A stretch of 64,000 nucleotides of DNA from Arthrobacter citreus (GTDB lineage: Bacteria > Bacillota > Bacilli > Bacillales > Bacillaceae_G), in NCBI GenBank assembly GCA_013200995.1, contig CP053688.1:124001-188000 (forward strand), read 5' to 3'. Below the pieces are notes generated by a model. That model was not told the DNA's origin, made no database searches, and saw only the letters and a program-made list of their open reading frames with translations. The position numbers and the translations under genes are program-made. Each line of letters opens with the position of its first letter. Position 1 is the first letter of the stretch. Shown in pieces: positions 1-64,000 of this stretch.

Positions 1-102
1 TGCTGTTTCTTTCAAGTGCATGCCAGTCGGATACTCACCTGAAAGTATTAGATCTTTTATTTTTTCATATGCAATTTGTTCTAATGTTTTTTCCTTTGCC
101 AT
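1..102 (-). CDS. GntR-family transcriptional regulator, N-terminus only
   Basis: The reading frame runs off the left edge of the window, so only the first 34 codons are present. They read MAKEKTLEQIAYEKIKDLI followed by LSGEYPTGMHLKE. This is the first helix and turn of the winged-helix domain of GntR regulators: the pattern I...I..G.Y..G..L.E is typical. The ATG at 102 is preceded on the minus strand by AGGAGA at good spacing. The effector domain, probably FCD (FadR-like) or UTRA, is outside the window, so target and ligand cannot be inferred. Confidence 0.75.
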   Translation of the reverse strand, partial: MAKEKTLEQIAYEKIKDLILSGEYPTGMHLKETA

Positions 103-286
103 GTAGTTTCTCCTATAACATAGTGTATGTATTTCAGTAAAATTTTGTCTATTTTCCTATAGTATACTTATCCCTTAGTATACATTAAAAATGCAATTAT
201 AAAGCTATATGATTAATATATTTCACTTAAAGTTTCTTTTTATGAAACTGAGTAAGGGGAAATTTGCTGAATTTATAATAAATCAT

Positions 287-550
287 TTATGATCGTCCTT
301 TTAAAACTAATTCTTCATAGGCAGCTAACGTTTTCAAAAAGGAATTTTTCCTAATTTGAAAGTATTTTATTGAACCAGCAGCAAATCTATTTAGTAATTT
401 AGTCATCGTTTCCATTATTAAGTCATTTTGAGGGGGCTGTAAGATTAAGTTATTAAAATGATTTACTTCATTAAAATATAATTCAGATTCTCCCTCTAAA
501 TAGTGCTTAATGAACCCGGAAGATTCTAAAGACATAAGTGCTATTTTCAT
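287..550 (-). CDS. Small hypothetical protein (87 aa)
   Basis: I do not recognise this 87-residue protein. It begins MKIALMSLESSGFIKHYLEG and ends in a basic helix-like stretch. It has no signal peptide, membrane segment or known motif. The minus-strand ribosome binding site is weak (AAAGAAC region about 8 bases before ATG), and the gene stands alone between the GntR gene and a repeat element. Length and composition are compatible with a real small cytosolic protein, but a chance open frame in AT-rich DNA cannot be excluded. Confidence 0.4.
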   Translation of the reverse strand: MKIALMSLESSGFIKHYLEGESELYFNEVNHFNNLILQPPQNDLIMETMTKLLNRFAAGSIKYFQIRKNSFLKTLAAYEELVLKGRS

Positions 551-724
551 TTAGTTCTTTGTATTTACAGAATTATTTTTTTGAATTTTAAATCTAGTGT
601 TGTAATTTTAAAAAACAATAACAATACAAAAAGTATACAATAATTTATGAGAAATAATGTGAATTTAATTTTAAATAGTTCATGAGGTAATTGATGAACG
701 ATGGGATACGGGGAACTGAATGAA

Positions 725-1164
725 GAGGCTGTCCATTTTCGGGCATCCTCTTTTTTTAGGTAGTATTAAAGAATGTGAGACCTTTAAATAAACCAGTTTG
801 AAGGTACAAATAAGAGATCAGAAGCTACAAATAAAAATAGGGAATCTGCAAATAAATTTCTTAGAATCCTAAATTAGATAGAATATTACCTATACCGGTT
901 AGGGGTATATACCGTGTTTCACCTTAATAAAGGGGCAATAGTGGCTATGTATAAAAGGAAAATGTTAAGTTTCCTCTATTTCTAATTAAACCGACTAAAA
1001 AAAATTGAGTGATCCGTTATATATTAAAAAATATGGATAAACAAATCAACTATAAATAAGAAACACCCCTAAGATACCTTCCATTTTCCAACATCCAGTT
1101 TTAAGACTGAAAAAAAGTGCGGCCCAGTCAGTTCCACTATTCTTAGGAAAGCCTCTTTTTTATG
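725..1164 (+). repeat. Dispersed intergenic repeat element, copy A
   Basis: This fills most of the 700-base gap before gerXA. It starts with a terminator-like hairpin (GAGGCTGTCC, loop, GGGCATCCTC, T7). Next come three units of (T/C)(A/G)CAAATAA spaced exactly 21 bases (about 806-860), then a small hairpin ATACC-GGTTAG-GGGTAT near 890-908. A conserved tail follows (ATCAACTATAAAT near 1046; CTAAGATACC near 1070), and the copy ends in a CAGT-rich hairpin with AGGAAAGCCTCTTTTTT. The same order of parts recurs at 29764-30281 and 56045-56455, with a divergent inverted copy at 8590-8935. It contains no convincing ORF. Function unknown. Confidence 0.75.
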
Positions 1165-1210
1165 TGCAGTCTGCGTAAGAAAAACGTCATGTTATTTTTT
1201 TCCATAAAAT

Positions 1211-1239
1211 TGAATAATTTCCATTCCTGTTTCAAATTA
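1211..1239 (+). promoter_or_regulatory. Possible sigma-G-like promoter of the gerX operon
   Basis: TGAATA (1211-1216) and CAAATTA (1233-1239) lie 16 bases apart, ending about 27 bases before the gerXA start. They loosely resemble the sigma-G -35/-10 pattern expected for forespore-expressed germinant receptors. The -10 match is imperfect and the spacing is short by one or two bases, so this is only a candidate. Confidence 0.25.
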
Positions 1240-1266
1240 TAAAATAAAACCTACTAGGGGAACAGT

Positions 1267-2754
1267 ATGAGAAATAATAATAATCGTGTGAAAGAGAATT
1301 CTTCTCAAAAAAATTGGATTGAAGAATTATCGAAATCAGATGATTTCACTTTCTTTACAACTTCAAGTGATGTGGAAGATAAAAGTGTTTATCGTATCTA
1401 CTTTTTTCGAACGTTAATTAGATCTGAGATCATGCATGAGGAAGTACTTCCGTATTTAACAAAGAATCTAACATTACAACAATTAAAATCTCAAATTCCA
1501 GTTCAAGAACTGATTGTAACTACGGATAATTCTGTCGTAATCGAAAAACTTCTTGAAGGATATGTGTCAATTCAGTACGGGGATAATAAAACCGAGTGTT
1601 TACTTGTTGATGTTGCAAACAACATTTCAAGAACAATTGGTCCGCCTTTAATGGAATCTACTACTTTAGGTCCACAGATTGGATTTGTAGAAGATTTGGT
1701 TATCAACATAAATTTAATTCGAAAAAAATTACCTATTTCTGATCTTCATATTAGGGAATTTAAGGTAGGAACATTATCGAAAACCGGTGTTGCGGTAATC
1801 TATTTAAGCGAAATTGCTGATGAAGAAAATGTAAATACAGTAACTCAGCGGATTAACGATATTCAATATGATCATATTCCAGATAGTTCTTTTATTTCAT
1901 CTATGATCGGGGATAATACACATTCAATTTTTCCACAATCCATTCCTACTGAAAGAATTGATCGTGCAGTCGCAGGGTTAGTTGAAGGGAAAATTGTTAT
2001 TATTGTGGATGGCTCACCAAACGCGTTGTTGACGCCTGCGTTGATCGATGAAACTTTTATCGCAATGGAAGACTATTATGTCAATTGGGTACTGGCTACA
2101 TTTTTCCGTTTGATAAGAATGTTTGGTTTTGCACTTTCGATCTTTATAACACCTTTTTATGTTGCTATTTTGACTTATCATTATGAACTGATTCCACCTC
2201 GCCTACTTGAATCTTTAATCCTATCAAGAGCATCAGTGCCATTTCCTCCAATTATTGAGGTGCTATTTTTAGAAATTACAATCGAGTTAGTGAAGGAAGC
2301 GGGGCTTCGTTTGCCGTCAAAAATCGGGCAAACACTTGGGATCGTAGGTGGTATTGTTATTGGGCAAGCGGTTGTTGAAGCGAAGTTAACAAGTAATATT
2401 CTTTTAATTCTTGTTGGGCTAGGAACACTTGCTTCATACACATCTGCCATTTATAAGTTTAATAATACAATTCGATTTATTAAATTTCCTGTTATTTTAA
2501 TGGCGCAATTAATTGGCCTTTTAGGGATTTTTATGGGATTTATTTATTTAATAACTCATTTACTCCGATTAACATCTTTAGGAAGACCGTATATTGGGGC
2601 TTACCCTTTTAGAAAAACGACTGCATTTGATTTATGGGTTAGATTGCCATTTGCTGTTCAAAAAAAGAGACCTACAACTTTAAGACCAGCTAGTTTATTT
2701 CGGTCAACAAATGATAGTAAACAGCCAGGTCCACCAAGTGACTTTGATGAATAA
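1267..2754 (+). CDS. gerXA: Spore germination protein, GerA subunit family (GerXA)
   Basis: This is the A subunit of a nutrient germinant receptor in the spore inner membrane. At 495 residues it has the usual GerAA length. There is a soluble N-terminal half (about 1-260, with the family signatures SDVEDKSVYRIYF, GPPLMESTTLGPQIGF and GLVEGKIVIIVDGSP). A membrane half follows, with about five hydrophobic segments (RMFGFALSIFITPFYVAIL, IPPRLLESLILSRASVPFPP, the GLRLPSKIGQTLGIVGG loop, ASYTSAIYKF and a final helix). A GGGG-rich ribosome binding site precedes the ATG. It is the first gene of a three-gene operon. The germinant cannot be predicted from sequence. Confidence 0.95.
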   Translation: MRNNNNRVKENSSQKNWIEELSKSDDFTFFTTSSDVEDKSVYRIYFFRTLIRSEIMHEEVLPYLTKNLTLQQLKSQIPVQELIVTTDNSVVIEKLLEGYVSIQYGDNKTECLLVDVANNISRTIGPPLMESTTLGPQIGFVEDLVININLIRKKLPISDLHIREFKVGTLSKTGVAVIYLSEIADEENVNTVTQRINDIQYDHIPDSSFISSMIGDNTHSIFPQSIPTERIDRAVAGLVEGKIVIIVDGSPNALLTPALIDETFIAMEDYYVNWVLATFFRLIRMFGFALSIFITPFYVAILTYHYELIPPRLLESLILSRASVPFPPIIEVLFLEITIELVKEAGLRLPSKIGQTLGIVGGIVIGQAVVEAKLTSNILLILVGLGTLASYTSAIYKFNNTIRFIKFPVILMAQLIGLLGIFMGFIYLITHLLRLTSLGRPYIGAYPFRKTTAFDLWVRLPFAVQKKRPTTLRPASLFRSTNDSKQPGPPSDFDE

Positions 2755-2772
2755 AAAATGAGGAGATTTGAC

Positions 2773-3858
2773 ATGGCAACTTATAGAAGACAACAGGTAT
2801 CACCATATCTTCTGTTTTTTATTATTACAAGCTCTCAAATAGGAGTAGGTGTTTTAGGATTTCAACGAATTATTGCAAAATATGCTGGGTATGATGCGTG
2901 GATTAGTGTAATAATTGCTGGAATTTTAGTTCATGCAGTTGTGTGGTTTATGTATAAATTATTAATTGCTGCAAAAGGAGATATTATTGATGCTCATAAG
3001 CAATTGTTTGGAAATATTATCGGTTCAACCTTTAGCTTAGTCATTATGGTTTATTATCTTCTTTTGTCTATTTCTGTTTTAAGACTATATATTGAAATCG
3101 TTCAAGTTTGGATGTTTCCAACTCTTGCAACATGGGTATTGGCTACTATTATTTTATTTTTATTGTATTACATCATATCAGGTGGATTTCGAGTAGTAGT
3201 TGGAATTGCCTTTTTATCGGGTATCTTTACAGCACTGCTTTATGCTTTGTTGTTTCATTTGCCACATAAATATGTCCATATGGATAATATATTACCTTTT
3301 CTTGATCACTCATTTAAAGATCTATTATTGGCAGCAAAGCAGACAGTTTATACAATGGCAGGGTTTGAAATTTTACTAATGGTTTTTCCTTTCATTCGAA
3401 ATGGAAATACTTCACAAAAATTTGCTCAGTTTGGGGTTGCTTTTTCAACATTAGTTTTTACACTATCAGCATTTACTACATATTTACTTTTAAGTGAAAA
3501 ACAAATTCAACATATAATCTGGTCGAGAATATATATTGCCATGTTAATCCATTTTCCTTTTTTAGAAAGATTTGAATATATATTAATTTCCAGTTTCTTA
3601 ATCAAAGTTATTTCCATTTTAGCCTTATCATTATGGAGCACAAGTAGAGGATTAAAGTTAATTTTTAAATGGAAGCAAAAGTATGCATTAATCTTGATCA
3701 GTATAATTAGTCTTGTTGTTTGTCAATTACTTGAAACTCGCTATCAAATAGATGCATTTACTAATTATACAAGTAAAATTGCATTATACCTTTTTTATGT
3801 TTACATACCATTATTTTCAATAATCTTCATCATTACAAAGTCTAGGAAAACGCTATGA
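2773..3858 (+). CDS. gerXB: Spore germination protein, GerB subunit family (GerXB)
   Basis: This is the B subunit of the germinant receptor, an integral membrane protein of the APC-transporter-like Spore_permease family and the likely germinant-binding subunit. It has about ten transmembrane segments across 361 residues, starting MATYRRQQVSPYLLFF with the conserved SSQIGVGVLGF segment. An upstream in-frame ATG exists at 2758, but it carries the AGGAG ribosome binding site inside its own first codons. That places the true start at 2773. The gene follows gerXA by 18 bases and overlaps gerXC by four bases (ATGA), so translation is probably coupled. Confidence 0.93.
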   Translation: MATYRRQQVSPYLLFFIITSSQIGVGVLGFQRIIAKYAGYDAWISVIIAGILVHAVVWFMYKLLIAAKGDIIDAHKQLFGNIIGSTFSLVIMVYYLLLSISVLRLYIEIVQVWMFPTLATWVLATIILFLLYYIISGGFRVVVGIAFLSGIFTALLYALLFHLPHKYVHMDNILPFLDHSFKDLLLAAKQTVYTMAGFEILLMVFPFIRNGNTSQKFAQFGVAFSTLVFTLSAFTTYLLLSEKQIQHIIWSRIYIAMLIHFPFLERFEYILISSFLIKVISILALSLWSTSRGLKLIFKWKQKYALILISIISLVVCQLLETRYQIDAFTNYTSKIALYLFYVYIPLFSIIFIITKSRKTL

Positions 3859-4937
3859 AAAATTCCCTTCTTATCGTTATTATTTGTATTACTATATGTT
3901 TGAATGGTTGTTCACTTGTGCCATCAACGAATGTCAATCAACTAAATATTATTGAAGCTGCAGGATTTGACTTAGTAAATCCAAAACAAATTAAAGGAAC
4001 CGTTGTTTTTCCAGTCTTTCGACCAACAGGACAGACTGAGTTTAGTGTTTCTTCTGCAGATGGAGAAACGATAAAAAAAGTAAGAGAAAGACTAGATAGT
4101 CAAATAAGGTATCGATTAATTTCGGGTCAGCTTCGTGTTGTTACTTTTAGTTTAGACTTAGCAAAAAAAGGATTCTTTCCAATTATCGATACGTTTAATC
4201 GTGACCCAGCTGTCGGAAATATGATACAACTTGCAATAGTTGATGGGGAAACAGCTGATTTACTTTCATTAAAACAGTATACAAAGGAAAACATAGCACT
4301 ATATATCTATGATCTACTTCTACATAATTCTCAGACGGGACCTTTTCCTTATACGGATTTCGCTACGTTTATCTATCAATATTTTGAAGTAGGGCAGGAT
4401 GCATATTTACCTGTTTTAAAAGTTGTAAACGATAAAATTAAATTAACTGGAATTGCTGTATTTAAACAAGATAAACTCATTACGATCATACCATGGAAAT
4501 ATACCTTCATTTTTAAAGGGATGATGGAACATTATAAACAAGGCTTACATCAGTTCAAAATTGACGGGGAATATGTAGCAATTGATAATTTAACTTCCAA
4601 AAGTAAATATAGTGTTAAAATCAAAAAAGGGAAACCAGAATTTACAATTTATCTGAATATGAATGCAAGAATTCAAGAATATACTGGTGACAAACCAATA
4701 TTCTTTCCTAAACATATTAAACAATTAACTAAAGCAATTCAAAAGGATATTGAAAAAAATGCAAATGGGCTAATTTCGCTTCTTCAAGAAAAGAATATTG
4801 ATCCAATTGGATTAGGTTCAAAATTAGAAGCACATCAAAGAAACTTTAATTTGAAAAAATGGAATAAAGAATATTCTAGCGCAAAAATAAAAGTAAAGGT
4901 TAATTTAGATATTCTTCATACAGGAGTTGTTGAATAA
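3855..4937 (+). CDS. gerXC: Spore germination lipoprotein, GerC subunit family (GerXC)
   Basis: This is the C subunit of the germinant receptor, a lipoprotein anchored on the outer face of the spore inner membrane. The signal peptide ends in the lipobox LNGC (Cys about residue 19). The mature part begins with the typical GerAC sequence NQLNIIEAAGFDL, and the protein ends in the conserved alpha/beta third domain (about 250-360: PEFTIYLNMNARIQEY, LLQEKNIDPIGLG, KVKVNLDILHTGVVE). It overlaps the gerXB stop by four bases and is followed by a terminator, which closes the operon. Confidence 0.94.
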   Translation: MKNSLLIVIICITICLNGCSLVPSTNVNQLNIIEAAGFDLVNPKQIKGTVVFPVFRPTGQTEFSVSSADGETIKKVRERLDSQIRYRLISGQLRVVTFSLDLAKKGFFPIIDTFNRDPAVGNMIQLAIVDGETADLLSLKQYTKENIALYIYDLLLHNSQTGPFPYTDFATFIYQYFEVGQDAYLPVLKVVNDKIKLTGIAVFKQDKLITIIPWKYTFIFKGMMEHYKQGLHQFKIDGEYVAIDNLTSKSKYSVKIKKGKPEFTIYLNMNARIQEYTGDKPIFFPKHIKQLTKAIQKDIEKNANGLISLLQEKNIDPIGLGSKLEAHQRNFNLKKWNKEYSSAKIKVKVNLDILHTGVVE

Positions 4938-4962
4938 TACTAAAGTCAGGATGGGTAATACA

Positions 4963-5010
4963 GAGGCGTCTTGTGGTCAGATTTGACTAAAGACGCTTCT
5001 ATTTATATTT
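4963..5010 (+). terminator. Rho-independent terminator of the gerX operon
   Basis: GAGGCGTCTT (4963-4972) pairs with AAGACGCTTC (4990-4999) around a 17-base loop. A T-rich run follows. It lies 25 bases after the gerXC stop. Confidence 0.75.
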
Positions 5011-5149
5011 TGAAAAAAATGGTATTCCAATTGGTTTTAAATTGTATACAAAGTAATTAGGAATTATGCTAATATAATAATGCGTAAACATTAAGTATGA
5101 ATACAAGATTACAAATCAACTTTTATTAAAGGTAATCCCTGGAGGGAAT

Positions 5150-6265
5150 ATGCTTTTTAAAAATATTTTTATTACTTATACGATTATTATTAGTTTTTTT
5201 TATTTAACTTCTTCTGTTTTATGGGGAGGGGCAAGGGAAAGATTAACACGGAAATCAAAATTACATGAATTTATTATAGGGGTTTTATTAAGTTTATTGA
5301 CAATCGTGCTAATCAAATTTCCAATTGTTACAGATCACGGTACTAATATCCAAATAAGAGCACTTGGCATAGAAATTGCTGCAATTTTTTTTGGAAATGT
5401 AACATTAGTAACGATGTTTTTAATCGATTTAGTCGTGTTTTATTTTTTTTATGGATATAGTTATTCTTATAAATTAGATACTTCATTATTATTGATTATT
5501 TTATTAATAGGTTTTTTAATGAATTATCAAAAATGGTCAGAAAAGAAACGTTACTTTATACTAACTCCAATAATCATCGTAGTAAGATGTTACGTTTTTT
5601 ATTTAATGGATAAATGGGTATTAGCACCGATTGGTGAGATTGTTTTAGGTAGATTACTTCAAACGATGGGATATTGGATTTTAATGTTTGTGCCAGCTTT
5701 ATTGTTAAGTTACTTTATCGCATATCAAACACGAAATACTGAAATGAAATTAAAGAAGATGGAAAACATTGCAAATGTTGACAGTTTAACAGGGTTATAT
5801 AATCGTAGATTTTTTGATAAACAATTTTTGAATTTTTGCTCCAAATCTTATGAAAGTTCAATACCAATGTCTTTATTAATGATTGACGTTGATTATTTTA
5901 AAAAATATAACGATCTATATGGCCATCCAAAAGGTGATGAATGCTTAAAGAAGATCGCATTATGTCTGCAATCAGATACAACTAGTTCGTCAGGTATAGT
6001 TGCAAGGTATGGCGGAGAGGAATTTTCTATTTTGTTACCGAAAGCAAATCTTGACGATGCAATGAAAATAGGGATTCGTATATGTAAAAATGTAAAAAAA
6101 CTAAAGATTGAACATGAAGATTCTGAGGAAAAGTTAGTAACCTTAAGCATTGGTGTGGCATCATTAGTTGCCGAAAGTGAACAAGATATTAAAAAGTTGA
6201 TTAAACAAGCTGATCAAGCTTTATATAAATCAAAGCATAATGGAAGAGATCAAGTGAGTTGCTAA
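5150..6265 (+). CDS. Membrane-bound diguanylate cyclase (5TM-LYT + GGDEF)
   Basis: The predicted reaction is synthesis of cyclic di-GMP from two GTP on the cytosolic side of the membrane. The first ~195 residues hold five or six hydrophobic helices of the 5TMR_LYT sensor type seen in LytS and YhcK, with the typical VLLSLLTIVLIKFPIV and GIEIAAIFFG stretches. The GGDEF domain (about 205-371) contains DSLTGLYNRRFF, DVDYFKKYNDLYGH and the catalytic A-site RYGGEEF. No RxxD inhibitory I-site is present five residues before GGEEF, so feedback inhibition may be absent. The start has a GGAGGG ribosome binding site. The gene is monocistronic and is followed by hairpins. Confidence 0.92.
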   Translation: MLFKNIFITYTIIISFFYLTSSVLWGGARERLTRKSKLHEFIIGVLLSLLTIVLIKFPIVTDHGTNIQIRALGIEIAAIFFGNVTLVTMFLIDLVVFYFFYGYSYSYKLDTSLLLIILLIGFLMNYQKWSEKKRYFILTPIIIVVRCYVFYLMDKWVLAPIGEIVLGRLLQTMGYWILMFVPALLLSYFIAYQTRNTEMKLKKMENIANVDSLTGLYNRRFFDKQFLNFCSKSYESSIPMSLLMIDVDYFKKYNDLYGHPKGDECLKKIALCLQSDTTSSSGIVARYGGEEFSILLPKANLDDAMKIGIRICKNVKKLKIEHEDSEEKLVTLSIGVASLVAESEQDIKKLIKQADQALYKSKHNGRDQVSC

Positions 6266-6276
6266 TTTGATTAGAA

Positions 6277-6325
6277 AAACATCTATACTGCCATTTTCGA
6301 TAATGTCCTTACTAGATGTTTTTTA
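6277..6325 (+). terminator. Terminator after the diguanylate cyclase gene
   Basis: AAACATCTA (6277-6285) pairs with TAGATGTTT (6313-6321) around a long loop, followed by a T run. Confidence 0.6.
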
Positions 6326-6360
6326 TTCATATATAGTAGAAATGAAAATAATTTGAAAAA

Positions 6361-6402
6361 AAATCTAGAAAGCCTAAATTTAAGGTTTACTAGATTTTTT
6401 TA
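6361..6402. terminator. Second hairpin terminator, probably bidirectional
   Basis: AAATCTAG...GCCT pairs with AGGTTTACTAGATTT around a short AT loop, followed by a T run. It lies about 95 bases after the cyclase stop and may back up the terminator at 6277. Confidence 0.55.
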
Positions 6403-6493
6403 GTATATAAAAATTCTTTAATGATAAATATGCAGTTCGAATAATAATGATAGAATAGGGAACATAATATATTTTTAAAGGAGAGATATACAT

Positions 6494-6928
6494 ATGAAAC
6501 AGCAAAGCTTAGATCAACATGTTCGATATCACCCACTATTTCACTTTTTTGGTGCACCACTAGCATTAATCACAATTATTGGTTCAATCGTTAACTTATG
6601 TATTGCGATAAAAAATTGTGATCATATTTGGCTAGCGGTATTTATTCTATTTACCTCACTTTTATTAGTTATTTCATTTTTACTCACAAGAATGTACTCG
6701 AACAAAGTACAAGACCGTGTCATTCGTATGGAAGAAAATTTCCGTCATTTTACGTTAACAGGTAAACCGTTAAATCCAAAAACAACAATGGGGCAGATCA
6801 TAGCATTACGATTTGCAAGCGATGAGGAGTTTGTCGAGTTAAGTGAAAAAGCAGTAAATGAAGGATTATCTTCAAAAGAAATCAAACAGAGTATTAAAAA
6901 TTGGCGCGCGGATGAGTATCGAGTTTAA
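6494..6928 (+). CDS. DUF6526 family membrane protein
   Basis: This 144-residue protein has two adjacent transmembrane helices (about 20-40 and 45-65). A soluble C-terminal half follows, containing FRHFTLTGKPLNPKTTMGQ, QIIALRFASDEEFVELSEKA and a terminal WRADEYRV. This pattern matches the DUF6526 family of Firmicutes, whose function is unknown. The ATG has an AAGGAGAG ribosome binding site. It is transcribed alone, between the cyclase terminators and a bidirectional terminator shared with the convergent NlpC/P60 gene. Confidence 0.8.
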   Translation: MKQQSLDQHVRYHPLFHFFGAPLALITIIGSIVNLCIAIKNCDHIWLAVFILFTSLLLVISFLLTRMYSNKVQDRVIRMEENFRHFTLTGKPLNPKTTMGQIIALRFASDEEFVELSEKAVNEGLSSKEIKQSIKNWRADEYRV

Positions 6929-6954
6929 TACTATTTAAATGCTAAAAGATAAAC

Positions 6955-7010
6955 AAAAGTACCCTATATAGTAGACTGTTTAAATCGGTCTATTTAATAG
7001 GGTACTTTTT
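6955..7010. terminator. Bidirectional terminator between convergent genes
   Basis: AAAAGTACCCTAT (6955-6967) pairs with ATAGGGTACTTTT (6997-7009). An inner stem (TAGAC...GGTCTA) fills the loop. There are T runs on both sides. It serves the DUF6526 gene and the minus-strand endopeptidase gene. Confidence 0.85.
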
Positions 7011-7072
7011 ACTGAACAAGTAAAGTTGAACTTTTTCTATTAAGTCTTATAAATTTAAATAGTTTTCAAACC

Positions 7073-8332
7073 TTATTGAAATCTTTTAAATCCTAAAAAA
7101 TGTTGGTCCCAATATGTATTGTTTATATTAGAAATTGTTACACCTGAACTGCTACTTGCATGGATAAACTCTGTGCTATTAATCATAATACCCATATGAG
7201 AAGGCCCATAAGTATATGTATCTTTGAAAACGATTAAATCTCCAGGTTGTGCATTATTTACAGTTTTTAAGTTTGAGTTATTATACCAATAACCTGCAAC
7301 ATTTGTTCTTGGAAGTGACACGCCAAATTCTTTGAATACATATGAAATAAATCCACTACAATCAAACCCAGATGGAGTTGCTCCACCCCAAACATAAGGT
7401 ACATCTAAATACTTTTTTGAATAGGTTATTAAACTTTGTACATCAAACGTTTGAGAGTTATCTGGTTGAGAGTTATTTGAATTTGAACTTGTATTTGTTG
7501 CTTTTGCAACATAAGATGCACTAATATACCCTGTTAAGCCATTAACTTTAACTTTGTACCAACCATTTACGCTAGAGATCACATCTAGTTTTTGATTTTT
7601 ATTTACGATACCTAAAATCTGATAAGAAGTACCAGCCCCAGATCTTATGTTGACACTTCCTGTAGAAATGTAGTTCCCAGTGCTAACGACCGGATTACTG
7701 TTAGTATTACTATTTGATTCAGTTACTTTTGCAACATAAGATGCGCTCATATACCCTGTTAAGCCATTAACTTTAACTTTATACCAGCCATTAGAGCTTG
7801 AAATCACATCTAGTTTTTGATTTTTATTAACACTACCTATAATCTGATAATTTGTACCGGCCCCAGATCTAATGCGTACTCCATTACCAGTAGAAATGTA
7901 GTTTCCCGAAGTGACTACTTGGTTAGTACTACTATTCGATTCGGTTACTTTTGCAACATAAGATGCACTCATATATCCTGATATCCCATTAACTTTTACC
8001 TTATACCAGCCATTGGAATATGAGATTACATCAATACTTTGCCCTTTATTAACACTACCTAAAATTTGATAAGAAGTACCGGCCCCAGATCTAATGCGGA
8101 CACCATTACCACTTGATTTATATGTATTTGTGTTTTCAGAAAAAGTTTGCGCACTAGATTGCAGTGTTTTCTTAGGATCAATTGACGTGGCAGCTTCTGT
8201 AGTGTTTGGAACTTGAATGGCTACAAATGTTGAGGCAAGTCCTACTAATGCCACTTGGTTCATTGTTCTCTTCTTTTTTCTCTCTTTTTTTAAATTTAAC
8301 GTAATTAAGGTGTATCCTGACTTCGACTTCAT
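7073..8332 (-). CDS. Secreted SH3b x3 - NlpC/P60 peptidoglycan endopeptidase
   Basis: This is a cell-wall hydrolase that should cut the gamma-D-Glu to diamino-acid bond of stem peptides. The start at 8332 is chosen because GGGAAGG precedes it; a longer frame lacks a site. After a basic N-terminus and a signal-like helix (VALVGLASTFVAIQV) come three bacterial SH3 repeats (each with NVRSGAGT-like RIRSGAGTSYQILGSVNKG and WYKVKVNG...GYMSASYV). The C-terminal NlpC/P60 domain has the nucleophile Cys325 (FDCSGF) and His in SHMGIMI. Length is 419 residues. The repeats are nearly identical, suggesting recent duplication. A terminator-like hairpin lies in its leader. Confidence 0.93.
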   Translation of the reverse strand: MKSKSGYTLITLNLKKERKKKRTMNQVALVGLASTFVAIQVPNTTEAATSIDPKKTLQSSAQTFSENTNTYKSSGNGVRIRSGAGTSYQILGSVNKGQSIDVISYSNGWYKVKVNGISGYMSASYVAKVTESNSSTNQVVTSGNYISTGNGVRIRSGAGTNYQIIGSVNKNQKLDVISSSNGWYKVKVNGLTGYMSASYVAKVTESNSNTNSNPVVSTGNYISTGSVNIRSGAGTSYQILGIVNKNQKLDVISSVNGWYKVKVNGLTGYISASYVAKATNTSSNSNNSQPDNSQTFDVQSLITYSKKYLDVPYVWGGATPSGFDCSGFISYVFKEFGVSLPRTNVAGYWYNNSNLKTVNNAQPGDLIVFKDTYTYGPSHMGIMINSTEFIHASSSSGVTISNINNTYWDQHFLGFKRFQ

Positions 8333-8370
8333 TATTAAACCTTCCCTCTTCCCAATACCTAAATACAACA

Positions 8371-8404
8371 AAGAAAAATCCCTTACCTCAAAGACTAGTA
8401 AGGG
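8371..8404 (-). promoter_or_regulatory. Terminator-like hairpin in the leader of the NlpC/P60 gene
   Basis: Read on the minus strand, CCCTTAC, an 11-base loop, GTAAGGG and then ATTTTTCTT form a textbook intrinsic terminator. It ends about 40 bases before the start codon of the endopeptidase and not behind any minus-strand gene within 600 bases. This suggests transcription attenuation of the hydrolase gene. I do not recognise the ydaO c-di-AMP riboswitch or another known aptamer upstream. Confidence 0.55.
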
Positions 8405-8589
8405 CAAATCTTAGATATACATGAATTTGGTAATTAATTAATTAAGAATGTGAGAACACATTAAGTCTAAATTCTAACATAACTTCATATGTGAGTTCAC
8501 TTAATAAGGGGTAAATAATCAAAATATAATAAATTGGACAAATTTGTAATAATGAGATGTTTCTTGATAATTACTAAGATTATGGCTAT

Positions 8590-8935
8590 TTTTATTGGAA
8601 ATTTATGCTCTACTTAATTTGATTAGACTCCCCATAAACAGGTTAGCTGATCCTTAGAGATGCGATTAAAATTGTAATTGAGAAGGGGGGACGAGGTTCT
8701 GTTTTTTTCATGAAAAAGCAGTAGATTTCGAGCCGTTTTTAGCAGTTTAGATTAAATTAAAGCAAATTTGCTAACTTTCCATTTGAAAGTATCTACTTAG
8801 GGAGGATAATTAAGTAAAAATACTATTACCGGTATGGGTATTTTTTGTATTTAATTGCCATTCTGGAAATTTAATTGCGATCCCCGAATTTTAATAGCGA
8901 TCGCGAGAGTTATTTGCGATCCCCATCACATTTTA
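8590..8935 (-). repeat. Divergent copy D of the dispersed repeat element
   Basis: This occupies most of the 600-base gap. Read on the minus strand it holds four degenerate units around (G/A)(A/T)(C/G)GCAATTAAA, spaced 19-20 bases (8851, 8871, 8891, 8910 on the plus strand). A hairpin ATACCC-ATACC-GGTAAT and a tail containing GTTAGCAAATTTGCT and AAATCTACT follow, similar to the tails of copies A-C. The order array, hairpin, tail is the same as in those copies. It begins directly behind the terminator of the minus-strand L,D-transpeptidase gene. Confidence 0.55.
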
Positions 8936-8971
8936 TAACTTAACTTATTTAAATAAATTCCATCAAATAAA

Positions 8972-9004
8972 AAAGCAGGAAATCTCCAAGGATTTCCTGC
9001 TTTA
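8972..9004. terminator. Terminator of the L,D-transpeptidase gene
   Basis: AAAGCAGGAAATC and GATTTCCTGCTTT form a perfect 13-bp stem around a short loop, with A/T runs on either side. It lies 8 bases beyond the minus-strand stop codon. Confidence 0.85.
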
Positions 9005-9011
9005 ACTACTT

Positions 9012-10445
9012 TTAATAAATAACTACTGGCTCATATGTGCTAAGGTTATCAAATACAGTTTTCATTATACTAGGTGGTGTATTAACGCACCCACCTGAAC
9101 CTGCAGTTAGATAAGCATTATTTGACCAATTAGTTCGCCAGCTAGCATCGTGGAAACCTTGGCCACTGTTTGTGAATGGTGCCCAATAATCAACTTGAAC
9201 TTCATATGCGCCACTTCCTACGTGAGAGCCCTTAAGTATAGATGGCGTTCGCTTATAAAGGACATACCATACTCCTTTTGATGTATCCTCACCAGTGATG
9301 TGTTTACCTGTAACGACACTAGTTGTGATAGCTAATTTACCGTTTTTGTAAAGCCAAATACGTTGTTCTGAAATCGACACTTCAGCATACGTATCACCAA
9401 TGCCATTGTTTGAGGTCGTAGTATAACCATAACCTTCATCGTTCCAGCCATGACCTAAAATGTTAGATGCAGTAATAGATTTCTCTCCAGACTCAAAAGC
9501 TGATTGAATTTGTTTTGATTCTTTCTCCACATCTAATGCCCAGCCGTAGCCTTGTCCTTTAACTGAGATGACAGAACCGGAATGAGTCTTAAATTGAAAG
9601 TTTTTATCTAATGTAGATTGAGCTTTATTGATTTCAGCAATCTTGTTTTTTAGATCAACAGAGTCAATTGTGACTTTCATATCTTTTGATACAGACGCAT
9701 TTTTAATTAATTCGCTTGCTTTTAAAGAATAAACTTTATCCTGCACTTTATAATCAACTGTGCGAGCTAGGAGTGCTTGTAGTTCTTTCTTTTCATTTTT
9801 CACAATTTGATTGTTTTCTTTAATAGGTTGTAGGTAAATAGGTTTTAAATGAATTACACTAGAATATTCATGACGTTTGAAGTCTTTTACTAGATTAGCA
9901 ACATCATATTGTTCACCGTTAATGCTTTTAGAGACAATAATATTACCTTGTTCCAAATGAACTTTCGCATCTTGTGGCGCTTTTAATCCATTATTAAGAG
10001 TGAGAAGTTTTTCTTCAATTTGTTTATTCATTGCATCAATTTGCTTTTCATCTAATTGACTTGGCATTAAAGAATAATTTTTTGCTTTTGATGAAGGAAA
10101 AAACGTACGCTGTTTTTTTAATACTTTTTTAATAGCCGGCAGATCCTTCTCGGTAAAGCTCATCTTTGTATCTTTACCATCCAATGCTTTCGTGTCACCT
10201 ACATAAACTATGTTTTTAAGTTTGCTAGTTTTTAACTTATTAAGTGCCTGCTCAGCATTCAATCCACTTAATTTTATGCCATTAATCTTAATTTGAGCGT
10301 TAAAATGGTTTGCCCGATTATAACCGATTGCAATGATTGCGATTATAACGATTACTCCAATTAAAATGAAATGCCAGGGAATAATTTGATTAAATGACCT
10401 TCTCCGCTTACTATTACTTCTTTTAACATTTAAAGTAGTTTCCAA
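9012..10445 (-). CDS. L,D-transpeptidase with peptidoglycan-binding domain (YkuD family)
   Basis: This is a membrane-anchored enzyme that should form or edit 3-3 peptide cross-links outside the cell. The chosen start is TTG at 10445 because AGGAGG sits 7 bases before it; ATG codons further up lack a site. A basic cytosolic tail (SNSKRRRSF) is followed by one transmembrane helix (HFILIGVIVIIAIIAI). A PG_binding_4-like extracellular region (about 60-340) comes next, then the YkuD domain (about 350-477). The active-site motif is GSGGCVN with Cys453, where many relatives have SHGC. Length is 477 residues. It is divergent from the S13 carboxypeptidase gene. Confidence 0.9.
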   Translation of the reverse strand: METTLNVKRSNSKRRRSFNQIIPWHFILIGVIVIIAIIAIGYNRANHFNAQIKINGIKLSGLNAEQALNKLKTSKLKNIVYVGDTKALDGKDTKMSFTEKDLPAIKKVLKKQRTFFPSSKAKNYSLMPSQLDEKQIDAMNKQIEEKLLTLNNGLKAPQDAKVHLEQGNIIVSKSINGEQYDVANLVKDFKRHEYSSVIHLKPIYLQPIKENNQIVKNEKKELQALLARTVDYKVQDKVYSLKASELIKNASVSKDMKVTIDSVDLKNKIAEINKAQSTLDKNFQFKTHSGSVISVKGQGYGWALDVEKESKQIQSAFESGEKSITASNILGHGWNDEGYGYTTTSNNGIGDTYAEVSISEQRIWLYKNGKLAITTSVVTGKHITGEDTSKGVWYVLYKRTPSILKGSHVGSGAYEVQVDYWAPFTNSGQGFHDASWRTNWSNNAYLTAGSGGCVNTPPSIMKTVFDNLSTYEPVVIY

Positions 10446-10751
10446 AAAAATACCTCCTGTACCCATTGTTCCATTTATAAATGTTACTGAGTTTAAATGA
10501 TAGCTTTGCATCCGTAGATTACAATTATATTACATAATTTACTTGGTTATTACTATTTTACATTTTTATCGAGTCGAATTTTGTCATTATTTGTTCAAGG
10601 ATGGAAATTTTATCTAATTATTTTTTCGCATGATTAAATAGAAACTTGGATTTTATTTGAGGACTTAATTTATTTAAATAAATAAAAAGGATATTTTTGG
10701 AATATTTTGAATCTTAATATTTGTACTTTAAACAAAAAGGGGAGAGGAAAT
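10446..10751. other. Divergent promoter region between wall genes
   Basis: About 300 very AT-rich bases separate the divergent L,D-transpeptidase and S13 peptidase genes. They must hold both promoters. I could not place either with confidence; TTGGAA near 10697 with TATTTG about 15 bases later is only a weak candidate. I see no known riboswitch and no repeat. Confidence 0.4.
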
Positions 10752-13646
10752 ATGAGGAAAATGAAACGAATCGGTAACAAGTTATTGTTAAGTTCCGTAC
10801 TTGCAATGCAAGTTTTTACGCTGCCAGCATATGCTACGTCTACGGATACGTCAACAATCGTCAAGACTATTCCACAAATCGATCGACTAGTAGATCAATT
10901 ATCAAAAAACTCAAACACAGTCGGTATGCATGCAGGTATTGTAGTATATAACACGAGAACTGGAGAGTTGTTGGATGAGTATGACGCAGATAAAACATTT
11001 GTACCTGCTTCTAATTTAAAACTGTTCGTTACAGCAGCGGCGTTAGATAAACTAACTCCAAATCACCATTTTAAAACTGAAGTGTACACTACTGGTCAAA
11101 TTAACAAAAAAGGGGTGCTACATGGTAACGTAATTGTTAAAGGATATGGTGATCCATCTTTGTCAGAAGAAGATATGCGAAATATGGCTAAAGAAATGTC
11201 AAACAAGGGCATTAAATCTATTAACGGCGATATATTGGTAGATGATAGTTATTTTGACGACGATCGACTTGGAGCAGGATGGATGTGGGACGATGAATCA
11301 TATGGATATAGCGCTCAAATCAGCTCATTAGCTGTGCATGAAAATATGATAAGTCTTTCTATTACTCCAGATGGTTCTATAGGAGAAGCGCCTTCATTAG
11401 GGATGAATCCTATGACTGATTATGTAACCATACATAACAATGCAAAAATAGTTGAGGGGATCAATAATAATATTGTAATTGATAGACCTCGTGGGTCGAA
11501 TTCAGTTGTTATTAGTGGTACGATCGGAAAACAATCATCGGTCTATACTGAAGATGTAGCAATAGATGACCCTGCACTTTTTGCAGGAAATGTTTGGAAG
11601 AAAGCTTTGAGTGCAGAAGGAATTGACTTAATAAAGAAAAAAGTAAAAGTAGAAAAAACAAAAATTACAACAGGTACTCCGATTCTTGTACATAATTCCC
11701 AGTCTCTGAGTGAATTGATTGTTCAGTTAAATAAGCAAAGTGATAACTTTTATGCGGAAATGCTATTGAAGGAATTAGGTGTAGTTGCTAAAAATGAAGG
11801 AAGCTTTAATGCAGGAGCAGACGTTATTGAGGAATTTCTTAAAAAAGCAGAAATCGATACAAACTATAGACAGGTCGATGGATCAGGATTATCACGTATG
11901 GATTTAATTTCACCAAAACAAATGGCACAGTTATTGAAATATGTGTCTCAACAAGAGTATAAGGAAGTATTTGAACAATCGCTACCAATTGCAGGTGTTG
12001 ATGGAACGCTTAAATCACGAATGATCGGAACGAGTGCTGAAAAAAATGTGCATGCCAAAACTGGTTCTATGAGCGGCATCAATAGTTTATCTGGTTATGT
12101 AACGGATCAAAATGGCGATAAGCTTGCATTTTCAATATTGTTAAATGGTGTTCGTACGTCATCATCAGCTACGGCATTTCAGGATGCGGTTGCTGTTTTA
12201 CTTAGTCAGTATCCTAATCAGACGGGTGATGGTGTTCAATCAATTGCTGATACATTTTTACTTTCTACACTAATCGACCCAATCTTGAATCAAGAAAATT
12301 TAAAAGGTGTAACGACAGGCATAGTTGTAGGTTCACTTGACCGAAAGAATGGAGAAGAAGTGCTTTATCAACGAGATGGTGATGATTTACTAACACCAGC
12401 TTCGAATATGAAGCTGTTGACGTCAGCTACTGCACTAAGAGAACTTGGCCCAGACTATACATTCAAAACGGAACTTTATTTAACAGCACCTCCAAATAAA
12501 CATGGCAAAGTAGATGGGGATGTCATTATAAAAGGATATGGCGATCCAACACTGCAGTCTGATGATCCTACTGGCCAAAAGAACGGTACAAAAATTACAA
12601 GACTAGTTGAGGATTTAAAGAAAAAAGGAATTACTCAAATCAATGGAGATATGATTATTGATGAAAGTCAATATGACACACAGCGTCTAGGAACTGGATG
12701 GGCATGGGATGATGAACCATATGGATATAATGCCCCATTAAGTGCACTATCAATTAATAGGAGTTCAGTTCAAGTAAACTATCAACCTAGTGAAGTTGGG
12801 AAACCAGTAGCTTTTAATTTGGAACCTAAAACTGAGTATGTGCAAATAATAAATGAATCGAAAACAGTACAAGCTGATTCGAAAAATACATTTACGGTTG
12901 AAAAGGAGCGAGGTAAAAACATCATCCACTTAAAAGGAGACCTACCTTTAAGTGTACAACCTGGTAGTGAACAAATGGCTATAGAAGAGCCTTCTTTATA
13001 TGCTGGTACAATAATGAAAGAAGAAATGGAAAAAGCAGGTATTAAATTTAGAAAGCGAGCAGAGGTAAAAAATGGTGTTGTGACAAATGGAGAAGTGAAA
13101 ATATCACAATTATCCTCGCCACCGCTACGTGATATTCTTGGCTTTATGACTAAAGAGAGTGATAATTTCTATGCCGAAATGCTTCTTAAGCGACTTGGGG
13201 CGGAGAAAAAAGGGGAAGGAAGCTCTTCTGCAGGTGCGCAAGTTGTAAAAGATAGTTTACTAAAGTATGGTATTGATCCGACATATAGAATGGTAGATGG
13301 TTCTGGTTTAAGTAGATATGATATGCTTTCTGCACGTCAAATCGGAAATGTGCTTGTCGGTATGAGTAAAGAACCTTTTTTTGATGTATATGATCAATCT
13401 CTCCCGATTGCTGGAGTTGATGGCACATTAAAAAACCGAATGGTACAAACACTTGCTGAAAATAATTTGCATGCTAAAACTGGCACTCTTACGGGTGTAA
13501 GCGGACTGTCAGGCTATGTGACTACTAAAGATGGTGAACATCTGTATTTTGCGATATTGATGAATGGTTATACTTCTTCTTCAAGCATTCTTACTAATGC
13601 TCAAAATCAAATAGGAGCGGCATTAGCTGGAGTTTCATTTAAATAG
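10752..13646 (+). CDS. Tandem double-domain D-Ala-D-Ala carboxypeptidase/endopeptidase (S13, PBP4-like)
   Basis: This is a secreted penicillin-binding protein of peptidase family S13 (DacB/PBP4) that trims or cuts peptidoglycan peptides. The start at 10752 follows GGGGAGAGG and gives a clean signal peptide ending LPAYATS. The 964-residue chain is about twice the family's usual length because two complete S13 domains are joined. Domain 1 has SNLK at Ser87, SDN at 330 and KTG at 436. Domain 2 has SNMK at Ser551, SDN at 803 and KTG at 909. Both triads are intact with near-equal spacing, so both should be active. Internal duplication is clear from DGSGLSR and LPIAGVDGTLK in each half. Confidence 0.95.
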   Translation: MRKMKRIGNKLLLSSVLAMQVFTLPAYATSTDTSTIVKTIPQIDRLVDQLSKNSNTVGMHAGIVVYNTRTGELLDEYDADKTFVPASNLKLFVTAAALDKLTPNHHFKTEVYTTGQINKKGVLHGNVIVKGYGDPSLSEEDMRNMAKEMSNKGIKSINGDILVDDSYFDDDRLGAGWMWDDESYGYSAQISSLAVHENMISLSITPDGSIGEAPSLGMNPMTDYVTIHNNAKIVEGINNNIVIDRPRGSNSVVISGTIGKQSSVYTEDVAIDDPALFAGNVWKKALSAEGIDLIKKKVKVEKTKITTGTPILVHNSQSLSELIVQLNKQSDNFYAEMLLKELGVVAKNEGSFNAGADVIEEFLKKAEIDTNYRQVDGSGLSRMDLISPKQMAQLLKYVSQQEYKEVFEQSLPIAGVDGTLKSRMIGTSAEKNVHAKTGSMSGINSLSGYVTDQNGDKLAFSILLNGVRTSSSATAFQDAVAVLLSQYPNQTGDGVQSIADTFLLSTLIDPILNQENLKGVTTGIVVGSLDRKNGEEVLYQRDGDDLLTPASNMKLLTSATALRELGPDYTFKTELYLTAPPNKHGKVDGDVIIKGYGDPTLQSDDPTGQKNGTKITRLVEDLKKKGITQINGDMIIDESQYDTQRLGTGWAWDDEPYGYNAPLSALSINRSSVQVNYQPSEVGKPVAFNLEPKTEYVQIINESKTVQADSKNTFTVEKERGKNIIHLKGDLPLSVQPGSEQMAIEEPSLYAGTIMKEEMEKAGIKFRKRAEVKNGVVTNGEVKISQLSSPPLRDILGFMTKESDNFYAEMLLKRLGAEKKGEGSSSAGAQVVKDSLLKYGIDPTYRMVDGSGLSRYDMLSARQIGNVLVGMSKEPFFDVYDQSLPIAGVDGTLKNRMVQTLAENNLHAKTGTLTGVSGLSGYVTTKDGEHLYFAILMNGYTSSSSILTNAQNQIGAALAGVSFK

Positions 13647-13675
13647 ATAAAAATTAAACTTTTATTAAGCGCAAC

Positions 13676-13708
13676 AAAGCCGTCGATATGAAGACGGCTT
13701 TGCCTTTT
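13676..13708 (+). terminator. Terminator of the S13 peptidase gene
   Basis: AAAGCCGTC and GACGGCTTT form a 9-bp GC-rich stem around an 8-base loop, followed by GCCTTTTT. It lies 30 bases after the stop. Confidence 0.88.
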
Positions 13709-14037
13709 TAAAATAGGATTCTTATATCAGGTGAAATGAGGCTTCTAATACAAATATCATTATTTAATGTAATTTATGTAATTTATTTAATAATATTTTA
13801 ATATTGATTTCGCAAATAAAAAGTTGAGCTCAGTACCAAGTAGCACAGGGGAATTAACTTAAATAGAGGCTAAAGTAAATGCCTTTTTTTGCCGATAATT
13901 CCATAATTTTAGATATATTCCTGTAATAAACATGCCATGAACGTAAATGATTTATCATCTCCCTGTTCTTTTTTTCTGAAAAATCTATGTTACGATTAGG
14001 AAAATTAGCAAATGAAGGAACATGGAGGGTAAAAGAA

Positions 14038-14964
14038 ATGCTTAAAAAATTAATGACGATCACAGCAGCTACTGTACTCTCAGTAACTGTAAGTGCTAAT
14101 GTACAGGCTGCAACTATCACAGTAAAAAAAGGGGACACCCTTTGGGATCTATCACGCACGAATAATACATCAGTAGAAAATACAAAAATGTTAAACGGTT
14201 TAACTACAGACCTAATTCATCCTGGTGATGAACTAACAATTGCTCCAGAAAAACATTATCTAGTTGAAGAAGGTAATACATTATGGGATATTGCGAAAAA
14301 CAATGATACAACAGTTTCACAAATTAAAGAATGGAACAATTTACATACTGATCTCATTCACCCAGGATTAAATCTATTAATCTTTGAAGGTGTAAAAAAT
14401 AGTGCTCAATCTGAAGTGACTACTGCAACACAAACAGAAACTACTTCAGCTGAGCCGTCAGAAACAGTGTCTCCAAAGACTGCAGCAGCACCAACAAAGG
14501 AAGTAGCTGCACCAAAAGAAAGTATATCTACACCAAAAGAGGAAGTAGCTGCACCAAAAGAAAGTACATCTAAACCAAAAGAGGAAGTAGCTGCGCCAAA
14601 AGAAAGTGTATCTAAACCAAAAGTAAATGTAACTGCACCAAAAAAGGATGTATCTAAACCAAAAGCAACGAACAAAAAAGTAGTTACAGTGGAAGCTACT
14701 GCATATACAGCTTCTTGTAAAGGATGTTCCGGCGTTACAGCTACAGGAATTAACTTAAAGAAGAATCCAAACATGAAAGTAATTTCTGTAGATCCAAATC
14801 TTATCCCGCTTGGAAGTAAAGTGTATGTAGAAGGCTATGGTGAAGCAATCGCTGGTGATACTGGTGGAGCGATCAAAGGACATCGTATTGATGTGTTTGT
14901 AGCAAATAAACAAGATGCGATTAATTTTGGAAGAAAACAAGTTAAAGTAACAATATTAAACTAA
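14038..14964 (+). CDS. LysM x2 - 3D domain cell-wall protein (YocH-like)
   Basis: This is a secreted wall-associated protein, probably a peptidoglycan lytic enzyme of the YocH type. The start at 14038 follows GGAGGG and begins a standard signal peptide ending NVQAA; upstream in-frame starts lack a site. Two LysM domains (about 27-70 and 72-118, KKGDTLWDLSRTNNTSVENT and EEGNTLWDIAKNNDTTVSQI) bind glycan. A linker built of imperfect KEEVAAPKESxSKPK repeats follows. The C-terminal 3D domain (about 220-308) has its conserved Asp residues (VISVDPNLIPLGSKVYVEG, AGDTGGAIKGHRIDVF). A TGTAAT-N5-TGCCAT sequence at 13922 partly resembles a WalR box. Length is 308 residues. Confidence 0.92.
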   Translation: MLKKLMTITAATVLSVTVSANVQAATITVKKGDTLWDLSRTNNTSVENTKMLNGLTTDLIHPGDELTIAPEKHYLVEEGNTLWDIAKNNDTTVSQIKEWNNLHTDLIHPGLNLLIFEGVKNSAQSEVTTATQTETTSAEPSETVSPKTAAAPTKEVAAPKESISTPKEEVAAPKESTSKPKEEVAAPKESVSKPKVNVTAPKKDVSKPKATNKKVVTVEATAYTASCKGCSGVTATGINLKKNPNMKVISVDPNLIPLGSKVYVEGYGEAIAGDTGGAIKGHRIDVFVANKQDAINFGRKQVKVTILN

Positions 14965-14975
14965 TAGACTATAAC

Positions 14976-15021
14976 AAACACTGGAACTCCCAAATTAAGG
15001 GATTCCAGTGTTTTTGTTTTT
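14976..15021 (+). terminator. Terminator of the LysM-3D gene
   Basis: AAACACTGGAACTCCC pairs with GGGATTCCAGTGTTT around a 7-base AT loop, followed by a T-rich tail. Confidence 0.88.
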
Positions 15022-15368
15022 TTATTAAAGTTGAATAGATTATATATGAGAGAATGATATTTTTTTGATTTAATCGTTACTACAATCCTTCACTTAGATT
15101 GTTAATCCTAATAATAATTTTCTATCAATAAATGAAAGTATACTGTGTTCAATCCACTATGAAATATGAATTTATAGATGGATTGGAGTCTAATTGGGTT
15201 CGTTTTTATTATCCTCTTTAATATATTTGTATAACAAATTCGCGAGTGTAGAGTTTCGTTATAGGCGAAAATATAGTTTTTTGATGATACGAAGTTGAAA
15301 ATAATAGTTTACTAATGTATCATTATTAATAATCAGAATATTCACTTAAGAAAAGGGAGGATATTTAT
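15022..15368. other. Non-coding gap before the nitronate monooxygenase gene
   Basis: About 345 bases without a supported ORF. There is an inverted pair AATCCA...TGGATT near 15150-15186 that may form a long-loop hairpin. It must also contain the promoter of the next gene, which I could not place. No repeat or riboswitch is recognised. Confidence 0.4.
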
Positions 15369-16367
15369 ATGAATAAACAAATTCCTGAAATGTGGTGGAC
15401 TCAACTTAGGTTACCAGCCATTTCTGCACCAATGTTTTTAGTTTCTGGACCTGAGTTAGTAGAGGCAGCTTGTTTAAATGGGGTAATTGGATCATTTCCA
15501 GCACCAAATGCACGACCGATTGAGGTTCTTGATCAATGGATGGGTCAATTAAATGATAATCTTGCCTTGGCGCGCGCAAATGAGCCTGAGCGTAAAATTG
15601 CTCCTTGGGCAATGAATATGGTCGTTCATAGCTCATATAGTAGATTACAAGAAGAAATTGAACTTTTGCAAAAGCATAAGCCAGAGCTTGTTATTACTTC
15701 ATTAGGTTCTCCTAAAGTTGTAGTTGATATTGTACATAGTTATGGTGGCCTTGTGTTTTCTGATGTGAGTGATATTAAATTCGCCAAGAAAGCAGCAGAG
15801 GCTGGTGTTGATGGACTAATTCTAGTAGCATCAGGCGCAGGTGGTCATGCTGGAAATTTAAATGGATTTGCGTTTGTTGATAGTGTTCGTACGTTCTGGG
15901 ATGGAATCATTGTGCTTGCAGGTGCGATTTCGACAGGTAAAAGTATTTTAGCTGCTCAAGCTGCAGGTGCTGATTTAGCGTATATGGGAACACGCTTCAT
16001 TGTCGCGAAAGAAAGCTTAGCAAATGATGAATATCGTCAAATGTTAGTCGATGCAACACAAGATGATCTTATACTGACTGATGCATTTTCTGGCGTAAAA
16101 GCGAATATGTTAATTCCTAGCATTGTGAAGGCTGGACTTGACCCTGGGGAATTAAAGAAGAAAGATAAAGTCGATTTCGACGGGATGAAAAACGAATCAA
16201 GTGCCAAAGCTTGGAAAGAAATTTGGTCTGCTGGCCATGGTGTTGGGGCAATAACAAAAATTAGTTCAGTTGCCGATATTATTAATGAGCTAGAAGAAGA
16301 GTATAATGAGGCTGTTGAAAAGCTTAATAACAACTTTGAAAAATTAAAGACTACTGTTGTTAAATAA
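15369..16367 (+). CDS. Nitronate monooxygenase (2-nitropropane dioxygenase family)
   Basis: This should be an FMN-dependent TIM-barrel enzyme that oxidises alkyl nitronates such as propionate-3-nitronate. Family marks are the N-terminal LPAISAPMFLVSGPELVEA, the phosphate-binding ASGAGGHAGN motif (about residues 154-163) and VLAGAISTGKSILAAQAAGAD, followed by GTRFIVAKES. The C-terminal tail is helical and charged. The ATG has an AAGGGAGG site. It stands alone upstream of the formate dehydrogenase gene, about 390 bases away, and nothing ties it to that pathway. Length of 332 residues is normal for the family. Confidence 0.9.
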   Translation: MNKQIPEMWWTQLRLPAISAPMFLVSGPELVEAACLNGVIGSFPAPNARPIEVLDQWMGQLNDNLALARANEPERKIAPWAMNMVVHSSYSRLQEEIELLQKHKPELVITSLGSPKVVVDIVHSYGGLVFSDVSDIKFAKKAAEAGVDGLILVASGAGGHAGNLNGFAFVDSVRTFWDGIIVLAGAISTGKSILAAQAAGADLAYMGTRFIVAKESLANDEYRQMLVDATQDDLILTDAFSGVKANMLIPSIVKAGLDPGELKKKDKVDFDGMKNESSAKAWKEIWSAGHGVGAITKISSVADIINELEEEYNEAVEKLNNNFEKLKTTVVK

Positions 16368-16514
16368 AGTAAAAATTGTAAGCGTTTTATATGCATATTG
16401 TGAATCTATTGTTTATTTATAATTTTAGGATTATAATTATTTTATAGCGATGGAATCATAGTATGAGAGATGTTATGACTCTATCAATTTAGTAAACAAA
16501 AAATTGGATTGGTC

Positions 16515-16601
16515 TGTTAGTACGATTTGCTAATAAACTATTCCACCATGAAGACATAAAGCCTAATCATTGGGTACGTGTTTTTTGTGGTGGATTTTTT
16601 T
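16515..16601 (+). promoter_or_regulatory. Terminator-bearing leader upstream of fdhA (leader A)
   Basis: The segment has TGTTAGT, then 18 bases later ATTCCACCATG. A long-loop hairpin follows in which TCCACCA pairs with TGGTGGA (16588-16594), ending in T7. An inner CCTAA/TTGGG stem sits in the loop. The same layout, with 15 of 16 bases identical in AAACtATTCCACCATG, recurs before mobB at 27586-27665. It could be a distal terminator for the gene before it, but the shared sequence suggests a common regulatory leader for two molybdenum-related transcripts. Confidence 0.45.
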
Positions 16602-16618
16602 ATACGTTAAAACGTAAA

Positions 16619-16720
16619 AATTGGCAGCAAGGGAATATTCGATGACGTTGCCAATTTGAAGAATTAAGTATAAGTGCAACTACGCCTCTGTCTACGCCGA
16701 AATACACGGCTTGCCAGTTG
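16619..16720 (+). promoter_or_regulatory. Structured leader immediately before fdhA
   Basis: Two hairpins can form between leader A and the fdhA ribosome binding site. The first pairs AATTGGCA (16619) with TGCCAATT (16649). The second has an outer CAACT/AGTTG stem (16677/16716), an inner GCCG-AAATACA-CGGC stem and a direct repeat of CTACGCC. The position fits a cis-acting RNA sensing molybdenum cofactor, but I cannot confirm a match to the known Moco motif by eye. Confidence 0.35.
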
Positions 16721-16756
16721 GTGAGTTTTCTTTATGGGAAAAAGGGGAGGAAAACT

Positions 16757-19696
16757 GTGGAAAATAACATGGTTACAATCACGATTAACGGGAAAGAAAT
16801 AATTGCCGAGCAAGGTTCAACAATCTTACAAATCATCAATAAAAATGAAATGAGTCATCCGCAAATTTGTTATGTTCCTGAAGTCGATCCAATTCAAACT
16901 TGTGATACTTGTATTGTTGAAATTAATGGAGAGCTAAAACGTTCATGTTCAACTGTAGCAATGAGTGGGATGAATATTCAATTGTCTTCACCAAAAGCTA
17001 AGGAAGCTCAAACTGAAGCAATGGATCGTTTATTAGAAAATCATTTACTATATTGCACTGTTTGTGATAATAACAACGGTAATTGTAAGCTGCATAATAC
17101 AGTAGAGGAAATGGGTATTGAGCATCAAAAGTATCCTTATCAACCAAAGGTTGCTTCTTGTGAAGTAGATTTAACACATCCATTTTATCGATATGATCCA
17201 AACCAATGTATTGCTTGTGGTCAGTGCGTGGAAGTATGTCAAAATCTTCAGGTAAATGAGACATTGTCAATTGATTGGGAGGCTGAGCGTCCTCGTGTCA
17301 TTTGGGATAAAGGTGTTTCAATTAATGATTCTTCATGTGTTAGTTGCGGACAATGTGTAACGATTTGTCCTTGTAATGCATTAATGGAAAAATCTATGCT
17401 TGGTGAAGCTGGTTTTATGACGAGCTTAAACGAAGAATTACTAGATCCGATGATTGATTTAGTAAAAAAAGTAGAACCAGGATATAGTGGTATTTTCGCG
17501 GTTTCAGAGGTTGAGGCAGCAATGCGCGAAACTCGTACGGAAAAGACAAAAACAGTTTGTACTTTCTGTGGTGTTGGATGTACTTTTGAGGTTTGGACGA
17601 AGGATCGTAAAATCTTAAAAATTCAACCAAGCTCTGATGCACCAGTAAATGCAATTTCGACTTGCGTAAAAGGTAAATTTGGTTGGGATTTCGTTAATTC
17701 GGAAGAACGAATTACAAAACCATTAATTCGAAAAAATGGTGTATTTGTTGAAGCGAGCTGGAATGAAGCACTTGATTTAGTTGCAAGTAAACTTGGTTCA
17801 ATTAAACAAGAATATGGTAAAGGCTCTGTTGGTTTTATTTCATCTTCAAAAATTACAAATGAAGAAAACTATTTAATTCAAAAGCTAGCACGACAAGTGT
17901 TCGAAACGAATAATGTTGATAATTGCTCACGTTATTGCCAATCACCAGCGACAGATGGATTATTCCGTACAGTTGGGATGGGTGGAGATGCAGGTACGAT
18001 TAAGGATATCGCAAAAGCTGGACTAGTTATTATTGTCGGAGCAAACCCAGCGGAAGGTCATCCTGTCCTTGCGACAAGAGTTAAGCGAGCTCATAAACTA
18101 CATGGGCAAAAACTGATTGTTGCAGATCTTCGTAAAAATGAAATGGCCGAGCGTTCTGACATTTTTATTAGACCGAAACAAGGTACAGACCAAGTATGGC
18201 TGATGGCTGTAACAAAATATATTATTGACCAAGGCTGGCATGACTTAAAGTTTATTTATGAGAATGTTCACTTCTTTGAAGATTTTAAAGTCGTTCTTGA
18301 GAAATATACTCTTGAATATGCCAAGAGCGTGACTGGCATTTCAAAGGAAACTCTAATTCAAATAGCTGAGATGGTTCATGAAGCTGATGGAACTTGTATT
18401 TTATGGGGAATGGGTGTTACACAAAATACTGGTGGCTCAGATACATCTGCTGCAATTTCGAACTTATTGCTTGCTACAGGAAACTATCGACGTCCAGGTG
18501 CAGGTGCTTATCCGTTACGAGGTCACAATAATGTACAAGGAGCATGTGATATGGGTACTCTTCCTGGTTGGCTTCCAGGCTATCAACATGTTACTGATGA
18601 CACTGCACGTAAAAAGTTTGAAAAAGCATGGGGCGTTGAAATCGCTGGCAAACCAGGTCTTGATAATATCCAAATGCTTCAATCAATTGAAAAAGGCGTT
18701 ATGAAAGCTATGTATTTAGTTGGTGAGGATATGGCGCTTGTTGATTGTAATGCAAATCATATTGATGGAGTTTTATCGGAACTAGACTTCTTCGTTGTTC
18801 AAGATCTTTTCTTCTCGAAAACAGCGCAATATGCAGATGTTATTTTACCTGCTGCGCCATCACTTGAAAAAGATGGAACATTTACAAATACTGAACGTCG
18901 AGTACAAAGATTATATCAAGCATTACCTACTCTAGGAGAATCAAAAGCTGACTGGTGGATTGTTCAAGAAATTGCGAACCGTTTAGGTGCAAATTGGAGC
19001 TACAAGCATCCAGGCGATATCTTTAGTGAAATGGCAAGTTTAGCTCCACTTTTCTCACAAGCTAGTTATGAAGTGATAGAAGGCTGGGATAGCTTCCTTT
19101 GGGGAAGTTTAGACGGAGCAAGTACAGAACTTCTTTATGAAGATGGTTTTAATTTCCCAGATAAAAAAGCTAGATTTGCTTTAGCCGATTGGATGGAGCC
19201 CGTTGAGTTTCCGGAAGAGTTTGACCTATTAATTAATAATGGCCGTATGCTTGAGCATTTCCATGAAGGAAATATGACGAATAAATCATATGGTATTCAA
19301 TTAAAAGTACCTGAGATTTTTGTGGAGGTGTCACCTGAGCTTGCCAATGAACGAGGAATTAAAGATGGCTCATTAGTTCGTTTAGTATCCCCGTATGGGG
19401 CATTGAAATTGCCTGCACTAGTAACGGATCGAGTTCAAAAAAATGAGTTGTTCTTACCGATGAATTCAACTAACAAGGAATCTGCTATTAATTTCTTAAC
19501 AGGACCAGCGGCCGATCACCGTACAAATACGCCGGCTTATAAGCAAACGAGAGTACGTATGGAAGTACTACGTGTAGAAGGTAATAGTCCAATGCCAAAA
19601 TCGAACCCGCGTAATAAAAAACGAAATCCTCAAAATGGGGTTGAAGTAAAACGTAAATGGGAGCGAGAAGGATACGTCCACTTAACGACAAAATAA
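16757..19696 (+). CDS. fdhA: Formate dehydrogenase, molybdopterin-containing catalytic subunit
   Basis: This is a cytosolic molybdenum enzyme expected to oxidise formate to CO2. The start is GTG at 16757, six bases after GGGGAGG. Domain order: a 2Fe-2S ferredoxin-like N-terminus (CYVPEVDPIQTCDTC), a Cys-rich His-Cys segment, two 4Fe-4S motifs (CIACGQCVEVC, CVSCGQCVTICPC), the bis-MGD domain opening with CTFCGVGC, a molybdenum ligand in RYCQSPAT (Cys394, so not a selenoprotein), and the C-terminal dinucleotide-binding domain (HFHEGNMTNKS to LFLPMNS). Length is 979 residues, similar to Bacillus YjgC/YrhE. A DUF1641 gene, fdhD and the cofactor genes follow. Confidence 0.95.
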   Translation: MENNMVTITINGKEIIAEQGSTILQIINKNEMSHPQICYVPEVDPIQTCDTCIVEINGELKRSCSTVAMSGMNIQLSSPKAKEAQTEAMDRLLENHLLYCTVCDNNNGNCKLHNTVEEMGIEHQKYPYQPKVASCEVDLTHPFYRYDPNQCIACGQCVEVCQNLQVNETLSIDWEAERPRVIWDKGVSINDSSCVSCGQCVTICPCNALMEKSMLGEAGFMTSLNEELLDPMIDLVKKVEPGYSGIFAVSEVEAAMRETRTEKTKTVCTFCGVGCTFEVWTKDRKILKIQPSSDAPVNAISTCVKGKFGWDFVNSEERITKPLIRKNGVFVEASWNEALDLVASKLGSIKQEYGKGSVGFISSSKITNEENYLIQKLARQVFETNNVDNCSRYCQSPATDGLFRTVGMGGDAGTIKDIAKAGLVIIVGANPAEGHPVLATRVKRAHKLHGQKLIVADLRKNEMAERSDIFIRPKQGTDQVWLMAVTKYIIDQGWHDLKFIYENVHFFEDFKVVLEKYTLEYAKSVTGISKETLIQIAEMVHEADGTCILWGMGVTQNTGGSDTSAAISNLLLATGNYRRPGAGAYPLRGHNNVQGACDMGTLPGWLPGYQHVTDDTARKKFEKAWGVEIAGKPGLDNIQMLQSIEKGVMKAMYLVGEDMALVDCNANHIDGVLSELDFFVVQDLFFSKTAQYADVILPAAPSLEKDGTFTNTERRVQRLYQALPTLGESKADWWIVQEIANRLGANWSYKHPGDIFSEMASLAPLFSQASYEVIEGWDSFLWGSLDGASTELLYEDGFNFPDKKARFALADWMEPVEFPEEFDLLINNGRMLEHFHEGNMTNKSYGIQLKVPEIFVEVSPELANERGIKDGSLVRLVSPYGALKLPALVTDRVQKNELFLPMNSTNKESAINFLTGPAADHRTNTPAYKQTRVRMEVLRVEGNSPMPKSNPRNKKRNPQNGVEVKRKWEREGYVHLTTK

Positions 19697-19708
19697 AGGG
19701 GAATTAAC

Positions 19709-20188
19709 ATGGCAAAGCCAATCACGACAATTCAAAAGTACGTACCGACGAAAGAAGAGCAAAAAGAGCAGAAGCTAGAGGATTTGAAGAATTTATTAGC
19801 AGAAAATGAAGATGCGTTAAATAAAATTATGAGCTTAGTTTCTGATTTAAATGATACTGGTGTGCTTGAAGCTGCGAATTCTATGCTTCAGTCTAAAGAG
19901 AAAATTGCTAAAATTGCTTTAGGACAAATGAACCGTGAGCCGGTAACCAATATAATCAATAACCTAATGGGTGCTGCAGGTGCACTTTCAAGTGTTGACC
20001 CTGAGGTAACCACAAAGTTAATCAATTCTGTCTCAAAAGGAATTGATGAAGGGAATAAACATCTTGAAAAGGATGATAAAATAGGCATTCTTGATTTAGT
20101 AAAAGTTTTGAAAGACCCTGATGTAAATCGAGCAGTTGGTTTCGGTATTAATTTTCTAAAAGGTATGGGAAAAGGTCTAAAAGAATAG
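19709..20188 (+). CDS. DUF1641 protein linked to formate dehydrogenase
   Basis: This 159-residue helical protein starts 12 bases after fdhA with GGGGAA as ribosome binding site, so the two are co-transcribed. The N-terminus carries charged coiled-coil residues (TKEEQKEQKLEDLKNLL). The core GVLEAANSMLQSKEKIAKIA and the end KDPDVNRAVGFGINFLKGMG are characteristic of DUF1641 (B. subtilis YrhD and YjgD). In Bacillus these proteins regularly accompany FdhA-type dehydrogenases. A role as small subunit or electron-transfer partner is likely but unproven. Confidence 0.9.
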   Translation: MAKPITTIQKYVPTKEEQKEQKLEDLKNLLAENEDALNKIMSLVSDLNDTGVLEAANSMLQSKEKIAKIALGQMNREPVTNIINNLMGAAGALSSVDPEVTTKLINSVSKGIDEGNKHLEKDDKIGILDLVKVLKDPDVNRAVGFGINFLKGMGKGLKE

Positions 20189-20231
20189 TAGAAAAAACAA
20201 TTCATTGTATTTAATAGAAAAGAGTTTAATA

Positions 20232-20280
20232 ATAAGAGATGAGCCTTTTAATAGAGGTTCATCTCTTATGAATATTTTTG
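20232..20280 (+). terminator. Terminator of the fdhA-DUF1641 operon
   Basis: ATAAGAGATGAGCC pairs with GGTTCATCTCTTAT (one G-T pair) around a 10-base loop, followed by a moderate T run. It separates fdhA-DUF1641 from fdhD. Confidence 0.75.
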
Positions 20281-20314
20281 AAAAACAAATAGTTAAAGAA
20301 GGGAATCTAAAACG

Positions 20315-21112
20315 ATGCTACCAAATGAAGTGAGAAGAAAAATTCTCCGCTTTGAAAATGGTGAAACAAACTATATAGAAGACAGCGTTGTCACAGAATA
20401 TCCCGTCACGATTAAAATTAATGGACAAGAATTTGCTACGATGGTCAGTACTCCTGAATATATTGAAGATATGGTCGTAGGTTTTCTGGCATCTGAAGGA
20501 ATTATCCGGAAATATGAGGATATTGAAGACATATGGTTCCAAGAAAAAGAAGGCTTTGTTCATATTAAAACAAAGAATATTAATCCATATTATAAAGAGA
20601 TTCAAAGTAAAAGATATATCACATCATGCTGTGGGATGAGTAGACAAGGCTTTGTTTTTGTAAATGACGCATTGACAGCAAAAAAAATGAAAGAAGTGAA
20701 TGTTGAGCTATCATTTCAAGATTGTTTTCGTTTAATGAATGAGATGCAACAATCAGCTCTTTTGTTTCAAAATACAGGTGGAGTCCACAACGCTGCTTTA
20801 TGTGATTTAAATGGATTTGTTTTGAATAGAATGGATATTGGGAGACATAATGCATTAGATAAAATCTATGGTTATTGTCTTAAAAATAAGATTAGTATTT
20901 CAGATAAAATTATTGTGTTTAGTGGACGTTTATCTTCTGAAATTTTACTAAAAGTAGCTAAAATTGGTTGTGAGGTAATACTGACTAAATCTGCTCCAAC
21001 TGAATTAGCACTTCAATTAGCTGAAGAATTAGGAATTACGACAGTTGGATTTATTCGAAATAAATCTTTAAATGTATACACACATTCAAATAGAATTGTA
21101 AATGATAAATAA
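20315..21112 (+). CDS. fdhD: Formate dehydrogenase accessory sulfurtransferase FdhD
   Basis: FdhD carries sulfur from a cysteine desulfurase to the molybdenum cofactor and is needed for active formate dehydrogenase. The 265 residues include the conserved active-site region ITSCCGMSRQGF (paired cysteines about residue 105-106), the GGVHNAALC motif and DIGRHNALDKIYGYCL. The C-terminal end is ILTKSAPTELALQLAEELGI. The position behind fdhA and before moaA supports the assignment. The start ATG follows GAAGGGAA at suitable spacing. Confidence 0.94.
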   Translation: MLPNEVRRKILRFENGETNYIEDSVVTEYPVTIKINGQEFATMVSTPEYIEDMVVGFLASEGIIRKYEDIEDIWFQEKEGFVHIKTKNINPYYKEIQSKRYITSCCGMSRQGFVFVNDALTAKKMKEVNVELSFQDCFRLMNEMQQSALLFQNTGGVHNAALCDLNGFVLNRMDIGRHNALDKIYGYCLKNKISISDKIIVFSGRLSSEILLKVAKIGCEVILTKSAPTELALQLAEELGITTVGFIRNKSLNVYTHSNRIVNDK

Positions 21113-21149
21113 ATCATAATGAATTAGAACGATAAGTGAGGCAATGGTT

Positions 21150-22163
21150 ATGAAAAATGTTGCATTGGATAAACACCAACGACCTTTACAGGATTTACGT
21201 ATATCTGTTACCGATCGCTGCAATTTTCGTTGCCGTTATTGTATGCCTGAAGAAATTTTTGGTCCGGACTATGCTTTTTTATCACAAGATAAAATACTAT
21301 CCTTTGATGAAATTGAAAGATTAACGCGTATTTTTGTATCTTTAGGCGTTAGAAAAATAAGAATTACCGGTGGTGAACCTTTATTACGGAAAGGTTTACC
21401 TATATTAATTGAGCGATTAAATAAGATCGATGGTGTTGAAGATATTGCTTTAACAACAAATGGTACTTTACTTAAAAAGTTCGCAAAAGAGTTATATGAA
21501 GCGGGTTTAAAAAGAGTTACTGTCAGCATCGATTCACTAGATCAAGAACGATTCTCTTATATGAGTGGTAAACGTGGAAATGTAAAATCGGTTCTTGAAG
21601 GAATTCAAGCAGCTGCTGATATTGGCATGAAAGTCAAAATCAATATGGTAGTTCAAAAAGGTAAGAATGAACAAGATATTATCCCGATGGCACAGTATTT
21701 TAAAGAGAAAAAACATATTCTTCGATTTATTGAATATATGGATGTTGGAAACTATAACGGCTGGAAGCTCGATGAAGTCATATCCAAAAAAACGATCATA
21801 GACATGATCCATGAAATCATGCCTTTAGAATTGACTGAAGCTAATTATGTAGGTGAGGTTGCAAATCGATATCGATATAAAGATAGTGATGATGAAATTG
21901 GCATTATTTCATCAGTTACCGATTCATTTTGTTCAACTTGTACAAGAGCACGTATTTCTGCGGAAGGAAAATTATATACTTGCTTATTTGCTACTAAAGG
22001 ATATGATTTGAGAGAATTGGTAAGGTCTGATCAAGATGATGAGCAAATAAAAGAATCAATTCTTTCGATATGGAGCAATCGAACTGATCGCTATTCGGAT
22101 GAGCGGTTAAGTAATACAAAAAAACCATCAAATAAAATTGAAATGTCACATATAGGCGGTTAA
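21150..22163 (+). CDS. moaA: GTP 3',8-cyclase MoaA
   Basis: MoaA is the radical-SAM enzyme that starts molybdopterin synthesis by converting GTP to 3',8-cyclo-GTP. The radical-SAM cluster motif is CNFRCRYC (about residues 22-29), and GGEPLLRKG follows. The second cluster is in [19 protein letters not shown]. The protein ends in Gly-Gly, which matters for activity in this family. The start at 21150 is preferred over ATG 21144 because AGTGAGG lies 8 bases before the former and only 2 before the latter. Length is 337 residues. Terminator 22266 follows. Confidence 0.96.
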
Positions 22164-22265
22164 TTTAAAACGATGGGGTTTGGAGTTTATGCAATTTTTT
22201 GTATAACACTCTTTCCAATAATGTAAAGTGATGATTGGTATCTCTGCTAGTTAAGCAGGGAAATT

Positions 22266-22320
22266 AAGCAGCATTCAGAACTCCTTATATGATGAGGATT
22301 TCTTAATGCTGCTTTTATTT
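22266..22320 (+). terminator. Terminator after moaA
   Basis: A long imperfect stem: AAGCAGCATT, AGAA and TCCT pair with AGGA, TTCT and AATGCTGCTT around a 9-base loop, then TTTATTT. It lies about 50 bases before moeB, so moeB probably has its own promoter or depends on readthrough. Confidence 0.8.
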
Positions 22321-22372
22321 AAAGGTAGGAAACAACTTATTCCTAGACCAAGTTTTTGAGTGGAGGATCTTT

Positions 22373-23389
22373 ATGACAGAACGTTATTCGCGTCAGCAAC
22401 TTTTTACTCCTATTGGTGAAAAGGGACAAGAATTGATTAGAAAAAAACATGTTTTAATCGTTGGAGCAGGTGCGTTAGGAAGTGCTAGCGCTGAGGCACT
22501 TGTTAGAGCCGGAATTGGAAAACTAACTTTAATAGATCGAGATTATGTTGAAATAAGTAATTTGCAGAGGCAACAACTTTATACAGAAGAAGATGCATTT
22601 GAAAAACTACCGAAAGTAATCGCGGCTAAACAACGTCTACATAAAATTAATGCAGAAGTGAGCATCAATGCACTAGTAATGGATGCTACTTCAGAAAATA
22701 TGGACATTCTTCTAAAAGATATCGATGTGATGATTGATGCAACAGATAATTTTGATATTCGATTTATCATAAATGATTTATCTCAGAAGTATGAAATTCC
22801 ATGGGTATATGGTTCTTGTGTTGGCAGTTTAGGTATGTGTTGCACAATTCTGCCTAGTAAAACGCCTTGTTTAAACTGTATATTAAAGGGTGTACCTGTA
22901 CCTGGTGCGACATGTGATACAGCTGGAATTATTAGTCCAGCTGTTCAATTAGTATCAGCATTTCAAGTTGCGGAAGCATTGAAAATATTAGTTGAGGATT
23001 ATTCCGCAGTCAATCCAAAATTCCTTATATTTGATTTATGGAATAATCAACATTTTTCATTTAAAGTAACAAAATTGAAGTCAGATGAGTGCCCTTCATG
23101 TGGATTGAATAAGACATATCCTTATTTATCATTTGAAAATCAAACGAAAACAAGTACACTTTGTGGACGAAATACGGTCCAAATCAGACCATCAATGACG
23201 AAAAATTATGATTTTAATGAACTAGAACATCAATTAAAACAACACGGAAAAGTTGAACGAAATCCTTATTTGATCTCTTGCCAGTTAGAAGATTATCGTT
23301 TTGTCATTTTTCTAGATGGAAGGGTTTTCGTTCATGGCACAAATAATATACAAGAAGCTAAGAAACTATATTATCGTTTATTAGGTTAA
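22373..23389 (+). CDS. moeB: MoeB-type adenylyltransferase (ThiF family)
   Basis: This is an E1-like enzyme that should adenylate the C-terminal Gly of MoaD so that it can be thiocarboxylated. The ATP site is VLIVGAGALGSASAEALVRAG (split: VLIVGAGALGS and ASAEALVRAG), with DRDYVEISNLQRQ and the DATDNFDIR motif. Zinc ligands are CLNC and CPSC. The catalytic Cys lies in GATCDTAGI. The tail (about 250-338) is a short accessory region, not a full rhodanese domain. A ThiF role cannot be excluded, but the setting between moaA and moeA favours MoeB. Confidence 0.9.
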   Translation: MTERYSRQQLFTPIGEKGQELIRKKHVLIVGAGALGSASAEALVRAGIGKLTLIDRDYVEISNLQRQQLYTEEDAFEKLPKVIAAKQRLHKINAEVSINALVMDATSENMDILLKDIDVMIDATDNFDIRFIINDLSQKYEIPWVYGSCVGSLGMCCTILPSKTPCLNCILKGVPVPGATCDTAGIISPAVQLVSAFQVAEALKILVEDYSAVNPKFLIFDLWNNQHFSFKVTKLKSDECPSCGLNKTYPYLSFENQTKTSTLCGRNTVQIRPSMTKNYDFNELEHQLKQHGKVERNPYLISCQLEDYRFVIFLDGRVFVHGTNNIQEAKKLYYRLLG

Positions 23390-23410
23390 TAAAAGAGGGG
23401 TTTGAGATGA

Positions 23411-24700
23411 ATGGTTGAAAAAAGAATACCACTACCGGTAGCAGAAGCAGTTCGTAAAGTGATGGAGTTTGCTGTACACGGATCACAGGAAATGGTTTCA
23501 ATTGATTTAGCGTATGGTCGAGTATTGGCTGATGACTTAAAAGCTGATCAAGATATACCTGCTTTCGACCGTTCTCCATATGATGGTTTTGCAATTAGAG
23601 CAGAAGATACAATTCATACAAATAATGAAAATCCTACAGTTTTTGAAGTAGTAGGAGAAATTGGGGCTGGCTCAGTTTTCCAAAATAAAGTAGAACCATT
23701 CCAAGCTGTGCGTATTATGACTGGGGCACAAATACCTCAAGGTTGTTCAGCAGTTGTCATGCTTGAATTGGTGAAAGAGATGAAAACGGAAGATAAATCA
23801 TTTATTGAAATTAAACGTTCATTTCCAAAGGGCGATAATATTTCTTTTCAAGGTGAGGAAACGTCAAAAGGAGATATTCTTGTCAAAAAAGGCACAGAAA
23901 TCAATCCAGGAACAATCGCATTATTAGCAACATTTGGGTATAGCCAAGTTCCGGTAGCGAAAAAGCCAGTAATCGGAGTAATTGCAACAGGGAGTGAATT
24001 GCTTGATGTAAATGAACCACTTGAACCTGGTAAAATTCGCAATAGTAACTCCTATATGGTTCTCGCTCAAATTCAAAAAGCAGGCGGAATTCCTAAATAT
24101 TTAGGAAAGTTTAGCGATGACTTGGATACTTGCTTTTCTGAAGTGAAAAATGCGTTAGAACAAGTAGACATCTTGATTACTACTGGCGGGGTATCTGTCG
24201 GTGATTATGACTATTTACCAGATATTTATGCTAGATTAGGAGCTACAGTATTATTTAATAAAATTGCTATGCGTCCAGGAAGTGTAACAACTGTCGCACA
24301 TTTAGACAACAAATTATTATTCGGTTTATCAGGAAATCCATCTGCTTGTTTTGTTGGGTTTGAACTATATGTTCGACCGATTATCCAAACGTATTTATTT
24401 AATGAAACACCTCATTTAAAGAGGGTAAGTGCGGTATTAGGAGAAAATTACCCGAAACCGAATCCTTTTACTAGATTTGTAAGAGGGAAAATTGTATACG
24501 ATGAAAGTGGCTTAACCGCAATTCCAGCAGGGTTTGATAAATCTAGCGCAGTATCTTCCTTAGCTAATACAGACGCATTTATCGTTTTACCTGGTGGAAC
24601 TAGAAAATATGAAAAAGGGATGGCAGTGGATTTATTATTATTAGAAGATCCTCAAGGAAGTAAATGGCCTTGGCATGATTTTATTCCTTCATATAAATAA
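23411..24700 (+). CDS. moeA: Molybdopterin molybdotransferase MoeA
   Basis: MoeA inserts molybdate into adenylylated molybdopterin. The 429-residue protein shows the usual order: an N-terminal extended domain (ISLDLAYGRVLA-like SIDLAYGRVLADDLKAD), PAFDRSPYDGFAIR, GEIGAGSVF and RIMTGAQIPQG. The MoCF-binding core follows (GVIATGSELLDV, GKIRNSNSYM, TTGGVSVGDYDYL) with GLSGNPSACFVGF. The C-terminal domain IV ends near GMAVDLLLLEDP. The start ATG overlaps an out-of-frame ATG four bases upstream. The ribosome binding site GAGGGG is at slightly long spacing. Confidence 0.95.
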   Translation: MVEKRIPLPVAEAVRKVMEFAVHGSQEMVSIDLAYGRVLADDLKADQDIPAFDRSPYDGFAIRAEDTIHTNNENPTVFEVVGEIGAGSVFQNKVEPFQAVRIMTGAQIPQGCSAVVMLELVKEMKTEDKSFIEIKRSFPKGDNISFQGEETSKGDILVKKGTEINPGTIALLATFGYSQVPVAKKPVIGVIATGSELLDVNEPLEPGKIRNSNSYMVLAQIQKAGGIPKYLGKFSDDLDTCFSEVKNALEQVDILITTGGVSVGDYDYLPDIYARLGATVLFNKIAMRPGSVTTVAHLDNKLLFGLSGNPSACFVGFELYVRPIIQTYLFNETPHLKRVSAVLGENYPKPNPFTRFVRGKIVYDESGLTAIPAGFDKSSAVSSLANTDAFIVLPGGTRKYEKGMAVDLLLLEDPQGSKWPWHDFIPSYK

Positions 24701-24729
24701 GTAGTCTTTAATATTCTAAGAAAAGTGAA

Positions 24730-25209
24730 GTGGTTTACTTGGAACAATCATTATTTACTATTGTTGATACGCCAATTGTCGTTGAAGAAGTTTCAGATAA
24801 AGTTAAAAGCAGAAATGCCGGGGCGATTACTCTTTTTATCGGTACTGTTAGGGAATTAACAAAAGGTAAAAAGACACTGTCTTTAGAATATCAAGCGTAT
24901 GAATCAATGGCAGTAAAAAAGCTTGCGCAAATTGGTGATGAAATAAAACAAAAATGGCCAGATGCACTCGTTGCGATTACTCATAGAGTGGGTAAATTAA
25001 CGATTAGTGATATTGCAGTTGTTATTGCAGTTTCCTCACCACACCGTAAAGTTGCATATGAAGCAAATGAATATGCAATTGAACGAATCAAACAAATTGT
25101 TCCGATTTGGAAAAAAGAGTTTTGGGAAGATGGTACGATGTGGATTGGTGACCAACTAGAAAACACAGCATACGAAGGTGGAAAACCAAGTACGGAGGAA
25201 TCAAAATGA
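24730..25209 (+). CDS. moaE: Molybdopterin synthase catalytic subunit MoaE
   Basis: MoaE is the large subunit of molybdopterin synthase, which adds two sulfurs to cyclic pyranopterin monophosphate. Conserved parts are the GAITLFIGTVRELTKGK segment, LEYQAYESMA, HRVGKLTISDIAV, SSPHRKVAYEANEYAIERIK and the KKEFWEDGTMWI loop with the catalytic Lys. Start choice is open: GTG at 24730 or TTG at 24739, since the ribosome binding site (AGTGAAGTGG) is poor for both. It overlaps moaD by four bases (ATGA), so the two subunits are translationally coupled. Confidence 0.94.
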   Translation: MVYLEQSLFTIVDTPIVVEEVSDKVKSRNAGAITLFIGTVRELTKGKKTLSLEYQAYESMAVKKLAQIGDEIKQKWPDALVAITHRVGKLTISDIAVVIAVSSPHRKVAYEANEYAIERIKQIVPIWKKEFWEDGTMWIGDQLENTAYEGGKPSTEESK

Positions 25210-25442
25210 TTAAAGTATTATTATTTGCTCATTTACGCGAGAAAGCTGGAACTGATGAATTAACAATTTCAGTTGAAAATGGGATAAAAGTTAAGGCGTT
25301 AAAAGATTTGATGATGAATAAATACGATCTACCACAGCTTAATCAAATTATGACGGCAATAAATGAAGACTTTGTAACAGATGAAGAAATTGTAAGCGAT
25401 GGCGATACTGTAGCGTTTATTCCACCGGTTAGTGGAGGATGA
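25206..25442 (+). CDS. moaD: Molybdopterin synthase sulfur carrier subunit MoaD
   Basis: A 78-residue ubiquitin-fold protein whose C-terminal Gly-Gly (PPVSGG) is adenylated by MoeB and then thiocarboxylated as the sulfur donor. The fold pattern is clear: MIKVLLFAHLREKAGTDEL at the start and INEDFVTDEEIVSDGDTVAF near the end. GGAG lies just inside the end of moaE and the two frames overlap by four bases. Confidence 0.94.
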   Translation: MIKVLLFAHLREKAGTDELTISVENGIKVKALKDLMMNKYDLPQLNQIMTAINEDFVTDEEIVSDGDTVAFIPPVSGG

Positions 25443-25462
25443 AATAGAAAGTTGGTGGAGTT

Positions 25463-25957
25463 TTGCATAAACATAATGAAAAAGCAATTGTTAACATCGC
25501 AGTTTTAACAATTAGTGATACTAGAACTGTTGAGAATGATGAGAGCGGTAAGCTTATAAAATCTTTATTAGAAGAGCAAAATCATATCGTGCATCATTAT
25601 CAAATTATAAAAGACGAAAAAGCATTGATTGATTCGACAGTTAGATCATTGTGTGAAGATGATGAAGTTCAAGTACTGATTCTAACTGGTGGAACAGGTT
25701 TTACAAGAAGAGATGTTACATATGAAGCAATTTCAAAATTACTTGATAAAGAAATGCAAGGATTTGGGGAGCTGTTCCGTTCATTAAGCTATACAGAAAT
25801 CGGACCAAAAGCGATGTTTAGTAGAGCAATTGCTGGTAGTTTTAATGATAAGGCAATCTACGTCATTCCTGGCTCAAAGAACGCAGTGAACCTAGCGATG
25901 ACAAAATTAATTTTACCGACTTGCCAACATTTTGTAGAAGAATTAAATAGACAATGA
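25463..25957 (+). CDS. moaB: MoaB/Mog-type molybdopterin adenylyltransferase
   Basis: MoaB-type proteins bind molybdopterin and, in Firmicutes, are thought to adenylate it before MoeA inserts metal. The 164-residue chain shows VLTISDTRTVENDESGKLI, the LTGGTGFTRRDVTYEAI pterin-binding signature and VIPGSKNAVNLAMTKLILP. The start appears to be TTG at 25463, but GGTGGAG ends only two bases before it, an unusually short spacing. No alternative in-frame ATG is nearby, so initiation is probably inefficient or coupled to moaD. It overlaps mobA by four bases. Confidence 0.92.
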   Translation: MHKHNEKAIVNIAVLTISDTRTVENDESGKLIKSLLEEQNHIVHHYQIIKDEKALIDSTVRSLCEDDEVQVLILTGGTGFTRRDVTYEAISKLLDKEMQGFGELFRSLSYTEIGPKAMFSRAIAGSFNDKAIYVIPGSKNAVNLAMTKLILPTCQHFVEELNRQ

Positions 25958-26529
25958 AAATAGCTGGCGTAGTTTTAGCAGGTGGAAAATCCTCTCGTTA
26001 CGGTAAAGCCAAAATGTTTGAAACGTATAAAAACAAATTTTTATATGAATATAGTGTACAAGCATTAGAAGAAAGTTCGATTTCACCGATCATCATTTCG
26101 ACAAACGAAAAACTAGTTCCGTATTTTAGTAAAAACGATTTAGAGTTTGTTATTGAAGGAGAAACTGAAGAATACCAAGGTCCACTGTATGCAATGTACA
26201 ATGCATTTTCTAAAATACAAAACATTGATTGGTATTTTGTCTTAGCTTGCGACACACCTTTTATTACAGCTGACTTTGTAAAAAAAATGATCGCATTGCT
26301 TAAGGACAGTAACGTTGATGCAATTGTTCCGATTCAATCAGATAAACTTCAACCGTTATTTGCACTTTATCATCGTAATTGCATCGGGAAGATGAAGGGA
26401 ATTTTAGATAAAAACAATCAAAAGCTTCAGGTGCTATTCGATGAGGTTAATGTATTAACAGTACCATTTTCAAAAGATGAACGAATCTTTAAGAATATAA
26501 ATAGGCCTGAGGATTGGCAAAACGGGTAG
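25954..26529 (+). CDS. mobA: Molybdenum cofactor guanylyltransferase MobA
   Basis: MobA attaches GMP to molybdenum cofactor to make the MGD form used by formate dehydrogenase, which matches the bis-MGD enzyme encoded upstream. The nucleotidyltransferase signature is GVVLAGGKSSRYGKAKMF at the N-terminus. Asp residues for metal binding lie in LACDTPFITADFV, and the C-terminus ends with NINRPEDW. The 191-residue length is typical. The frame overlaps moaB by four bases. Confidence 0.93.
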   Translation: MKIAGVVLAGGKSSRYGKAKMFETYKNKFLYEYSVQALEESSISPIIISTNEKLVPYFSKNDLEFVIEGETEEYQGPLYAMYNAFSKIQNIDWYFVLACDTPFITADFVKKMIALLKDSNVDAIVPIQSDKLQPLFALYHRNCIGKMKGILDKNNQKLQVLFDEVNVLTVPFSKDERIFKNINRPEDWQNG

Positions 26530-26596
26530 GAGTAATACTAGATTAGGTTAGTAATTTCTATTCCCTAGTACCTGTTTCGTAAAAGGAGGAAGCATC

Positions 26597-27079
26597 ATGA
26601 GTGAATTTTCCCATTGGAATGAAGAAGGTAGACCTAAAATGGTCGATATATCAGAAAAAGACATAACAACAAGAGTAGCAATTGCGCAAAGTACAATTTC
26701 AATCTCAAAGGAATTATATGATGCAATTCAAAATGGATTAATTAAAAAAGGTGATCCATTAAATGTTGCTCAAATTGCTGGAATTATGGGAGCTAAAAAA
26801 ACGTCTGACATTATACCGATGTGTCATCCTATTGCACTTTCAGGGACTGACTTTACATTTGAGTATGTAGAAGTACTAAATGGCTATGATTTAATCATTC
26901 GTGCGACAGTTAAATGCAGTGGGAAAACTGGAGTTGAAATGGAGGCACTTACAGCTGTAAGCGTAGCTGGCCTTACGTTTTACGATATGTGTAAAGCCGT
27001 TGATAAGAGTATGGTCATAAAAGATACATTTTTAGTTCAAAAAACTGGTGGTAAAAGCGGCGACTTTTTCCATAAATAA
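26597..27079 (+). CDS. moaC: Cyclic pyranopterin monophosphate synthase MoaC
   Basis: MoaC rearranges the MoaA product into cyclic pyranopterin monophosphate, completing step one of the pathway. All signatures are present: [34 protein letters not shown] with the catalytic [28 protein letters not shown] and the final KSGDF. The gene has an ideal AAGGAGG site and follows mobA by 67 bases. It ends the moeB-moaC run and is followed by a bidirectional terminator. Confidence 0.96.
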
Positions 27080-27088
27080 GATTGGAAC

Positions 27089-27137
27089 ATAAGCTTAATT
27101 GATTAATAGTGTGTACTATTTAATCAATTAAGTTTTC
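27089..27137. terminator. Bidirectional terminator between moaC and the DUF2294 gene
   Basis: AAGCTTAATTGATTAA pairs with TTAATCAATTAAGTTTT-side sequence (TAATCAATTAAG) around a 12-base loop. On the minus strand it overlaps the last codons of the DUF2294 gene. Confidence 0.75.
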
Positions 27138-27476
27138 CAATTTTTTATCAAAAACAAATACTGAAATGGCAATATCTTCTTCTACTTTCATATCAGAAAA
27201 AAGATTTATAAATTTAGCACCAACGATCTCTTCCAATTTAACTGGATGATTTTTCGCATAAACATCTTGAATCATCTTCGTTCTAGCATTATGTACGATA
27301 TCACGGCCTTCGGAAGATTGCGCGATAAATAGTTCAGTAGGAGTAAGGTTTCCATATAAAGTTGAAACAGCCATATTTTCAACTAAAACTGTATGGATTC
27401 TTTCAGGACCTTTACCAAATAATTCTTTGCGCAGTTTTCGAATATAGTCATTAAATTCATGGATGACTTTAGACAT
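27120..27476 (-). CDS. DUF2294 domain protein (YbcI-like)
   Basis: This 118-residue soluble protein has the DUF2294 signatures GKGPERIHTVLVENMAVSTL, LTPTELFIAQSSEGRDIVHNAR and the late SDMKVEEDIAISVFVF. Its molecular function is unknown. It faces moaC convergently and mobB divergently, so it sits inside the cofactor island but is transcribed separately. From memory, DUF2294 genes are often near formate dehydrogenase or bicarbonate-transport genes in Bacillaceae, so a link to formate/CO2 metabolism is a reasonable guess. Confidence 0.85.
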   Translation of the reverse strand: MSKVIHEFNDYIRKLRKELFGKGPERIHTVLVENMAVSTLYGNLTPTELFIAQSSEGRDIVHNARTKMIQDVYAKNHPVKLEEIVGAKFINLFSDMKVEEDIAISVFVFDKKLENLID

Positions 27477-27585
27477 TACAACTACCCCTTAACTTAATTC
27501 TGTTTTTCTTATCATAAAACAATGATTGGAAAATTTAAAGAAAAATTGAACATTTAGTGAACGTCTAAATGAAGGCATTACTAAA

Positions 27586-27665
27586 TGTTAGTTAATATTG
27601 ATGGGGAAACAATTCCACCATGGGTACACAAATCTAAAATGATTTTTGTATTGATGGTGTTTTTT
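27586..27665 (+). promoter_or_regulatory. Terminator-bearing leader upstream of mobB (leader B)
   Basis: TGTTAGT (27586) is followed 19 bases later by ATTCCACCATG. A hairpin follows: CACCAT pairs with ATGGTG (27654-27659), with an inner ACACAAATC/GATTTTTGT stem, ending in T6. It lies between divergent genes, so it cannot terminate any upstream plus-strand gene. That makes attenuation of the mobB-modB transcript likely. It resembles leader A before fdhA. Confidence 0.55.
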
Positions 27666-27713
27666 CAGTTAGCTTTTTATAATTAGAGTATAAATAAAAA
27701 GGGATTGAGAGCG

Positions 27714-28247
27714 ATGAAAAAGAACTATTCCATTTTGCAAATTGTAGGCTATCAAAACAGTGGGAAAACAACACTGACAGAAAAACTAATTAAAAAGGCA
27801 AAGCACGATGGATTATTAGCTGCTACGATCAAACATCATGGTCATGGTGGTGCACCTGATTTAGAATTAACTAGTAAAGATAGTGTTCGTCACTTGAACT
27901 CCGGAGCGATTGTTTCTAGTGTTGAAGGAGATGGTGTTTTACAATTAAGAACAAATTTAATTAATTGGGATTTAAAAAAGACACTTGAATTATATCGTTT
28001 TTTCTCGACGGATATTATTTTTATTGAAGGTTATAAAAGGGAAAATTATTCAAAAGTAGTATTAATAAGAGATGAGGGTGATCTACATTTACTCGATTCA
28101 TTAACAAATATTAGATGTGTTATTAGCCATGTTGATATTGAAGAGAGTAGATTGAAAGATTATCAATATTTCCATCTTAGTGATGAAGAAAATTACATAG
28201 AGTTTTTGATGAAAGGAATTTTAATCGGTAATTTCATAATTGATTAA
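27714..28247 (+). CDS. mobB: MobB, molybdopterin-guanine dinucleotide biosynthesis GTPase-like protein
   Basis: MobB is a P-loop protein that assists MobA in making MGD. The Walker A motif is GYQNSGKTTLTEKLI (about residues 10-24). IKHHGHGG follows (the conserved KHHGH of the family) and IFIEGYKRENYSKVVLIRD carries the Walker B-like region. The ATG at 27714 is preferred over a TTG nine bases upstream, which would sit on top of the purine-rich ribosome binding site. Length is 177 residues. modB follows after 34 bases. Confidence 0.93.
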   Translation: MKKNYSILQIVGYQNSGKTTLTEKLIKKAKHDGLLAATIKHHGHGGAPDLELTSKDSVRHLNSGAIVSSVEGDGVLQLRTNLINWDLKKTLELYRFFSTDIIFIEGYKRENYSKVVLIRDEGDLHLLDSLTNIRCVISHVDIEESRLKDYQYFHLSDEENYIEFLMKGILIGNFIID

Positions 28248-28281
28248 AATAATATGTTTTGTTTTGAAAAGAGGAGATTAA

Positions 28282-28938
28282 TTGTTAGAAGAGTTTTTAA
28301 TTCCCCTTAAGATATCCCTTAAGGTTACGGTTGTATCAGGGATTCTCGTTATTATTTTAGGGACGATAGCTGGAAGAATTCTCTCTATGAAATCCTTTAA
28401 AGGTAAGACACTATTAGAAACTATTCTAATGTTACCTTTAGTTCTGCCACCTACAGTTGTAGGATTTTTACTATTAGTCATTTTCGGAAGACAAAGCTTC
28501 CTTGGAAAAATGATAGAATGGTTCTTTAAACAACCAATTGTATTTACATGGTGGGCAGCTGTAATTGCTTCAATTATTGTAGCGTTTCCGCTAATGTATC
28601 AGTCTGCTAAAACCGGCTTTCAAGGTGTCGATAATGAAATTGAAGAGGCGGCTCGAGTGTGCGGTGCAAGTGAATGGAAAGTATTTTTCTTTATTTCAAT
28701 ACCGCTTTCATTCAAAGCCATTATTTCAGGAAGTATTTTAAGCGTTGCGAGAGTACTAGGTGAGTTTGGTGCTACACTCATGTTTGCAGGAAACATACCA
28801 GGAAAAACACAAACTGTCCCAACAGCAATTTATTTAGCAATAGATTCCGGAAATATGAAAATGGCTTGGCTATGGGTACTATCAATGGTGTTAATTTCGT
28901 TTATCATGCTATTAGTTGTACAGTTGAAACAGAAATGA
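28282..28938 (+). CDS. modB: Molybdate ABC transporter permease ModB
   Basis: This is the membrane subunit of a molybdate importer. It has five hydrophobic helices in 218 residues and the binding-protein-dependent permease EAA loop (EEAARVCGASEWKVFFFISIP). The molybdate-type signatures TILMLPLVLPPTVVGF-like ETILMLPLVLPPTVVG and VLGEFGATLMFAGNIPGKTQ are present. The start is TTG, six bases after GAGGAG. The binding protein ModA and ATPase ModC, normally adjacent, are absent from the window, so it must use subunits encoded elsewhere or be an incomplete system. Confidence 0.92.
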   Translation: MLEEFLIPLKISLKVTVVSGILVIILGTIAGRILSMKSFKGKTLLETILMLPLVLPPTVVGFLLLVIFGRQSFLGKMIEWFFKQPIVFTWWAAVIASIIVAFPLMYQSAKTGFQGVDNEIEEAARVCGASEWKVFFFISIPLSFKAIISGSILSVARVLGEFGATLMFAGNIPGKTQTVPTAIYLAIDSGNMKMAWLWVLSMVLISFIMLLVVQLKQK

Positions 28939-29102
28939 TTTATACTCAATAAAGCTTATAAGGATTATTTTTCCTAAGTAGTATATAATGCTTTGAGTAG
29001 GTTGTTTTCCCTTATTATTCCAAATGTAGATTCAACAAAGACGAATACATAAAAAAGACAGAGCTTTACCATTAGAAACCTTAAAAGGAGATGATGGAAC
29101 TT

Positions 29103-29750
29103 ATGACAAATAAAATTGAATTAGTTAACCTTGCAGTAGCGTTACCAAGTAAAATGCAATACGGCGAAAATAAAGAAATGATAACAGGGATCTGTAAAGA
29201 AGGCATTGAAGAAGTTTATTTAACGAAAGATGGCTTTAAAGGTGACGGAGTAGCAGATTTAAAACATCACGGTGGACCAGACCGAGCTGTCTGTGTATAT
29301 TCATATGAACACTATTCTCTTTGGGAAAAAGAGTTTAATGTAAAACTACCACTTTCAGCATTCGGAGAAAATATCACGGTCACTAATATGCTAGAAAAGG
29401 ATGTATGCATTGGAGATGTCTACCAAATTGGTGATACAATCATTCAAATTACACAAAGTAGAATCCCTTGTGACACAATAACAAGAAGAACAAACGTCGC
29501 ACTTAAGAGAATCGTAGAAACAGGTTTTACAGGCTATTTATGCCGAGTATTAAAAGAAGGTACGATTAGAAAAGATTCAAAAATAGAATTAATTGAGAGA
29601 CAAGAAAATAGAATTTCAGTTTTATATTGTAATGAGATCTATTTCCATAATCCTAAAAATGTTGAAGGAATTAAAGCTATATTAGCGGTTCCTGAGCTAG
29701 CTGAGGATTGGAGAAATAGATTGAATAAGCGATTAGAGAGTTTAGTTTAA
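29103..29750 (+). CDS. MOSC domain protein (YiiM-like)
   Basis: MOSC proteins bind molybdenum cofactor or deliver sulfur to metal centres; YiiM-type members take part in reducing N-hydroxylated compounds. The core LTKDGFKGDGVADLKHHGGPD and RAVCVYSYEHYSLWEKE, then FGENITVTN and the conserved Cys in QSRIPCDTI, define the family. A C-terminal helical extension (about 165-215) is the 3-alpha domain. ATG 29103 is chosen; two earlier ATGs directly abut AAGGAG. The position at the end of the cofactor island supports a Moco-related role. Confidence 0.9.
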   Translation: MTNKIELVNLAVALPSKMQYGENKEMITGICKEGIEEVYLTKDGFKGDGVADLKHHGGPDRAVCVYSYEHYSLWEKEFNVKLPLSAFGENITVTNMLEKDVCIGDVYQIGDTIIQITQSRIPCDTITRRTNVALKRIVETGFTGYLCRVLKEGTIRKDSKIELIERQENRISVLYCNEIYFHNPKNVEGIKAILAVPELAEDWRNRLNKRLESLV

Positions 29751-29763
29751 TAGTTATCAAGTA

Positions 29764-30281
29764 GAGGATGTCCTATTGGGCATTCTTTTTTTATAAGCAT
29801 CACATAAAAGAAGAGTAGAAAAGTCGGGTGAAATGAAAATAGAGAAACTGCAAAAAAAGTTGATGAAAAGTGCAAATAAATCGGTGTGTTGTGCAAATAA
29901 GAAATCTAAAGCTGCAAATAAAGTATAAACTGCAAATGAAATCAGTGAAACTGCAATTAAAATTAACGAAACTGCAAATAAAGTCTTTAGAATCCTTAAT
30001 GTTATAGAATATTACCTATACGGGTTGGGGTATTTCGAATGAATAATCGTCTAAAACTGGATGCTTACAAATAGAAGATTAGTAAGTTAGCTCAAATTCT
30101 TACTAAACTGATTAAAAAGTGAAAGAAAACAACTGATTTTTTTAAAATAGTGATGATAAAATCAACTATAAATGCAAAATCCCACTAAGATACCCCGCAT
30201 TTTAGCTACTAGAGCCATGATAAATAAAAGGAGTCCCATGTGTCAGTTATCCTTACTATAAGGACAGCCTCTATTTTTGTT
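29764..30281 (+). repeat. Dispersed intergenic repeat element, copy B
   Basis: This is the largest copy and fills most of the 615-base gap after the MOSC gene. It opens with the terminator hairpin GAGGATGTCC/GGGCATTC plus T7, 13 bases after the MOSC stop. Seven (C/G)TGCAA(A/T)(T/A)(A/G)A units follow, spaced 18 to 22 bases and mostly 21 (29849-29990). Next come TATACGGGTTGGGGTAT and a tail with AAACTGATTAAAAAGTGA, ATCAACTATAAAT and CACTAAGATACCCC. It ends with the hairpin-forming GTCAGTT...AAGGACAGCCTC and T run. One frame through the array stays open, reading LQIK-like heptads, but it has no start signals. Confidence 0.8.
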
Positions 30282-30365
30282 CTCTTTAGATTAAAAATGT
30301 AGAATATAATAGATTATAAGCATCCCATCCAACTCATGCGTTACTTGGATAAGAAAACAAGCTAG

Positions 30366-30878
30366 TTAAAACACCTGCTCTTTAACTAGGCTTTGTTCTA
30401 ACTCATCTTTTTGTCGCAAGTGATGACGAAAATGCATAAAAACTAGTTCATACCATTCCTTTGCATTCAGCCAACCGAACCCTCCATGTTTGACTTTGTA
30501 ATTTGGATTTATATTATTCACTTTCGATTCCCATTGGCTTAACCTTAAAATTACTTGATCCATTCTATTGATCAGTACCTCATTGCTATCTGAATTATTA
30601 GGTGGGGTATTTAGTTCATCCGGCAATTTAATTTTAATTGGTGGGAACCCACCGATCTTATATAAATGTTCACCAAACTCTGTTTTCCCAAGATGTTGTT
30701 CTTCGTTTAAGGTGGCACAAGTTTCCATATCATCTAGATATTCATTGGCAACAACGATTAAATGATCATACATTTGTCCAATTGACCAAACCGATTCTTC
30801 AGATTTAAATCTTAGCTGTTCCATAGAGTATTTTTGAAGTTCGTTTTTGTATGTAATAATTAGATTAATCTCACTCAA
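30366..30878 (-). CDS. DinB-like superfamily protein
   Basis: This 170-residue four-helix-bundle protein has the DinB/YfiT pattern. An N-terminal ESVWSIGQMYDHLIVVANEYL carries the first metal-binding His, and the C-terminal WYELVFMHFRHHLRQKDEL carries the HxxHH-type motif that would bind a divalent metal. Family members include bacillithiol-dependent transferases and DNA-damage-induced proteins; the substrate here is unknown. A GGAGG site precedes the ATG. It is monocistronic. Confidence 0.85.
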   Translation of the reverse strand: MSEINLIITYKNELQKYSMEQLRFKSEESVWSIGQMYDHLIVVANEYLDDMETCATLNEEQHLGKTEFGEHLYKIGGFPPIKIKLPDELNTPPNNSDSNEVLINRMDQVILRLSQWESKVNNINPNYKVKHGGFGWLNAKEWYELVFMHFRHHLRQKDELEQSLVKEQVF

Positions 30879-31033
30879 TTTGATTCCTCCTTAAAAACTA
30901 TTCCAAAGTAGATATATTTTCGTACTTGTAACTAAACATTCAATATATGAATACAAATACCTTCTTTAATAGACATTATAAAATCATCTCTAAATAGAAA
31001 AAAGAATAGCTCTATTTAGACCAACAAAGTAAA

Positions 31034-31082
31034 TAGAGGCCGTCTATTTGTCAGTTACGCTGACTATTAGGACGGCCTCATT
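31034..31082. terminator. Bidirectional terminator, related to the repeat-element tail
   Basis: GAGGCCGTC pairs with GACGGCCTC around an inner GTCAGT/ACTGAC-like stem. It ends the pentapeptide-repeat gene on the minus strand. The sequence resembles the terminal hairpins of repeat copies A and B. Confidence 0.8.
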
Positions 31083-31106
31083 TTGTACAAATTTAAAAAT
31101 GCTTTA

Positions 31107-31742
31107 CTAATCTTTAATTTTTAATCCCATTAATGCTGCGAATTGAACTGCTTGATTAGAAGAAACTGTACAGCCATGTAAATTATTTATTGAAACTGTT
31201 AATTCATTAAATGTAGAAGAACTAATATCAATCCCTTTAAGAGAAGTTTGATCAAAGTTTACTCCATCAATATTACATTTATTAAAATCAATTTTTTTGA
31301 ATTTACAATCATAAAAATCAGTACTTTTTAAAATAGAATCATGAAAAATTACCTTTTCTAGTTTTGAATTCCCAAATATAGATAAATTTAAAACAGAGTT
31401 GTCAAACTGGACATTCCCAAGGCTAGATTCAGTAAAATTTGCACCTACTAACTTACAATTCTTAAAGGTAACTTTATGAATGGAAGCATTGGTCATATTG
31501 CAATTTGACAGATCACAGTTTTCAAAATATACATCTGACATACTTATATTTCTAAAATCTGTATTGGTGAATTTACTATTCTTGATGACCATTTTATATA
31601 AATAAACTCTATCTACGGATTCGTTTTCAAAAATAGACCCAGTGATTTCACACATCCCCAATTCCGGGTCTTCTTCATAAAAAATATCATGAAAATTTCT
31701 AGATTGTAATTCTTTAGGAATATTAGGTGTATCGATTTTCAT
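31107..31742 (-). CDS. Pentapeptide-repeat protein
   Basis: The 211-residue chain is nearly all pentapeptide repeats of the A(D/N)(L/F)xx type (about residues 40-185: FTNTDFRNISMSDVYFENCD, LVGANFTESSLGNVQFDNSV, FKKIDFNKCNIDGVNF). It should fold into a right-handed quadrilateral beta-helix. The C-terminal AVQFAALMGLKI resembles the dimerisation tail of Qnr/MfpA-like proteins, so a DNA-mimic role protecting gyrase is possible, but many such proteins have no known function. The gene is alone, with a hairpin terminator after it. Confidence 0.85.
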   Translation of the reverse strand: MKIDTPNIPKELQSRNFHDIFYEEDPELGMCEITGSIFENESVDRVYLYKMVIKNSKFTNTDFRNISMSDVYFENCDLSNCNMTNASIHKVTFKNCKLVGANFTESSLGNVQFDNSVLNLSIFGNSKLEKVIFHDSILKSTDFYDCKFKKIDFNKCNIDGVNFDQTSLKGIDISSSTFNELTVSINNLHGCTVSSNQAVQFAALMGLKIKD

Positions 31743-32029
31743 TGTATATACCTCACTTTAAACAATTAGGATGAAACTAAATCGAGCAGAATATTTACAC
31801 ATAACTATAAACAATTTTAAGCTTTAAAAAAAGACTTTTAATTTTCTAAGATTTGTGTCAAAAAAACTAGTATTTATTTGACAGTAATTATTAATTTTAA
31901 AATGAAAAGTCACTTTCGTTATTATTTAAATATCAAATGAGTATGTATTTTCGAATTGCTTTTAGCTTAGGTAAGAAACAAATCTGCACGATTAACTAGG
32001 CTTTGGTTAAGTAGATTGTGATTTTCTTA

Positions 32030-32275
32030 TATAGCTACCATGAATTGCTCCAAGGTAGTTTTTGGATGCAACTACTGAATGTGCGGCTTCAGTTAAGGCT
32101 GATTTTAAATACTTATTGCTTTTTTGATTTAGTTGATTTCCTTTTACCAGCACTTTCATTATGTCCTGGAACTAATGCTGCCCAGGAACATAATCGGGTC
32201 AGTTTTTCGTCCAGGAACAGCTTTCATATGTTGCGCATTGACGACAAAAAACTCTAATTCTTCAGCTTCAATCAA
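32030..32275 (-). pseudogene. IS110-family transposase remnant
   Basis: The minus strand encodes two pieces of an IS110-type transposase. First comes LIEAEELEFFVVNAQHMK and AVPGRKTD, from the N-terminal DEDD domain. Directly fused after a large internal deletion comes CSWAALVPGHNESAGKRKST KSKK, which then needs a two-base correction to continue as NKYLKSALTEAAHSVVASKN YLGA (Tnp IS110 C-terminal domain with its catalytic Ser region). It is deleted and frameshifted, so it cannot be active. The rest of the 680-base gap (31743-32427) is AT-rich with nothing else recognised. Confidence 0.85.
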
Positions 32276-32427
32276 ATTAATAGCTTTTTATTTTGACTTT
32301 CTTAGACTTAAAAGTTGATTTTAATTATCGTAACGATCATTTTACTTCCAATATATGTTAACGTATAATTGTTGAAAAGTGAGAATAATAGAGCATTTGA
32401 AAACTGAGTTTGTATAGGAGGTTTAAA

Positions 32428-33354
32428 ATGATAGAACAAGTTACGGTTATGGCAAACGCCGCCTACCCATTGGAAGGGATTTTGACATTGCCAGATTCTC
32501 ATACTGAAAAAGTCCCAGCAGTTGTATTTGTACACGGTTCCGGTGCTTTAGATAAAGATGAAACCGTTGGTGCCAACAAACTATTTCGAGACCTTGCGGA
32601 TGGACTTGCAAATCAGGGAATTGCATCGATTCGGTATGACAAACGAACCTTCGCCCATGGTAAGCAGATGGTTCAAGAACTTGGTGGTAAACTTTCCGTC
32701 AAAGAAGAGGTCATAGAGGACGCGATTGAGGCTGTCGATATGCTAAAAAAAGATCCACGTGTGGATGCAAATCGTATTTTCATAATTGGACACAGTTTAG
32801 GAGGAACACTTGCTCCTAGAATCGAAGCTGAAGGCGGTGAATTGGCAGGATTAATAATCTTAGCCGGCACTTCTCGAACGCTTGAAGAAGTCATCCTAAA
32901 CCAAAATGAGGATTCCATAAAGCAGCTTGAAGCATCTCAACAAGAGGTAGCCTTAAAGCAAGTAAAAGAACTACAAAACATGTTTAATTCTATATCTGAC
33001 ATGACGGATGAGATTGCGCAGCAGACTATTTTGTTCGGTTCTGTTTACGCTTGGTATTTTAAAGAGATGAATCAACATCCTACTAAGGACTATTTATCGC
33101 AAAGCAAAAAATCGATTTTCGTCGTTCAAGGTGATAAAGATGTACAAGTTTCTGTCGAAAAAGATTTCAATCTATATCGTGAAATGCTAAAATACCACCC
33201 CGATGCCACATTCAAACTCTATCCCGGTTTGAACCATCTGTTTATGAAAGCTGTTTTCGGTACGTTGAAAGACATTTGGAAGGAATATAATATTCCTCAA
33301 TCTGTGGACAGGAATGTTTTAGAAGATATAGCAAAATGGATCTTGTCAAAATAA
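32428..33354 (+). CDS. Alpha/beta hydrolase (serine esterase/aminopeptidase type)
   Basis: The 308-residue cytosolic hydrolase carries an oxyanion motif VHGSGALDKDE, a nucleophile elbow GHSLGG, an acid residue in GDKDVQVS and a catalytic His in GLNHLFM. This order and the insert between strand 6 and the acid match the S9-like/BAAT hydrolases (serine aminopeptidase, S33 type). The start at 32428 has an ideal AGGAGG site; an in-frame ATG 18 bases earlier does not. The substrate is unknown. It stands alone, followed by a terminator. Confidence 0.88.
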   Translation: MIEQVTVMANAAYPLEGILTLPDSHTEKVPAVVFVHGSGALDKDETVGANKLFRDLADGLANQGIASIRYDKRTFAHGKQMVQELGGKLSVKEEVIEDAIEAVDMLKKDPRVDANRIFIIGHSLGGTLAPRIEAEGGELAGLIILAGTSRTLEEVILNQNEDSIKQLEASQQEVALKQVKELQNMFNSISDMTDEIAQQTILFGSVYAWYFKEMNQHPTKDYLSQSKKSIFVVQGDKDVQVSVEKDFNLYREMLKYHPDATFKLYPGLNHLFMKAVFGTLKDIWKEYNIPQSVDRNVLEDIAKWILSK

Positions 33355-33418
33355 CCAAAATCAAAAGGTGCTAATTCTTAATTTTGTACTTACGAAGAGC
33401 ATTAGTTTAACAAATATT

Positions 33419-33444
33419 GACTATTTCGGTAGTCTTTTTTTTTG
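33419..33444 (+). terminator. Terminator after the alpha/beta hydrolase gene
   Basis: GACTATT and GGTAGTC form a 7-bp stem with a tight TC loop, followed by T9. Confidence 0.75.
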
Positions 33445-33519
33445 TACTATCGAGTAGTTTAGTTGTAGAAGTTTTGATGGAAAAAAAGGATAAAATAACG
33501 TTAAAGAGGTGACTAATTA

Positions 33520-34158
33520 GTGATTATATGCTTTGAAGGTGCAAGTGCAGTAGGGAAAACAACAACTTCTAATGAAATTTCCAAAAGCACTAATACATAT
33601 GTAAGTCCAGAAGTTAACCTCTTATTTAATCGACCAAAAGCAGAATCTAACATATGGTATTTGGAACGACAAGTTGTACGGTGGCAGATCGCTAAAGAGA
33701 AAAGTATATATTATGATACAGTAATCCTTGATGGGGATATTTTTCAGCCATTAAGTTATAATTGGTGTTTTGATTTTAAAGTATTTAATCAAAGTCTAGA
33801 TTTTATTGCCGATTTTTACCGAACTGAAATAAAAAATGGAAGAATTGGTTTTCCAGATAAATATTTTTATTTATATACTGACACACATAGTTTGAGGTAT
33901 CGCAAAGATAATGATACTACAAGACAGAGAAGGAATTTCGATAAACATATAGAGATTGCGAAGCCACATCAACGCTTTTATGAAGCCCTTAACAATTTTG
34001 TACCTGATTATGTTCATATGATTGAGGCAAAAAATATTGAAGAAACTATAACTTCTATAACAACAAATTTGACTTCTGCATCATCAAGTTTAGATATCTC
34101 ATATTCATTGGAATTTCTTGATTGTATTGTAAGTTGGCTAAGGAAAAACAAGGCTTAG
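33520..34158 (+). CDS. P-loop nucleotide kinase-like protein
   Basis: The 212-residue protein starts with IICFEGASAVGKTTTSNEIS, a Walker A motif at residues 7-15. A Walker B-like VILDGDIFQ follows near 68-75, and a lid-like basic stretch (RYRKDNDTTRQRRNFDKH) near 128-145. This is the layout of small-molecule or nucleoside kinases (AAA_28/zeta-toxin/thymidylate-kinase-like). The phosphate acceptor is unknown. It starts with GTG, eight bases after GAGGTG. It is a stand-alone gene in an accessory stretch. Confidence 0.75.
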   Translation: MIICFEGASAVGKTTTSNEISKSTNTYVSPEVNLLFNRPKAESNIWYLERQVVRWQIAKEKSIYYDTVILDGDIFQPLSYNWCFDFKVFNQSLDFIADFYRTEIKNGRIGFPDKYFYLYTDTHSLRYRKDNDTTRQRRNFDKHIEIAKPHQRFYEALNNFVPDYVHMIEAKNIEETITSITTNLTSASSSLDISYSLEFLDCIVSWLRKNKA

Positions 34159-34312
34159 TCAATTACTTCTTATTCAAAAGCATTGCAATAGTTGAACAAC
34201 TCCTTGAAATAACAAAATTCTCGAAAACAGAAAAAATAAATAATGTAATTACAGAGGTAGGGCTACTATCTTGGAATAGGTGTGTTCTTTTTATGCTTAA
34301 ATAGTACAACAT

Positions 34313-34337
34313 GAGTTGCTTTGGCACCTCTTTTTTT
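34313..34337 (+). terminator. Terminator after the P-loop kinase gene
   Basis: GAGTTGC and GCACCTC form a stem with one mismatch around TTTG, followed by T7. It is 155 bases beyond the stop; the interval holds no supported gene. Confidence 0.6.
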
Positions 34338-34471
34338 ATTCGCCAAAATAACCATTTAATTTAAAGACGAATGATATAATTATATGGATAAATTTAGTAA
34401 AGTAATTTAATGATTGAACAGAATAAAAAGATAATTCTTTTTGGAAACCAGATTATTGAGGAGGGGATTTA

Positions 34472-34846
34472 ATGGCAATTAAGCTCTGTCCCATGTGTGG
34501 TAATGAGAATAAGTGCTCAAGTGGGATGACTTGTTGGTGTAATGATGAGTATTTCCCAAGAGAGATCTTTAATCAGATATCATCAGATGAGGTAAGAAAA
34601 TCTTGTATATGTAAGTCCTGTTTAGATAAGTACAAAGAAGATAATAGAATAGAAGACATAAAACCTGCTGATATCGGACCTATGGTCTTTGGTCGTAAAA
34701 AAGAACCTAAACAAGAAGGTGAAATATGTTACTGCTATGAGAAGTTTAAAGATAATCTTAAACCAGGAACAGTAACTAAGTGCTTCAAAGAGAAATGTGC
34801 TAATTACCTAAGTTGCACCTCGATCTATTTAGGAAAATTAGAATAG
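34472..34846 (+). CDS. Cysteine-rich CWC family protein
   Basis: The 124-residue protein begins with the CWC-family zinc-ribbon-like pattern CPMCGNENKCSSGMTCWCND and continues with CICKSCLDKY. A C-terminal extension adds more cysteines (CYCYEKF, CFKEKCANYLSC), for 15 or so in total, so it probably binds metal. The function of the CWC family is unknown. It is preceded by GAGGAGGGG. The next gene, a colicin-immunity-like protein, begins 28 bases later, suggesting an operon. Confidence 0.82.
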   Translation: MAIKLCPMCGNENKCSSGMTCWCNDEYFPREIFNQISSDEVRKSCICKSCLDKYKEDNRIEDIKPADIGPMVFGRKKEPKQEGEICYCYEKFKDNLKPGTVTKCFKEKCANYLSCTSIYLGKLE

Positions 34847-34874
34847 TTTTTTATTAAAAAAGTGGTGTGATTCT

Positions 34875-35153
34875 ATGATTATATATAAATATAAAAAACT
34901 AATTGAAGATTTTTTAGCAAGGGAAATTACTGCTGATGAATTTCAGACTCGATATTTAGAAACTTTTAAAGAGACTGATGATAAAATGAATATATATTTA
35001 TTTGAAATATTAAATGGTGTATTTGAATCAGCAGATTGTTATTGGCATGAGTGTCAACCAGGTGCAGAAACGAATTTTGAGATTTCAGAAGAACAATTAA
35101 GAAAAGAAGTAGCAAAAGCATTAGTAAAATTGAATAAGTTAGATATAAAGTAA
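34875..35153 (+). CDS. Colicin-immunity-domain protein
   Basis: The 92-residue acidic helical protein matches the colicin D-type immunity fold family (bacterial self-protective colicin-like immunity). It starts YKKLIEDFLAREITADEFQT and has FEILNGVFESADCY and the ending ISEEQLRKEVAKALVKL. Such proteins neutralise tRNase toxins, but none is visible in the window. It is probably co-transcribed with the upstream Cys-rich gene. Orphan immunity genes like this are common in Bacillales and may protect against toxins of competitors. Confidence 0.8.
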   Translation: MIIYKYKKLIEDFLAREITADEFQTRYLETFKETDDKMNIYLFEILNGVFESADCYWHECQPGAETNFEISEEQLRKEVAKALVKLNKLDIK

Positions 35154-35177
35154 TTTCCTTGTTCAACTGACACGGTG

Positions 35178-35222
35178 CTTTAGTCGAAAATCATGAGCTG
35201 TTAATGTGCGACTTTTTTTATT
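35178..35222 (+). terminator. Possible terminator after the immunity gene
   Basis: AGTCG pairs with CGACT around a long, partly self-complementary loop, followed by T7. The stem is short. Confidence 0.45.
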
Positions 35223-35312
35223 AAATAAAATGGCAGTATAGTCTATCAGGAAAAATAAAATATGTTACTATAATTAAAGCTCTTATTTAAAAGTTCAAGA
35301 GAGGTTGATTTA

Positions 35313-35399
35313 GTGAAAAAAGCTTTTTATTTAATTTATTTATTACCGATTCCATTTTTTACAACATGGTTTGACATGAATAAATTACTGAAAAAATAA
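35313..35399 (+). CDS. Putative 28-residue membrane peptide
   Basis: A GTG codon preceded by AGAGAGG at 8-9 bases opens a 28-codon frame: VKKAFYLIYLLPIPFFTTWF followed by DMNKLLKK. This is a positively charged start, one hydrophobic helix and a charged end, the layout of small membrane peptides. A terminator follows 40 bases later, so a short independent transcript is plausible. No family is recognised. Confidence 0.4.
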   Translation: MKKAFYLIYLLPIPFFTTWFDMNKLLKK

Positions 35400-35437
35400 T
35401 TCAACTAACAAAGTGCATCAGATGTATAAGATTCCCC

Positions 35438-35466
35438 AAGGTTGTCTAATTAGACAATCTTTTTTA
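35438..35466 (+). terminator. Terminator after the putative small peptide
   Basis: AAGGTTGTCTAA and TTAGACAATCTT form a tight stem (one G-T) followed by T5. Confidence 0.75.
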
Positions 35467-35504
35467 GTTTAAAAATCAACATATAAATTTCATAGAACCA
35501 GTAA

Positions 35505-35542
35505 ACAAAAAAACACCCTTACCCCAAAATGAAGTAAGAGTG
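35505..35542 (-). terminator. Terminator of the lacI-type gene
   Basis: On the minus strand CACTCTTAC pairs with GTAAGGGTG around an 11-base loop, followed by T7. It lies 46 bases beyond the stop of the regulator gene. Confidence 0.8.
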
Positions 35543-35587
35543 ACAAAACATAGTCCCTTTAAATATTTAATTTTCTTCTCTATTAAC

Positions 35588-36610
35588 TCAAATCTTTCCT
35601 AATTCCCCAGTAGATTCCCTAATGATCAATCTAGTAGGCAATAAAATTTCATGTATTGGTTCATCTTTGTTTTCGATTCTCCAACATAGCTGTTCAACTG
35701 CTTTTTTGCCGAAGAAGTTTAAGTCGATATCCATCGTTGTCATTTTTGGTGATGCAATTTGAGACAGTTGTCCGTTGTCAAAACTACAAATCGATACGTC
35801 ATCTGGTACATTGAATCCTCTTTGCTGCAATTCTGATTGAATGAGAAATCCAAGTCCATCATTTACACAAAAATAGGCTGTCGGTTGAGTTGTTAACTGA
35901 TCTAGTAATCCTTTAATGTGAGATTGTTCTTCTTTAGCATGATTTAAAAGGAATGCTTCGTTTTGTTTAATTCCATATCGTTTTAATGCTAAAAAGTAGC
36001 CTTCTAATCTTTCTTGGTAGCTTGGTGAAATATCGACATCACCAACGAAGCTAATTTCTGTATGTCCCAATTTAATTAAATGCTCAACAGCTGTAAATGC
36101 CGCGAAGCGATTATTCGTTAAAATTGAATCAGCATGAAGGAATGGTTCATGGTGATCAATTAATACGGTTGGAATGCCAGAGCTAATAACTTTTGCAGTA
36201 TAGTCTGTACTAATATGAGATAAAATTAACAATCCATCAATTTCTTGATTTGTTAATAAATTAGGCATAATTAAATTTTCAACCGAATGCTGATCAATTG
36301 ATTCAATTAAAAAATTCATATCTCTAGCTTTTAATTCTTTTTGGATACTTAAGTAGATTTCACCAAAAAATCCAGTTAAAGAAAACGCAAGCTCTGAAGC
36401 GATTAATCCGATTGTTTTGACTGTTTTTTCTTCAATTGGTTTTTGCGTACGATTATTAGAATAAGAATAACCTAATTCATCTGCAGTATCTTGTATAAGC
36501 TTTCTTGTCTCTTCGCTAACACCAGCTTTTCCAGATAATGCCTGCGAGACGGAGTTTTTTGAGATGTTCAAACGCTTAGCAATGTCTTGCATTGTAACTT
36601 TCTTTTCCAT
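35588..36610 (-). CDS. LacI-family repressor of the sugar operon
   Basis: The 340-residue regulator starts with a LacI helix-turn-helix, VTMQDIAKRLNISKNSVSQA (about residues 5-24), and the hinge KLIQDTADELGYSYSNNR. A periplasmic-binding-protein-like effector domain follows (KTIGLIASELAF, IDGLLILSHIS, GHTEISFVGD). It is divergent from the oligosaccharide operon. Perfect TTGTAACGTTACAA and related palindromes lie between them, including one inside its own predicted promoter, so it most likely represses both itself and the operon. The inducer is probably an oligosaccharide containing mannose or glucose. Confidence 0.93.
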   Translation of the reverse strand: MEKKVTMQDIAKRLNISKNSVSQALSGKAGVSEETRKLIQDTADELGYSYSNNRTQKPIEEKTVKTIGLIASELAFSLTGFFGEIYLSIQKELKARDMNFLIESIDQHSVENLIMPNLLTNQEIDGLLILSHISTDYTAKVISSGIPTVLIDHHEPFLHADSILTNNRFAAFTAVEHLIKLGHTEISFVGDVDISPSYQERLEGYFLALKRYGIKQNEAFLLNHAKEEQSHIKGLLDQLTTQPTAYFCVNDGLGFLIQSELQQRGFNVPDDVSICSFDNGQLSQIASPKMTTMDIDLNFFGKKAVEQLCWRIENKDEPIHEILLPTRLIIRESTGELGKI

Positions 36611-36668
36611 TAATAAATTTCTCCTCTAATCAATCTATCTAAATTATTATTCTAAAATGTCTATTGTA

Positions 36669-36697
36669 ATTATATTGTAACGTTACAAAAAAAGTAA
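36669..36697 (-). promoter_or_regulatory. Promoter of the lacI-type gene, with embedded operator
   Basis: Minus strand: TTACTT (36692-36697) and TATAAT (36669-36674) are separated by exactly 17 bases. The spacer contains the palindrome at 36675-36688. Binding there would block the regulator's own promoter. Confidence 0.65.
36675..36688. promoter_or_regulatory. LacI-type operator O1
   Basis: TTGTAACGTTACAA is a perfect 14-bp palindrome with the central CG typical of LacI-family operators. Confidence 0.8.
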
Positions 36698-36766
36698 TGC
36701 AACTATTTGTAATGTTGTTTGTTAAATTAATTAAAGTATAAAAGTATTAAATTATTTAAAAATCAC

Positions 36767-36795
36767 TTGACTAAAATTATTTTAGGTGGAATAAT
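36767..36795 (+). promoter_or_regulatory. Sigma-A promoter of the oligosaccharide operon
   Basis: TTGACT (36767) and AATAAT (36790) are separated by 17 bases. Operator O2 begins about 18 bases downstream of the -10, a classic repressor position. The predicted leader is about 265 bases long. Confidence 0.65.
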
Positions 36796-36812
36796 CAGTT
36801 TATAAGTTGAAT

Positions 36813-36825
36813 AATAACGTTACAA
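36813..36825. promoter_or_regulatory. LacI-type operator O2
   Basis: AATAACGTTACAA shares the TAACGTTACAA core of O1. Further partial copies (TTGTAATGTTA at 36844 and near 36708) suggest additional weak sites. Confidence 0.65.
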
Positions 36826-36954
36826 ATTATCGTTTTGTTAGTTTTGTAATGTTAAGTAATGTGTTTTTGGAGATTTGAAGATTAAATAAAGGAAGGGCAC
36901 AAATAACTATTTATATTTATGACCTAACAACTATTATACCTTTTTTTGAGTATT

Positions 36955-36968
36955 TGTTAGCGCTTTCA
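36955..36968 (+). promoter_or_regulatory. cre site (CcpA catabolite repression)
   Basis: TGTTAGCGCTTTCA differs from the cre consensus TGWAANCGNTNWCA at one position. It lies inside the transcribed leader about 100 bases before the first gene, where CcpA would act as a roadblock. Confidence 0.7.
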
Positions 36969-37065
36969 GATTGAAGTAAATACATAAATGGAAATAGAAA
37001 TAGTCAACGTGTTTTTCTTTTGAAAAGAAATTTGATTTTATCTTAATCATTGGAGGAAATACCAG

Positions 37066-38388
37066 ATGAAAATGAAAAAAGTATCATCAGTCTTGTTAGC
37101 TGCTTCTTTATCTGTTGCTGGTTTATCTGCTTGTTCCACAGGTAATAAGGAAGTAAAAGGTGGAGCGAAAAATGGCGTGACGACAATTGAGTTTTGGGCT
37201 GCACCAAATCCAACTCAACAAGTTTATTGGAAAGACGTAGCTGAACAGTTTACAAAAGAAAATCCAAACATAAAAGTAAATGTAAGTCCGATGAAAGAAA
37301 GTCCTACATCTGAAGCTAGTATTCAGTCCGCGATTGCAGGTGGAAGCGCTCCGACAATGTCTGAAAACATAAACCGTGGATTTGCAGCCCAGTTAGCTGA
37401 TAGCAAGGCACTAGTTCCTTTAGATGAATTAGATGGTTTCGACAAAGTAAAAGAAAACCGTAACATGGAAAATACGATGAAGGGTTGGCAGTTTGCTGAC
37501 AACCACCAATACGTTCTACCAATCTACTCAAACGCTATGCTATTTGGTTGGAGATTAGATATTTTAAAGAAATTAGGATTTAATGAACCACCAAAAACTT
37601 ATAGTGAAATGTTAGCGGTTGCTAAAAAATTAAAAGAGAAATATCCAGATAAATATGTTTGGGCAAAAGCAGACCTTGCAGACCCAACAGCATGGAAAAG
37701 ATGGTTCGACTTCTTCATGTTATACGATGCAGCATCAGAAGGTAACAAATTCGTAGAAGGTACTAAATTTACAGGTGATAAGAAAGCTGGAGAGCAAGTA
37801 TTCGATTTCGTGAACGACCTACGAAAATCTAATGCATTACTAACAAGACAAGCTAAAGATCCATTTGAAACAGGATTAGGCATCTTTACTGATATCGGTC
37901 CTTGGACAATTTCTTATTGGGCAGATAAATTCCCAAACATGAAGTTTAATGAGACATATGCATTATCTACACCACCAGTTCCAGATGGTATGTCTACTGA
38001 AAATGTTAAAACATTCGCCGATACAAAAGGCATAGTTATTTATGCTTCTGCTACTAAAGAACAACAAAAAGCAGCGATGAAATTTATCAATTGGGTGTAT
38101 TCAAATCCTGAAAATGATTTGAAATGGCTTGAGAAAACGAACTTACCACCAGCACGAGATGATTTAGCAACAAATGATACATTTAAGGCGTTCTTTGATA
38201 AAAATCCAGCATTACAACCATATGCAGCAGCCGTTCCTAATGCGATTCCACCAATGGATAACGCAAAGTATAACGATATTCAAACTTATATTGGCCAATA
38301 TGCATTCAATCCTGTAGTAAAAGGTGAAAAAAATTCTAAAACTGCATGGAAAGATATGAAAGAGGCAATTGAGGGGGCTCTTAAGTAA
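37066..38388 (+). CDS. Sugar ABC transporter substrate-binding lipoprotein
   Basis: This is an extracellular solute-binding protein of family 1 (maltose/oligosaccharide type), the first gene of the operon. The signal peptide ends in lipobox LSAC (Cys about residue 23). The mature protein has TIEFWAAPNPTQQVYWKDVA, AIAGGSAPTMSENINRGFAA, VLPIYSNAMLFGWRLDILKK and a C-terminal GALK. Its 440 residues fit the family. Together with the two permeases it makes a CUT1 importer; the ATPase is not encoded here, so it probably shares a general MsmX-type ATPase, as Bacillus CUT1 importers do. Confidence 0.93.
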   Translation: MKMKKVSSVLLAASLSVAGLSACSTGNKEVKGGAKNGVTTIEFWAAPNPTQQVYWKDVAEQFTKENPNIKVNVSPMKESPTSEASIQSAIAGGSAPTMSENINRGFAAQLADSKALVPLDELDGFDKVKENRNMENTMKGWQFADNHQYVLPIYSNAMLFGWRLDILKKLGFNEPPKTYSEMLAVAKKLKEKYPDKYVWAKADLADPTAWKRWFDFFMLYDAASEGNKFVEGTKFTGDKKAGEQVFDFVNDLRKSNALLTRQAKDPFETGLGIFTDIGPWTISYWADKFPNMKFNETYALSTPPVPDGMSTENVKTFADTKGIVIYASATKEQQKAAMKFINWVYSNPENDLKWLEKTNLPPARDDLATNDTFKAFFDKNPALQPYAAAVPNAIPPMDNAKYNDIQTYIGQYAFNPVVKGEKNSKTAWKDMKEAIEGALK

Positions 38389-39266
38389 TGAGCGCTAAAC
38401 AAGGAAGGTTGGGCTGGCTATTTGCCAGTCCTTATCTTATTTATGCAGTTGTTTTCTTCTTAATTCCATTAGTATGGTCATTGTTTCTGTCATTTACTGA
38501 TTGGAATTTAATTGCTCCAACATTTAGTTTTGTTGGAATTGAAAATTATACAGAAGCGTTTAAAAGCCCAGGCGTACAAAGTGCATTTTTCGTCGCATTC
38601 AAATTTATGGCGCTATTTGTACCAATGGTTGTAGCATCTTCAATCATTGTAGCTTTAATCGTTCAAGGTTTACCAAAGTTTAAAGGTTTATTTTTAATCG
38701 GATTTTTTCTACCGTACTTAGCTTCTGGTGTAGTTTCTTCATTAATTGTTAAAGGGCTATTATCATACAACAGTCCGATTAACGAGTTTTTAAGAAATTC
38801 ACTTGGTTTAGATATTAACTGGCTAGGATCACCATTTGGTGCACTATTCACAGTAGCGGTTATTATTGCCTGGAAATTTACTGGTTACTATGCATTAATC
38901 TTAACTTCCGGTTTTGATAGCATAGATAAAGAAGTTTATGAAGCAGCTTTAATTGATGGAGTAACGCCAATGCAACGCTTTTGGAAAATTACATTCCCTC
39001 TATTATATCCTGCATTATTTACAGTATTAATTTTAGCAATTGGTGTAACTTTTGGTATTTTCACAGAGGTTTACCAGTTAACAGGTGGGGGACCGAATTT
39101 CGCAACAAATACATGGCAAATGGAGATCTTTACTAGAGCATTCTCGAATCTTCAAGCTGGTTATGCATCTGCAATTGCGATTATCGCTTCAATTGTTACA
39201 TTTATATCAATCTTTATTATTCGAAAACTTTTAGAAATGTGGGGAAGACGAAATGGTTGGAACTAA
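38388..39266 (+). CDS. Sugar ABC transporter permease, MalF/UgpA type
   Basis: This is the first permease of the CUT1 importer: 292 residues, six transmembrane helices. It begins with the typical LFASPYLIYAVVFFLIPLVW and has LSFTDWNLIAP. The EAA loop is EAALIDGVTPMQRFWKITFPLL (shown as EAALIDGV and FWKITFPLL), and TGGGPNFATNTW lies before the last helices. Its ATG overlaps the stop of the binding-protein gene, and its end overlaps the next permease by 14 bases, so translation is coupled. Confidence 0.93.
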   Translation: MSAKQGRLGWLFASPYLIYAVVFFLIPLVWSLFLSFTDWNLIAPTFSFVGIENYTEAFKSPGVQSAFFVAFKFMALFVPMVVASSIIVALIVQGLPKFKGLFLIGFFLPYLASGVVSSLIVKGLLSYNSPINEFLRNSLGLDINWLGSPFGALFTVAVIIAWKFTGYYALILTSGFDSIDKEVYEAALIDGVTPMQRFWKITFPLLYPALFTVLILAIGVTFGIFTEVYQLTGGGPNFATNTWQMEIFTRAFSNLQAGYASAIAIIASIVTFISIFIIRKLLEMWGRRNGWN

Positions 39267-40083
39267 GAAAAAAGGATTATGGTTTCGTTACCTAATTGCC
39301 TCGATTCTCTTACTAGTTATGGTTTTTCCATATATTTATATGGTTTTAAATTCATTTGCTGATTGGAGCCAAGTAGACCGAAAGCTAATTCCAACAGGCT
39401 TTACTTTGAAATCTTATAGCTGGCTATTAGGTGGTGGCGAATCAGCAATACCAAGACCTTGGATCAATGCATTTTTTAATAGTTTCTTTGTTTCTGCTGC
39501 ATCTACATTATTAATGATGGTTACAGCGGTGATGGTAGCATATGCACTTGCTAAAATTCCTTTTAAAGGAAGGAACTTTATCAATAACTTTATTTTATTT
39601 CAAATGTTTTTCCCGGCGATTATTTTATTAATCCCTACATTCCTTGTCATCCAAAAAATAGGTATGTATGACTCATACTGGGGTATGATTTTACCAAAAG
39701 CAATGAGCTTATGGGCAGTCTTTATGTACACAAACTTTTTTAAGGCAATTCCCGAAACGTTTATTGAGGCAGCAAAGCTAGATGGGGCAAGTGAATGGCA
39801 AATCATGTTTAAAATTGTTTTACCGATGTCAAAATCAATTACAACTGTTATTTTCCTATTCTTATTTATGGAAAGATGGACAGAGCTTTTATGGGATATG
39901 TTAGTTGCGAAGAGTGACAATATGCTAACGCTAAACGTTTTATTATCACAAATGTTTGGTCCTTATGGAGGTTACCCAGGACCGATGTATGCAGCAGCGG
40001 TATTACTAACATTGCCAATCATTATTATCTTCTTATTATTTGCTAAAAAGTTTAAAGAAGGTATGCAATTTACGCTTAAGTAA
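39253..40083 (+). CDS. Sugar ABC transporter permease, MalG type
   Basis: This is the second permease of the CUT1 importer: 276 residues, six helices. MVFPYIYMVLNSFADWSQVD lies near the start. The EAA loop is EAAKLDGASEWQIMFKIVLP. The ending IIFLLFAKKFKEGMQFTLK is the standard MalG-type C-terminus. It overlaps the preceding permease gene by 14 bases and precedes the GH13 gene by 24 bases. Confidence 0.93.
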   Translation: MVGTKKKGLWFRYLIASILLLVMVFPYIYMVLNSFADWSQVDRKLIPTGFTLKSYSWLLGGGESAIPRPWINAFFNSFFVSAASTLLMMVTAVMVAYALAKIPFKGRNFINNFILFQMFFPAIILLIPTFLVIQKIGMYDSYWGMILPKAMSLWAVFMYTNFFKAIPETFIEAAKLDGASEWQIMFKIVLPMSKSITTVIFLFLFMERWTELLWDMLVAKSDNMLTLNVLLSQMFGPYGGYPGPMYAAAVLLTLPIIIIFLLFAKKFKEGMQFTLK

Positions 40084-40107
40084 TTCATTGAATGGGGTTC
40101 TAACGAA

Positions 40108-41718
40108 ATGGCAAATTGGTGGAAGCAAACTACTTTTTATGAAATATATATGCCGAGCTTTAAAGATGGAAATGGAGATGGAATTGGCGACTTTACTGGC
40201 ATCATCTCAAAACTCGACTATTTAAAAGAGTTAGGGATTGGTGGAATATGGCTAACTCCATTTTATCCATCACCTAAGGTTGATAATGGATATGATATTT
40301 CAGATTATTATTCAATTGATCCCGATTATGGAACAATGGAGGATTTCGAATTATTTATCCAAGAATCACACAAACGCGGAATTCGTGTAATTGCTGATTT
40401 AGTTTTAAACCATACATCCACTGAACATCAATGGTTTAAAGTATCAAAGTCCAGTAAAAATCATCCAAAACGAGATTGGTATATTTGGAGAGACGAACCA
40501 ACTAACTGGGAATCATTTTTTGGGGGAACTGCGTGGGAGTTTGATGAATTAACAAACCAATATTATTATCATGCATTTGCTAAAGAACAGGTAGATTTAA
40601 ACTGGGCAAATCCCGAAGTAAGGCAAGCAATGTTTGATGTAATGGACTTTTGGCTTCAAAAAGGTATAGATGGTTTTCGGTTAGACGTCATCAATTTCTT
40701 AAAGGTAAATAATACGTTCAAAGAGAATCCAATTGATATTGAAAAAAATGAGCAAATTCATTTGCATGATAAAGATCAAGAGGGAATCTTGCCGATTATT
40801 TCTGAAATCGCCGAGTTTGTAAATCGCTATGAGGATAAATTTTTAGTTGGTGAGGTAGGTTCAGACGATTTATCAATTTTAAGAGATTACTCAGGGCTTA
40901 ATAAATTAGATGTTGTTTTCAATTTTAATATTGGAAGTATAGCTGAGTTAGACGTAAAAGAGATTTTTCAACAAGTAAATGAAACAGAGCAAATTTATGA
41001 TGAAACGCAAACCCCTACTCTGTTTTTCTCTAGCCATGATATGTCTCGTTTTATTTCAAGATTTGGTGGAGATGAGGATCGAGCAAAATTAGTAGCAACA
41101 TTGATGCTTACAGCTAAAGGTGTCCCATTTATTTATTATGGTGATGAAATAGGTATGAGAGATTGGGTTACCGATGACATCCAAGATATGAAGGATGTTC
41201 AAGGGCTTACAGCATACGAATTAGAAAAGCAATCGAATGCGTCAGAAGAACAAGCTTTAAAAATTGCAAATGAAAAATCGAGGGATAAATCTCGTACACC
41301 GATGCAATGGAACTCAGAAGTCAATGTAGGTTTCTCGAATGTTGAACCATGGATTAATGTCCCAAATCATAATCGTACGATAAATGTAGAAGACCAACTA
41401 CAAGACTCAAATTCAATTCTTTCTTTTTATAAAAGCTTACTGAAATTAAGAAGCCAGCATGCATCATTACAGTTAGGTCAGTATGAATTATTAAAGCATG
41501 AAGAAGAATTATTCTATTATATTCGCTCGTATTCTGATGAAAAAATAATCGTTATTTTAAATTTTTCAGATGAACCAAAATCAATCATGTTTGATGGTTA
41601 TAAAACATTTGAATTACTACTTTCATCTAAGCGGGAAGACTTAGAATTCACAAAGGATATAAGGATTTTACCTAACGAAGCATTCATTTTAAAAGGAGAA
41701 AAAGAGAATGACATTTAA
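40108..41718 (+). CDS. GH13 alpha-glucosidase (oligo-1,6-glucosidase type)
   Basis: This is a cytosolic glycoside hydrolase of family 13 that should release glucose from alpha-linked oligosaccharides. The (beta/alpha)8 signatures are YEIYMPSFKDGNGDGIGDF, GGIWLTPFYPSP, ADLVLNHTS, GFRLDVINFLK (nucleophile Asp, about residue 199), FLVGEVG (acid Glu) and FFSSHDMSR (transition-state Asp). A C-terminal beta domain ends LPNEAFILKGEKEN. Length is 536 residues. Its last codons overlap the DUF1861 gene by 11 bases. An alpha-glucosidase beside a mannoside phosphorylase suggests a mixed substrate or substrate mixture. Confidence 0.93.
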   Translation: MANWWKQTTFYEIYMPSFKDGNGDGIGDFTGIISKLDYLKELGIGGIWLTPFYPSPKVDNGYDISDYYSIDPDYGTMEDFELFIQESHKRGIRVIADLVLNHTSTEHQWFKVSKSSKNHPKRDWYIWRDEPTNWESFFGGTAWEFDELTNQYYYHAFAKEQVDLNWANPEVRQAMFDVMDFWLQKGIDGFRLDVINFLKVNNTFKENPIDIEKNEQIHLHDKDQEGILPIISEIAEFVNRYEDKFLVGEVGSDDLSILRDYSGLNKLDVVFNFNIGSIAELDVKEIFQQVNETEQIYDETQTPTLFFSSHDMSRFISRFGGDEDRAKLVATLMLTAKGVPFIYYGDEIGMRDWVTDDIQDMKDVQGLTAYELEKQSNASEEQALKIANEKSRDKSRTPMQWNSEVNVGFSNVEPWINVPNHNRTINVEDQLQDSNSILSFYKSLLKLRSQHASLQLGQYELLKHEEELFYYIRSYSDEKIIVILNFSDEPKSIMFDGYKTFELLLSSKREDLEFTKDIRILPNEAFILKGEKENDI

Positions 41719-42652
41719 TCAGAAGCAAAATGCTCAAAATTGTGAAGAGTTAATTTTGGATTTCACAACGAAAAAGCAGCCAACTAATCCAGAAAAAATC
41801 GTTTTTACTGGTATTGGTAATCATGATGTTTACAATATTAGTGCTCCTTTTGAAGACGAAGGTGAACTAGTAATAGCAGGGAGAGTTGAATCTCGTGATA
41901 GTGAACATTCATTTGTTTATTTCTTCGTTGAAAAAAATGGTGAATGGATACCTAGAGAAGGGTCTCTTATTCTTGAATTACAAGATCCATTTTTTACGAG
42001 AATCGCTGGTGAATTAGTGCTTGGAGGCGTACAAATCTTTCCACATCCAGTAAACGCTGGGCAATTAGGTTGGAGAACCGTTTTTTATAAAGGTGATTCC
42101 ATTGCAAATTTAGTGGAGTTTGCAAAAGGTCCAGATGGGATGAAAGACTTACGTCTAGTCGAGTTAAAAGATAAAAGGATAGGTGTATTAACTAGACCTC
42201 AAGGTGAAAAAGGTGGTAGAGGAAAAATTGGTTGGACAACAATTCAATCACTATCAGATTTAACTCTTGATGTGATTAATAACGCTCCATTACTTGAAAC
42301 TCAATTTATTGATGAGCAGTGGGGCGGAGCGAATGAGGCCCATCTTTTATCAAATGGAAAGATTGGCGTGTTAGGTCATATTGCTAATTTTGATGGAGAG
42401 GGAAATCGTCATTACTATCCGATGGTATTTTGCCTTGATCCTGAATCAGGTGCATTTTCAAAGATGGAATTAATCGCGACAAGAAGTCACTTTTTACCTG
42501 GTCCATCGAAACGTCCTGACTTAATTGATGTTGTATTCAGCGGTGGATTAGTTCGTCATGCTAATGGCACAGCTACACTTTACGCTGGCATTAGTGATGC
42601 AGATGCTCAAAAAATTACGATAGTAGATCCGTTTTTACAATACGAACAATAA
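41708..42652 (+). CDS. DUF1861 protein (beta-propeller, glycosidase-like)
   Basis: The 314-residue protein fits DUF1861, a family with a predicted five-bladed beta-propeller related to GH43/GH68/GH130-type enzymes. Visible parts are FTGIGNHDVYNISAPFEDEG, VIAGRVESRDSEHS, GWRTVFYKG, GKIGWTTI and GGANEAHLLSNGKIGVLGHI. Acidic residues in GNHDVYN and WGGANEAH could be catalytic or substrate-binding. It is translationally coupled to the GH13 gene (11-base overlap) and followed by GH130 after 35 bases. A role in handling the same oligosaccharide is likely; no reaction is established that I know of. Confidence 0.85.
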   Translation: MTFNQKQNAQNCEELILDFTTKKQPTNPEKIVFTGIGNHDVYNISAPFEDEGELVIAGRVESRDSEHSFVYFFVEKNGEWIPREGSLILELQDPFFTRIAGELVLGGVQIFPHPVNAGQLGWRTVFYKGDSIANLVEFAKGPDGMKDLRLVELKDKRIGVLTRPQGEKGGRGKIGWTTIQSLSDLTLDVINNAPLLETQFIDEQWGGANEAHLLSNGKIGVLGHIANFDGEGNRHYYPMVFCLDPESGAFSKMELIATRSHFLPGPSKRPDLIDVVFSGGLVRHANGTATLYAGISDADAQKITIVDPFLQYEQ

Positions 42653-42687
42653 GTACGAATCATAGACAAACAAAGGAGCTAATAATA

Positions 42688-43746
42688 ATGAATGTATATA
42701 GATATGAGGAAAATCCAGTCGTAACACCTGCAAATGTAAAACCACATCGTCCTGACTTTGAAGTAATCGGTGCATTTAATGCAGGCATTGCAAAATATAA
42801 TGATGAAATTATTATGCTTTTACGTGTCGCAGAACGTCCAATTAGTGAGGATCCAAATATTATCAAATCACCTGTTTTTAATCCAACTACAAATGAACTG
42901 GAAATTTTAGAGTTTAATGTCAATGACCCGAAATATGATTTTTCAGATGTACGTATGATTTGTGAAAGTGGAAATCAAAGCTTTACATATTTAACTTCAC
43001 TATCGTATTTACGAATTGCTCGAAGCAAAGATGGCCATCAGTTTACAATCGATGAAACTCCATTTGTATACCCTTCAAATGAATTAGAAACATTCGGGAT
43101 TGAAGATCCACGAATTACTCAAATTGACGATACATACTATATCTATTTTAGTGCTGTTTCACCTGTAGGTGTTGGTGAGTCAATGGTTTCAACGAAGGAT
43201 TTTGTAACAGTTGAACATCATGGAATGATTTTTGCACCTGAAAATAAAGATGTATTAATCTTCCCAGAAAAAATTAATGGTAAATATTATGCACTTCACC
43301 GTCCTGTACCGAAAAGTGTAGGTGAACCTGAAATCTGGATTGCTGAATCTAATAATCTATTATATTGGGGCAATCATAAACATTTATTAGGTTTAAGAGA
43401 AGGAATGTGGGATAGTGCTCGAATGGGCGGAGGAGCTGTTCCGTTTAAAACAGAAAAAGGTTGGCTGGAGCTATATCATGGTGCAACTGAAGATCACCGT
43501 TATTGCATGGGTGCAGTTTTACTAGATTTAGAGGATCCAACTAAAATTATCGCTCGTTCAAACGAACCGATTCTTCAACCAGAAGCTGACTATGAAGTAG
43601 AAGGATTCTTTGGGAATGTAGTCTTTTCATGTGGGGCACTAGTTGAAGGTGATGTTGTAAAAATGTTCTACGGTGTGGCAGACACTTCAATGGCATGTGC
43701 TGAATTAAGCTTACAAGAAATACTAGATTCACTAACTTATTTATAA
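42688..43746 (+). CDS. GH130 beta-mannoside phosphorylase
   Basis: GH130 enzymes phosphorolyse beta-mannosides to mannose-1-phosphate or hydrolyse them. The 352-residue propeller shows NPVVTPANVKPHRPDFEVIG at the start, AFNAGIAKYNDEIIMLLRVAE, the GIEDPRITQIDDTYYIYFSA motif with the catalytic Asp, LHRPVPKS, WDSARMGGGAVPFKTEKGWLE and YHGAT. The phosphate-binding Arg/His residues of phosphorolytic members appear to be present (ALHRP, YHGATEDHRYCMG), so phosphorylase activity is favoured. Linkage (1,2 or 1,4) cannot be read from sequence. A GGAG site precedes ATG. Confidence 0.9.
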   Translation: MNVYRYEENPVVTPANVKPHRPDFEVIGAFNAGIAKYNDEIIMLLRVAERPISEDPNIIKSPVFNPTTNELEILEFNVNDPKYDFSDVRMICESGNQSFTYLTSLSYLRIARSKDGHQFTIDETPFVYPSNELETFGIEDPRITQIDDTYYIYFSAVSPVGVGESMVSTKDFVTVEHHGMIFAPENKDVLIFPEKINGKYYALHRPVPKSVGEPEIWIAESNNLLYWGNHKHLLGLREGMWDSARMGGGAVPFKTEKGWLELYHGATEDHRYCMGAVLLDLEDPTKIIARSNEPILQPEADYEVEGFFGNVVFSCGALVEGDVVKMFYGVADTSMACAELSLQEILDSLTYL

Positions 43747-43878
43747 TCTAACTCTAATAGGAAGGATGTCATAAAGCTAGGAAATGAATTTACTCCCAAT
43801 CTAACATTTTAGAATGGTGTAAAAGAAATCCATTATGCATCCTTTTTTCTTTATAAAAATTTTAGGAGGAATAAAGAG

Positions 43879-43938
43879 ATGAAAAAGAATAATGACTGGA
43901 TACTAGAAAAATTAAATAAAGAGGTAGCTAAAGGCTAG
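43879..43938 (+). CDS. 19-codon ORF with strong ribosome binding site
   Basis: AGGAGG lies nine bases before an ATG opening MKKNNDWILEKLNKEVAKG and a stop. The start region looks like the beginning of a normal gene, yet it stops after 19 codons and no continuation is seen in other frames before the MFS gene at 44025. It is either the leftover start of a deleted operon gene or a small peptide. No known family. Confidence 0.35.
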   Translation: MKKNNDWILEKLNKEVAKG

Positions 43939-44024
43939 GAGCTAGCGTCTCAAAAATATTTATATTTTTGGAAGGTAAGTAGTCATCTTTGTAAATAGCC
44001 CCTCTTAAAAGAGGAGAATCATGA

Positions 44025-45254
44025 ATGCTTCAAATATTTAAATCTTTTTCAACAGAATTAAAGTTCTATTTATTAATGAATACATTTTTTTCGTTTGGAG
44101 GAGCGTTATCGGGGATCTTTCAAAGTGTATTTTTATGGAAGCTCGATAAAACGTACTCACTATTAGCGCGTTTCAGCTTGCATTGGTCGGTTGCCATTAT
44201 TCTTTGCTTCGGTATTTGTGCATGGATTGCTAGAAAAACAAGTCCAATGATTACGATGCGATTAGGCTTTATCTGTTATTTAATCACCTATTTAATCATG
44301 CTTTTTTACCATGCAAATTTGAATGAACATATATTATTACTAGGATTTTTAAACGGATTGGCAATGAGCTTGTACTATGTTGGTGTTCATTTAGCCATCT
44401 TAGATTTAACAACTAATGAACAAAGAGATAAGTTTTTGTATGTCCAAGGGATATTAATGACAATCGGAGGGGTTATTGCACCACTTTTGTCAGGAGTCAT
44501 CATTTCTCAATTTAATGGAATGAAAGGGTATTATGTTGTTTTTACTGGTACATGTATTTTCTTCTTTATTGCATTTTTAACGTCATTAAAGGTAAAAGGA
44601 AAACCAGTTTCTTCAAAAAGCCATTTTTGGGATGTTGTAAAAAAACCTTCACCGGAATGGAAAAAAATGTACTTAGTAATGTTTTCCGACGGAGTAGTAT
44701 CTGGGGTATACACGACCTTTTTAATTACGATGATGACGTTCAAGGTAGCTGGCGGTGAGCTAAATCTAGGAATCTATAACACGTTCGCTCAGCTAGTTGC
44801 GGTTTGTGCATTTTATTTTTTAGCTAAACTAACGAATCAAAATGATCGAATAAAGATTTTTGCAGTTGGTGCAATTGGTATCTTGCTAAGTTCTATTCTA
44901 ATTTCTTCACTACCCTATCTTATTTCATTAATTATTTTCGGCATTGTTTCGCCAGTAGCGATGAATATGATCAATACATCAATGAATGCGATGATTTATG
45001 AATCAATTGAACGAGATCCAAATTATAAGAATAAGCGATTGGATTATATTATTATTCGGGAAATTCCGCTCGGTATTGGAAGAATAATCGGGGTATTTAT
45101 ATTCCTAGCATTGGGGAAATACTTTAATCTCGAAGCACTTTTACCAATTTCCTTTAGCTTCTTTCCGATTATATATGTAGTGATGATTCCAATTCTTTAT
45201 TTAATTTGGAAGAAACCACTTTCAAAATCCGTTCTTCAATCAAAGGAAGTATAA
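44025..45254 (+). CDS. MFS transporter
   Basis: The 409-residue protein has twelve hydrophobic helices in two halves, separated by a charged loop near 195-210 (KGKPVSSKSHFWDVVKKPSP). It begins LKFYLLMNTFFSFGGALSGI and has WKLDKTYSLLARFSLHW, typical of the MFS-1 group found in Listeria/Bacillus sugar clusters. Position inside the oligosaccharide operon, between GH130 and the fructokinase gene, suggests sugar uptake or efflux. A GAGGAG site precedes ATG. The substrate is unknown. Confidence 0.87.
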   Translation: MLQIFKSFSTELKFYLLMNTFFSFGGALSGIFQSVFLWKLDKTYSLLARFSLHWSVAIILCFGICAWIARKTSPMITMRLGFICYLITYLIMLFYHANLNEHILLLGFLNGLAMSLYYVGVHLAILDLTTNEQRDKFLYVQGILMTIGGVIAPLLSGVIISQFNGMKGYYVVFTGTCIFFFIAFLTSLKVKGKPVSSKSHFWDVVKKPSPEWKKMYLVMFSDGVVSGVYTTFLITMMTFKVAGGELNLGIYNTFAQLVAVCAFYFLAKLTNQNDRIKIFAVGAIGILLSSILISSLPYLISLIIFGIVSPVAMNMINTSMNAMIYESIERDPNYKNKRLDYIIIREIPLGIGRIIGVFIFLALGKYFNLEALLPISFSFFPIIYVVMIPILYLIWKKPLSKSVLQSKEV

Positions 45255-45286
45255 AAATTTAGCGACATTATATTGGAGGGAAATTT

Positions 45287-46159
45287 ATGTTAGGAGCAAT
45301 CGAAGCAGGTGGAACAAAGTTTGTATGTGCAGTTGGTGACGAAAATGGCAATTTAATTGAAAGAATTCAAATTCCAACGACAATACCGGATGAAACAATC
45401 CCAATGGTGATTGAGTTTTTCAATAAATTTCCGATAAGAGCAATTGGAATCGCTTCATTTGGTCCAATCGATGTAAATAAAGAAAGCGCTACCTATGGGA
45501 ATATTACATCAACTCCGAAAACAGCTTGGAAGGACTATCCTTTTGTTCAAGTGTTTAAAGATCACTTTTCGGTCCCAATTGGATTTAATACTGATGTCAA
45601 TGCAGCGGCATTAGGTGAGGCTACTTTTGGTGCAGCAAAAGGTTTAGATAGCTGTCTGTATATTACTGTTGGCACTGGAATTGGTGCTGGCGCAATAGTG
45701 AATGGCGAGTTACTCCAAGGGATTACACATCCGGAAATGGGTCATATTTTAGTAAGACGTCATCCAAATGATCAGTATGAAGGGAAATGCCCATATCATC
45801 GTGATTGCTTAGAAGGATTAGCCGCTGGTCCAGCAATTGAAGCTCGCTGGGGAGTAAATGGTGCAAACCTTGTTAACCGAGAAGAAGTATGGGATTTAGA
45901 AGGCTACTATATTGCCCAAGCGCTTATGCAATATATTTTAATCTTATCGCCTAAGAAGATTGTTCTTGGTGGAGGAGTAATGAATCAAAAACAAGTCTTT
46001 AATAGCATCTATAAATATTTAACAGAATTAGTCTGTGATTATGTTAGTTTACCAGAGTTATCTGAATATATCGTACTACCAGGCTTAGGAGATCGCGCTG
46101 GAATCACTGGGGCTCTTATGCTTGCACAAAATGCTTTAAATAAAAACGCACTAGTTTAA
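45287..46159 (+). CDS. ROK-family fructokinase
   Basis: This is an ATP-dependent sugar kinase of the ROK family, closest in pattern to Bacillus GmuE fructokinases. The ATP site is GAIEAGGTKFVCAVG, the sugar site includes GFNTDVNAAALGEATFGAAKG, and GTGIGAGAIVNGELLQG is the second phosphate motif. The zinc-binding segment HPNDQYEGKCPYHRDCLEG supplies a His and three Cys/His ligands. Length of 290 residues is normal. With ManA next door, it fits conversion of hexose to phosphorylated glycolytic intermediates. A TTGGAGGG site precedes ATG. Confidence 0.91.
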   Translation: MLGAIEAGGTKFVCAVGDENGNLIERIQIPTTIPDETIPMVIEFFNKFPIRAIGIASFGPIDVNKESATYGNITSTPKTAWKDYPFVQVFKDHFSVPIGFNTDVNAAALGEATFGAAKGLDSCLYITVGTGIGAGAIVNGELLQGITHPEMGHILVRRHPNDQYEGKCPYHRDCLEGLAAGPAIEARWGVNGANLVNREEVWDLEGYYIAQALMQYILILSPKKIVLGGGVMNQKQVFNSIYKYLTELVCDYVSLPELSEYIVLPGLGDRAGITGALMLAQNALNKNALV

Positions 46160-46182
46160 GTAGATTATAGGAGGAAATTACC

Positions 46183-47127
46183 ATGCAACCATTATTTTTA
46201 AAACCAGTATTTAAAGAAAGAATTTGGGGCGGTACAGCGTTAAAAACGGATTTTAACTATGAAATACCAAATAAAAATACAGGTGAATGCTGGGCAATTT
46301 CAGCTCATCCTCATGGGGCCTCTATCATTGAAAATGGCCCATTCGCAGGTACGGCATTAAATGAATTATGGACGAAGCAACCAGAATTATTTGGTCACCC
46401 AAAGGAACAGGTATTTCCACTATTAACGAAGATATTAGATGCAAATATGGATTTATCCGTTCAAGTACATCCTGAAGATACGTATGCAAAAATAAACGAA
46501 AATGGCGATCTTGGAAAAACTGAGTGCTGGTACATTCTTGATTGTAAAGAAGACGCAGATATGATCTTTGGTCATAATGCCCAATCAAAAGAAGAATTAA
46601 TTAGCCAAATAAAAAAAGGTGAATGGTCTGACTTACTAAGAAGAGTAAAGATTAAGCCAGGTGACTTTTTCTATGTACCTAGCGGAACTATTCACGCATT
46701 ATGCGAAGGCACACTCGTATTAGAAACACAACAAAGCTCTGATACAACTTATCGAGTTTACGATTATGACCGAAAAGATCAAAAAGGGAATGTAAGAGAA
46801 TTGCATTTAGATAAAGCAATCGATGTAACAACAGTACCTCATCAAGAAGCACAAGTGGAATTTAAAACAGAACAAAAAGAAAATATAAAAATTAATACAT
46901 TTGTAGATTCAGAGTTTTTCACCGTCCATAAATGGGATATTACTGGTGAAGCCTATTTAACTTATAACGATCAATATTTACTTTTAAGTGTTATAAAAGG
47001 GAACGGAAAACTAATCCACAGTGGTGAAGAATATCATTTAACAAAAGGATCAAACTTTATCATTCCTGTTGGATTTGGCGAGTTTGTTTTAGATGGGGAC
47101 TGTGAAATAATAGTTTCGCATACTTGA
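46183..47127 (+). CDS. manA: Mannose-6-phosphate isomerase, class I
   Basis: This zinc enzyme should interconvert mannose-6-phosphate and fructose-6-phosphate. The 314 residues begin MQPLFLKPVFKERIWGGTAL and include the zinc ligands in SVQVHPEDTYA and the conserved GKTECWYIL, FFYVPSGTIHALCEGTLVLE and QQSSDTTYRVYDYDR, typical of the short Bacillus ManA/GmuF type. It is the last gene of the operon, followed by a strong terminator. Its presence is the main reason to think the imported sugar contains mannose. Confidence 0.95.
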   Translation: MQPLFLKPVFKERIWGGTALKTDFNYEIPNKNTGECWAISAHPHGASIIENGPFAGTALNELWTKQPELFGHPKEQVFPLLTKILDANMDLSVQVHPEDTYAKINENGDLGKTECWYILDCKEDADMIFGHNAQSKEELISQIKKGEWSDLLRRVKIKPGDFFYVPSGTIHALCEGTLVLETQQSSDTTYRVYDYDRKDQKGNVRELHLDKAIDVTTVPHQEAQVEFKTEQKENIKINTFVDSEFFTVHKWDITGEAYLTYNDQYLLLSVIKGNGKLIHSGEEYHLTKGSNFIIPVGFGEFVLDGDCEIIVSHT

Positions 47128-47144
47128 ATCTGTTTGAATATTGA

Positions 47145-47182
47145 AAAAAGAATCAGTGCAGATTTGCACTGATTCTTTTTTA
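47145..47182. terminator. Bidirectional terminator at the end of the sugar operon
   Basis: AAAAAGAATCAGTGCA pairs with TGCACTGATTCTTTTT around a very short loop. It serves manA on the plus strand and the isochorismatase-type gene on the minus strand. Confidence 0.92.
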
Positions 47183-47184
47183 TG

Positions 47185-47703
47185 TTAAAAATTAAATTCC
47201 TCTGCTGTTTTTATAGTAGCCATCCAGCGTAAGGTCTGATTATGATGATGAATGATTTGCTCCGCAGAAAGTCCATCTGAATTCCAAGTACTATGAGCAT
47301 CTGTAATTAAAGTAACTTCATAGCCTTTTCCAAAGGCACTTCGAGTCGTCGTATCTACGCACAATTCTGTTTGAATACCTGCCATGACTAAGTGATGGAT
47401 ATCTAGCTTGCTAAGTTCTTCTGATAAATTTGTCTTGAAAAATGAATCAGGCGTTTCTTTATGTATAATGATATCAGTTTCAGAAGGTGCAATATCCGAT
47501 TGAATTTCCCACCCAGGAGTACCATATTCAAGTGGAGATCCTTCTTCAGAATGCTGAATATAAAAGATAGGTGTATTTGACGCTCGTGCCTTATCAATTA
47601 ATATCTTAATATTATGTAATAATTTTTCACCGTTATATACTGGGTCGGATTCATTGAACATAAATGCCTGTACATCAATTACGAAAAGCGCTGTTTTTTT
47701 CAT
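47185..47703 (-). CDS. Isochorismatase-family cysteine hydrolase
   Basis: The 172-residue hydrolase has the family triad: Asp in ALFVIDVQAFMF (about residue 10), Lys in HKETPDSFFKTNL, and the nucleophile Cys in MAGIQTELCVDTTTRSAF (about residue 113). The LITDAHSTW segment follows. Members act as nicotinamidases, isochorismatases or amidases of small molecules. Nothing in the neighbourhood points to a substrate. The ATG follows a GGAG site on the minus strand. Confidence 0.9.
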   Translation of the reverse strand: MKKTALFVIDVQAFMFNESDPVYNGEKLLHNIKILIDKARASNTPIFYIQHSEEGSPLEYGTPGWEIQSDIAPSETDIIIHKETPDSFFKTNLSEELSKLDIHHLVMAGIQTELCVDTTTRSAFGKGYEVTLITDAHSTWNSDGLSAEQIIHHHNQTLRWMATIKTAEEFNF

Positions 47704-47780
47704 TAATCATCATCTCCTTTAGAAATTGGTCACCAAAGCTATACTTTAGAGTGAAATCGAAATATCTACTATAAAAAATC

Positions 47781-48080
47781 TTAAGCATCTCTAAAATAAT
47801 CAGCTATATAGAGAAACTCCTTTTTTCGAATGATATAATTTTCATCATTTAAAGAATAACATTTTGCTTTCTCTTTTTTTAGGTATTTTTTATCACCTTG
47901 ATTATGTTCTTCGTCATCAACTACTTTAGACTGTATTGCTAAAATAGGATGACCATTAAAAAATACATGGGTTTTCAATGCAATTGAAGGTGAAGAGTGT
48001 AAAACAAAAAATAAAATGATTGGTAGTATGATTACTGGACTAAAAATCAAAAATATTTCTTTCCACGTCGTTTGCCTCAT
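47781..48080 (-). CDS. Small membrane protein, function unknown
   Basis: This 99-residue protein has one strong transmembrane helix near the N-terminus (IFLIFSPVIILPIILFFVL, about residues 9-27). A polar, Lys-rich outer or cytosolic part of about 70 residues follows (DDEEHNQGDKKYLKKEKAK) with a single Cys. I recognise no family. It starts with M-R-Q-T-T-W and has a plausible but weak upstream site. It stands between the isochorismatase-type gene and the PAP2 gene, in the same direction. Confidence 0.5.
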   Translation of the reverse strand: MRQTTWKEIFLIFSPVIILPIILFFVLHSSPSIALKTHVFFNGHPILAIQSKVVDDEEHNQGDKKYLKKEKAKCYSLNDENYIIRKKEFLYIADYFRDA

Positions 48081-48180
48081 TTTGCCACTTACTTTTTCTA
48101 AAAATATCCAACTACATTGTATTCTTTTTTCTAATTAAGAAACCCTTTTCTTATTGAGCTAAACTCACTGTTAATTACAT

Positions 48181-48205
48181 AAAAAAAGAGTCAATAAAAT
48201 GACTC
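48181..48205 (-). terminator. Terminator of the PAP2 gene
   Basis: On the minus strand GAGTCA pairs with TGACTC around ATTTTAT-like loop bases, followed by T7. Confidence 0.65.
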
Positions 48206-48307
48206 AGGATCGGTAGGTTATTCAAGTTTTAGTTGAAAGAGAATTCATGAATAATGTAATTAATCAGGTTTTGAAATTCAACTAACGAATTTAATAGAAT
48301 GATCGAT

Positions 48308-48973
48308 CTACTTAATAGGGGTAAGTCCATTTCGAACAGTCTTTACTTTTCTATTTGGCAATAACAACCACTCATTCACACTTTCAACTATTTTAAATAG
48401 GCAATTAACCAAAAAAATTGCTGCGATTACATCCATAATCGCATGCTGTTTAATAAATAATGTCGCAAGAATAATCGAGATGGAGAAACATTTAATTCCC
48501 CAATTAATCCACCACTTTTTCCAAGAACAATGGCGAATTGCACGGATCATTAAATAACTGCTCATAACATGAATGCTTGGAAAGCAATTATATGGTTGAT
48601 CAATTTTGTATACATACTTTAAAATGCGAGATAAAAAATCTTCACCTGTAACCTCAGGTCGTATGGGGACGACAGTTTGGTAAAAATAATAGATAATGAA
48701 ACATACTAACAATCCTAGGTCAAATACTAGAATTGTTTTAATTGCTAGCTTATAATCTTTGAAACAAAAATAAATTAACGTTATGGTTAGATAGCCAATC
48801 CAGGCTATATAAGGAACTACAAACATCTTCACAACAGGAATCTCTCTATCTAAACTTGTCACTAATGTATGGACACCGCGAGTTGAAGTATTTAAATACG
48901 GATAAATCATCATTATGGCTGGGATGCTCAGCAAAAAAAGCAGGCTGCTAGCAATTTTTAAATTTTTATTCAT
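48308..48973 (-). CDS. PAP2-superfamily membrane phosphatase
   Basis: The 221-residue integral membrane protein has six hydrophobic helices and the PAP2 catalytic motifs C2 (NCFPSIHVMSSYLM, with PSxH) and C3 (FIKQHAIMDVIAA, with HxxxD). The first motif (KxxxxxxRP) is reduced to a region around VVPIRPEV. It likely removes phosphate from lipid phosphates such as phosphatidate or undecaprenyl pyrophosphate, and resembles the PAP2_3 (inositol phosphorylceramide synthase-like) branch. Start ATG 48973 is nine bases after GAGGAGG; an ATG six bases earlier is too close. Confidence 0.88.
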   Translation of the reverse strand: MNKNLKIASSLLFLLSIPAIMMIYPYLNTSTRGVHTLVTSLDREIPVVKMFVVPYIAWIGYLTITLIYFCFKDYKLAIKTILVFDLGLLVCFIIYYFYQTVVPIRPEVTGEDFLSRILKYVYKIDQPYNCFPSIHVMSSYLMIRAIRHCSWKKWWINWGIKCFSISIILATLFIKQHAIMDVIAAIFLVNCLFKIVESVNEWLLLPNRKVKTVRNGLTPIK

Positions 48974-49081
48974 CTTCATAATCCTCCTCGTATGACTGTA
49001 TAGTAACAAAAAATTCTTAAGGAAAAAGATGATTATTTCTTAAGGTTTTCTTAATAGGTGCAGACGAAACTTGAGGAAATA

Positions 49082-49112
49082 GAAAATCCGACTAAGCCTA
49101 TAGTCGGATTCT
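49082..49112. terminator. Hairpin between divergent PAP2 and DUF4180 genes
   Basis: AATCCGACTA and TAGTCGGATT form a perfect 10-bp stem around a short loop. Both flanking genes point away from it, so it may be an attenuator or a leftover terminator. Confidence 0.5.
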
Positions 49113-49216
49113 AATAATAATAATTTTTATCGTATCTTAACAAAGCATTGCTTCACGGAACATAATCTTTGTATTAAACTAGTAGAAATAATCAAAATTT
49201 AAGAAGGGGAAGACAA

Positions 49217-49585
49217 ATGAATATAAAAACGACAGAATTAAACAGCCACGTAATAGCAATCGCTCATACAGATTCGGTCATACTAATTGATGAACAAAGT
49301 ACATTAGATATGATTATGACGATATCTTATGATCATCGTAGTAACCGTATTGCATTAAACAAAGAGGCGATTTCAGAAGATTTTTTCAATCTAAGCACTA
49401 AACTTGCAGGGGCTATGCTTCAAAAGTTCGTTAACTACAATATGAAGTTTGCGATCATAGGGGACTTTTCGGGTTACACAAGTAAAGCACTAAAAGATTT
49501 CATTTATGAGTGTAATAAGGGGAACAATGTATTCTTTGTTTCAACAGAACAAGAAGCAATTGATAAATTATCGAAGGCGAAGTAG
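49217..49585 (+). CDS. DUF4180 protein
   Basis: This 122-residue soluble protein matches DUF4180: VIAIAHTDSVILIDEQSTLD near the start, RIALNKEAISEDFFNLSTKLAG in the middle and KFAIIGDFSGYTSKALKDFI with NNVFFVSTEQEAIDKL at the end. The pattern FAIIGDFS...SKALKDFI is the family hallmark. Function is unknown. The gene is alone, with AAGAAGGGGAAG as ribosome binding site. Confidence 0.88.
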   Translation: MNIKTTELNSHVIAIAHTDSVILIDEQSTLDMIMTISYDHRSNRIALNKEAISEDFFNLSTKLAGAMLQKFVNYNMKFAIIGDFSGYTSKALKDFIYECNKGNNVFFVSTEQEAIDKLSKAK

Positions 49586-49715
49586 TAGGTATGAGGGGGC
49601 AGGATTTACAAAGCTATTTGCGAATACAAAGTGAATCCGATCATAATAAAAATTACCTTTTAAGCAATCTTCATGATCGATCCAAATTATACTCGCTTTT
49701 CTTTATAGTTCACAA

Positions 49716-50258
49716 TTAATTTTTTTGACAAAAGATAAAATGATCGTTGGAATTCCAGACATGAAGATCATCTGCACGATATCCGCGTAACCATAACACG
49801 TTGTTAATTCGTCGAATATAAAAGCCCTTCGGAAAATCTACGTCATCAGTTAATGCTTCAGAAGCAACAGTAATCGATCCTGGTGGAGCCTGATGTTGCG
49901 TCACTGGATTTCCTAAAAACCCTTCTGGCTGATCTAAATATGCCAGTCTTAAGTATGGACCTAACTCCATTGGACATAATGCCAAACCGAGTTCACCTGC
50001 TTTTTTATAAATCTCAGGTGTTGTTGCGCCATCAACGAAGCCAAGATCAAAAACCGTTAGTTCGACAGTCTGGAGATTGTACTTTTCACCAGATGTCGTA
50101 AATTTATCATCTGCTAGGATCCTCTCACCAGACTCGTTGATTGAGATAGAATATTGTTGCAATTTCTCAATTAACTGGGATTTTGGAAGTCCACCAATCT
50201 CTACTTTTCTAGTAATAAATGGACAATTTGGGTATACTTTTTTATTTTCAATATGCAT
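49716..50258 (-). CDS. Conserved hypothetical protein (180 aa)
   Basis: I recognise a conserved Bacillus family but no function. Its most distinctive parts are LTVFDLGFVDGATTPEIYKK, AGELGLALCPMELGPYLRLA, the Pro-rich YLDQPEGFLGNP and the C-terminal LWLRGYRADDLHVW followed by NDHFIFC. Homologues are sometimes labelled helicase, yet no helicase motif is present. There is no signal peptide or membrane segment. It is monocistronic and divergent from the racemase gene, with GGAGTG as a minus-strand site. Confidence 0.75.
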   Translation of the reverse strand: MHIENKKVYPNCPFITRKVEIGGLPKSQLIEKLQQYSISINESGERILADDKFTTSGEKYNLQTVELTVFDLGFVDGATTPEIYKKAGELGLALCPMELGPYLRLAYLDQPEGFLGNPVTQHQAPPGSITVASEALTDDVDFPKGFYIRRINNVLWLRGYRADDLHVWNSNDHFIFCQKN

Positions 50259-50398
50259 ATGTAGTCACTCCTAATAACTGTAATTCAAATGATGGCATGG
50301 ACTGTAATAATATTCTATACTATTTTTTATTTTCCTTGTTTTAATAATTTAAAATTAATTTAATAAACAAAAATAAAAGGAATTGGAGCTGATTCTTG

Positions 50399-51097
50399 AT
50401 GAAAACAATCGGACTTATAGGTGGTATGAGCTGGGAGTCCTCATTACTCTATTATCAAATTATGAACGAAAGTGTAAAAGAAAAACTAGGCGGGCATCAT
50501 TCAGCAAAAAGTTTAATGTATTCGGTCGATTTCGGGGAAATTAAAACGCTCCAGTTTGAAGATAAATGGGATGAGTTAACAACAATAATGATTGAAATTG
50601 CAAAAAAGCTTGAGACTAGTGGTGCGGATTGCCTTGTTATTTGTACGAATACAATGCATAAGATGGCTAAAGAAGTTGAAGAATCGGTTACGATACCTTT
50701 ATTACATATCGCGGATGCAACTGCTAAAGAAATTGTAAAGAATGGAATTAAAAAAGTTGCACTATTAGGAACAGCATTTACGATGGAGCATGAATTTTAC
50801 AAAGGAAGATTAATTGATCAATTTGGACTTGATGTGATCGTTCCAAACGATGCTGAAAGAAAACTTGTACATAATATTATATATGAAGAACTTTGTCTTG
50901 GTATTGTGAAAGAAGAATCAAAACAAATTTATTTAAACATAATTGATCATTTAGTCGAGCAAGGTGCGGAAGCAGTTATTTTAGGCTGTACAGAAATAAC
51001 GATGTTAATTTCTCAGTCCAGTTGTAGTATACCTGTTTTTGATACAACAAAAATACATGCTGAAAGTGCGGTCGATTTTGCTTTAGAGAGTAAATAA
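50399..51097 (+). CDS. Aspartate/glutamate racemase family protein
   Basis: This is a cofactor-independent amino-acid racemase of the RacD/YgeA type. The two catalytic cysteines lie in LVICTNTMHKM (about residue 82) and VILGCTEITML (about residue 197), and the N-terminus IGLIGGMSWESSLLYYQ is typical. D-aspartate would be the expected product. ATG 50399 is preferred over an overlapping TTG because GGAGCT lies at proper spacing. Length is 232 residues. A strong terminator follows the stop, then a 21-bp repeat array. Confidence 0.92.
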   Translation: MKTIGLIGGMSWESSLLYYQIMNESVKEKLGGHHSAKSLMYSVDFGEIKTLQFEDKWDELTTIMIEIAKKLETSGADCLVICTNTMHKMAKEVEESVTIPLLHIADATAKEIVKNGIKKVALLGTAFTMEHEFYKGRLIDQFGLDVIVPNDAERKLVHNIIYEELCLGIVKEESKQIYLNIIDHLVEQGAEAVILGCTEITMLISQSSCSIPVFDTTKIHAESAVDFALESK

Positions 51098-51100
51098 TAA

Positions 51101-51136
51101 AAATCCTACAAGATTAAATCTTGTGGGATTTTTTTG
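51101..51136 (+). terminator. Terminator of the racemase gene
   Basis: ATCCTACAAGAT and ATCTTGTGGGAT form a 12-bp stem (one G-T) around a three-base loop, followed by T7. Confidence 0.88.
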
Positions 51137-51228
51137 AAGTTTACAACCCATTAGAACTGAGCTAAATCATATATCAATATGAAAAAGTGAGGAAATAAAT
51201 GAGAATTCATGATAGATCATCAAGGTTT

Positions 51229-51350
51229 AGTGATATATCAACGTGAATTAGTGATATATCAACGAGATTTAACAATATATCAACGAGATTTAGTGATATA
51301 TCAACGAGATTCGATGATATATCAACGGAGTTCACAACTTTATCAATATT
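51229..51350 (+). repeat. Tandem array of 21-bp units (TATATCAACGAGA type)
   Basis: Five full units with the core GTGATATATCAACGAGATTT start at 51229, 51250, 51271, 51292 and 51313, with a degraded sixth at 51334. The period is exactly 21 bases. Because 21 is a multiple of three, a frame stays open and reads VIYQRDL heptads, but it lacks a convincing start. The array lies about 90 bases after the racemase terminator, in the same orientation. Confidence 0.85.
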
Positions 51351-51409
51351 GTTCATATTTTGTTCGCATTTATGATCATTCTATTATTATAATGGAAGTC
51401 CTCTGTTAA

Positions 51410-51940
51410 TTATGCATTAAACTCTTGATTAAGGTTTTTCTCTTTTTTCATCATAAATAAATTAAAGACAATATAGTATGCGAACATGATTAACATTAAT
51501 CCAGCTGACCAACCAGACGCCATGCTTTGTAATCTGTTTGTTAATACATCATTTGTAGCACCATGTAATTTTTCAATTGAATAAATATCATAAATACGAT
51601 AAATCAAACGACCGAAGAATAGTAAGGTAACAGTTCCGCTAATCCAAATATTAGTATTGTAGAACCATGAGCCATTTTTCATTTCAAAGTTTGTTTTGAT
51701 TGAAGCGAAGTAAGCAAGCCCAACTCCAATTAAAATACCAACTATATCTGAAGTTATAATGATCGGTTTTAAACCACTTTGTAATAGGACTAATGCTCCA
51801 ATTATTAAGAATATAACGATACTTCTGCGCATTCTCTTTTTATTTAATTGTTGCCATCCGATACTTCGTTGAACTCTTTTGAAGATCCGATAAACTAAAA
51901 GTAAAATAATAATACCGATAAACATATATTGTTGTTTCAT
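51410..51940 (-). CDS. Multipass membrane protein, possibly CcdC-like
   Basis: The 176-residue protein has about five transmembrane helices (YMFIGIIILLLVYRIF; RSIVIFLIIGALVLLQSG; IVGILIGVGLAYFASI; IWISGTVTLLFFGRLIYRIY; SAGLMLIMFAYYIVFNLFM). The basic RVQRSIGWQQLNKKRMRRS loop after helix 1 and the NFEMKNGSWFYNTNIWI segment resemble the DUF1453/CcdC type, but I am not sure of the family. It is divergent from the two-component operon, a common arrangement for a regulated membrane protein. Confidence 0.6.
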   Translation of the reverse strand: MKQQYMFIGIIILLLVYRIFKRVQRSIGWQQLNKKRMRRSIVIFLIIGALVLLQSGLKPIIITSDIVGILIGVGLAYFASIKTNFEMKNGSWFYNTNIWISGTVTLLFFGRLIYRIYDIYSIEKLHGATNDVLTNRLQSMASGWSAGLMLIMFAYYIVFNLFMMKKEKNLNQEFNA

Positions 51941-52122
51941 TGCTATTCTCCTTTAATGTGTGATTTATATTCCTATCATATTCTTTTATTTGCTCAGAAA
52001 CGACTTCTAAATGATAGAATTTTTTTCGAAAAGTCTATAACTATAGATAGAGGAAATCAGGAAAAATATTGTTTAAAATTAAGAATGAATTTTTATAGGT
52101 AATTGAGAGGAGTAAGTTTATT

Positions 52123-53262
52123 TTGAAAGAGAAGAATGTCTCCTTATTAAGACCAATCATGGGTGCTGCTGTTATATTGTTTTTTATGAGTACGGGGAAG
52201 TTATTTAGTGGACCACCTATTAAAACGGTACTTTATTTAGCTATTTGGGCTACTATAACGTGTATATTATTGATTCCTAAATATAAGTGGACTAATGTAA
52301 ATTTAGTCATTGTGTTTAGTATAATGGCGATTGAAAGTTCAATTGGTTTAATAATGTTTAAAGAATTAAATGTATTATATTTGTTAGCCTTTATGTTTTA
52401 CGTAACGATCATACGGTCATCATTATCTAGAACACCAATTGCTTCAATAATCGTAATGATCATCATTGCCTTAATCTATACAAGGTTTGGCCATCAAGAT
52501 TTATTGAGCGTTTTAACCTATATTTTAATATCGATTATTATTTATTTAAATGTAAAAAGTAGAATGCAGCGGAATGAAATGTATAATTTGAATAAACAAC
52601 ATTTAGTTAATTTAGAAAAAGCATACAGTCAACTACAGGAAGCATCTTCTACTTTAATGCAAAATGCAATTTTAGAAGAAAGAAACCGAATTGCTAGAGA
52701 GATTCATGATGCGGTCGGCCATAGTTTGACTTCTCTAATCGTTCAAATGCAAGCTTTGCAATATATGATAAAAAAGGATCCAAATCAAGCTGAGCAAAGT
52801 TTAAAGGATATGCTAGTTGTTGCTCGAAAAGGTTTAGAAGATATTCGGAAATCTGTACACTCACTTGCTGATGAGATCCCTCAATCTGCAGTTGGAACGT
52901 TAGAAACTCTACTTACACATATGGAATCTTCTACAAGTATTCAATATTCCTTTCAAGCAGAGATTGGTGATGTAGAACTTGATGTAGAGGTATATAAAAT
53001 ATTATTTAGAATTTTACAAGAATCAATTACGAATGTGATTCGCCACTCTAAAGCTACAAAATTAGACGTATTGCTACGTACAGAATCTGAATGCATCAAT
53101 ATGTCAATTAGAGATAATGGCTATTTGGATCATGCTCAAAACATTAGTGAAGGCTTTGGATTAAAATCAATGAGAGAAAGACTTGAAAAAATGCACGGAA
53201 GTTTATCGTATTCAGTAAATACCCCACACGGCTTCGAAATCGTTGCAAAAATACCGTTGTAA
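52123..53262 (+). CDS. Sensor histidine kinase, NarL/DesK type (HisKA_3)
   Basis: The 379-residue membrane kinase has six or so short hydrophobic helices in the first 150 residues. A coiled-coil linker (NLEKAYSQLQEASSTL) leads to the HisKA_3 domain with the phosphorylated His in RNRIAREIHDAVGHSLTSLI (about residue 195). The HATPase domain (about 280-379) includes RILQESITNVIRHSKA, RDNGY and GFGLKSMRERLEKMHG. The start is TTG, ten bases after GAGGAG. It forms an operon with the response regulator 20 bases downstream. The signal is unknown. Confidence 0.92.
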   Translation: MKEKNVSLLRPIMGAAVILFFMSTGKLFSGPPIKTVLYLAIWATITCILLIPKYKWTNVNLVIVFSIMAIESSIGLIMFKELNVLYLLAFMFYVTIIRSSLSRTPIASIIVMIIIALIYTRFGHQDLLSVLTYILISIIIYLNVKSRMQRNEMYNLNKQHLVNLEKAYSQLQEASSTLMQNAILEERNRIAREIHDAVGHSLTSLIVQMQALQYMIKKDPNQAEQSLKDMLVVARKGLEDIRKSVHSLADEIPQSAVGTLETLLTHMESSTSIQYSFQAEIGDVELDVEVYKILFRILQESITNVIRHSKATKLDVLLRTESECINMSIRDNGYLDHAQNISEGFGLKSMRERLEKMHGSLSYSVNTPHGFEIVAKIPL

Positions 53263-53282
53263 CGAAAGAAAGGGTGAGAAAT

Positions 53283-53951
53283 ATGTCTAATGAAAAAATA
53301 AAGGTTTTGCTAGTAGATGATCAAACGATGATTCGGCAAGGCTTTCGTTATGTAATTAACTTACAAGATGATATGAACTTAATAGGTGAGGCAACTGATG
53401 GATTAGAAGCAATTAACATAGCAAAAGAAAAGCTTCCAGATGTTATTTTAATGGATATACAAATGCCAAATCTTTCTGGAATTGATGCTACAAATGAAAT
53501 AATGAAACAATTACCTACAACGAAAATTGTTATTCTAACAACGTTTGATGATCAAGAATATATTTACCAAGGTATTCGTTCAGGCGCAATAGGTTTTTTA
53601 TTAAAGGATGCAGATGTTGAGGAAATGCTTGAAGCAATTCGCTCAGCATATCGAGGTGAAGCAATTTTTAAAACCAAGCTAGCGGCTGATGCACTATCGA
53701 AAGCGATAGTTTTAGGTTTTGCGATTCCCGGAAAAGAAGGCGAATCAATACTAATAGAAAAATTAACAGATCGTGAACAAGAAATTCTGCAAGAAATGGC
53801 ATATGGCCTTCGAAATGATCAAATTGGCAAGAAATTATTTATTACAGAAGGTACAGTGAAATCACATGTCCATCGCATATTGCAAAAGTTTGGCTGTGAA
53901 GATCGAACACAGGTTGTCGTAACGGCACTTAGAAATGGAATGGTTAAATAG
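53283..53951 (+). CDS. Response regulator, NarL/FixJ family
   Basis: This is the partner of the preceding kinase. The receiver domain (about 5-120) has acidic DDQ near residue 12, the phospho-Asp in DVILMDIQMPNLSG (about residue 57) and KD in GFLLKDADVEE. A LuxR-type helix-turn-helix follows (about 155-222: LTDREQEILQEMAYGLRNDQ and EGTVKSHVHRILQKF). ATG 53283 is preferred over a GTG nine bases upstream that lies in the AAAGGGTGAG site. Targets may include the divergent membrane protein gene. Length is 222 residues. Confidence 0.92.
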   Translation: MSNEKIKVLLVDDQTMIRQGFRYVINLQDDMNLIGEATDGLEAINIAKEKLPDVILMDIQMPNLSGIDATNEIMKQLPTTKIVILTTFDDQEYIYQGIRSGAIGFLLKDADVEEMLEAIRSAYRGEAIFKTKLAADALSKAIVLGFAIPGKEGESILIEKLTDREQEILQEMAYGLRNDQIGKKLFITEGTVKSHVHRILQKFGCEDRTQVVVTALRNGMVK

Positions 53952-53973
53952 GCCGGTTTACTTCGTATGTAAA

Positions 53974-54012
53974 AAGTAGATGTTATTTCTAGAGAAATAA
54001 CATCTACTTTAA
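53974..54012. terminator. Hairpin terminator after the response regulator gene
   Basis: AAAGTAGATGTTATTTC and GAAATAACATCTACTTT form a perfect 17-bp stem with a TAGA loop. The T tract is weak, but the stem is very stable. Confidence 0.75.
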
Positions 54013-54136
54013 TGAACCAGAGTCTATAAATGAAACTTTTTATGATGGCTTGTATTACTTTATAAATTAAATCGGAGGAAAGCGTTGGAAAGGGTAGTTT
54101 GGGGATAAAAGCTCGAGTTAGACGTATTTGATTGAT

Positions 54137-54280
54137 ATGGCTAAAATTTTTAGTAATAAATTTTGTAGAAGTTTTTTAATTTATAGACTCGGTATGATAT
54201 TTTTAATAGCTATTATATTAAATGGTTGTACAGGAGAGTTTGTGCTAGACTATGAACTATTTTTATTTAAAAAAGGCTAG
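54137..54280 (+). CDS. Possible small lipoprotein
   Basis: A 47-codon frame carries a hydrophobic stretch and a lipobox-like LNGC (MIFLIAIILNGCTGEF), followed by only 17 residues. The first ATG has no good ribosome binding site. An internal ATG at 54194 would give a signal-peptide-like start but also lacks one. It may be a degraded gene. Surrounding sequence 54013-54451 is AT-rich and otherwise empty. Confidence 0.25.
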   Translation: MAKIFSNKFCRSFLIYRLGMIFLIAIILNGCTGEFVLDYELFLFKKG

Positions 54281-54451
54281 ATTTTTTTTTGCAAAAAAGA
54301 GGAAAAAATAAATATTCTACGAACTATATTATTAATAATTTATTCTGTTAGTCCGATGTACTTCTTTTATTAAAAATTGTATATGTATTTAATGAAGTAA
54401 GTTTGTTAACAATACAAAAATTAAATAAAATTTACTAAAGAGGTGTAATCA

Positions 54452-54583
54452 ATGAGCGTCCATGAGCCAAACGAATTTGATGAATTGATAAAAAATGATA
54501 CCGATTTAAATTTTATTAAGAAGTTTCCAGAAGTTGAAGATGCAATTGGGATTGATGAAATACTTAAGTGGCTAGAAGACTAA
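54452..54583 (+). CDS. Small acidic protein (43 aa), unknown
   Basis: This gene has an ideal AAAGAGGTG site eight bases before ATG and a strong terminator 20 bases after the stop, so it is very likely expressed alone. The product starts MSVHEPNEFDELIKNDTDLN and ends DAIGIDEILKWLED. It is strongly acidic (about 14 Asp/Glu against 4 Lys), with no Cys, signal peptide or membrane helix, and probably two short amphipathic helices. I know no family. A peptide-pheromone or leader-peptide role cannot be ruled out but is not supported by a cleavage motif. Confidence 0.7.
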   Translation: MSVHEPNEFDELIKNDTDLNFIKKFPEVEDAIGIDEILKWLED

Positions 54584-54601
54584 CGAAATGAATTTTAAAA
54601 A

Positions 54602-54641
54602 TAAGTACTTTCTACTTAGGTAGAGAGTACTTATTTTTTTT
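54602..54641 (+). terminator. Terminator of the small acidic protein gene
   Basis: AAGTACTTTCTAC pairs with GTAGAGAGTACTT (two mismatches) around a short loop, followed by A then T8. Confidence 0.82.
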
Positions 54642-54750
54642 CATTATCTATTATTGTGTTTGAATCTTCTCTAGACCATTTATATTCATTACATAATTTA
54701 TTTAAAGGTATTGATCTCATATATCTAGAAGTAGTTAAAGTGGAAAATTT

Positions 54751-54764
54751 TGTAAGTGCTTTCA
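54751..54764 (+). promoter_or_regulatory. cre-like site before the methionine gamma-lyase gene
   Basis: TGTAAGTGCTTTCA matches the cre consensus except T for C at the centre. It lies 68 bases before the start codon. No SAM riboswitch or T-box is visible in this leader. Confidence 0.4.
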
Positions 54765-54831
54765 TTTTGGGGTTTTAGCTTTAATTAACGTTTTTAATTA
54801 ATCAATCACTTAATTAAGGAGGCATTTAAAA

Positions 54832-56028
54832 ATGAAGGGAAATAGGTTTGATACAAAGTTAATACATGAAGGGTACAAAACTAGTGAGTATCACGGGAGT
54901 TTAACTCCTCCGTTATTTCATACGTCAACGTATACATTTCCAACAGCACAGCATGGTGAACAATCTTTTAGTGGAGAAAGAGAAGACTTTATTTATTCAA
55001 GGCTTGGAAATCCAACAGTTCAAATTTTAGAGGAACGAATGGCAGCTCTAGAAGAAGGCGAAGCAGCTTTAGCATTTGGTTCTGGCATGGCAGCTGTTTC
55101 AGCCACAATTTTCTCTTTAATAAGTTCAGGCGATCACATCATCTGCTCGAAAGGAATTTACGGTTGTACGTATGGATATTTAGAAATGCTAGAATGCAAG
55201 TTTGGTATCCAACATAACTTTTGTGAAATGGATACAGAAGAAGAATTAAGTGCATTAATTCAAGATAACACAAAGGTAATATTTATTGAGACTCCAATTA
55301 ATCCAACAATGAAAGTGATCGACATTGAGATGATTGTAGAGGTAGCTAAGAAAAATAATATAATGCTTGTAGTTGATAATACATTTTGTTCCCCATATCT
55401 ACAAAAGCCACTTACGCTAGGATGTGACATTGTACTTCATAGTGCCACGAAGTACATTAGTGGTCATGGAGATGTAGTTGCAGGAATCGTAGTTTGCAAA
55501 ACAAAAGAGTTAGCTGAACGAATGCTCCCTATACGAAAAGACATTGGAGCAATTATGTCTCCGTTTGATGCATGGCTGCTACTTCGAGGGTTAAAAACAC
55601 TAGCAGTTCGAATGGATCGCCAATGTGAAAACGCTGAGAAGGTCGTTGCATATCTACAATCCAATCCAATCGTAAAAGAAGTGTTTTACCCTGGCGATTC
55701 AAAAAATAAAGACCATTATATTGCCAGTAAACAAATGAAAAAAGGTGGCGGTGTCATCGCCTTTACCATCCACGGTACGAAACAAGAAACACAGGAATTT
55801 ATCAATCAATTAAAAATGGTAAAAATAGCAGTAAGCTTAGGCGATACCGAAACATTAATCCAACATCCATCTACAATGACACACGCAGTCGTTCCAAAAG
55901 AATTACAACAAAAAATGGGTATCACAGATAATTTGTTACGAATGTCAGTAGGCCTTGAAGCATGGGAAGACATCGTAGCTGATCTAAGGCAAGCTTTTAC
56001 TAAGTCTAGTGGCAACAAGGTATATTAA
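54832..56028 (+). CDS. Methionine gamma-lyase (Cys/Met metabolism PLP enzyme)
   Basis: This PLP-dependent enzyme should split methionine into methanethiol, 2-oxobutyrate and ammonia. The cofactor Lys lies in LHSATKYISGHGDV (about residue 209), with SGMAAVSATIFSL and ETPINPTMKVIDI. The Tyr-Gly-Cys in KGIYGCTYGYLE places Cys at the position diagnostic of methionine gamma-lyases, which argues against cystathionine gamma-synthase or beta-lyase. The end MSVGLEAWEDIVADL is standard. Length of 398 residues is normal. It has an AAGGAGG site and is followed by a terminator that also begins repeat copy C. Confidence 0.9.
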   Translation: MKGNRFDTKLIHEGYKTSEYHGSLTPPLFHTSTYTFPTAQHGEQSFSGEREDFIYSRLGNPTVQILEERMAALEEGEAALAFGSGMAAVSATIFSLISSGDHIICSKGIYGCTYGYLEMLECKFGIQHNFCEMDTEEELSALIQDNTKVIFIETPINPTMKVIDIEMIVEVAKKNNIMLVVDNTFCSPYLQKPLTLGCDIVLHSATKYISGHGDVVAGIVVCKTKELAERMLPIRKDIGAIMSPFDAWLLLRGLKTLAVRMDRQCENAEKVVAYLQSNPIVKEVFYPGDSKNKDHYIASKQMKKGGGVIAFTIHGTKQETQEFINQLKMVKIAVSLGDTETLIQHPSTMTHAVVPKELQQKMGITDNLLRMSVGLEAWEDIVADLRQAFTKSSGNKVY

Positions 56029-56044
56029 TTTAAGATAATAGATA

Positions 56045-56455
56045 GAGGTTGTCCCGAATGTAGTATTTTAGGGGCAGCCTTTTTTTATATTTGTAGGTTT
56101 AGGCGTAGTACAAATAAGGAAGCGGGAAGTGCAAATAAAGGTCGAAGTGCAAATAAAAATAGAGAAACTGCAAATAAATTTAGTTAAACTGCAATTAAAT
56201 TATCTAGTAATACTAATTAGATCGATTAATACATATACCGGTAAGGGTATCTAACCTTGATATTTGCTCAAAAGTAGATAATGAATAAATTTGCTCTGGA
56301 TTCCTTCCAAACCGATTAAAAAAGTGAAGAAATCTACTAAAAATCTATAAATGGAGATTATAAATTCAACTCTAACTGAAAAATGCCATTAAGATAGCCC
56401 CATTTTCCATCTAGACAGACTTAAATCGTGAAGTTAAATAGGGGTCGGACCTAAA
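56045..56455 (+). repeat. Dispersed intergenic repeat element, copy C
   Basis: It opens 17 bases after the methionine gamma-lyase stop with a terminator hairpin (GAGGTTGTCCC/GGGGCAGCC plus T7). Five (G/C)T(A/G)CAA(A/T)TAA units follow, with spacings 21, 18, 21 and 21 (56108-56200). Next come ATACC-GGTAA-GGGTAT and a tail with AAACCGATTAAAAAAGTGA, AAATCTACT, TTCAACT and CATTAAGATAGCCCCATTTTCCA. The order and spacing match copies A and B. The rest of the gap up to 56695 holds only a weak frame with no start site. Confidence 0.8.
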
Positions 56456-56695
56456 CCTTGAAACGGTCAATTTAATTAGTTGAAATAATATTTGGAACAA
56501 GCTATCTACATAGAGAAATTAGGGAGATTTTTTTGTAGAAATATGATTCAAAAAGGGGGTATAACTAGTCAAAATCGTAATAGTATTATTAAAAAAGCAT
56601 CGATAAAGACTAAAAAATACCAATTTGATGTGAACTTCTTTCTGGGTAGACTTATCTCATTAATTGAAAATAGCTCATACAATCCCCACTAAAAA

Positions 56696-56738
56696 ACATA
56701 AAAATCCAGCAACCCAAGTAAATGAATCGCTAGATTTT
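56696..56738 (-). terminator. Terminator of the HAD hydrolase gene
   Basis: Minus strand: AAAATCTAGC pairs with GCTGGATTTT around an 18-base loop, followed by T-rich sequence. Confidence 0.7.
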
Positions 56739-56746
56739 AAAATAAT

Positions 56747-57535
56747 TTACTCATTCAAAGATTCAATAATCGGATAAAGCCCTTCTAAATGAGTAATTTC
56801 ATATGAAGGAATAACTTCATTTCGTTCTTTATTATGTCTGTTAATCCATACGTTTTTCATACCAATTCGGTTAGATCCTAGAATATCAGTCATCAGATTA
56901 TCACCGACCATTATTACTTCATCTTTTGAAAGTTCCATTAATGAGAGAGCATGTTCGAATATGCTTGGGTCGGGTTTTCCTTTTCCGAAGTCGCCGGAAA
57001 TTAGGATTTGATCAAAATATTCTTTAATTTCAGGAGTGATTGAAAGTTTAGTGTGCTGTAAATCAGGTGAGCCGTTTGTGAGTAATAGAAGTTTATACTT
57101 TTCGTTTAATTGATTGAGCACAGCAAATGTTTCATCGTAAACAAATGGATTTCCTTTACGTTCTTCAGGGAAAGTATCAGCGAGTAATTGTCCAAATTCT
57201 TGGTCTTCAATGCCAAAGGATTTTAAAGCAAGCGTCCATGCATTTTTTCGATATGATGAAGAGTTCGCTCTCATTTTTGGGAATTGATCATGTTCCTCAA
57301 GGAAATTTCCCCAAAGACCTTCAAAAGGGTTAATGCCAATTAATTTAGTGAATTCGTATGTATCGTATGATGCATAAAGATTTCTAGCTGAATCACGTAC
57401 AGCTTTTTCATAATCAATCGGGTTAATTCCGTATTTTTCTGTAACTAGTTTACATGTGTTGGCAAATGCTACTTCTACACTTTTTTGATCCCACAGTAAT
57501 GTATCATCTAAATCAAAAATTATTCCTTTAATCAT
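56747..57535 (-). CDS. HAD-superfamily hydrolase (subfamily IA)
   Basis: The 262-residue phosphatase has all HAD motifs: I, IIFDLDDTLLWD with the nucleophile Asp (about residue 8); II, LLLLTNGSPD; III, GKGKPDPSIFEHAL with Lys; and IV, VIMVGDNLMTDILGS. The helical cap between motifs I and II puts it with YjjG/YfnB-type sugar or nucleotide phosphatases. The substrate is unknown. The ATG follows AAGGAG on the minus strand, and the gene has its own terminator. Confidence 0.92.
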   Translation of the reverse strand: MIKGIIFDLDDTLLWDQKSVEVAFANTCKLVTEKYGINPIDYEKAVRDSARNLYASYDTYEFTKLIGINPFEGLWGNFLEEHDQFPKMRANSSSYRKNAWTLALKSFGIEDQEFGQLLADTFPEERKGNPFVYDETFAVLNQLNEKYKLLLLTNGSPDLQHTKLSITPEIKEYFDQILISGDFGKGKPDPSIFEHALSLMELSKDEVIMVGDNLMTDILGSNRIGMKNVWINRHNKERNEVIPSYEITHLEGLYPIIESLNE

Positions 57536-57754
57536 AAGATAGCTCCTTCTTAATATGAATTGTCTAAATTATCCATAATCGTACTAGGAAAATGTAAATT
57601 AGTAAATAGGAAGTCTACTAAAATTTTAAATTTTTTTTGTAGGTTCATTTTGATCATGATCTATTTTAAATTAATAATTTAGTACACTGGACGTCTCATC
57701 GGAATATAATACCTTATTGATTTTGTTTTAATTAATGATGAAAAGAGTGAGTAT

Positions 57755-58327
57755 ATGTCATTTGAGGATTTTGTAAACTGTCATTCAATGCAGATTAATA
57801 CGAAGGCGGTCTTTGATAAACAAAATAAATTAATGCGATATTCGCTTACGAGAACTTGGGATGAGTCAAAAAAGAAAGCTACACTTGTATTACTTAATCC
57901 TTGTAGAGCTAATCATCTAAAGAGTGATTATATATTGTCAAGATGCCTTAACTTTTTTATAGATTATAAGAAAAGTAGCTTCGGTTCACTAGAACTAGTA
58001 AATCTTTTTGCATTAATGGAACCTGATTCAATAAAGCTTAAAGGAAAAGAATGCGAGATTGGCCCGCATAATGATGAGGCAATAAAGTTAGCAATTAATA
58101 ATGCTGATATTATTATTGTTGGCTGGGGTTCAAGTAAGCGGTTTAAATGGCGAATAAAAGAAGTTCTAGAGCTTTTAGAACCTTATAAAGATAAATTATA
58201 TAATTTTTGTGATGACTCAAATCGTAAGGAAATATTGATTCACCCTTTCATTTTAGCTGAACGGCATTGGTTAGAAAAACTAAATTTTGAAGCTCTTTAT
58301 GATTGGGCATCAAAGGAACATCCTTAA
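57755..58327 (+). CDS. DUF1643 protein
   Basis: This 190-residue soluble protein follows the DUF1643 pattern: YSLTRTWDESKKKATLVLLN followed by PCRANHLKSDYILSRC, then SLELVNLFALMEPDS, GPHNDEAIKLAI and ADIIIVGWGSS. The family is found in bacteria and phages and has no assigned function. It has a GAGTG-type site before ATG and is followed by a terminator. Nothing nearby helps assign a role. Confidence 0.85.
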   Translation: MSFEDFVNCHSMQINTKAVFDKQNKLMRYSLTRTWDESKKKATLVLLNPCRANHLKSDYILSRCLNFFIDYKKSSFGSLELVNLFALMEPDSIKLKGKECEIGPHNDEAIKLAINNADIIIVGWGSSKRFKWRIKEVLELLEPYKDKLYNFCDDSNRKEILIHPFILAERHWLEKLNFEALYDWASKEHP

Positions 58328-58341
58328 TAGTAAATTCTAAA

Positions 58342-58372
58342 AAACAACTCATTTTTGGGTTGTTTTTTTTTG
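58342..58372. terminator. Terminator of the DUF1643 gene
   Basis: AAACAACTC pairs with GGGTTGTTT around a T-rich loop, followed by T6 or more. Confidence 0.8.
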
Positions 58373-58571
58373 TTTAATTTCAGGCGGTAAATTTTTAAAA
58401 AATTGTTATAATTAAATTACTACTTAAAAAAATAAATCGATTAAAATAAGCTATTTTTTATGAATTCAATTATTACTTGAGTCCATTTTTAAGCAATTCA
58501 AGTAATGCTTGATTTTAAAAAGTCATGTATCTAGATACAATTAAATTATCTTATGACAAGAGGTGATGTAA

Positions 58572-59759
58572 ATGTTTGATATGAAAAAAGTGGGTAGACA
58601 AATCGCACAATTAAGAAAAGCAAACAAGATTACACAAATGAAGTTAGCTGATCAATTAGGTGTTAGTTTTCAAGCAATTAGTAACTGGGAACGTGGGGAA
58701 ACAATGCCTGATATTTCAAAGCTACCCGAGCTTGCAGAGATTTTTAATGTAAGTATTGATGAAATTTTAGGAAACGAAAAAGGGATTAAATTAATTAATA
58801 ATTTAATCGAAAAAGATCATGATGATTCATCGACTGTAATTGAAGTAGAAAAAGAAGAATTTTTAAATGTAGCACCAATACTTAATATTGAACAAGCGGA
58901 CTTAGTTTTTAAAAATGTTGAGAATGAGCTTACTTTGAAGGACACTTCAGAAATTGCCCCGTTTATTAGTGAAGAAATTATCGATGAATGTGCTAAGAAA
59001 GAGTTCGAATCAAACGGAATTAAAGAATTATCTCAAATGGCATCTTATATTAGTAAAGAAGTGACTGATGGATTTGCAAAGAAAGCGTTTGAGTCAAAAG
59101 GGATAGGAGAATTACTACAAATTGCCCCATTTATTAGTAAAGAATTAATTGACGAATTTGCAATGAAAGAATTTGAAACCACTGGTATTAAAGAATTAAC
59201 GATGTTGGCACCCTTTATAAGCGAAGAAGTAATCAATGTATGCGCGAAGAAAGAATTTGAGCTAAATGGTATAAAAGGATTAACGACATTGGCACCATTT
59301 ATCAGTGAAGAAATAGTTAATGAATGCGCAAAGAAAGAATTTGAGTTAAATGGTATAAAAGGATTAACGTCAATGGCACCATTTATAAGCGATGAAATGA
59401 TCGATGAATGCGCAAAAAAAGAGTTTGAGATAAACGGAATAAAAGAGTTAACATCAATGGCTCCATTTATTAGTGATGTAACAATTGATGAATGTGCAAA
59501 GAAAGAGTTTGAAATAAATGGTATTAAGGGATTAACATCAATGGCCCCATTTATAAGTGATGAAGTCATTAACGAATGTGCAAGAAAAAGCTATGAATTA
59601 AATGGTATTAAATCTATAACATCGATTTGTCCATTTATTGAAAGTGACCTTCTTAATGAACTTGCGTTAGATGCCATATCCAAAAATGGTATAAATGAAA
59701 TTATTACAATTATTCCATTTTTAGATTCAAACATTTTAAAGAATGGTGTTATTAAATAA
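58572..59759 (+). CDS. XRE-type HTH protein with tandem 28-residue repeats
   Basis: Residues 1-65 are a standard XRE helix-turn-helix (IAQLRKANKITQMKLADQLG, then VSFQAISNWERGETMPDI). After a short acidic linker, residues from about 128 to the end consist of nine to ten repeats of exactly 28 residues. The consensus is APFISDEMIDECAKKEFEIN plus GIKELTSM. The middle repeats are nearly identical at DNA level (84-bp units), showing recent expansion. The repeats should form a helical solenoid that could bind a protein or peptide. The site AAGAGGTG precedes ATG. No target is suggested by neighbours. Confidence 0.85.
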   Translation: MFDMKKVGRQIAQLRKANKITQMKLADQLGVSFQAISNWERGETMPDISKLPELAEIFNVSIDEILGNEKGIKLINNLIEKDHDDSSTVIEVEKEEFLNVAPILNIEQADLVFKNVENELTLKDTSEIAPFISEEIIDECAKKEFESNGIKELSQMASYISKEVTDGFAKKAFESKGIGELLQIAPFISKELIDEFAMKEFETTGIKELTMLAPFISEEVINVCAKKEFELNGIKGLTTLAPFISEEIVNECAKKEFELNGIKGLTSMAPFISDEMIDECAKKEFEINGIKELTSMAPFISDVTIDECAKKEFEINGIKGLTSMAPFISDEVINECARKSYELNGIKSITSICPFIESDLLNELALDAISKNGINEIITIIPFLDSNILKNGVIK

Positions 59760-59773
59760 GTTTTACTTTTTCT

Positions 59774-59798
59774 AAGGGGGCGCACTTTGCCCCTTTTT
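59774..59798 (+). terminator. Terminator of the repeat-containing XRE gene
   Basis: AAGGGGGC pairs with GCCCCTT around a GCACTTT-like loop, followed by T5. Confidence 0.82.
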
Positions 59799-60124
59799 CG
59801 TTTTTTTTATGAAAAAAGATATCTTTTAAGAGTGTTGAAATATAAAATAGTCAATAGTTAAAATGTTAATAAGTGCTATATTGGATGTTATTTTTTGTTT
59901 TTATGGATAATTTGTTTGTAAAATTCCAATAAACTTTAGTAATGGCTATTTTCAGAATATAAATTATTGAGTTGCTATTTGTTTGAGAACAAATTCAATT
60001 ATTAGTTTGTGAGTAGAGGATTTTCCGATATTAGCAAAATAAATGAGTATATAATTTCTATTTTTCTCTAACTAAAGGGAATTTGTATTATTCTTTAATG
60101 CACGCTTTTTTATATTGAAGATGT

Positions 60125-60250
60125 TGATTGGAACAGAGGGGTGCTCGACTCCTATGGGAGATGCGGGAAGGCTGAGACCCCGCAGGCGCGCTAAAGGAGG
60201 CTCAAGAATCTCGCCCCATGTAATGTAGTGGAAATCAACCACATACAGCT
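60125..60250. repeat. GC-rich Bacillaceae intergenic repeat
   Basis: In a 600-base non-coding gap, about 125 bases are much richer in GC than the surroundings. They include GAGGGGTGCTCGACTCC, GGCTGAGACCCCGCAGGCGC and GGAGGCTCAAG, bounded by an inverted GTTGATT...AATCAAC pair. I know near-identical dispersed repeats from many Bacillaceae genomes. It can form several strong hairpins. The rest of the gap (59799-60377) is AT-rich and empty. Confidence 0.8.
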
Positions 60251-60377
60251 TCTTTTACATGGAAAAATTTTTGATTAATTAACAATTTCTTTTTCAACAG
60301 CATGAAAAGTGATATCTTTTGGACAATTTGTTAATATCCTTTATGATAGATAAGAGAAAATATAGAAAAGGTGACTT

Positions 60378-60665
60378 ATGAAGAAATTAATTATTATCGG
60401 AGCTTTAGCCATTTGTCTGATCATATCAGCTCAGACGAATCCTACGAAGGGTGAGTTTGTTAGTTGGGCAAAAGAAGAACTTAAATCGGAATCAAAAAAT
60501 AAGTATCTTGATTTTGGACTTGATTTATTAGGTGAAAAATTAATTAGTTCAGTGACCACTAATAAAGATTATGTCTTTTTTTCGATTTATGAGGTTAAGG
60601 CTTTTGACAAGCAAATAAAAGTAGTAGGTTTATTTAATCACTTTATTCCGATTTCAAAAAAATAA
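60378..60665 (+). CDS. DUF4359 small secreted or membrane-anchored protein
   Basis: This 95-residue protein has an N-terminal hydrophobic segment (KKLIIIGALAICLIISAQ) and the DUF4359 core: TNPTKGEFVSWAKEELKSES, then YVFFSIYEVKAFDKQIKVVG and FNHFIPIS at the end. The family is found across Firmicutes and has no known function. AAAGGTG precedes ATG. The next small gene begins 70 bases later. Confidence 0.85.
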   Translation: MKKLIIIGALAICLIISAQTNPTKGEFVSWAKEELKSESKNKYLDFGLDLLGEKLISSVTTNKDYVFFSIYEVKAFDKQIKVVGLFNHFIPISKK

Positions 60666-60736
60666 GGTAGAGATTTAGTGGAAAATTTTGATAACAAGTA
60701 TATAATAGAAAGATAAAATGAATGAGGTGAGAAAGT

Positions 60737-60970
60737 ATGAGTAAATCAAGAGCAAAAAAATTGCGAGAAAAGTTAACTAGGGAAGGGAACCGTAATCCTG
60801 AATTAAGTAGAAGTCCATTTTCGATGTTGGATTTAAATACGCGTAGAACGAAAACGAAACAAGAAAAACTAAATCAAGTGAAACATAAAAAACAGTCCTT
60901 TGGAAAAGATGATTTTCAAAAGGACTGTTTTTATTTACGTACTAATAGCCTTATTTTTTTACTTTACTAG
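60737..60970 (+). CDS. Small conserved basic protein, C-terminus running through a terminator
   Basis: The first ~50 residues (MSKSRAKKLREKLTREGNRN, and later TRRTKTKQEKLNQVKHKKQ) match a small, highly basic conserved Firmicute protein of unknown function, possibly nucleic-acid-binding. The frame then continues through the strong terminator hairpin at 60887 and into the convergent gene, adding a tail (FGKDDFQKDCFYLRTNSLIF) with no family likeness. Loss of the normal stop near residue 52 would explain this; transcripts would mostly end inside the frame. GAGGTGAG precedes ATG. Confidence 0.75.
   Translation: MSKSRAKKLREKLTREGNRNPELSRSPFSMLDLNTRRTKTKQEKLNQVKHKKQSFGKDDFQKDCFYLRTNSLIFLLY
60887..60935. 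terminator. Bidirectional terminator inside a coding frame
   Basis: AAAACAGTCCTTT pairs with AAAGGACTGTTTT around an inner GAAAA...TTTTC stem, with T-rich flanks on both strands. It overlaps the 3' part of the small basic protein gene and lies just beyond the stop of the convergent secreted-protein gene. Confidence 0.88.
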
Positions 60971-61895
60971 CGAATTTAACAGTTAGGTTTGCTTTATATG
61001 CTTCAAGCTGAGCTTCTGCTTGATTATATGCGTCATTGAATTTTTTATAAACTGCAGTACCTGAAACAAGAGCATTTTTAGCTTTTGTAACATCTCTATT
61101 ATCAATTGCAGAATATAATCTTGAGTTGTCATCCTCTTCTAAATCATCGATCGCTGCAAAATTCTCATTAAATAATTTAGTAAACATGTTATCGATATCA
61201 GTTTCGATTTGATGGTGTGTTGGGTAATCCATATTAAGAACTTCATAAGCATAGTTTAAAACATCATGTTCTTTGCTTGATAGTCCATATAAATTCTGCA
61301 TTGCAAGATCTGATTCTACTTCAAAGTTTTTATATTCAACAGGTAACTTTTGACGAATATAAACTTCATTTTCAGTATAAATTTGATCCTCGATTTCGTA
61401 TACATATTCCTCAATGCTATCATATGTATGATTTTGGTAATTTCGAATTGCCATTAATTTATTTTTTTGTGTTGTAAAGTATGTTTTAGCGCTTTTTGAA
61501 TCTACTTTTTTAACATATGTATTAAATTGTGCTGTTACTTTTTTCATATCAACTGCTGCATTATCTTTACGTGCTTTTTCAATTCGTGTTTTATAGCCAG
61601 CAATTTTTTTAACTAAACCTTCTTTGTTAGTATAGTTATATTTTGTAAATAAAGTTAGATCAGTTCGTAATTCCAGGTAATAATCATGAATATCCTGATC
61701 ATCTGAAGCTATTACATTTTTATAACTTGTAAGTGTTTTAATATAAGAACTTACTTGTTTTTTTAAGTTGTTTTGGGCTTGAACAACTTTAGGGTTAGTT
61801 GCTGCATGAGTTTCTGTTGGAAGAATACTAAATAAAATACCAGCTGATAAGGTTGTTGCAGTTGCTAGGGTTGCGATTTTCTTTAATTTTTTCAT
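60951..61895 (-). CDS. Secreted helical protein, unknown function
   Basis: The 314-residue protein has a clear signal peptide (MKKLKKIATLATATTLSAGI through a THAAT-type cleavage site near residue 32). The mature part is mostly long charged helices, such as VQAQNNLKKQVSSYIKTLTS and RIEKARKDNAAVDMKKVTAQ, without cysteines, repeats or a wall anchor. I recognise no family. It resembles other Bacillus exported coiled-coil proteins only in style. An AGGAG site precedes ATG on the minus strand. Confidence 0.75.
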   Translation of the reverse strand: MKKLKKIATLATATTLSAGILFSILPTETHAATNPKVVQAQNNLKKQVSSYIKTLTSYKNVIASDDQDIHDYYLELRTDLTLFTKYNYTNKEGLVKKIAGYKTRIEKARKDNAAVDMKKVTAQFNTYVKKVDSKSAKTYFTTQKNKLMAIRNYQNHTYDSIEEYVYEIEDQIYTENEVYIRQKLPVEYKNFEVESDLAMQNLYGLSSKEHDVLNYAYEVLNMDYPTHHQIETDIDNMFTKLFNENFAAIDDLEEDDNSRLYSAIDNRDVTKAKNALVSGTAVYKKFNDAYNQAEAQLEAYKANLTVKFASKVKK

Positions 61896-62000
61896 AATAA
61901 TCTCCTGATAATAAAATTTTTATACATTTCATAATATTAGTATAATACAAGTTACAAAAATATTAAATATATATTAATAGAATTAAAAATACTTTAAATT

Positions 62001-62043
62001 ACCTTTAAATGAAGTTTGATAAGTCACTTCACTTAAAGGTAAA
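62001..62043 (-). terminator. Hairpin terminator after the alpha/beta hydrolase-like gene
   Basis: TTACCTTTAA and TGAAGT pair with ACTTCA and TTAAAGGTAA around a 10-base loop. The tail is only moderately T-rich. Confidence 0.65.
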
Positions 62044-62082
62044 TAAATTTAGTGCTACAATCATAAGCTAGTAAAGTCTTTT

Positions 62083-62997
62083 TTAGTCTCGGGAGGCAAT
62101 TACAATAAGCTGGGCAATTCGTCTTGAATACAATTTTGCCGTAGACATATGATCGCCACTTCCTTGAATAAACCGATAAACTCCTAATTTACTAGCCATA
62201 TAGGGGTACCAGCCAGAGTTTTCGCCCGCAGGAACAGCTGTATCTTCTTGTAAATTAATAAAGCTTCTAGGGATAGATAATTGGTAAAAGGTTTTTAAAT
62301 CCAGTTTTTCAAAAAGCGGAGTAGCCGGTTCTGGGGTGGTCGCGCTATAAATTTGCTGTGCCGTTTGTAGATCAGCTAAATTAACAAATACATCTCTGAA
62401 ATACTGGAATGGTAGTTTTATTGTATTGTCAGTAGATTGTTGTGCTAAACCTAAAAGGAATTTTTGTGCTTGTGCTGGATATTGATCAGCTAAGCTTTCA
62501 CCATCATTTAAAACAAAAGCATTCCAGAATACTAGTCGTTTAATTCTGTCGTGTAGCTGTTCAGCAACTTTTTGTATGACTGTTCCGCCAAGGTTATGAC
62601 CTACTAAAATGATATTATTAAGTTTATTTGAAGTTATATAATGTACAACTTGCTTCGTGAGGATTTCATGATTTACATTTTTATCTTTATCTGTTCCATG
62701 CCCAGGTAATTGAGGTGTATGAACAATATGCCCCATTTTTTGTAATTCACGTGTAATCCCGTGCCAAAAGAATGGATCAACCCATGAACCGTGAACTAGT
62801 ACAAAAATAAGTTGAGCATGTTGACGGTAAAAAAAGTCGGCTTTATCATTTAAATGATACTCTTGCTGTATAGGATATGGCTGATATTCGTTATGCCAAT
62901 TTTGGTGATAATAATAAGGGTTATTTAAGTTAGGATGCATATTTCCATGTTTGTAGTTAGTAGGATGATTTAATTCAAGGGATTTTTTACTGGTCAT
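62083..62997 (-). CDS. Alpha/beta hydrolase-fold protein with Asn at the nucleophile position
   Basis: The 304-residue protein has an unusual Asn/His/Tyr-rich N-terminal ~45 residues (NMHPNLNNPYYYHQNWHNEY). An alpha/beta hydrolase fold of the salicylate-esterase/RsbQ-like kind follows: FVLVHGSWVDPFFWHGI, HTPQLPGHGTD, the elbow LVGHNLGGTVIQ, LQEDTAVP and GSGDHMS with the catalytic His. In the elbow GHxxGG, Asn135 (codon AAC) stands where Ser is expected. It may be inactive or have a non-hydrolytic role. ATG 62997 follows GAGGAGG; an upstream in-frame ATG lacks a site. Confidence 0.85.
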   Translation of the reverse strand: MTSKKSLELNHPTNYKHGNMHPNLNNPYYYHQNWHNEYQPYPIQQEYHLNDKADFFYRQHAQLIFVLVHGSWVDPFFWHGITRELQKMGHIVHTPQLPGHGTDKDKNVNHEILTKQVVHYITSNKLNNIILVGHNLGGTVIQKVAEQLHDRIKRLVFWNAFVLNDGESLADQYPAQAQKFLLGLAQQSTDNTIKLPFQYFRDVFVNLADLQTAQQIYSATTPEPATPLFEKLDLKTFYQLSIPRSFINLQEDTAVPAGENSGWYPYMASKLGVYRFIQGSGDHMSTAKLYSRRIAQLIVIASRD

Positions 62998-63126
62998 GCT
63001 AATTAGTCCCTCCTCGTTAATCTTTCTCATCGTATGCACCTGTTTGTTAGAAGGTGCCCATTCTAGTTATTGAAAATGAATGTAAAGGTTTTCTAAGATT
63101 AAATAATAGTTTAGGAGGAGATTATT

Positions 63127-64000
63127 ATTAAAAAAGCTGTTTTTTTAATTGTTGTTGTGTTAGTCGTTTGTACTAGCATTTATTTTGCAGTGAAAGATAA
63201 AGTATTTAAAGAAACACCGGCTCAAAATTCACATCATCAAAATGAAGTGGAAACTAGTCATAATAATCATCTTTCAACTGAAGAAGTATTAAATGGAATT
63301 ATGACAAGTGCTAAACAAGGGGAAATACCAAATCAAAATAAAATAACAGTCGGGAAGACTTTATTAAAGGATATAAAAAATCAATTTGGTGAGCCTGTAG
63401 AGAAAGCTGAGGTTGCTAACGGCACCTATTTAACCTATCAATTACAAAAATTTTCAGTAGGATATGACAACGAAAATCGAATTTTTGAAGTAAGATCATA
63501 CGATCCTAATTTAAAAAAAGTTCACTATAACAATATTATTTATCAATTAAATAAGCCAAGTGAGTTTAAATATTATAAGGATCAAGAAGTTGATCAAATT
63601 ATTTTAATTTACAACTTGCCAAACAACTATGAATTGAAATTTATTTTACCGAAGCCAACCAAGGAAAATGAGAATCCGGCAGTTGATCATACTTCAGTCT
63701 TACTCATTGAACAAATACAACCAAGCACGGGCTCAACGATTGATCAAATGATTAATGAGATGTCACTTCAAGAAAAAATAGGTCAAATGATTATAGCCGG
63801 ATTTAATGGACCAAATTACTCTAATAGTTTAAAAGAACTAGTTGAACAATATCATATTGGAGGATTTATTTTTTACAATGAAAATTTAAATAATAATTCT
63901 CAAACAGTGAATCTAGTTAATTCGATCAAAGTTTCGAACAAAAATAATCACTTACCAATATTATTTGGAGTCGACCAAGAAGGTGGAAGGGTATCTCGTT
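63127..64000 (+). CDS. Exported DUF4309 - GH3 fusion protein, 3' end outside window
   Basis: The frame runs to the right edge. It opens with a signal/anchor helix (KKAVFLIVVVLVVCTSIYFA). A DUF4309 (YjgB-type) domain follows (about 75-195: FGEPVEKAEVANGTYLTYQL, VGYDNENRIFEVRSYDP). The start of a GH3 domain comes at about residue 208 (MINEMSLQEKIGQMIIAGFN, GGFIFYNENLN, GVDQEGGRV), as in NagZ-type beta-N-acetylglucosaminidases. A wall-recycling role is likely. No ATG, GTG or TTG lies at a proper distance; AGGAGGAG is six bases before an ATT codon at 63127, so initiation is probably at AUU. Confidence 0.82.
   Translation, partial: MKKAVFLIVVVLVVCTSIYFAVKDKVFKETPAQNSHHQNEVETSHNNHLSTEEVLNGIMTSAKQGEIPNQNKITVGKTLLKDIKNQFGEPVEKAEVANGTYLTYQLQKFSVGYDNENRIFEVRSYDPNLKKVHYNNIIYQLNKPSEFKYYKDQEVDQIILIYNLPNNYELKFILPKPTKENENPAVDHTSVLLIEQIQPSTGSTIDQMINEMSLQEKIGQMIIAGFNGPNYSNSLKELVEQYHIGGFIFYNENLNNNSQTVNLVNSIKVSNKNNHLPILFGVDQEGGRVSR

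Follow-up and report, generated by a model that had tools for sequence, protein, structure and literature searches.

Arrays of short direct repeats at 21-bp spacing behind genes of Bacillales, and a dispersed composite element that carries them

The closest described kind of element that we found is the STAR element of Staphylococcus, a set of interspersed intergenic direct repeats for which no function has been described (PMC3532100). As presented there, STAR elements resemble the arrays reported here in their constant motif, variable locus-specific spacers, varying number of units and species-specific loci, and differ in being built from a GC-rich 14-mer with spacers of 40–44 bp (PMC3532100). 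Our arrays, too, are direct repeats between genes in which the motif is constant and the spacers vary, but they repeat an 8–10 bp GCRNRTAA core every 20–21 bp, and different genomes use variants of this core. The STAR motif itself, T(G/A/T)TGTTG(G/T)GGCCC(C/A) with up to three mismatches, occurred 14 times in the window (the whole 64,000-bp stretch of DNA that was analysed, from a genome deposited as Arthrobacter citreus) against 17.9 expected, and never in the four element copies A–D described below. The bcr1 family of the Bacillus cereus group (147–167 bp, dispersed, with a predicted common fold and, according to a cited title, characteristics of a mobile element) is also a dispersed intergenic repeat of Bacillus genomes; compared by description, it has another architecture, and the composite found here lacks any fold beyond a 5-bp hairpin (PMC2267715). 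Among the papers listed by searches of open-licence full texts, none describes the present arrays, and no Rfam covariance model matched the window at gathering scores, in line with the statement of an earlier, sequence-only reading of this DNA that no described family fits.

Enterobacterial REP/BIME sequences are palindromic stem-loops that lie behind genes, are rare between divergent promoters, and are thought to affect supercoiling or mRNA ends; the arrays here are also found behind genes and rarely in divergent gaps, but they are direct repeats and not palindromes. Iteron arrays and Tn7-type ends present direct repeats about two helical turns apart that are cooperatively bound by protein, and are confined to one origin or element end, whereas our arrays are spread over tens of loci on the chromosome, and we noticed no cognate gene alongside. 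The reverse complement of the core, TTAYNYGC, is similar to the DnaA box except for a G at the position of an A in the box consensus, and the window contains no DnaA box (TTATNCACA). A CRISPR array was rejected, the units being cores of 8–10 bp with spacers of 11–13 bp and not identical repeats of more than 20 bp.

Within the window the arrays belong to a composite of about 0.45 kb, whose copies A, B and C had been recognized in the sequence-only reading as sharing an ordered set of parts; to these we add a fourth copy, D, and the remnant of an older element, C':
725..757, plus strand: copy A, terminator-type head hairpin with T run, read in place.
804..858, plus strand: copy A, array of 3 units with a 21-bp step, read in place.
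892..908, plus strand: copy A, ATACC/GGTAT hairpin, read in place.
987..1079, plus strand: copy A, conserved tail ending in CTAAGATACC, from the alignment of 20 copies.
1117..1160, plus strand: copy A, tail hairpin, degenerate, read in place.
8700..8925, minus strand: copy D.
29763..29792, plus strand: copy B, head hairpin/terminator, immediately 3' of a MOSC gene.
29850..29985, plus strand: copy B, array of about 7 units, one mismatch allowed.
30018..30033, plus strand: copy B, ATACG/GGTAT hairpin.
30106..30197, plus strand: copy B, conserved tail ending in CTAAGATACCCC.
30229..30277, plus strand: copy B, tail hairpin of terminator type, which would serve the convergent gene.
56045..56086, plus strand: copy C, head hairpin with T run.
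56108..56203, plus strand: copy C, array of 5 units (steps 21, 18, 21, 21).
56235..56250, plus strand: copy C, ATACC/GGTAT hairpin.
56310..56402, plus strand: copy C, conserved tail.
About 56551..56600, minus strand: C', remainder of the tail of an older element, following a convergent HAD-hydrolase gene.

All of the parts that had been named for A, B and C were present and in order, namely the GAGGnTGTCC head hairpin (at 725, 29764 and 56045), the 21-bp units with some at 18 (one 18-bp step each in C and in B, where the steps are 22, 21, 21, 18, 21, 21), the small hairpin, and the blocks of the tail. The AGGA(C/A)AGCCTC ends attributed to A and B were also read in both, but their motif TAGGACnGCCTC taken alone is at chance level in the window (5 matches vs. 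4.2 expected). Copy D comprises units GCAAATAA/GCAATTAA, a hairpin ATACC..GTAT and a partial tail, preceded by a different terminator hairpin. C' lies on the strand opposite to copy C, at a locus that bears an array in seven sister species. The tail of copy A was missed by the tail-block pattern in the scan of own-genome loci, and its tail hairpin by a fuzzy scan of 23 own copies. A tail-type hairpin (GAGGCCGTC..GTCAGTTACGCTGAC..GGACGGCCTC) also stands without an array at 31034–31085, terminator-like behind a pentapeptide-repeat gene (31107–31742, minus strand); because it is also found alone, the tail-type hairpin is a separable module.

A search of the complete genome, as the sequence-only reading had proposed, found many dispersed copies in conserved order (a hairpin-like match at 23 loci or more), supporting its description of a non-coding dispersed element. 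Genome-wide, the motif STGCAAATAAA has 75 + 62 occurrences and its reversed pattern 7 + 22, while the pair YGCAAATAAA-N11-YGCAAATAAA has 20 and its reversed form none; copy C as a DNA query gave 49 matches at E ≤ 0.001, and copies B and C hit tens of genomic places. Among 33 own-genome loci, a hairpin-like match, with at most 6 substitutions in 22, was present in 24, of which 20 had the tail block as well, the latter following the hairpin by 93–94 bp in 13 of the 20 and by 10–22 bp less in the other 7; a further GATACCC block follows the tail block by 77–78 bp in 15 of the 17 loci having both. With L061 left out (a hairpin with 6 mismatches and no tail block), fuzzy matching without a chance control detected a head hairpin in 18 of 23 copies and a tail hairpin in 10. 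Mean column identity in the alignment of own copies was 70%. With dnaA at 3.764 Mb and the terminus assumed to lie opposite, 83 of the 100 units listed (137 in all) point in the direction of replication, as do 50 of the 64 loci formed from those listed, an alignment that may simply reflect gene orientation.

Spacing of the units is narrowly constrained. Steps that had not been used in array detection fell at 21 bp (142), 20 (22), 42 (13), 40 (11) and 18 (8), with none at 19; two other scans gave two 19-bp steps each. In one of those, covering the window and 11 own-genome regions, every same-strand pair within 70 bp was at 18–22, 39–42 or 58–63 bp, and the reversed motif gave no such pairs. Steps of mostly 20–21 bp align successive sites along one helical face; the 18-bp step, no helical multiple, and the 19-bp steps count against this phasing. 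Power of AA/TT at 10.5 bp exceeded that of shuffles (P < 0.05) in 7 of the 10 arrays tested, the arrays of B, C and genome G353 being the nonsignificant ones, although this power is partly a harmonic of the 21-bp repeat. Among the matches listed, genomes tended to favor one core at several loci with differing spacers (GCAAATAA, GCAAGTAA, GCGCATAA, GCACATAA, GCGAATAA, GCGGATAA and more were seen), a tendency that is not strict, since G334 mixes three variants and G107, G391 and others two; the same variant is used by unrelated genera among these matches.

The arrays, and not the 0.45-kb composite, are the broad part of the phenomenon, a point missed by the sequence-only reading. Nine of the 13 genomes of the genus have exact 21-bp pairs, and copy C matches the same nine; the other four (G004, G006, G008 and G011) are array-free. 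The full composite layout is also present in other Gottfriedia genomes, and a profile of 20 own copies found near-full-length cores in other genomes of the genus among the loci searched, including G. acidiceleris 1-17 (L107) and G. luciferensis CH01 (L115); from these relatives we take the window's own genome to be a Gottfriedia as well. A further own-genome copy, L010, used as a query against the four array-free genomes, gave below E 1e-3 a single stretch resembling an array (28 bp in G006, E 3e-4), its stronger matches being to the coding end of the query. G011 retains the C' tail, yet has no genome match to either 21-bp array pattern, and this loss could be a natural case pointing towards the putative binding protein considered below. 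Eight species (G001, G002, G003, G005, G007, G009, G010 and G012) share a nearly identical pair, TGCAAATAAAGCACAAAT(T/G)GGTGCAAATAAA, which may lie in a conserved gene or mark an especially constrained site.

Outside the genus the core is shared, while no composite tail was seen in the loci read; among the matches listed, Cytobacillus, Fictibacillus, Metabacillus and further genera have arrays either after a gene or in the space between two. Within the order, Bacillales to judge by its named members, the exact pair YGCAAATAAA-N11-YGCAAATAAA is found in 16 of 397 genomes, representing 8 of 135 genera, and its reversed control in one genome. Three GCRNRTAA cores at 21 bp gave 280 matches, in 41 of the 397 genomes and 26 of the 135 genera, and the reversed three-unit control 36 matches in 11 of the 397, with 20 of the 36 falling in array-rich G071; two or more matches were found in 26 genomes for the pattern and 4 for the control. 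The breadth across the order is thus partly uncertain, since the control matches 11 of 397 genomes and, of the 41 positive genomes, 15 owe this to one match only. The three-unit pattern was absent from 295 sampled genomes outside the order, and in the full phylum sample of 299 it appeared only in the window's own genome, the control appearing in three others. The scan of named genomes also listed matches in unrelated phyla, some of them within genes. Two loci of a Planctomycetaceae metagenome-assembled genome (L119 and L131) hold arrays of TGCAAATAAA with a perfect 21-bp period and as many as 10 units, which probably represent an independent tandem repeat of that unrelated phylum.

Placement relative to genes was assessed for the 163 arrays of at least three units from all loci (other phyla included), with genes called by a simple ORF rule and only exactly identical arrays removed, so that orthologs are counted repeatedly. 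By a stricter rule 156 were non-coding and only 7 lay inside an ORF, and a coding array was rejected on this ground; the simple rule had put ORFs over 50 of 183 arrays of two or more units (partly real genes in unrelated phyla) and over 19 of 50 loci, open frames that arise mechanically because 21 bp is 7 codons. In co-directional gaps, 69 of the 156 non-coding arrays were sense and 21 antisense (P about 4e–7); a further 50 lay in convergent gaps and 7 in divergent ones, and 9 had one neighbor missing. Among 114 sense arrays, 78 lie beyond a hairpin with T run (counted without a chance control) and 36 do not, the share being 29 of 32 for the own genome and genus and 49 of 82 for all other loci, some named Gottfriedia among them. 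No recurrent gene was noticed by eye beside the arrays. In two convergent gaps the orientation of the array differs among species, one being a gap between genes that we take, from their sequence, to be tsaD and an ABC-transporter gene (G130, L316, vs. G207, L317). At L316 and L317 this gap holds TTATCCACA-like DnaA boxes as well as the array; in Bacillus subtilis this gap is a DnaA-box cluster.

Selection on the arrays could be gauged best at C', in the gap between the window genes at 54832–56028 (Cys/Met PLP enzyme) and 56747–57535 (HAD hydrolase). Its orthologs were recovered through the flanking Cys/Met PLP gene, and so form a sample independent of the arrays. The element is present on the opposite strand in seven species (G001, G003, G005, G007, G009, G010 and G012), survives as remnants with the array lost in G002, G011 and G000, and was not seen in the gap of G004, G006 or G008. 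We compared four species with the reference G007, leaving out G003 and the expanded array of G012. Cores were 97.7% identical (216 positions) and spacers 83.9% (267 positions, one gap in 268), a difference with Fisher P about 1.4e–7, although the positions are not independent because the species are related. In the same comparison the tail block was 95.9% identical, the hairpin 85.2% and the middle 76.8% (10 gaps), the following DNA 76.1% (770 positions, 98 gaps), and the stretch before the array, which includes coding sequence and a terminator, 91.5%. In another genus, at L298/L299, cores agreed at all 24 aligned positions (8 more fall within a missing unit), spacers at 32 of 46, and flanks at 86.9%. 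Cores were no better conserved than spacers in the pairs L300/L301 and L300/L302 (24–26 positions each), though in L300/L302 both far exceeded the flanks (92% vs. 64%). Unit number differs among the C' orthologs, by expansion in G012 and by deletions in G002 and G011.

The spacing of 20–21 bp, the constrained cores, the differing spacers of unlinked loci and the confinement to one order together point to a trans-acting protein that binds double-stranded DNA, and the position behind genes, often beyond a terminator-like hairpin, would suit a roadblock or insulator. Our preferred explanation, quite possible but held tentatively, is that the helically phased array is a set of sites for such a putative protein and that, bound at the ends of genes, it works as a roadblock or as an insulator. 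Sites of about 10 bp (GCRNRTAA with flanking A/T), mostly 20–21 bp apart on one face of the helix, would be bound cooperatively by a sequence-specific protein of the order, and the bound array behind genes would block or insulate against read-through transcription and supercoils. The genus has packaged the array with an inverted repeat and the conserved tail, many copies also having a terminator on one side or on both, and the resulting composite of about 0.45 kb has spread to many gene ends, by a putative copying route. Findings that count against sites for a protein include the loss of arrays at C' in G002, G011 and G000, the mixing of core variants within genomes, the lack of a core–spacer difference in L300/L301 and L300/L302, and the sense bias, which a pure DNA site need not show. 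A wider form of this proposal, which we consider possible but on the unlikely side, would have a chromosome-organizing or insulating protein of the order co-evolve with lineage-specific dialects of the array, both protein and arrays having been lost in several species.

No array, hairpin or tail was seen behind the MOSC gene (0.6–1 kb) in the 10 other species in which that gene was found, and forward copy C was not seen in 12 other species (the G004 gene being only 60% identical); the sites orthologous to B and C carry other terminators. At L010, compared with the array-free G006, G008 and G011, two convergent genes are separated by a short gap with a terminator in G011 and G006, and by unrelated DNA in G008. 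That the copies B, C and L010 are missing in the relatives checked indicates a recent spread of the composite; judged from these alignments it is new at B and C in its own genome, where it brings its own terminator.

A rather unlikely alternative is that the composite is a MITE-like or otherwise mobile non-autonomous unit, moved by a transposase or by recombination, with the repeats as binding sites or passengers. Its many copies with ordered parts, its patchy distribution in the order and the complementary ends of A and B would fit, as would its absence from relatives at B, C and L010. Sites lacking the element, of the kind that the sequence-only reading had suggested looking for, were seen at these three loci, but their terminators differ as well and the intergenic DNA there has diverged too far for a duplication to be visible. 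No target duplication was seen by eye around A–C, and the inverted ends GAGGnTGTCC / GGA(C/A)AGCCTC of A and B are terminator-like stems that were not detected in many copies. The chance frequency of the end motif, the solitary tail-type hairpin, the sharing of core but not tail outside the genus, and the constraint on cores at a fixed locus also speak against mobility, as does the lack of any match to copy C among 72,556 plasmid and 50,697 phage records, on which a plasmid or phage origin was rejected.

The sense bias leaves room for a role in the transcript, namely a 3' untranslated RNA element in which an RNA-binding protein on the repeated unit would set mRNA stability or termination, an explanation that we regard as quite unlikely. 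In several other genera the array lies, by eye, between stop codon and terminator, and the 36 sense arrays without a preceding hairpin and T run would accord with this, but the 29 of 32 and 49 of 82 that follow one would not; antisense arrays are moreover not rare, the change of array orientation among species in two convergent gaps favors DNA over RNA, and RNA has no need of regular 21-bp spacing. The sequence-only reading had also offered an RNA element, with covarying stems as support. In an alignment of 46 sequences (47 rows less copy A, which has an insertion in the hairpin) the 5 pairs of the small hairpin scored 0.065, level with shuffles (0.061; 191 of 500 at least equal), with one compensatory cell. 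RNAalifold gave no structure beyond this 5-bp hairpin. With no Rfam match in the window and no covariation in the hairpin, a reading as RNA is unsupported, and an RNA family was rejected by Rfam, RNAalifold and pair counting alike. A selfish or neutral satellite, homogenized by slippage and gene conversion and tolerated behind genes because promoters are absent there, seems improbable: the varying unit number at C', the near-identical tandem units of G150, G166 and G391 and the lack of a core–spacer difference in L300/L301 and L300/L302 would suit it, but most arrays read combine like cores with unlike spacers, the cores are kept while spacers drift at C' and L298/L299, and the narrow range of steps, the orientation bias and the restriction to one order all tell against it.

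On the preferred reading, that of phased sites for a DNA-binding protein at gene ends, the array offers a direct handle on its biology, both for fishing out the putative protein and through comparison of array-bearing with array-free species. If it proves to be a host architectural system, it would be a Gram-positive counterpart to the biology of REP/BIME.
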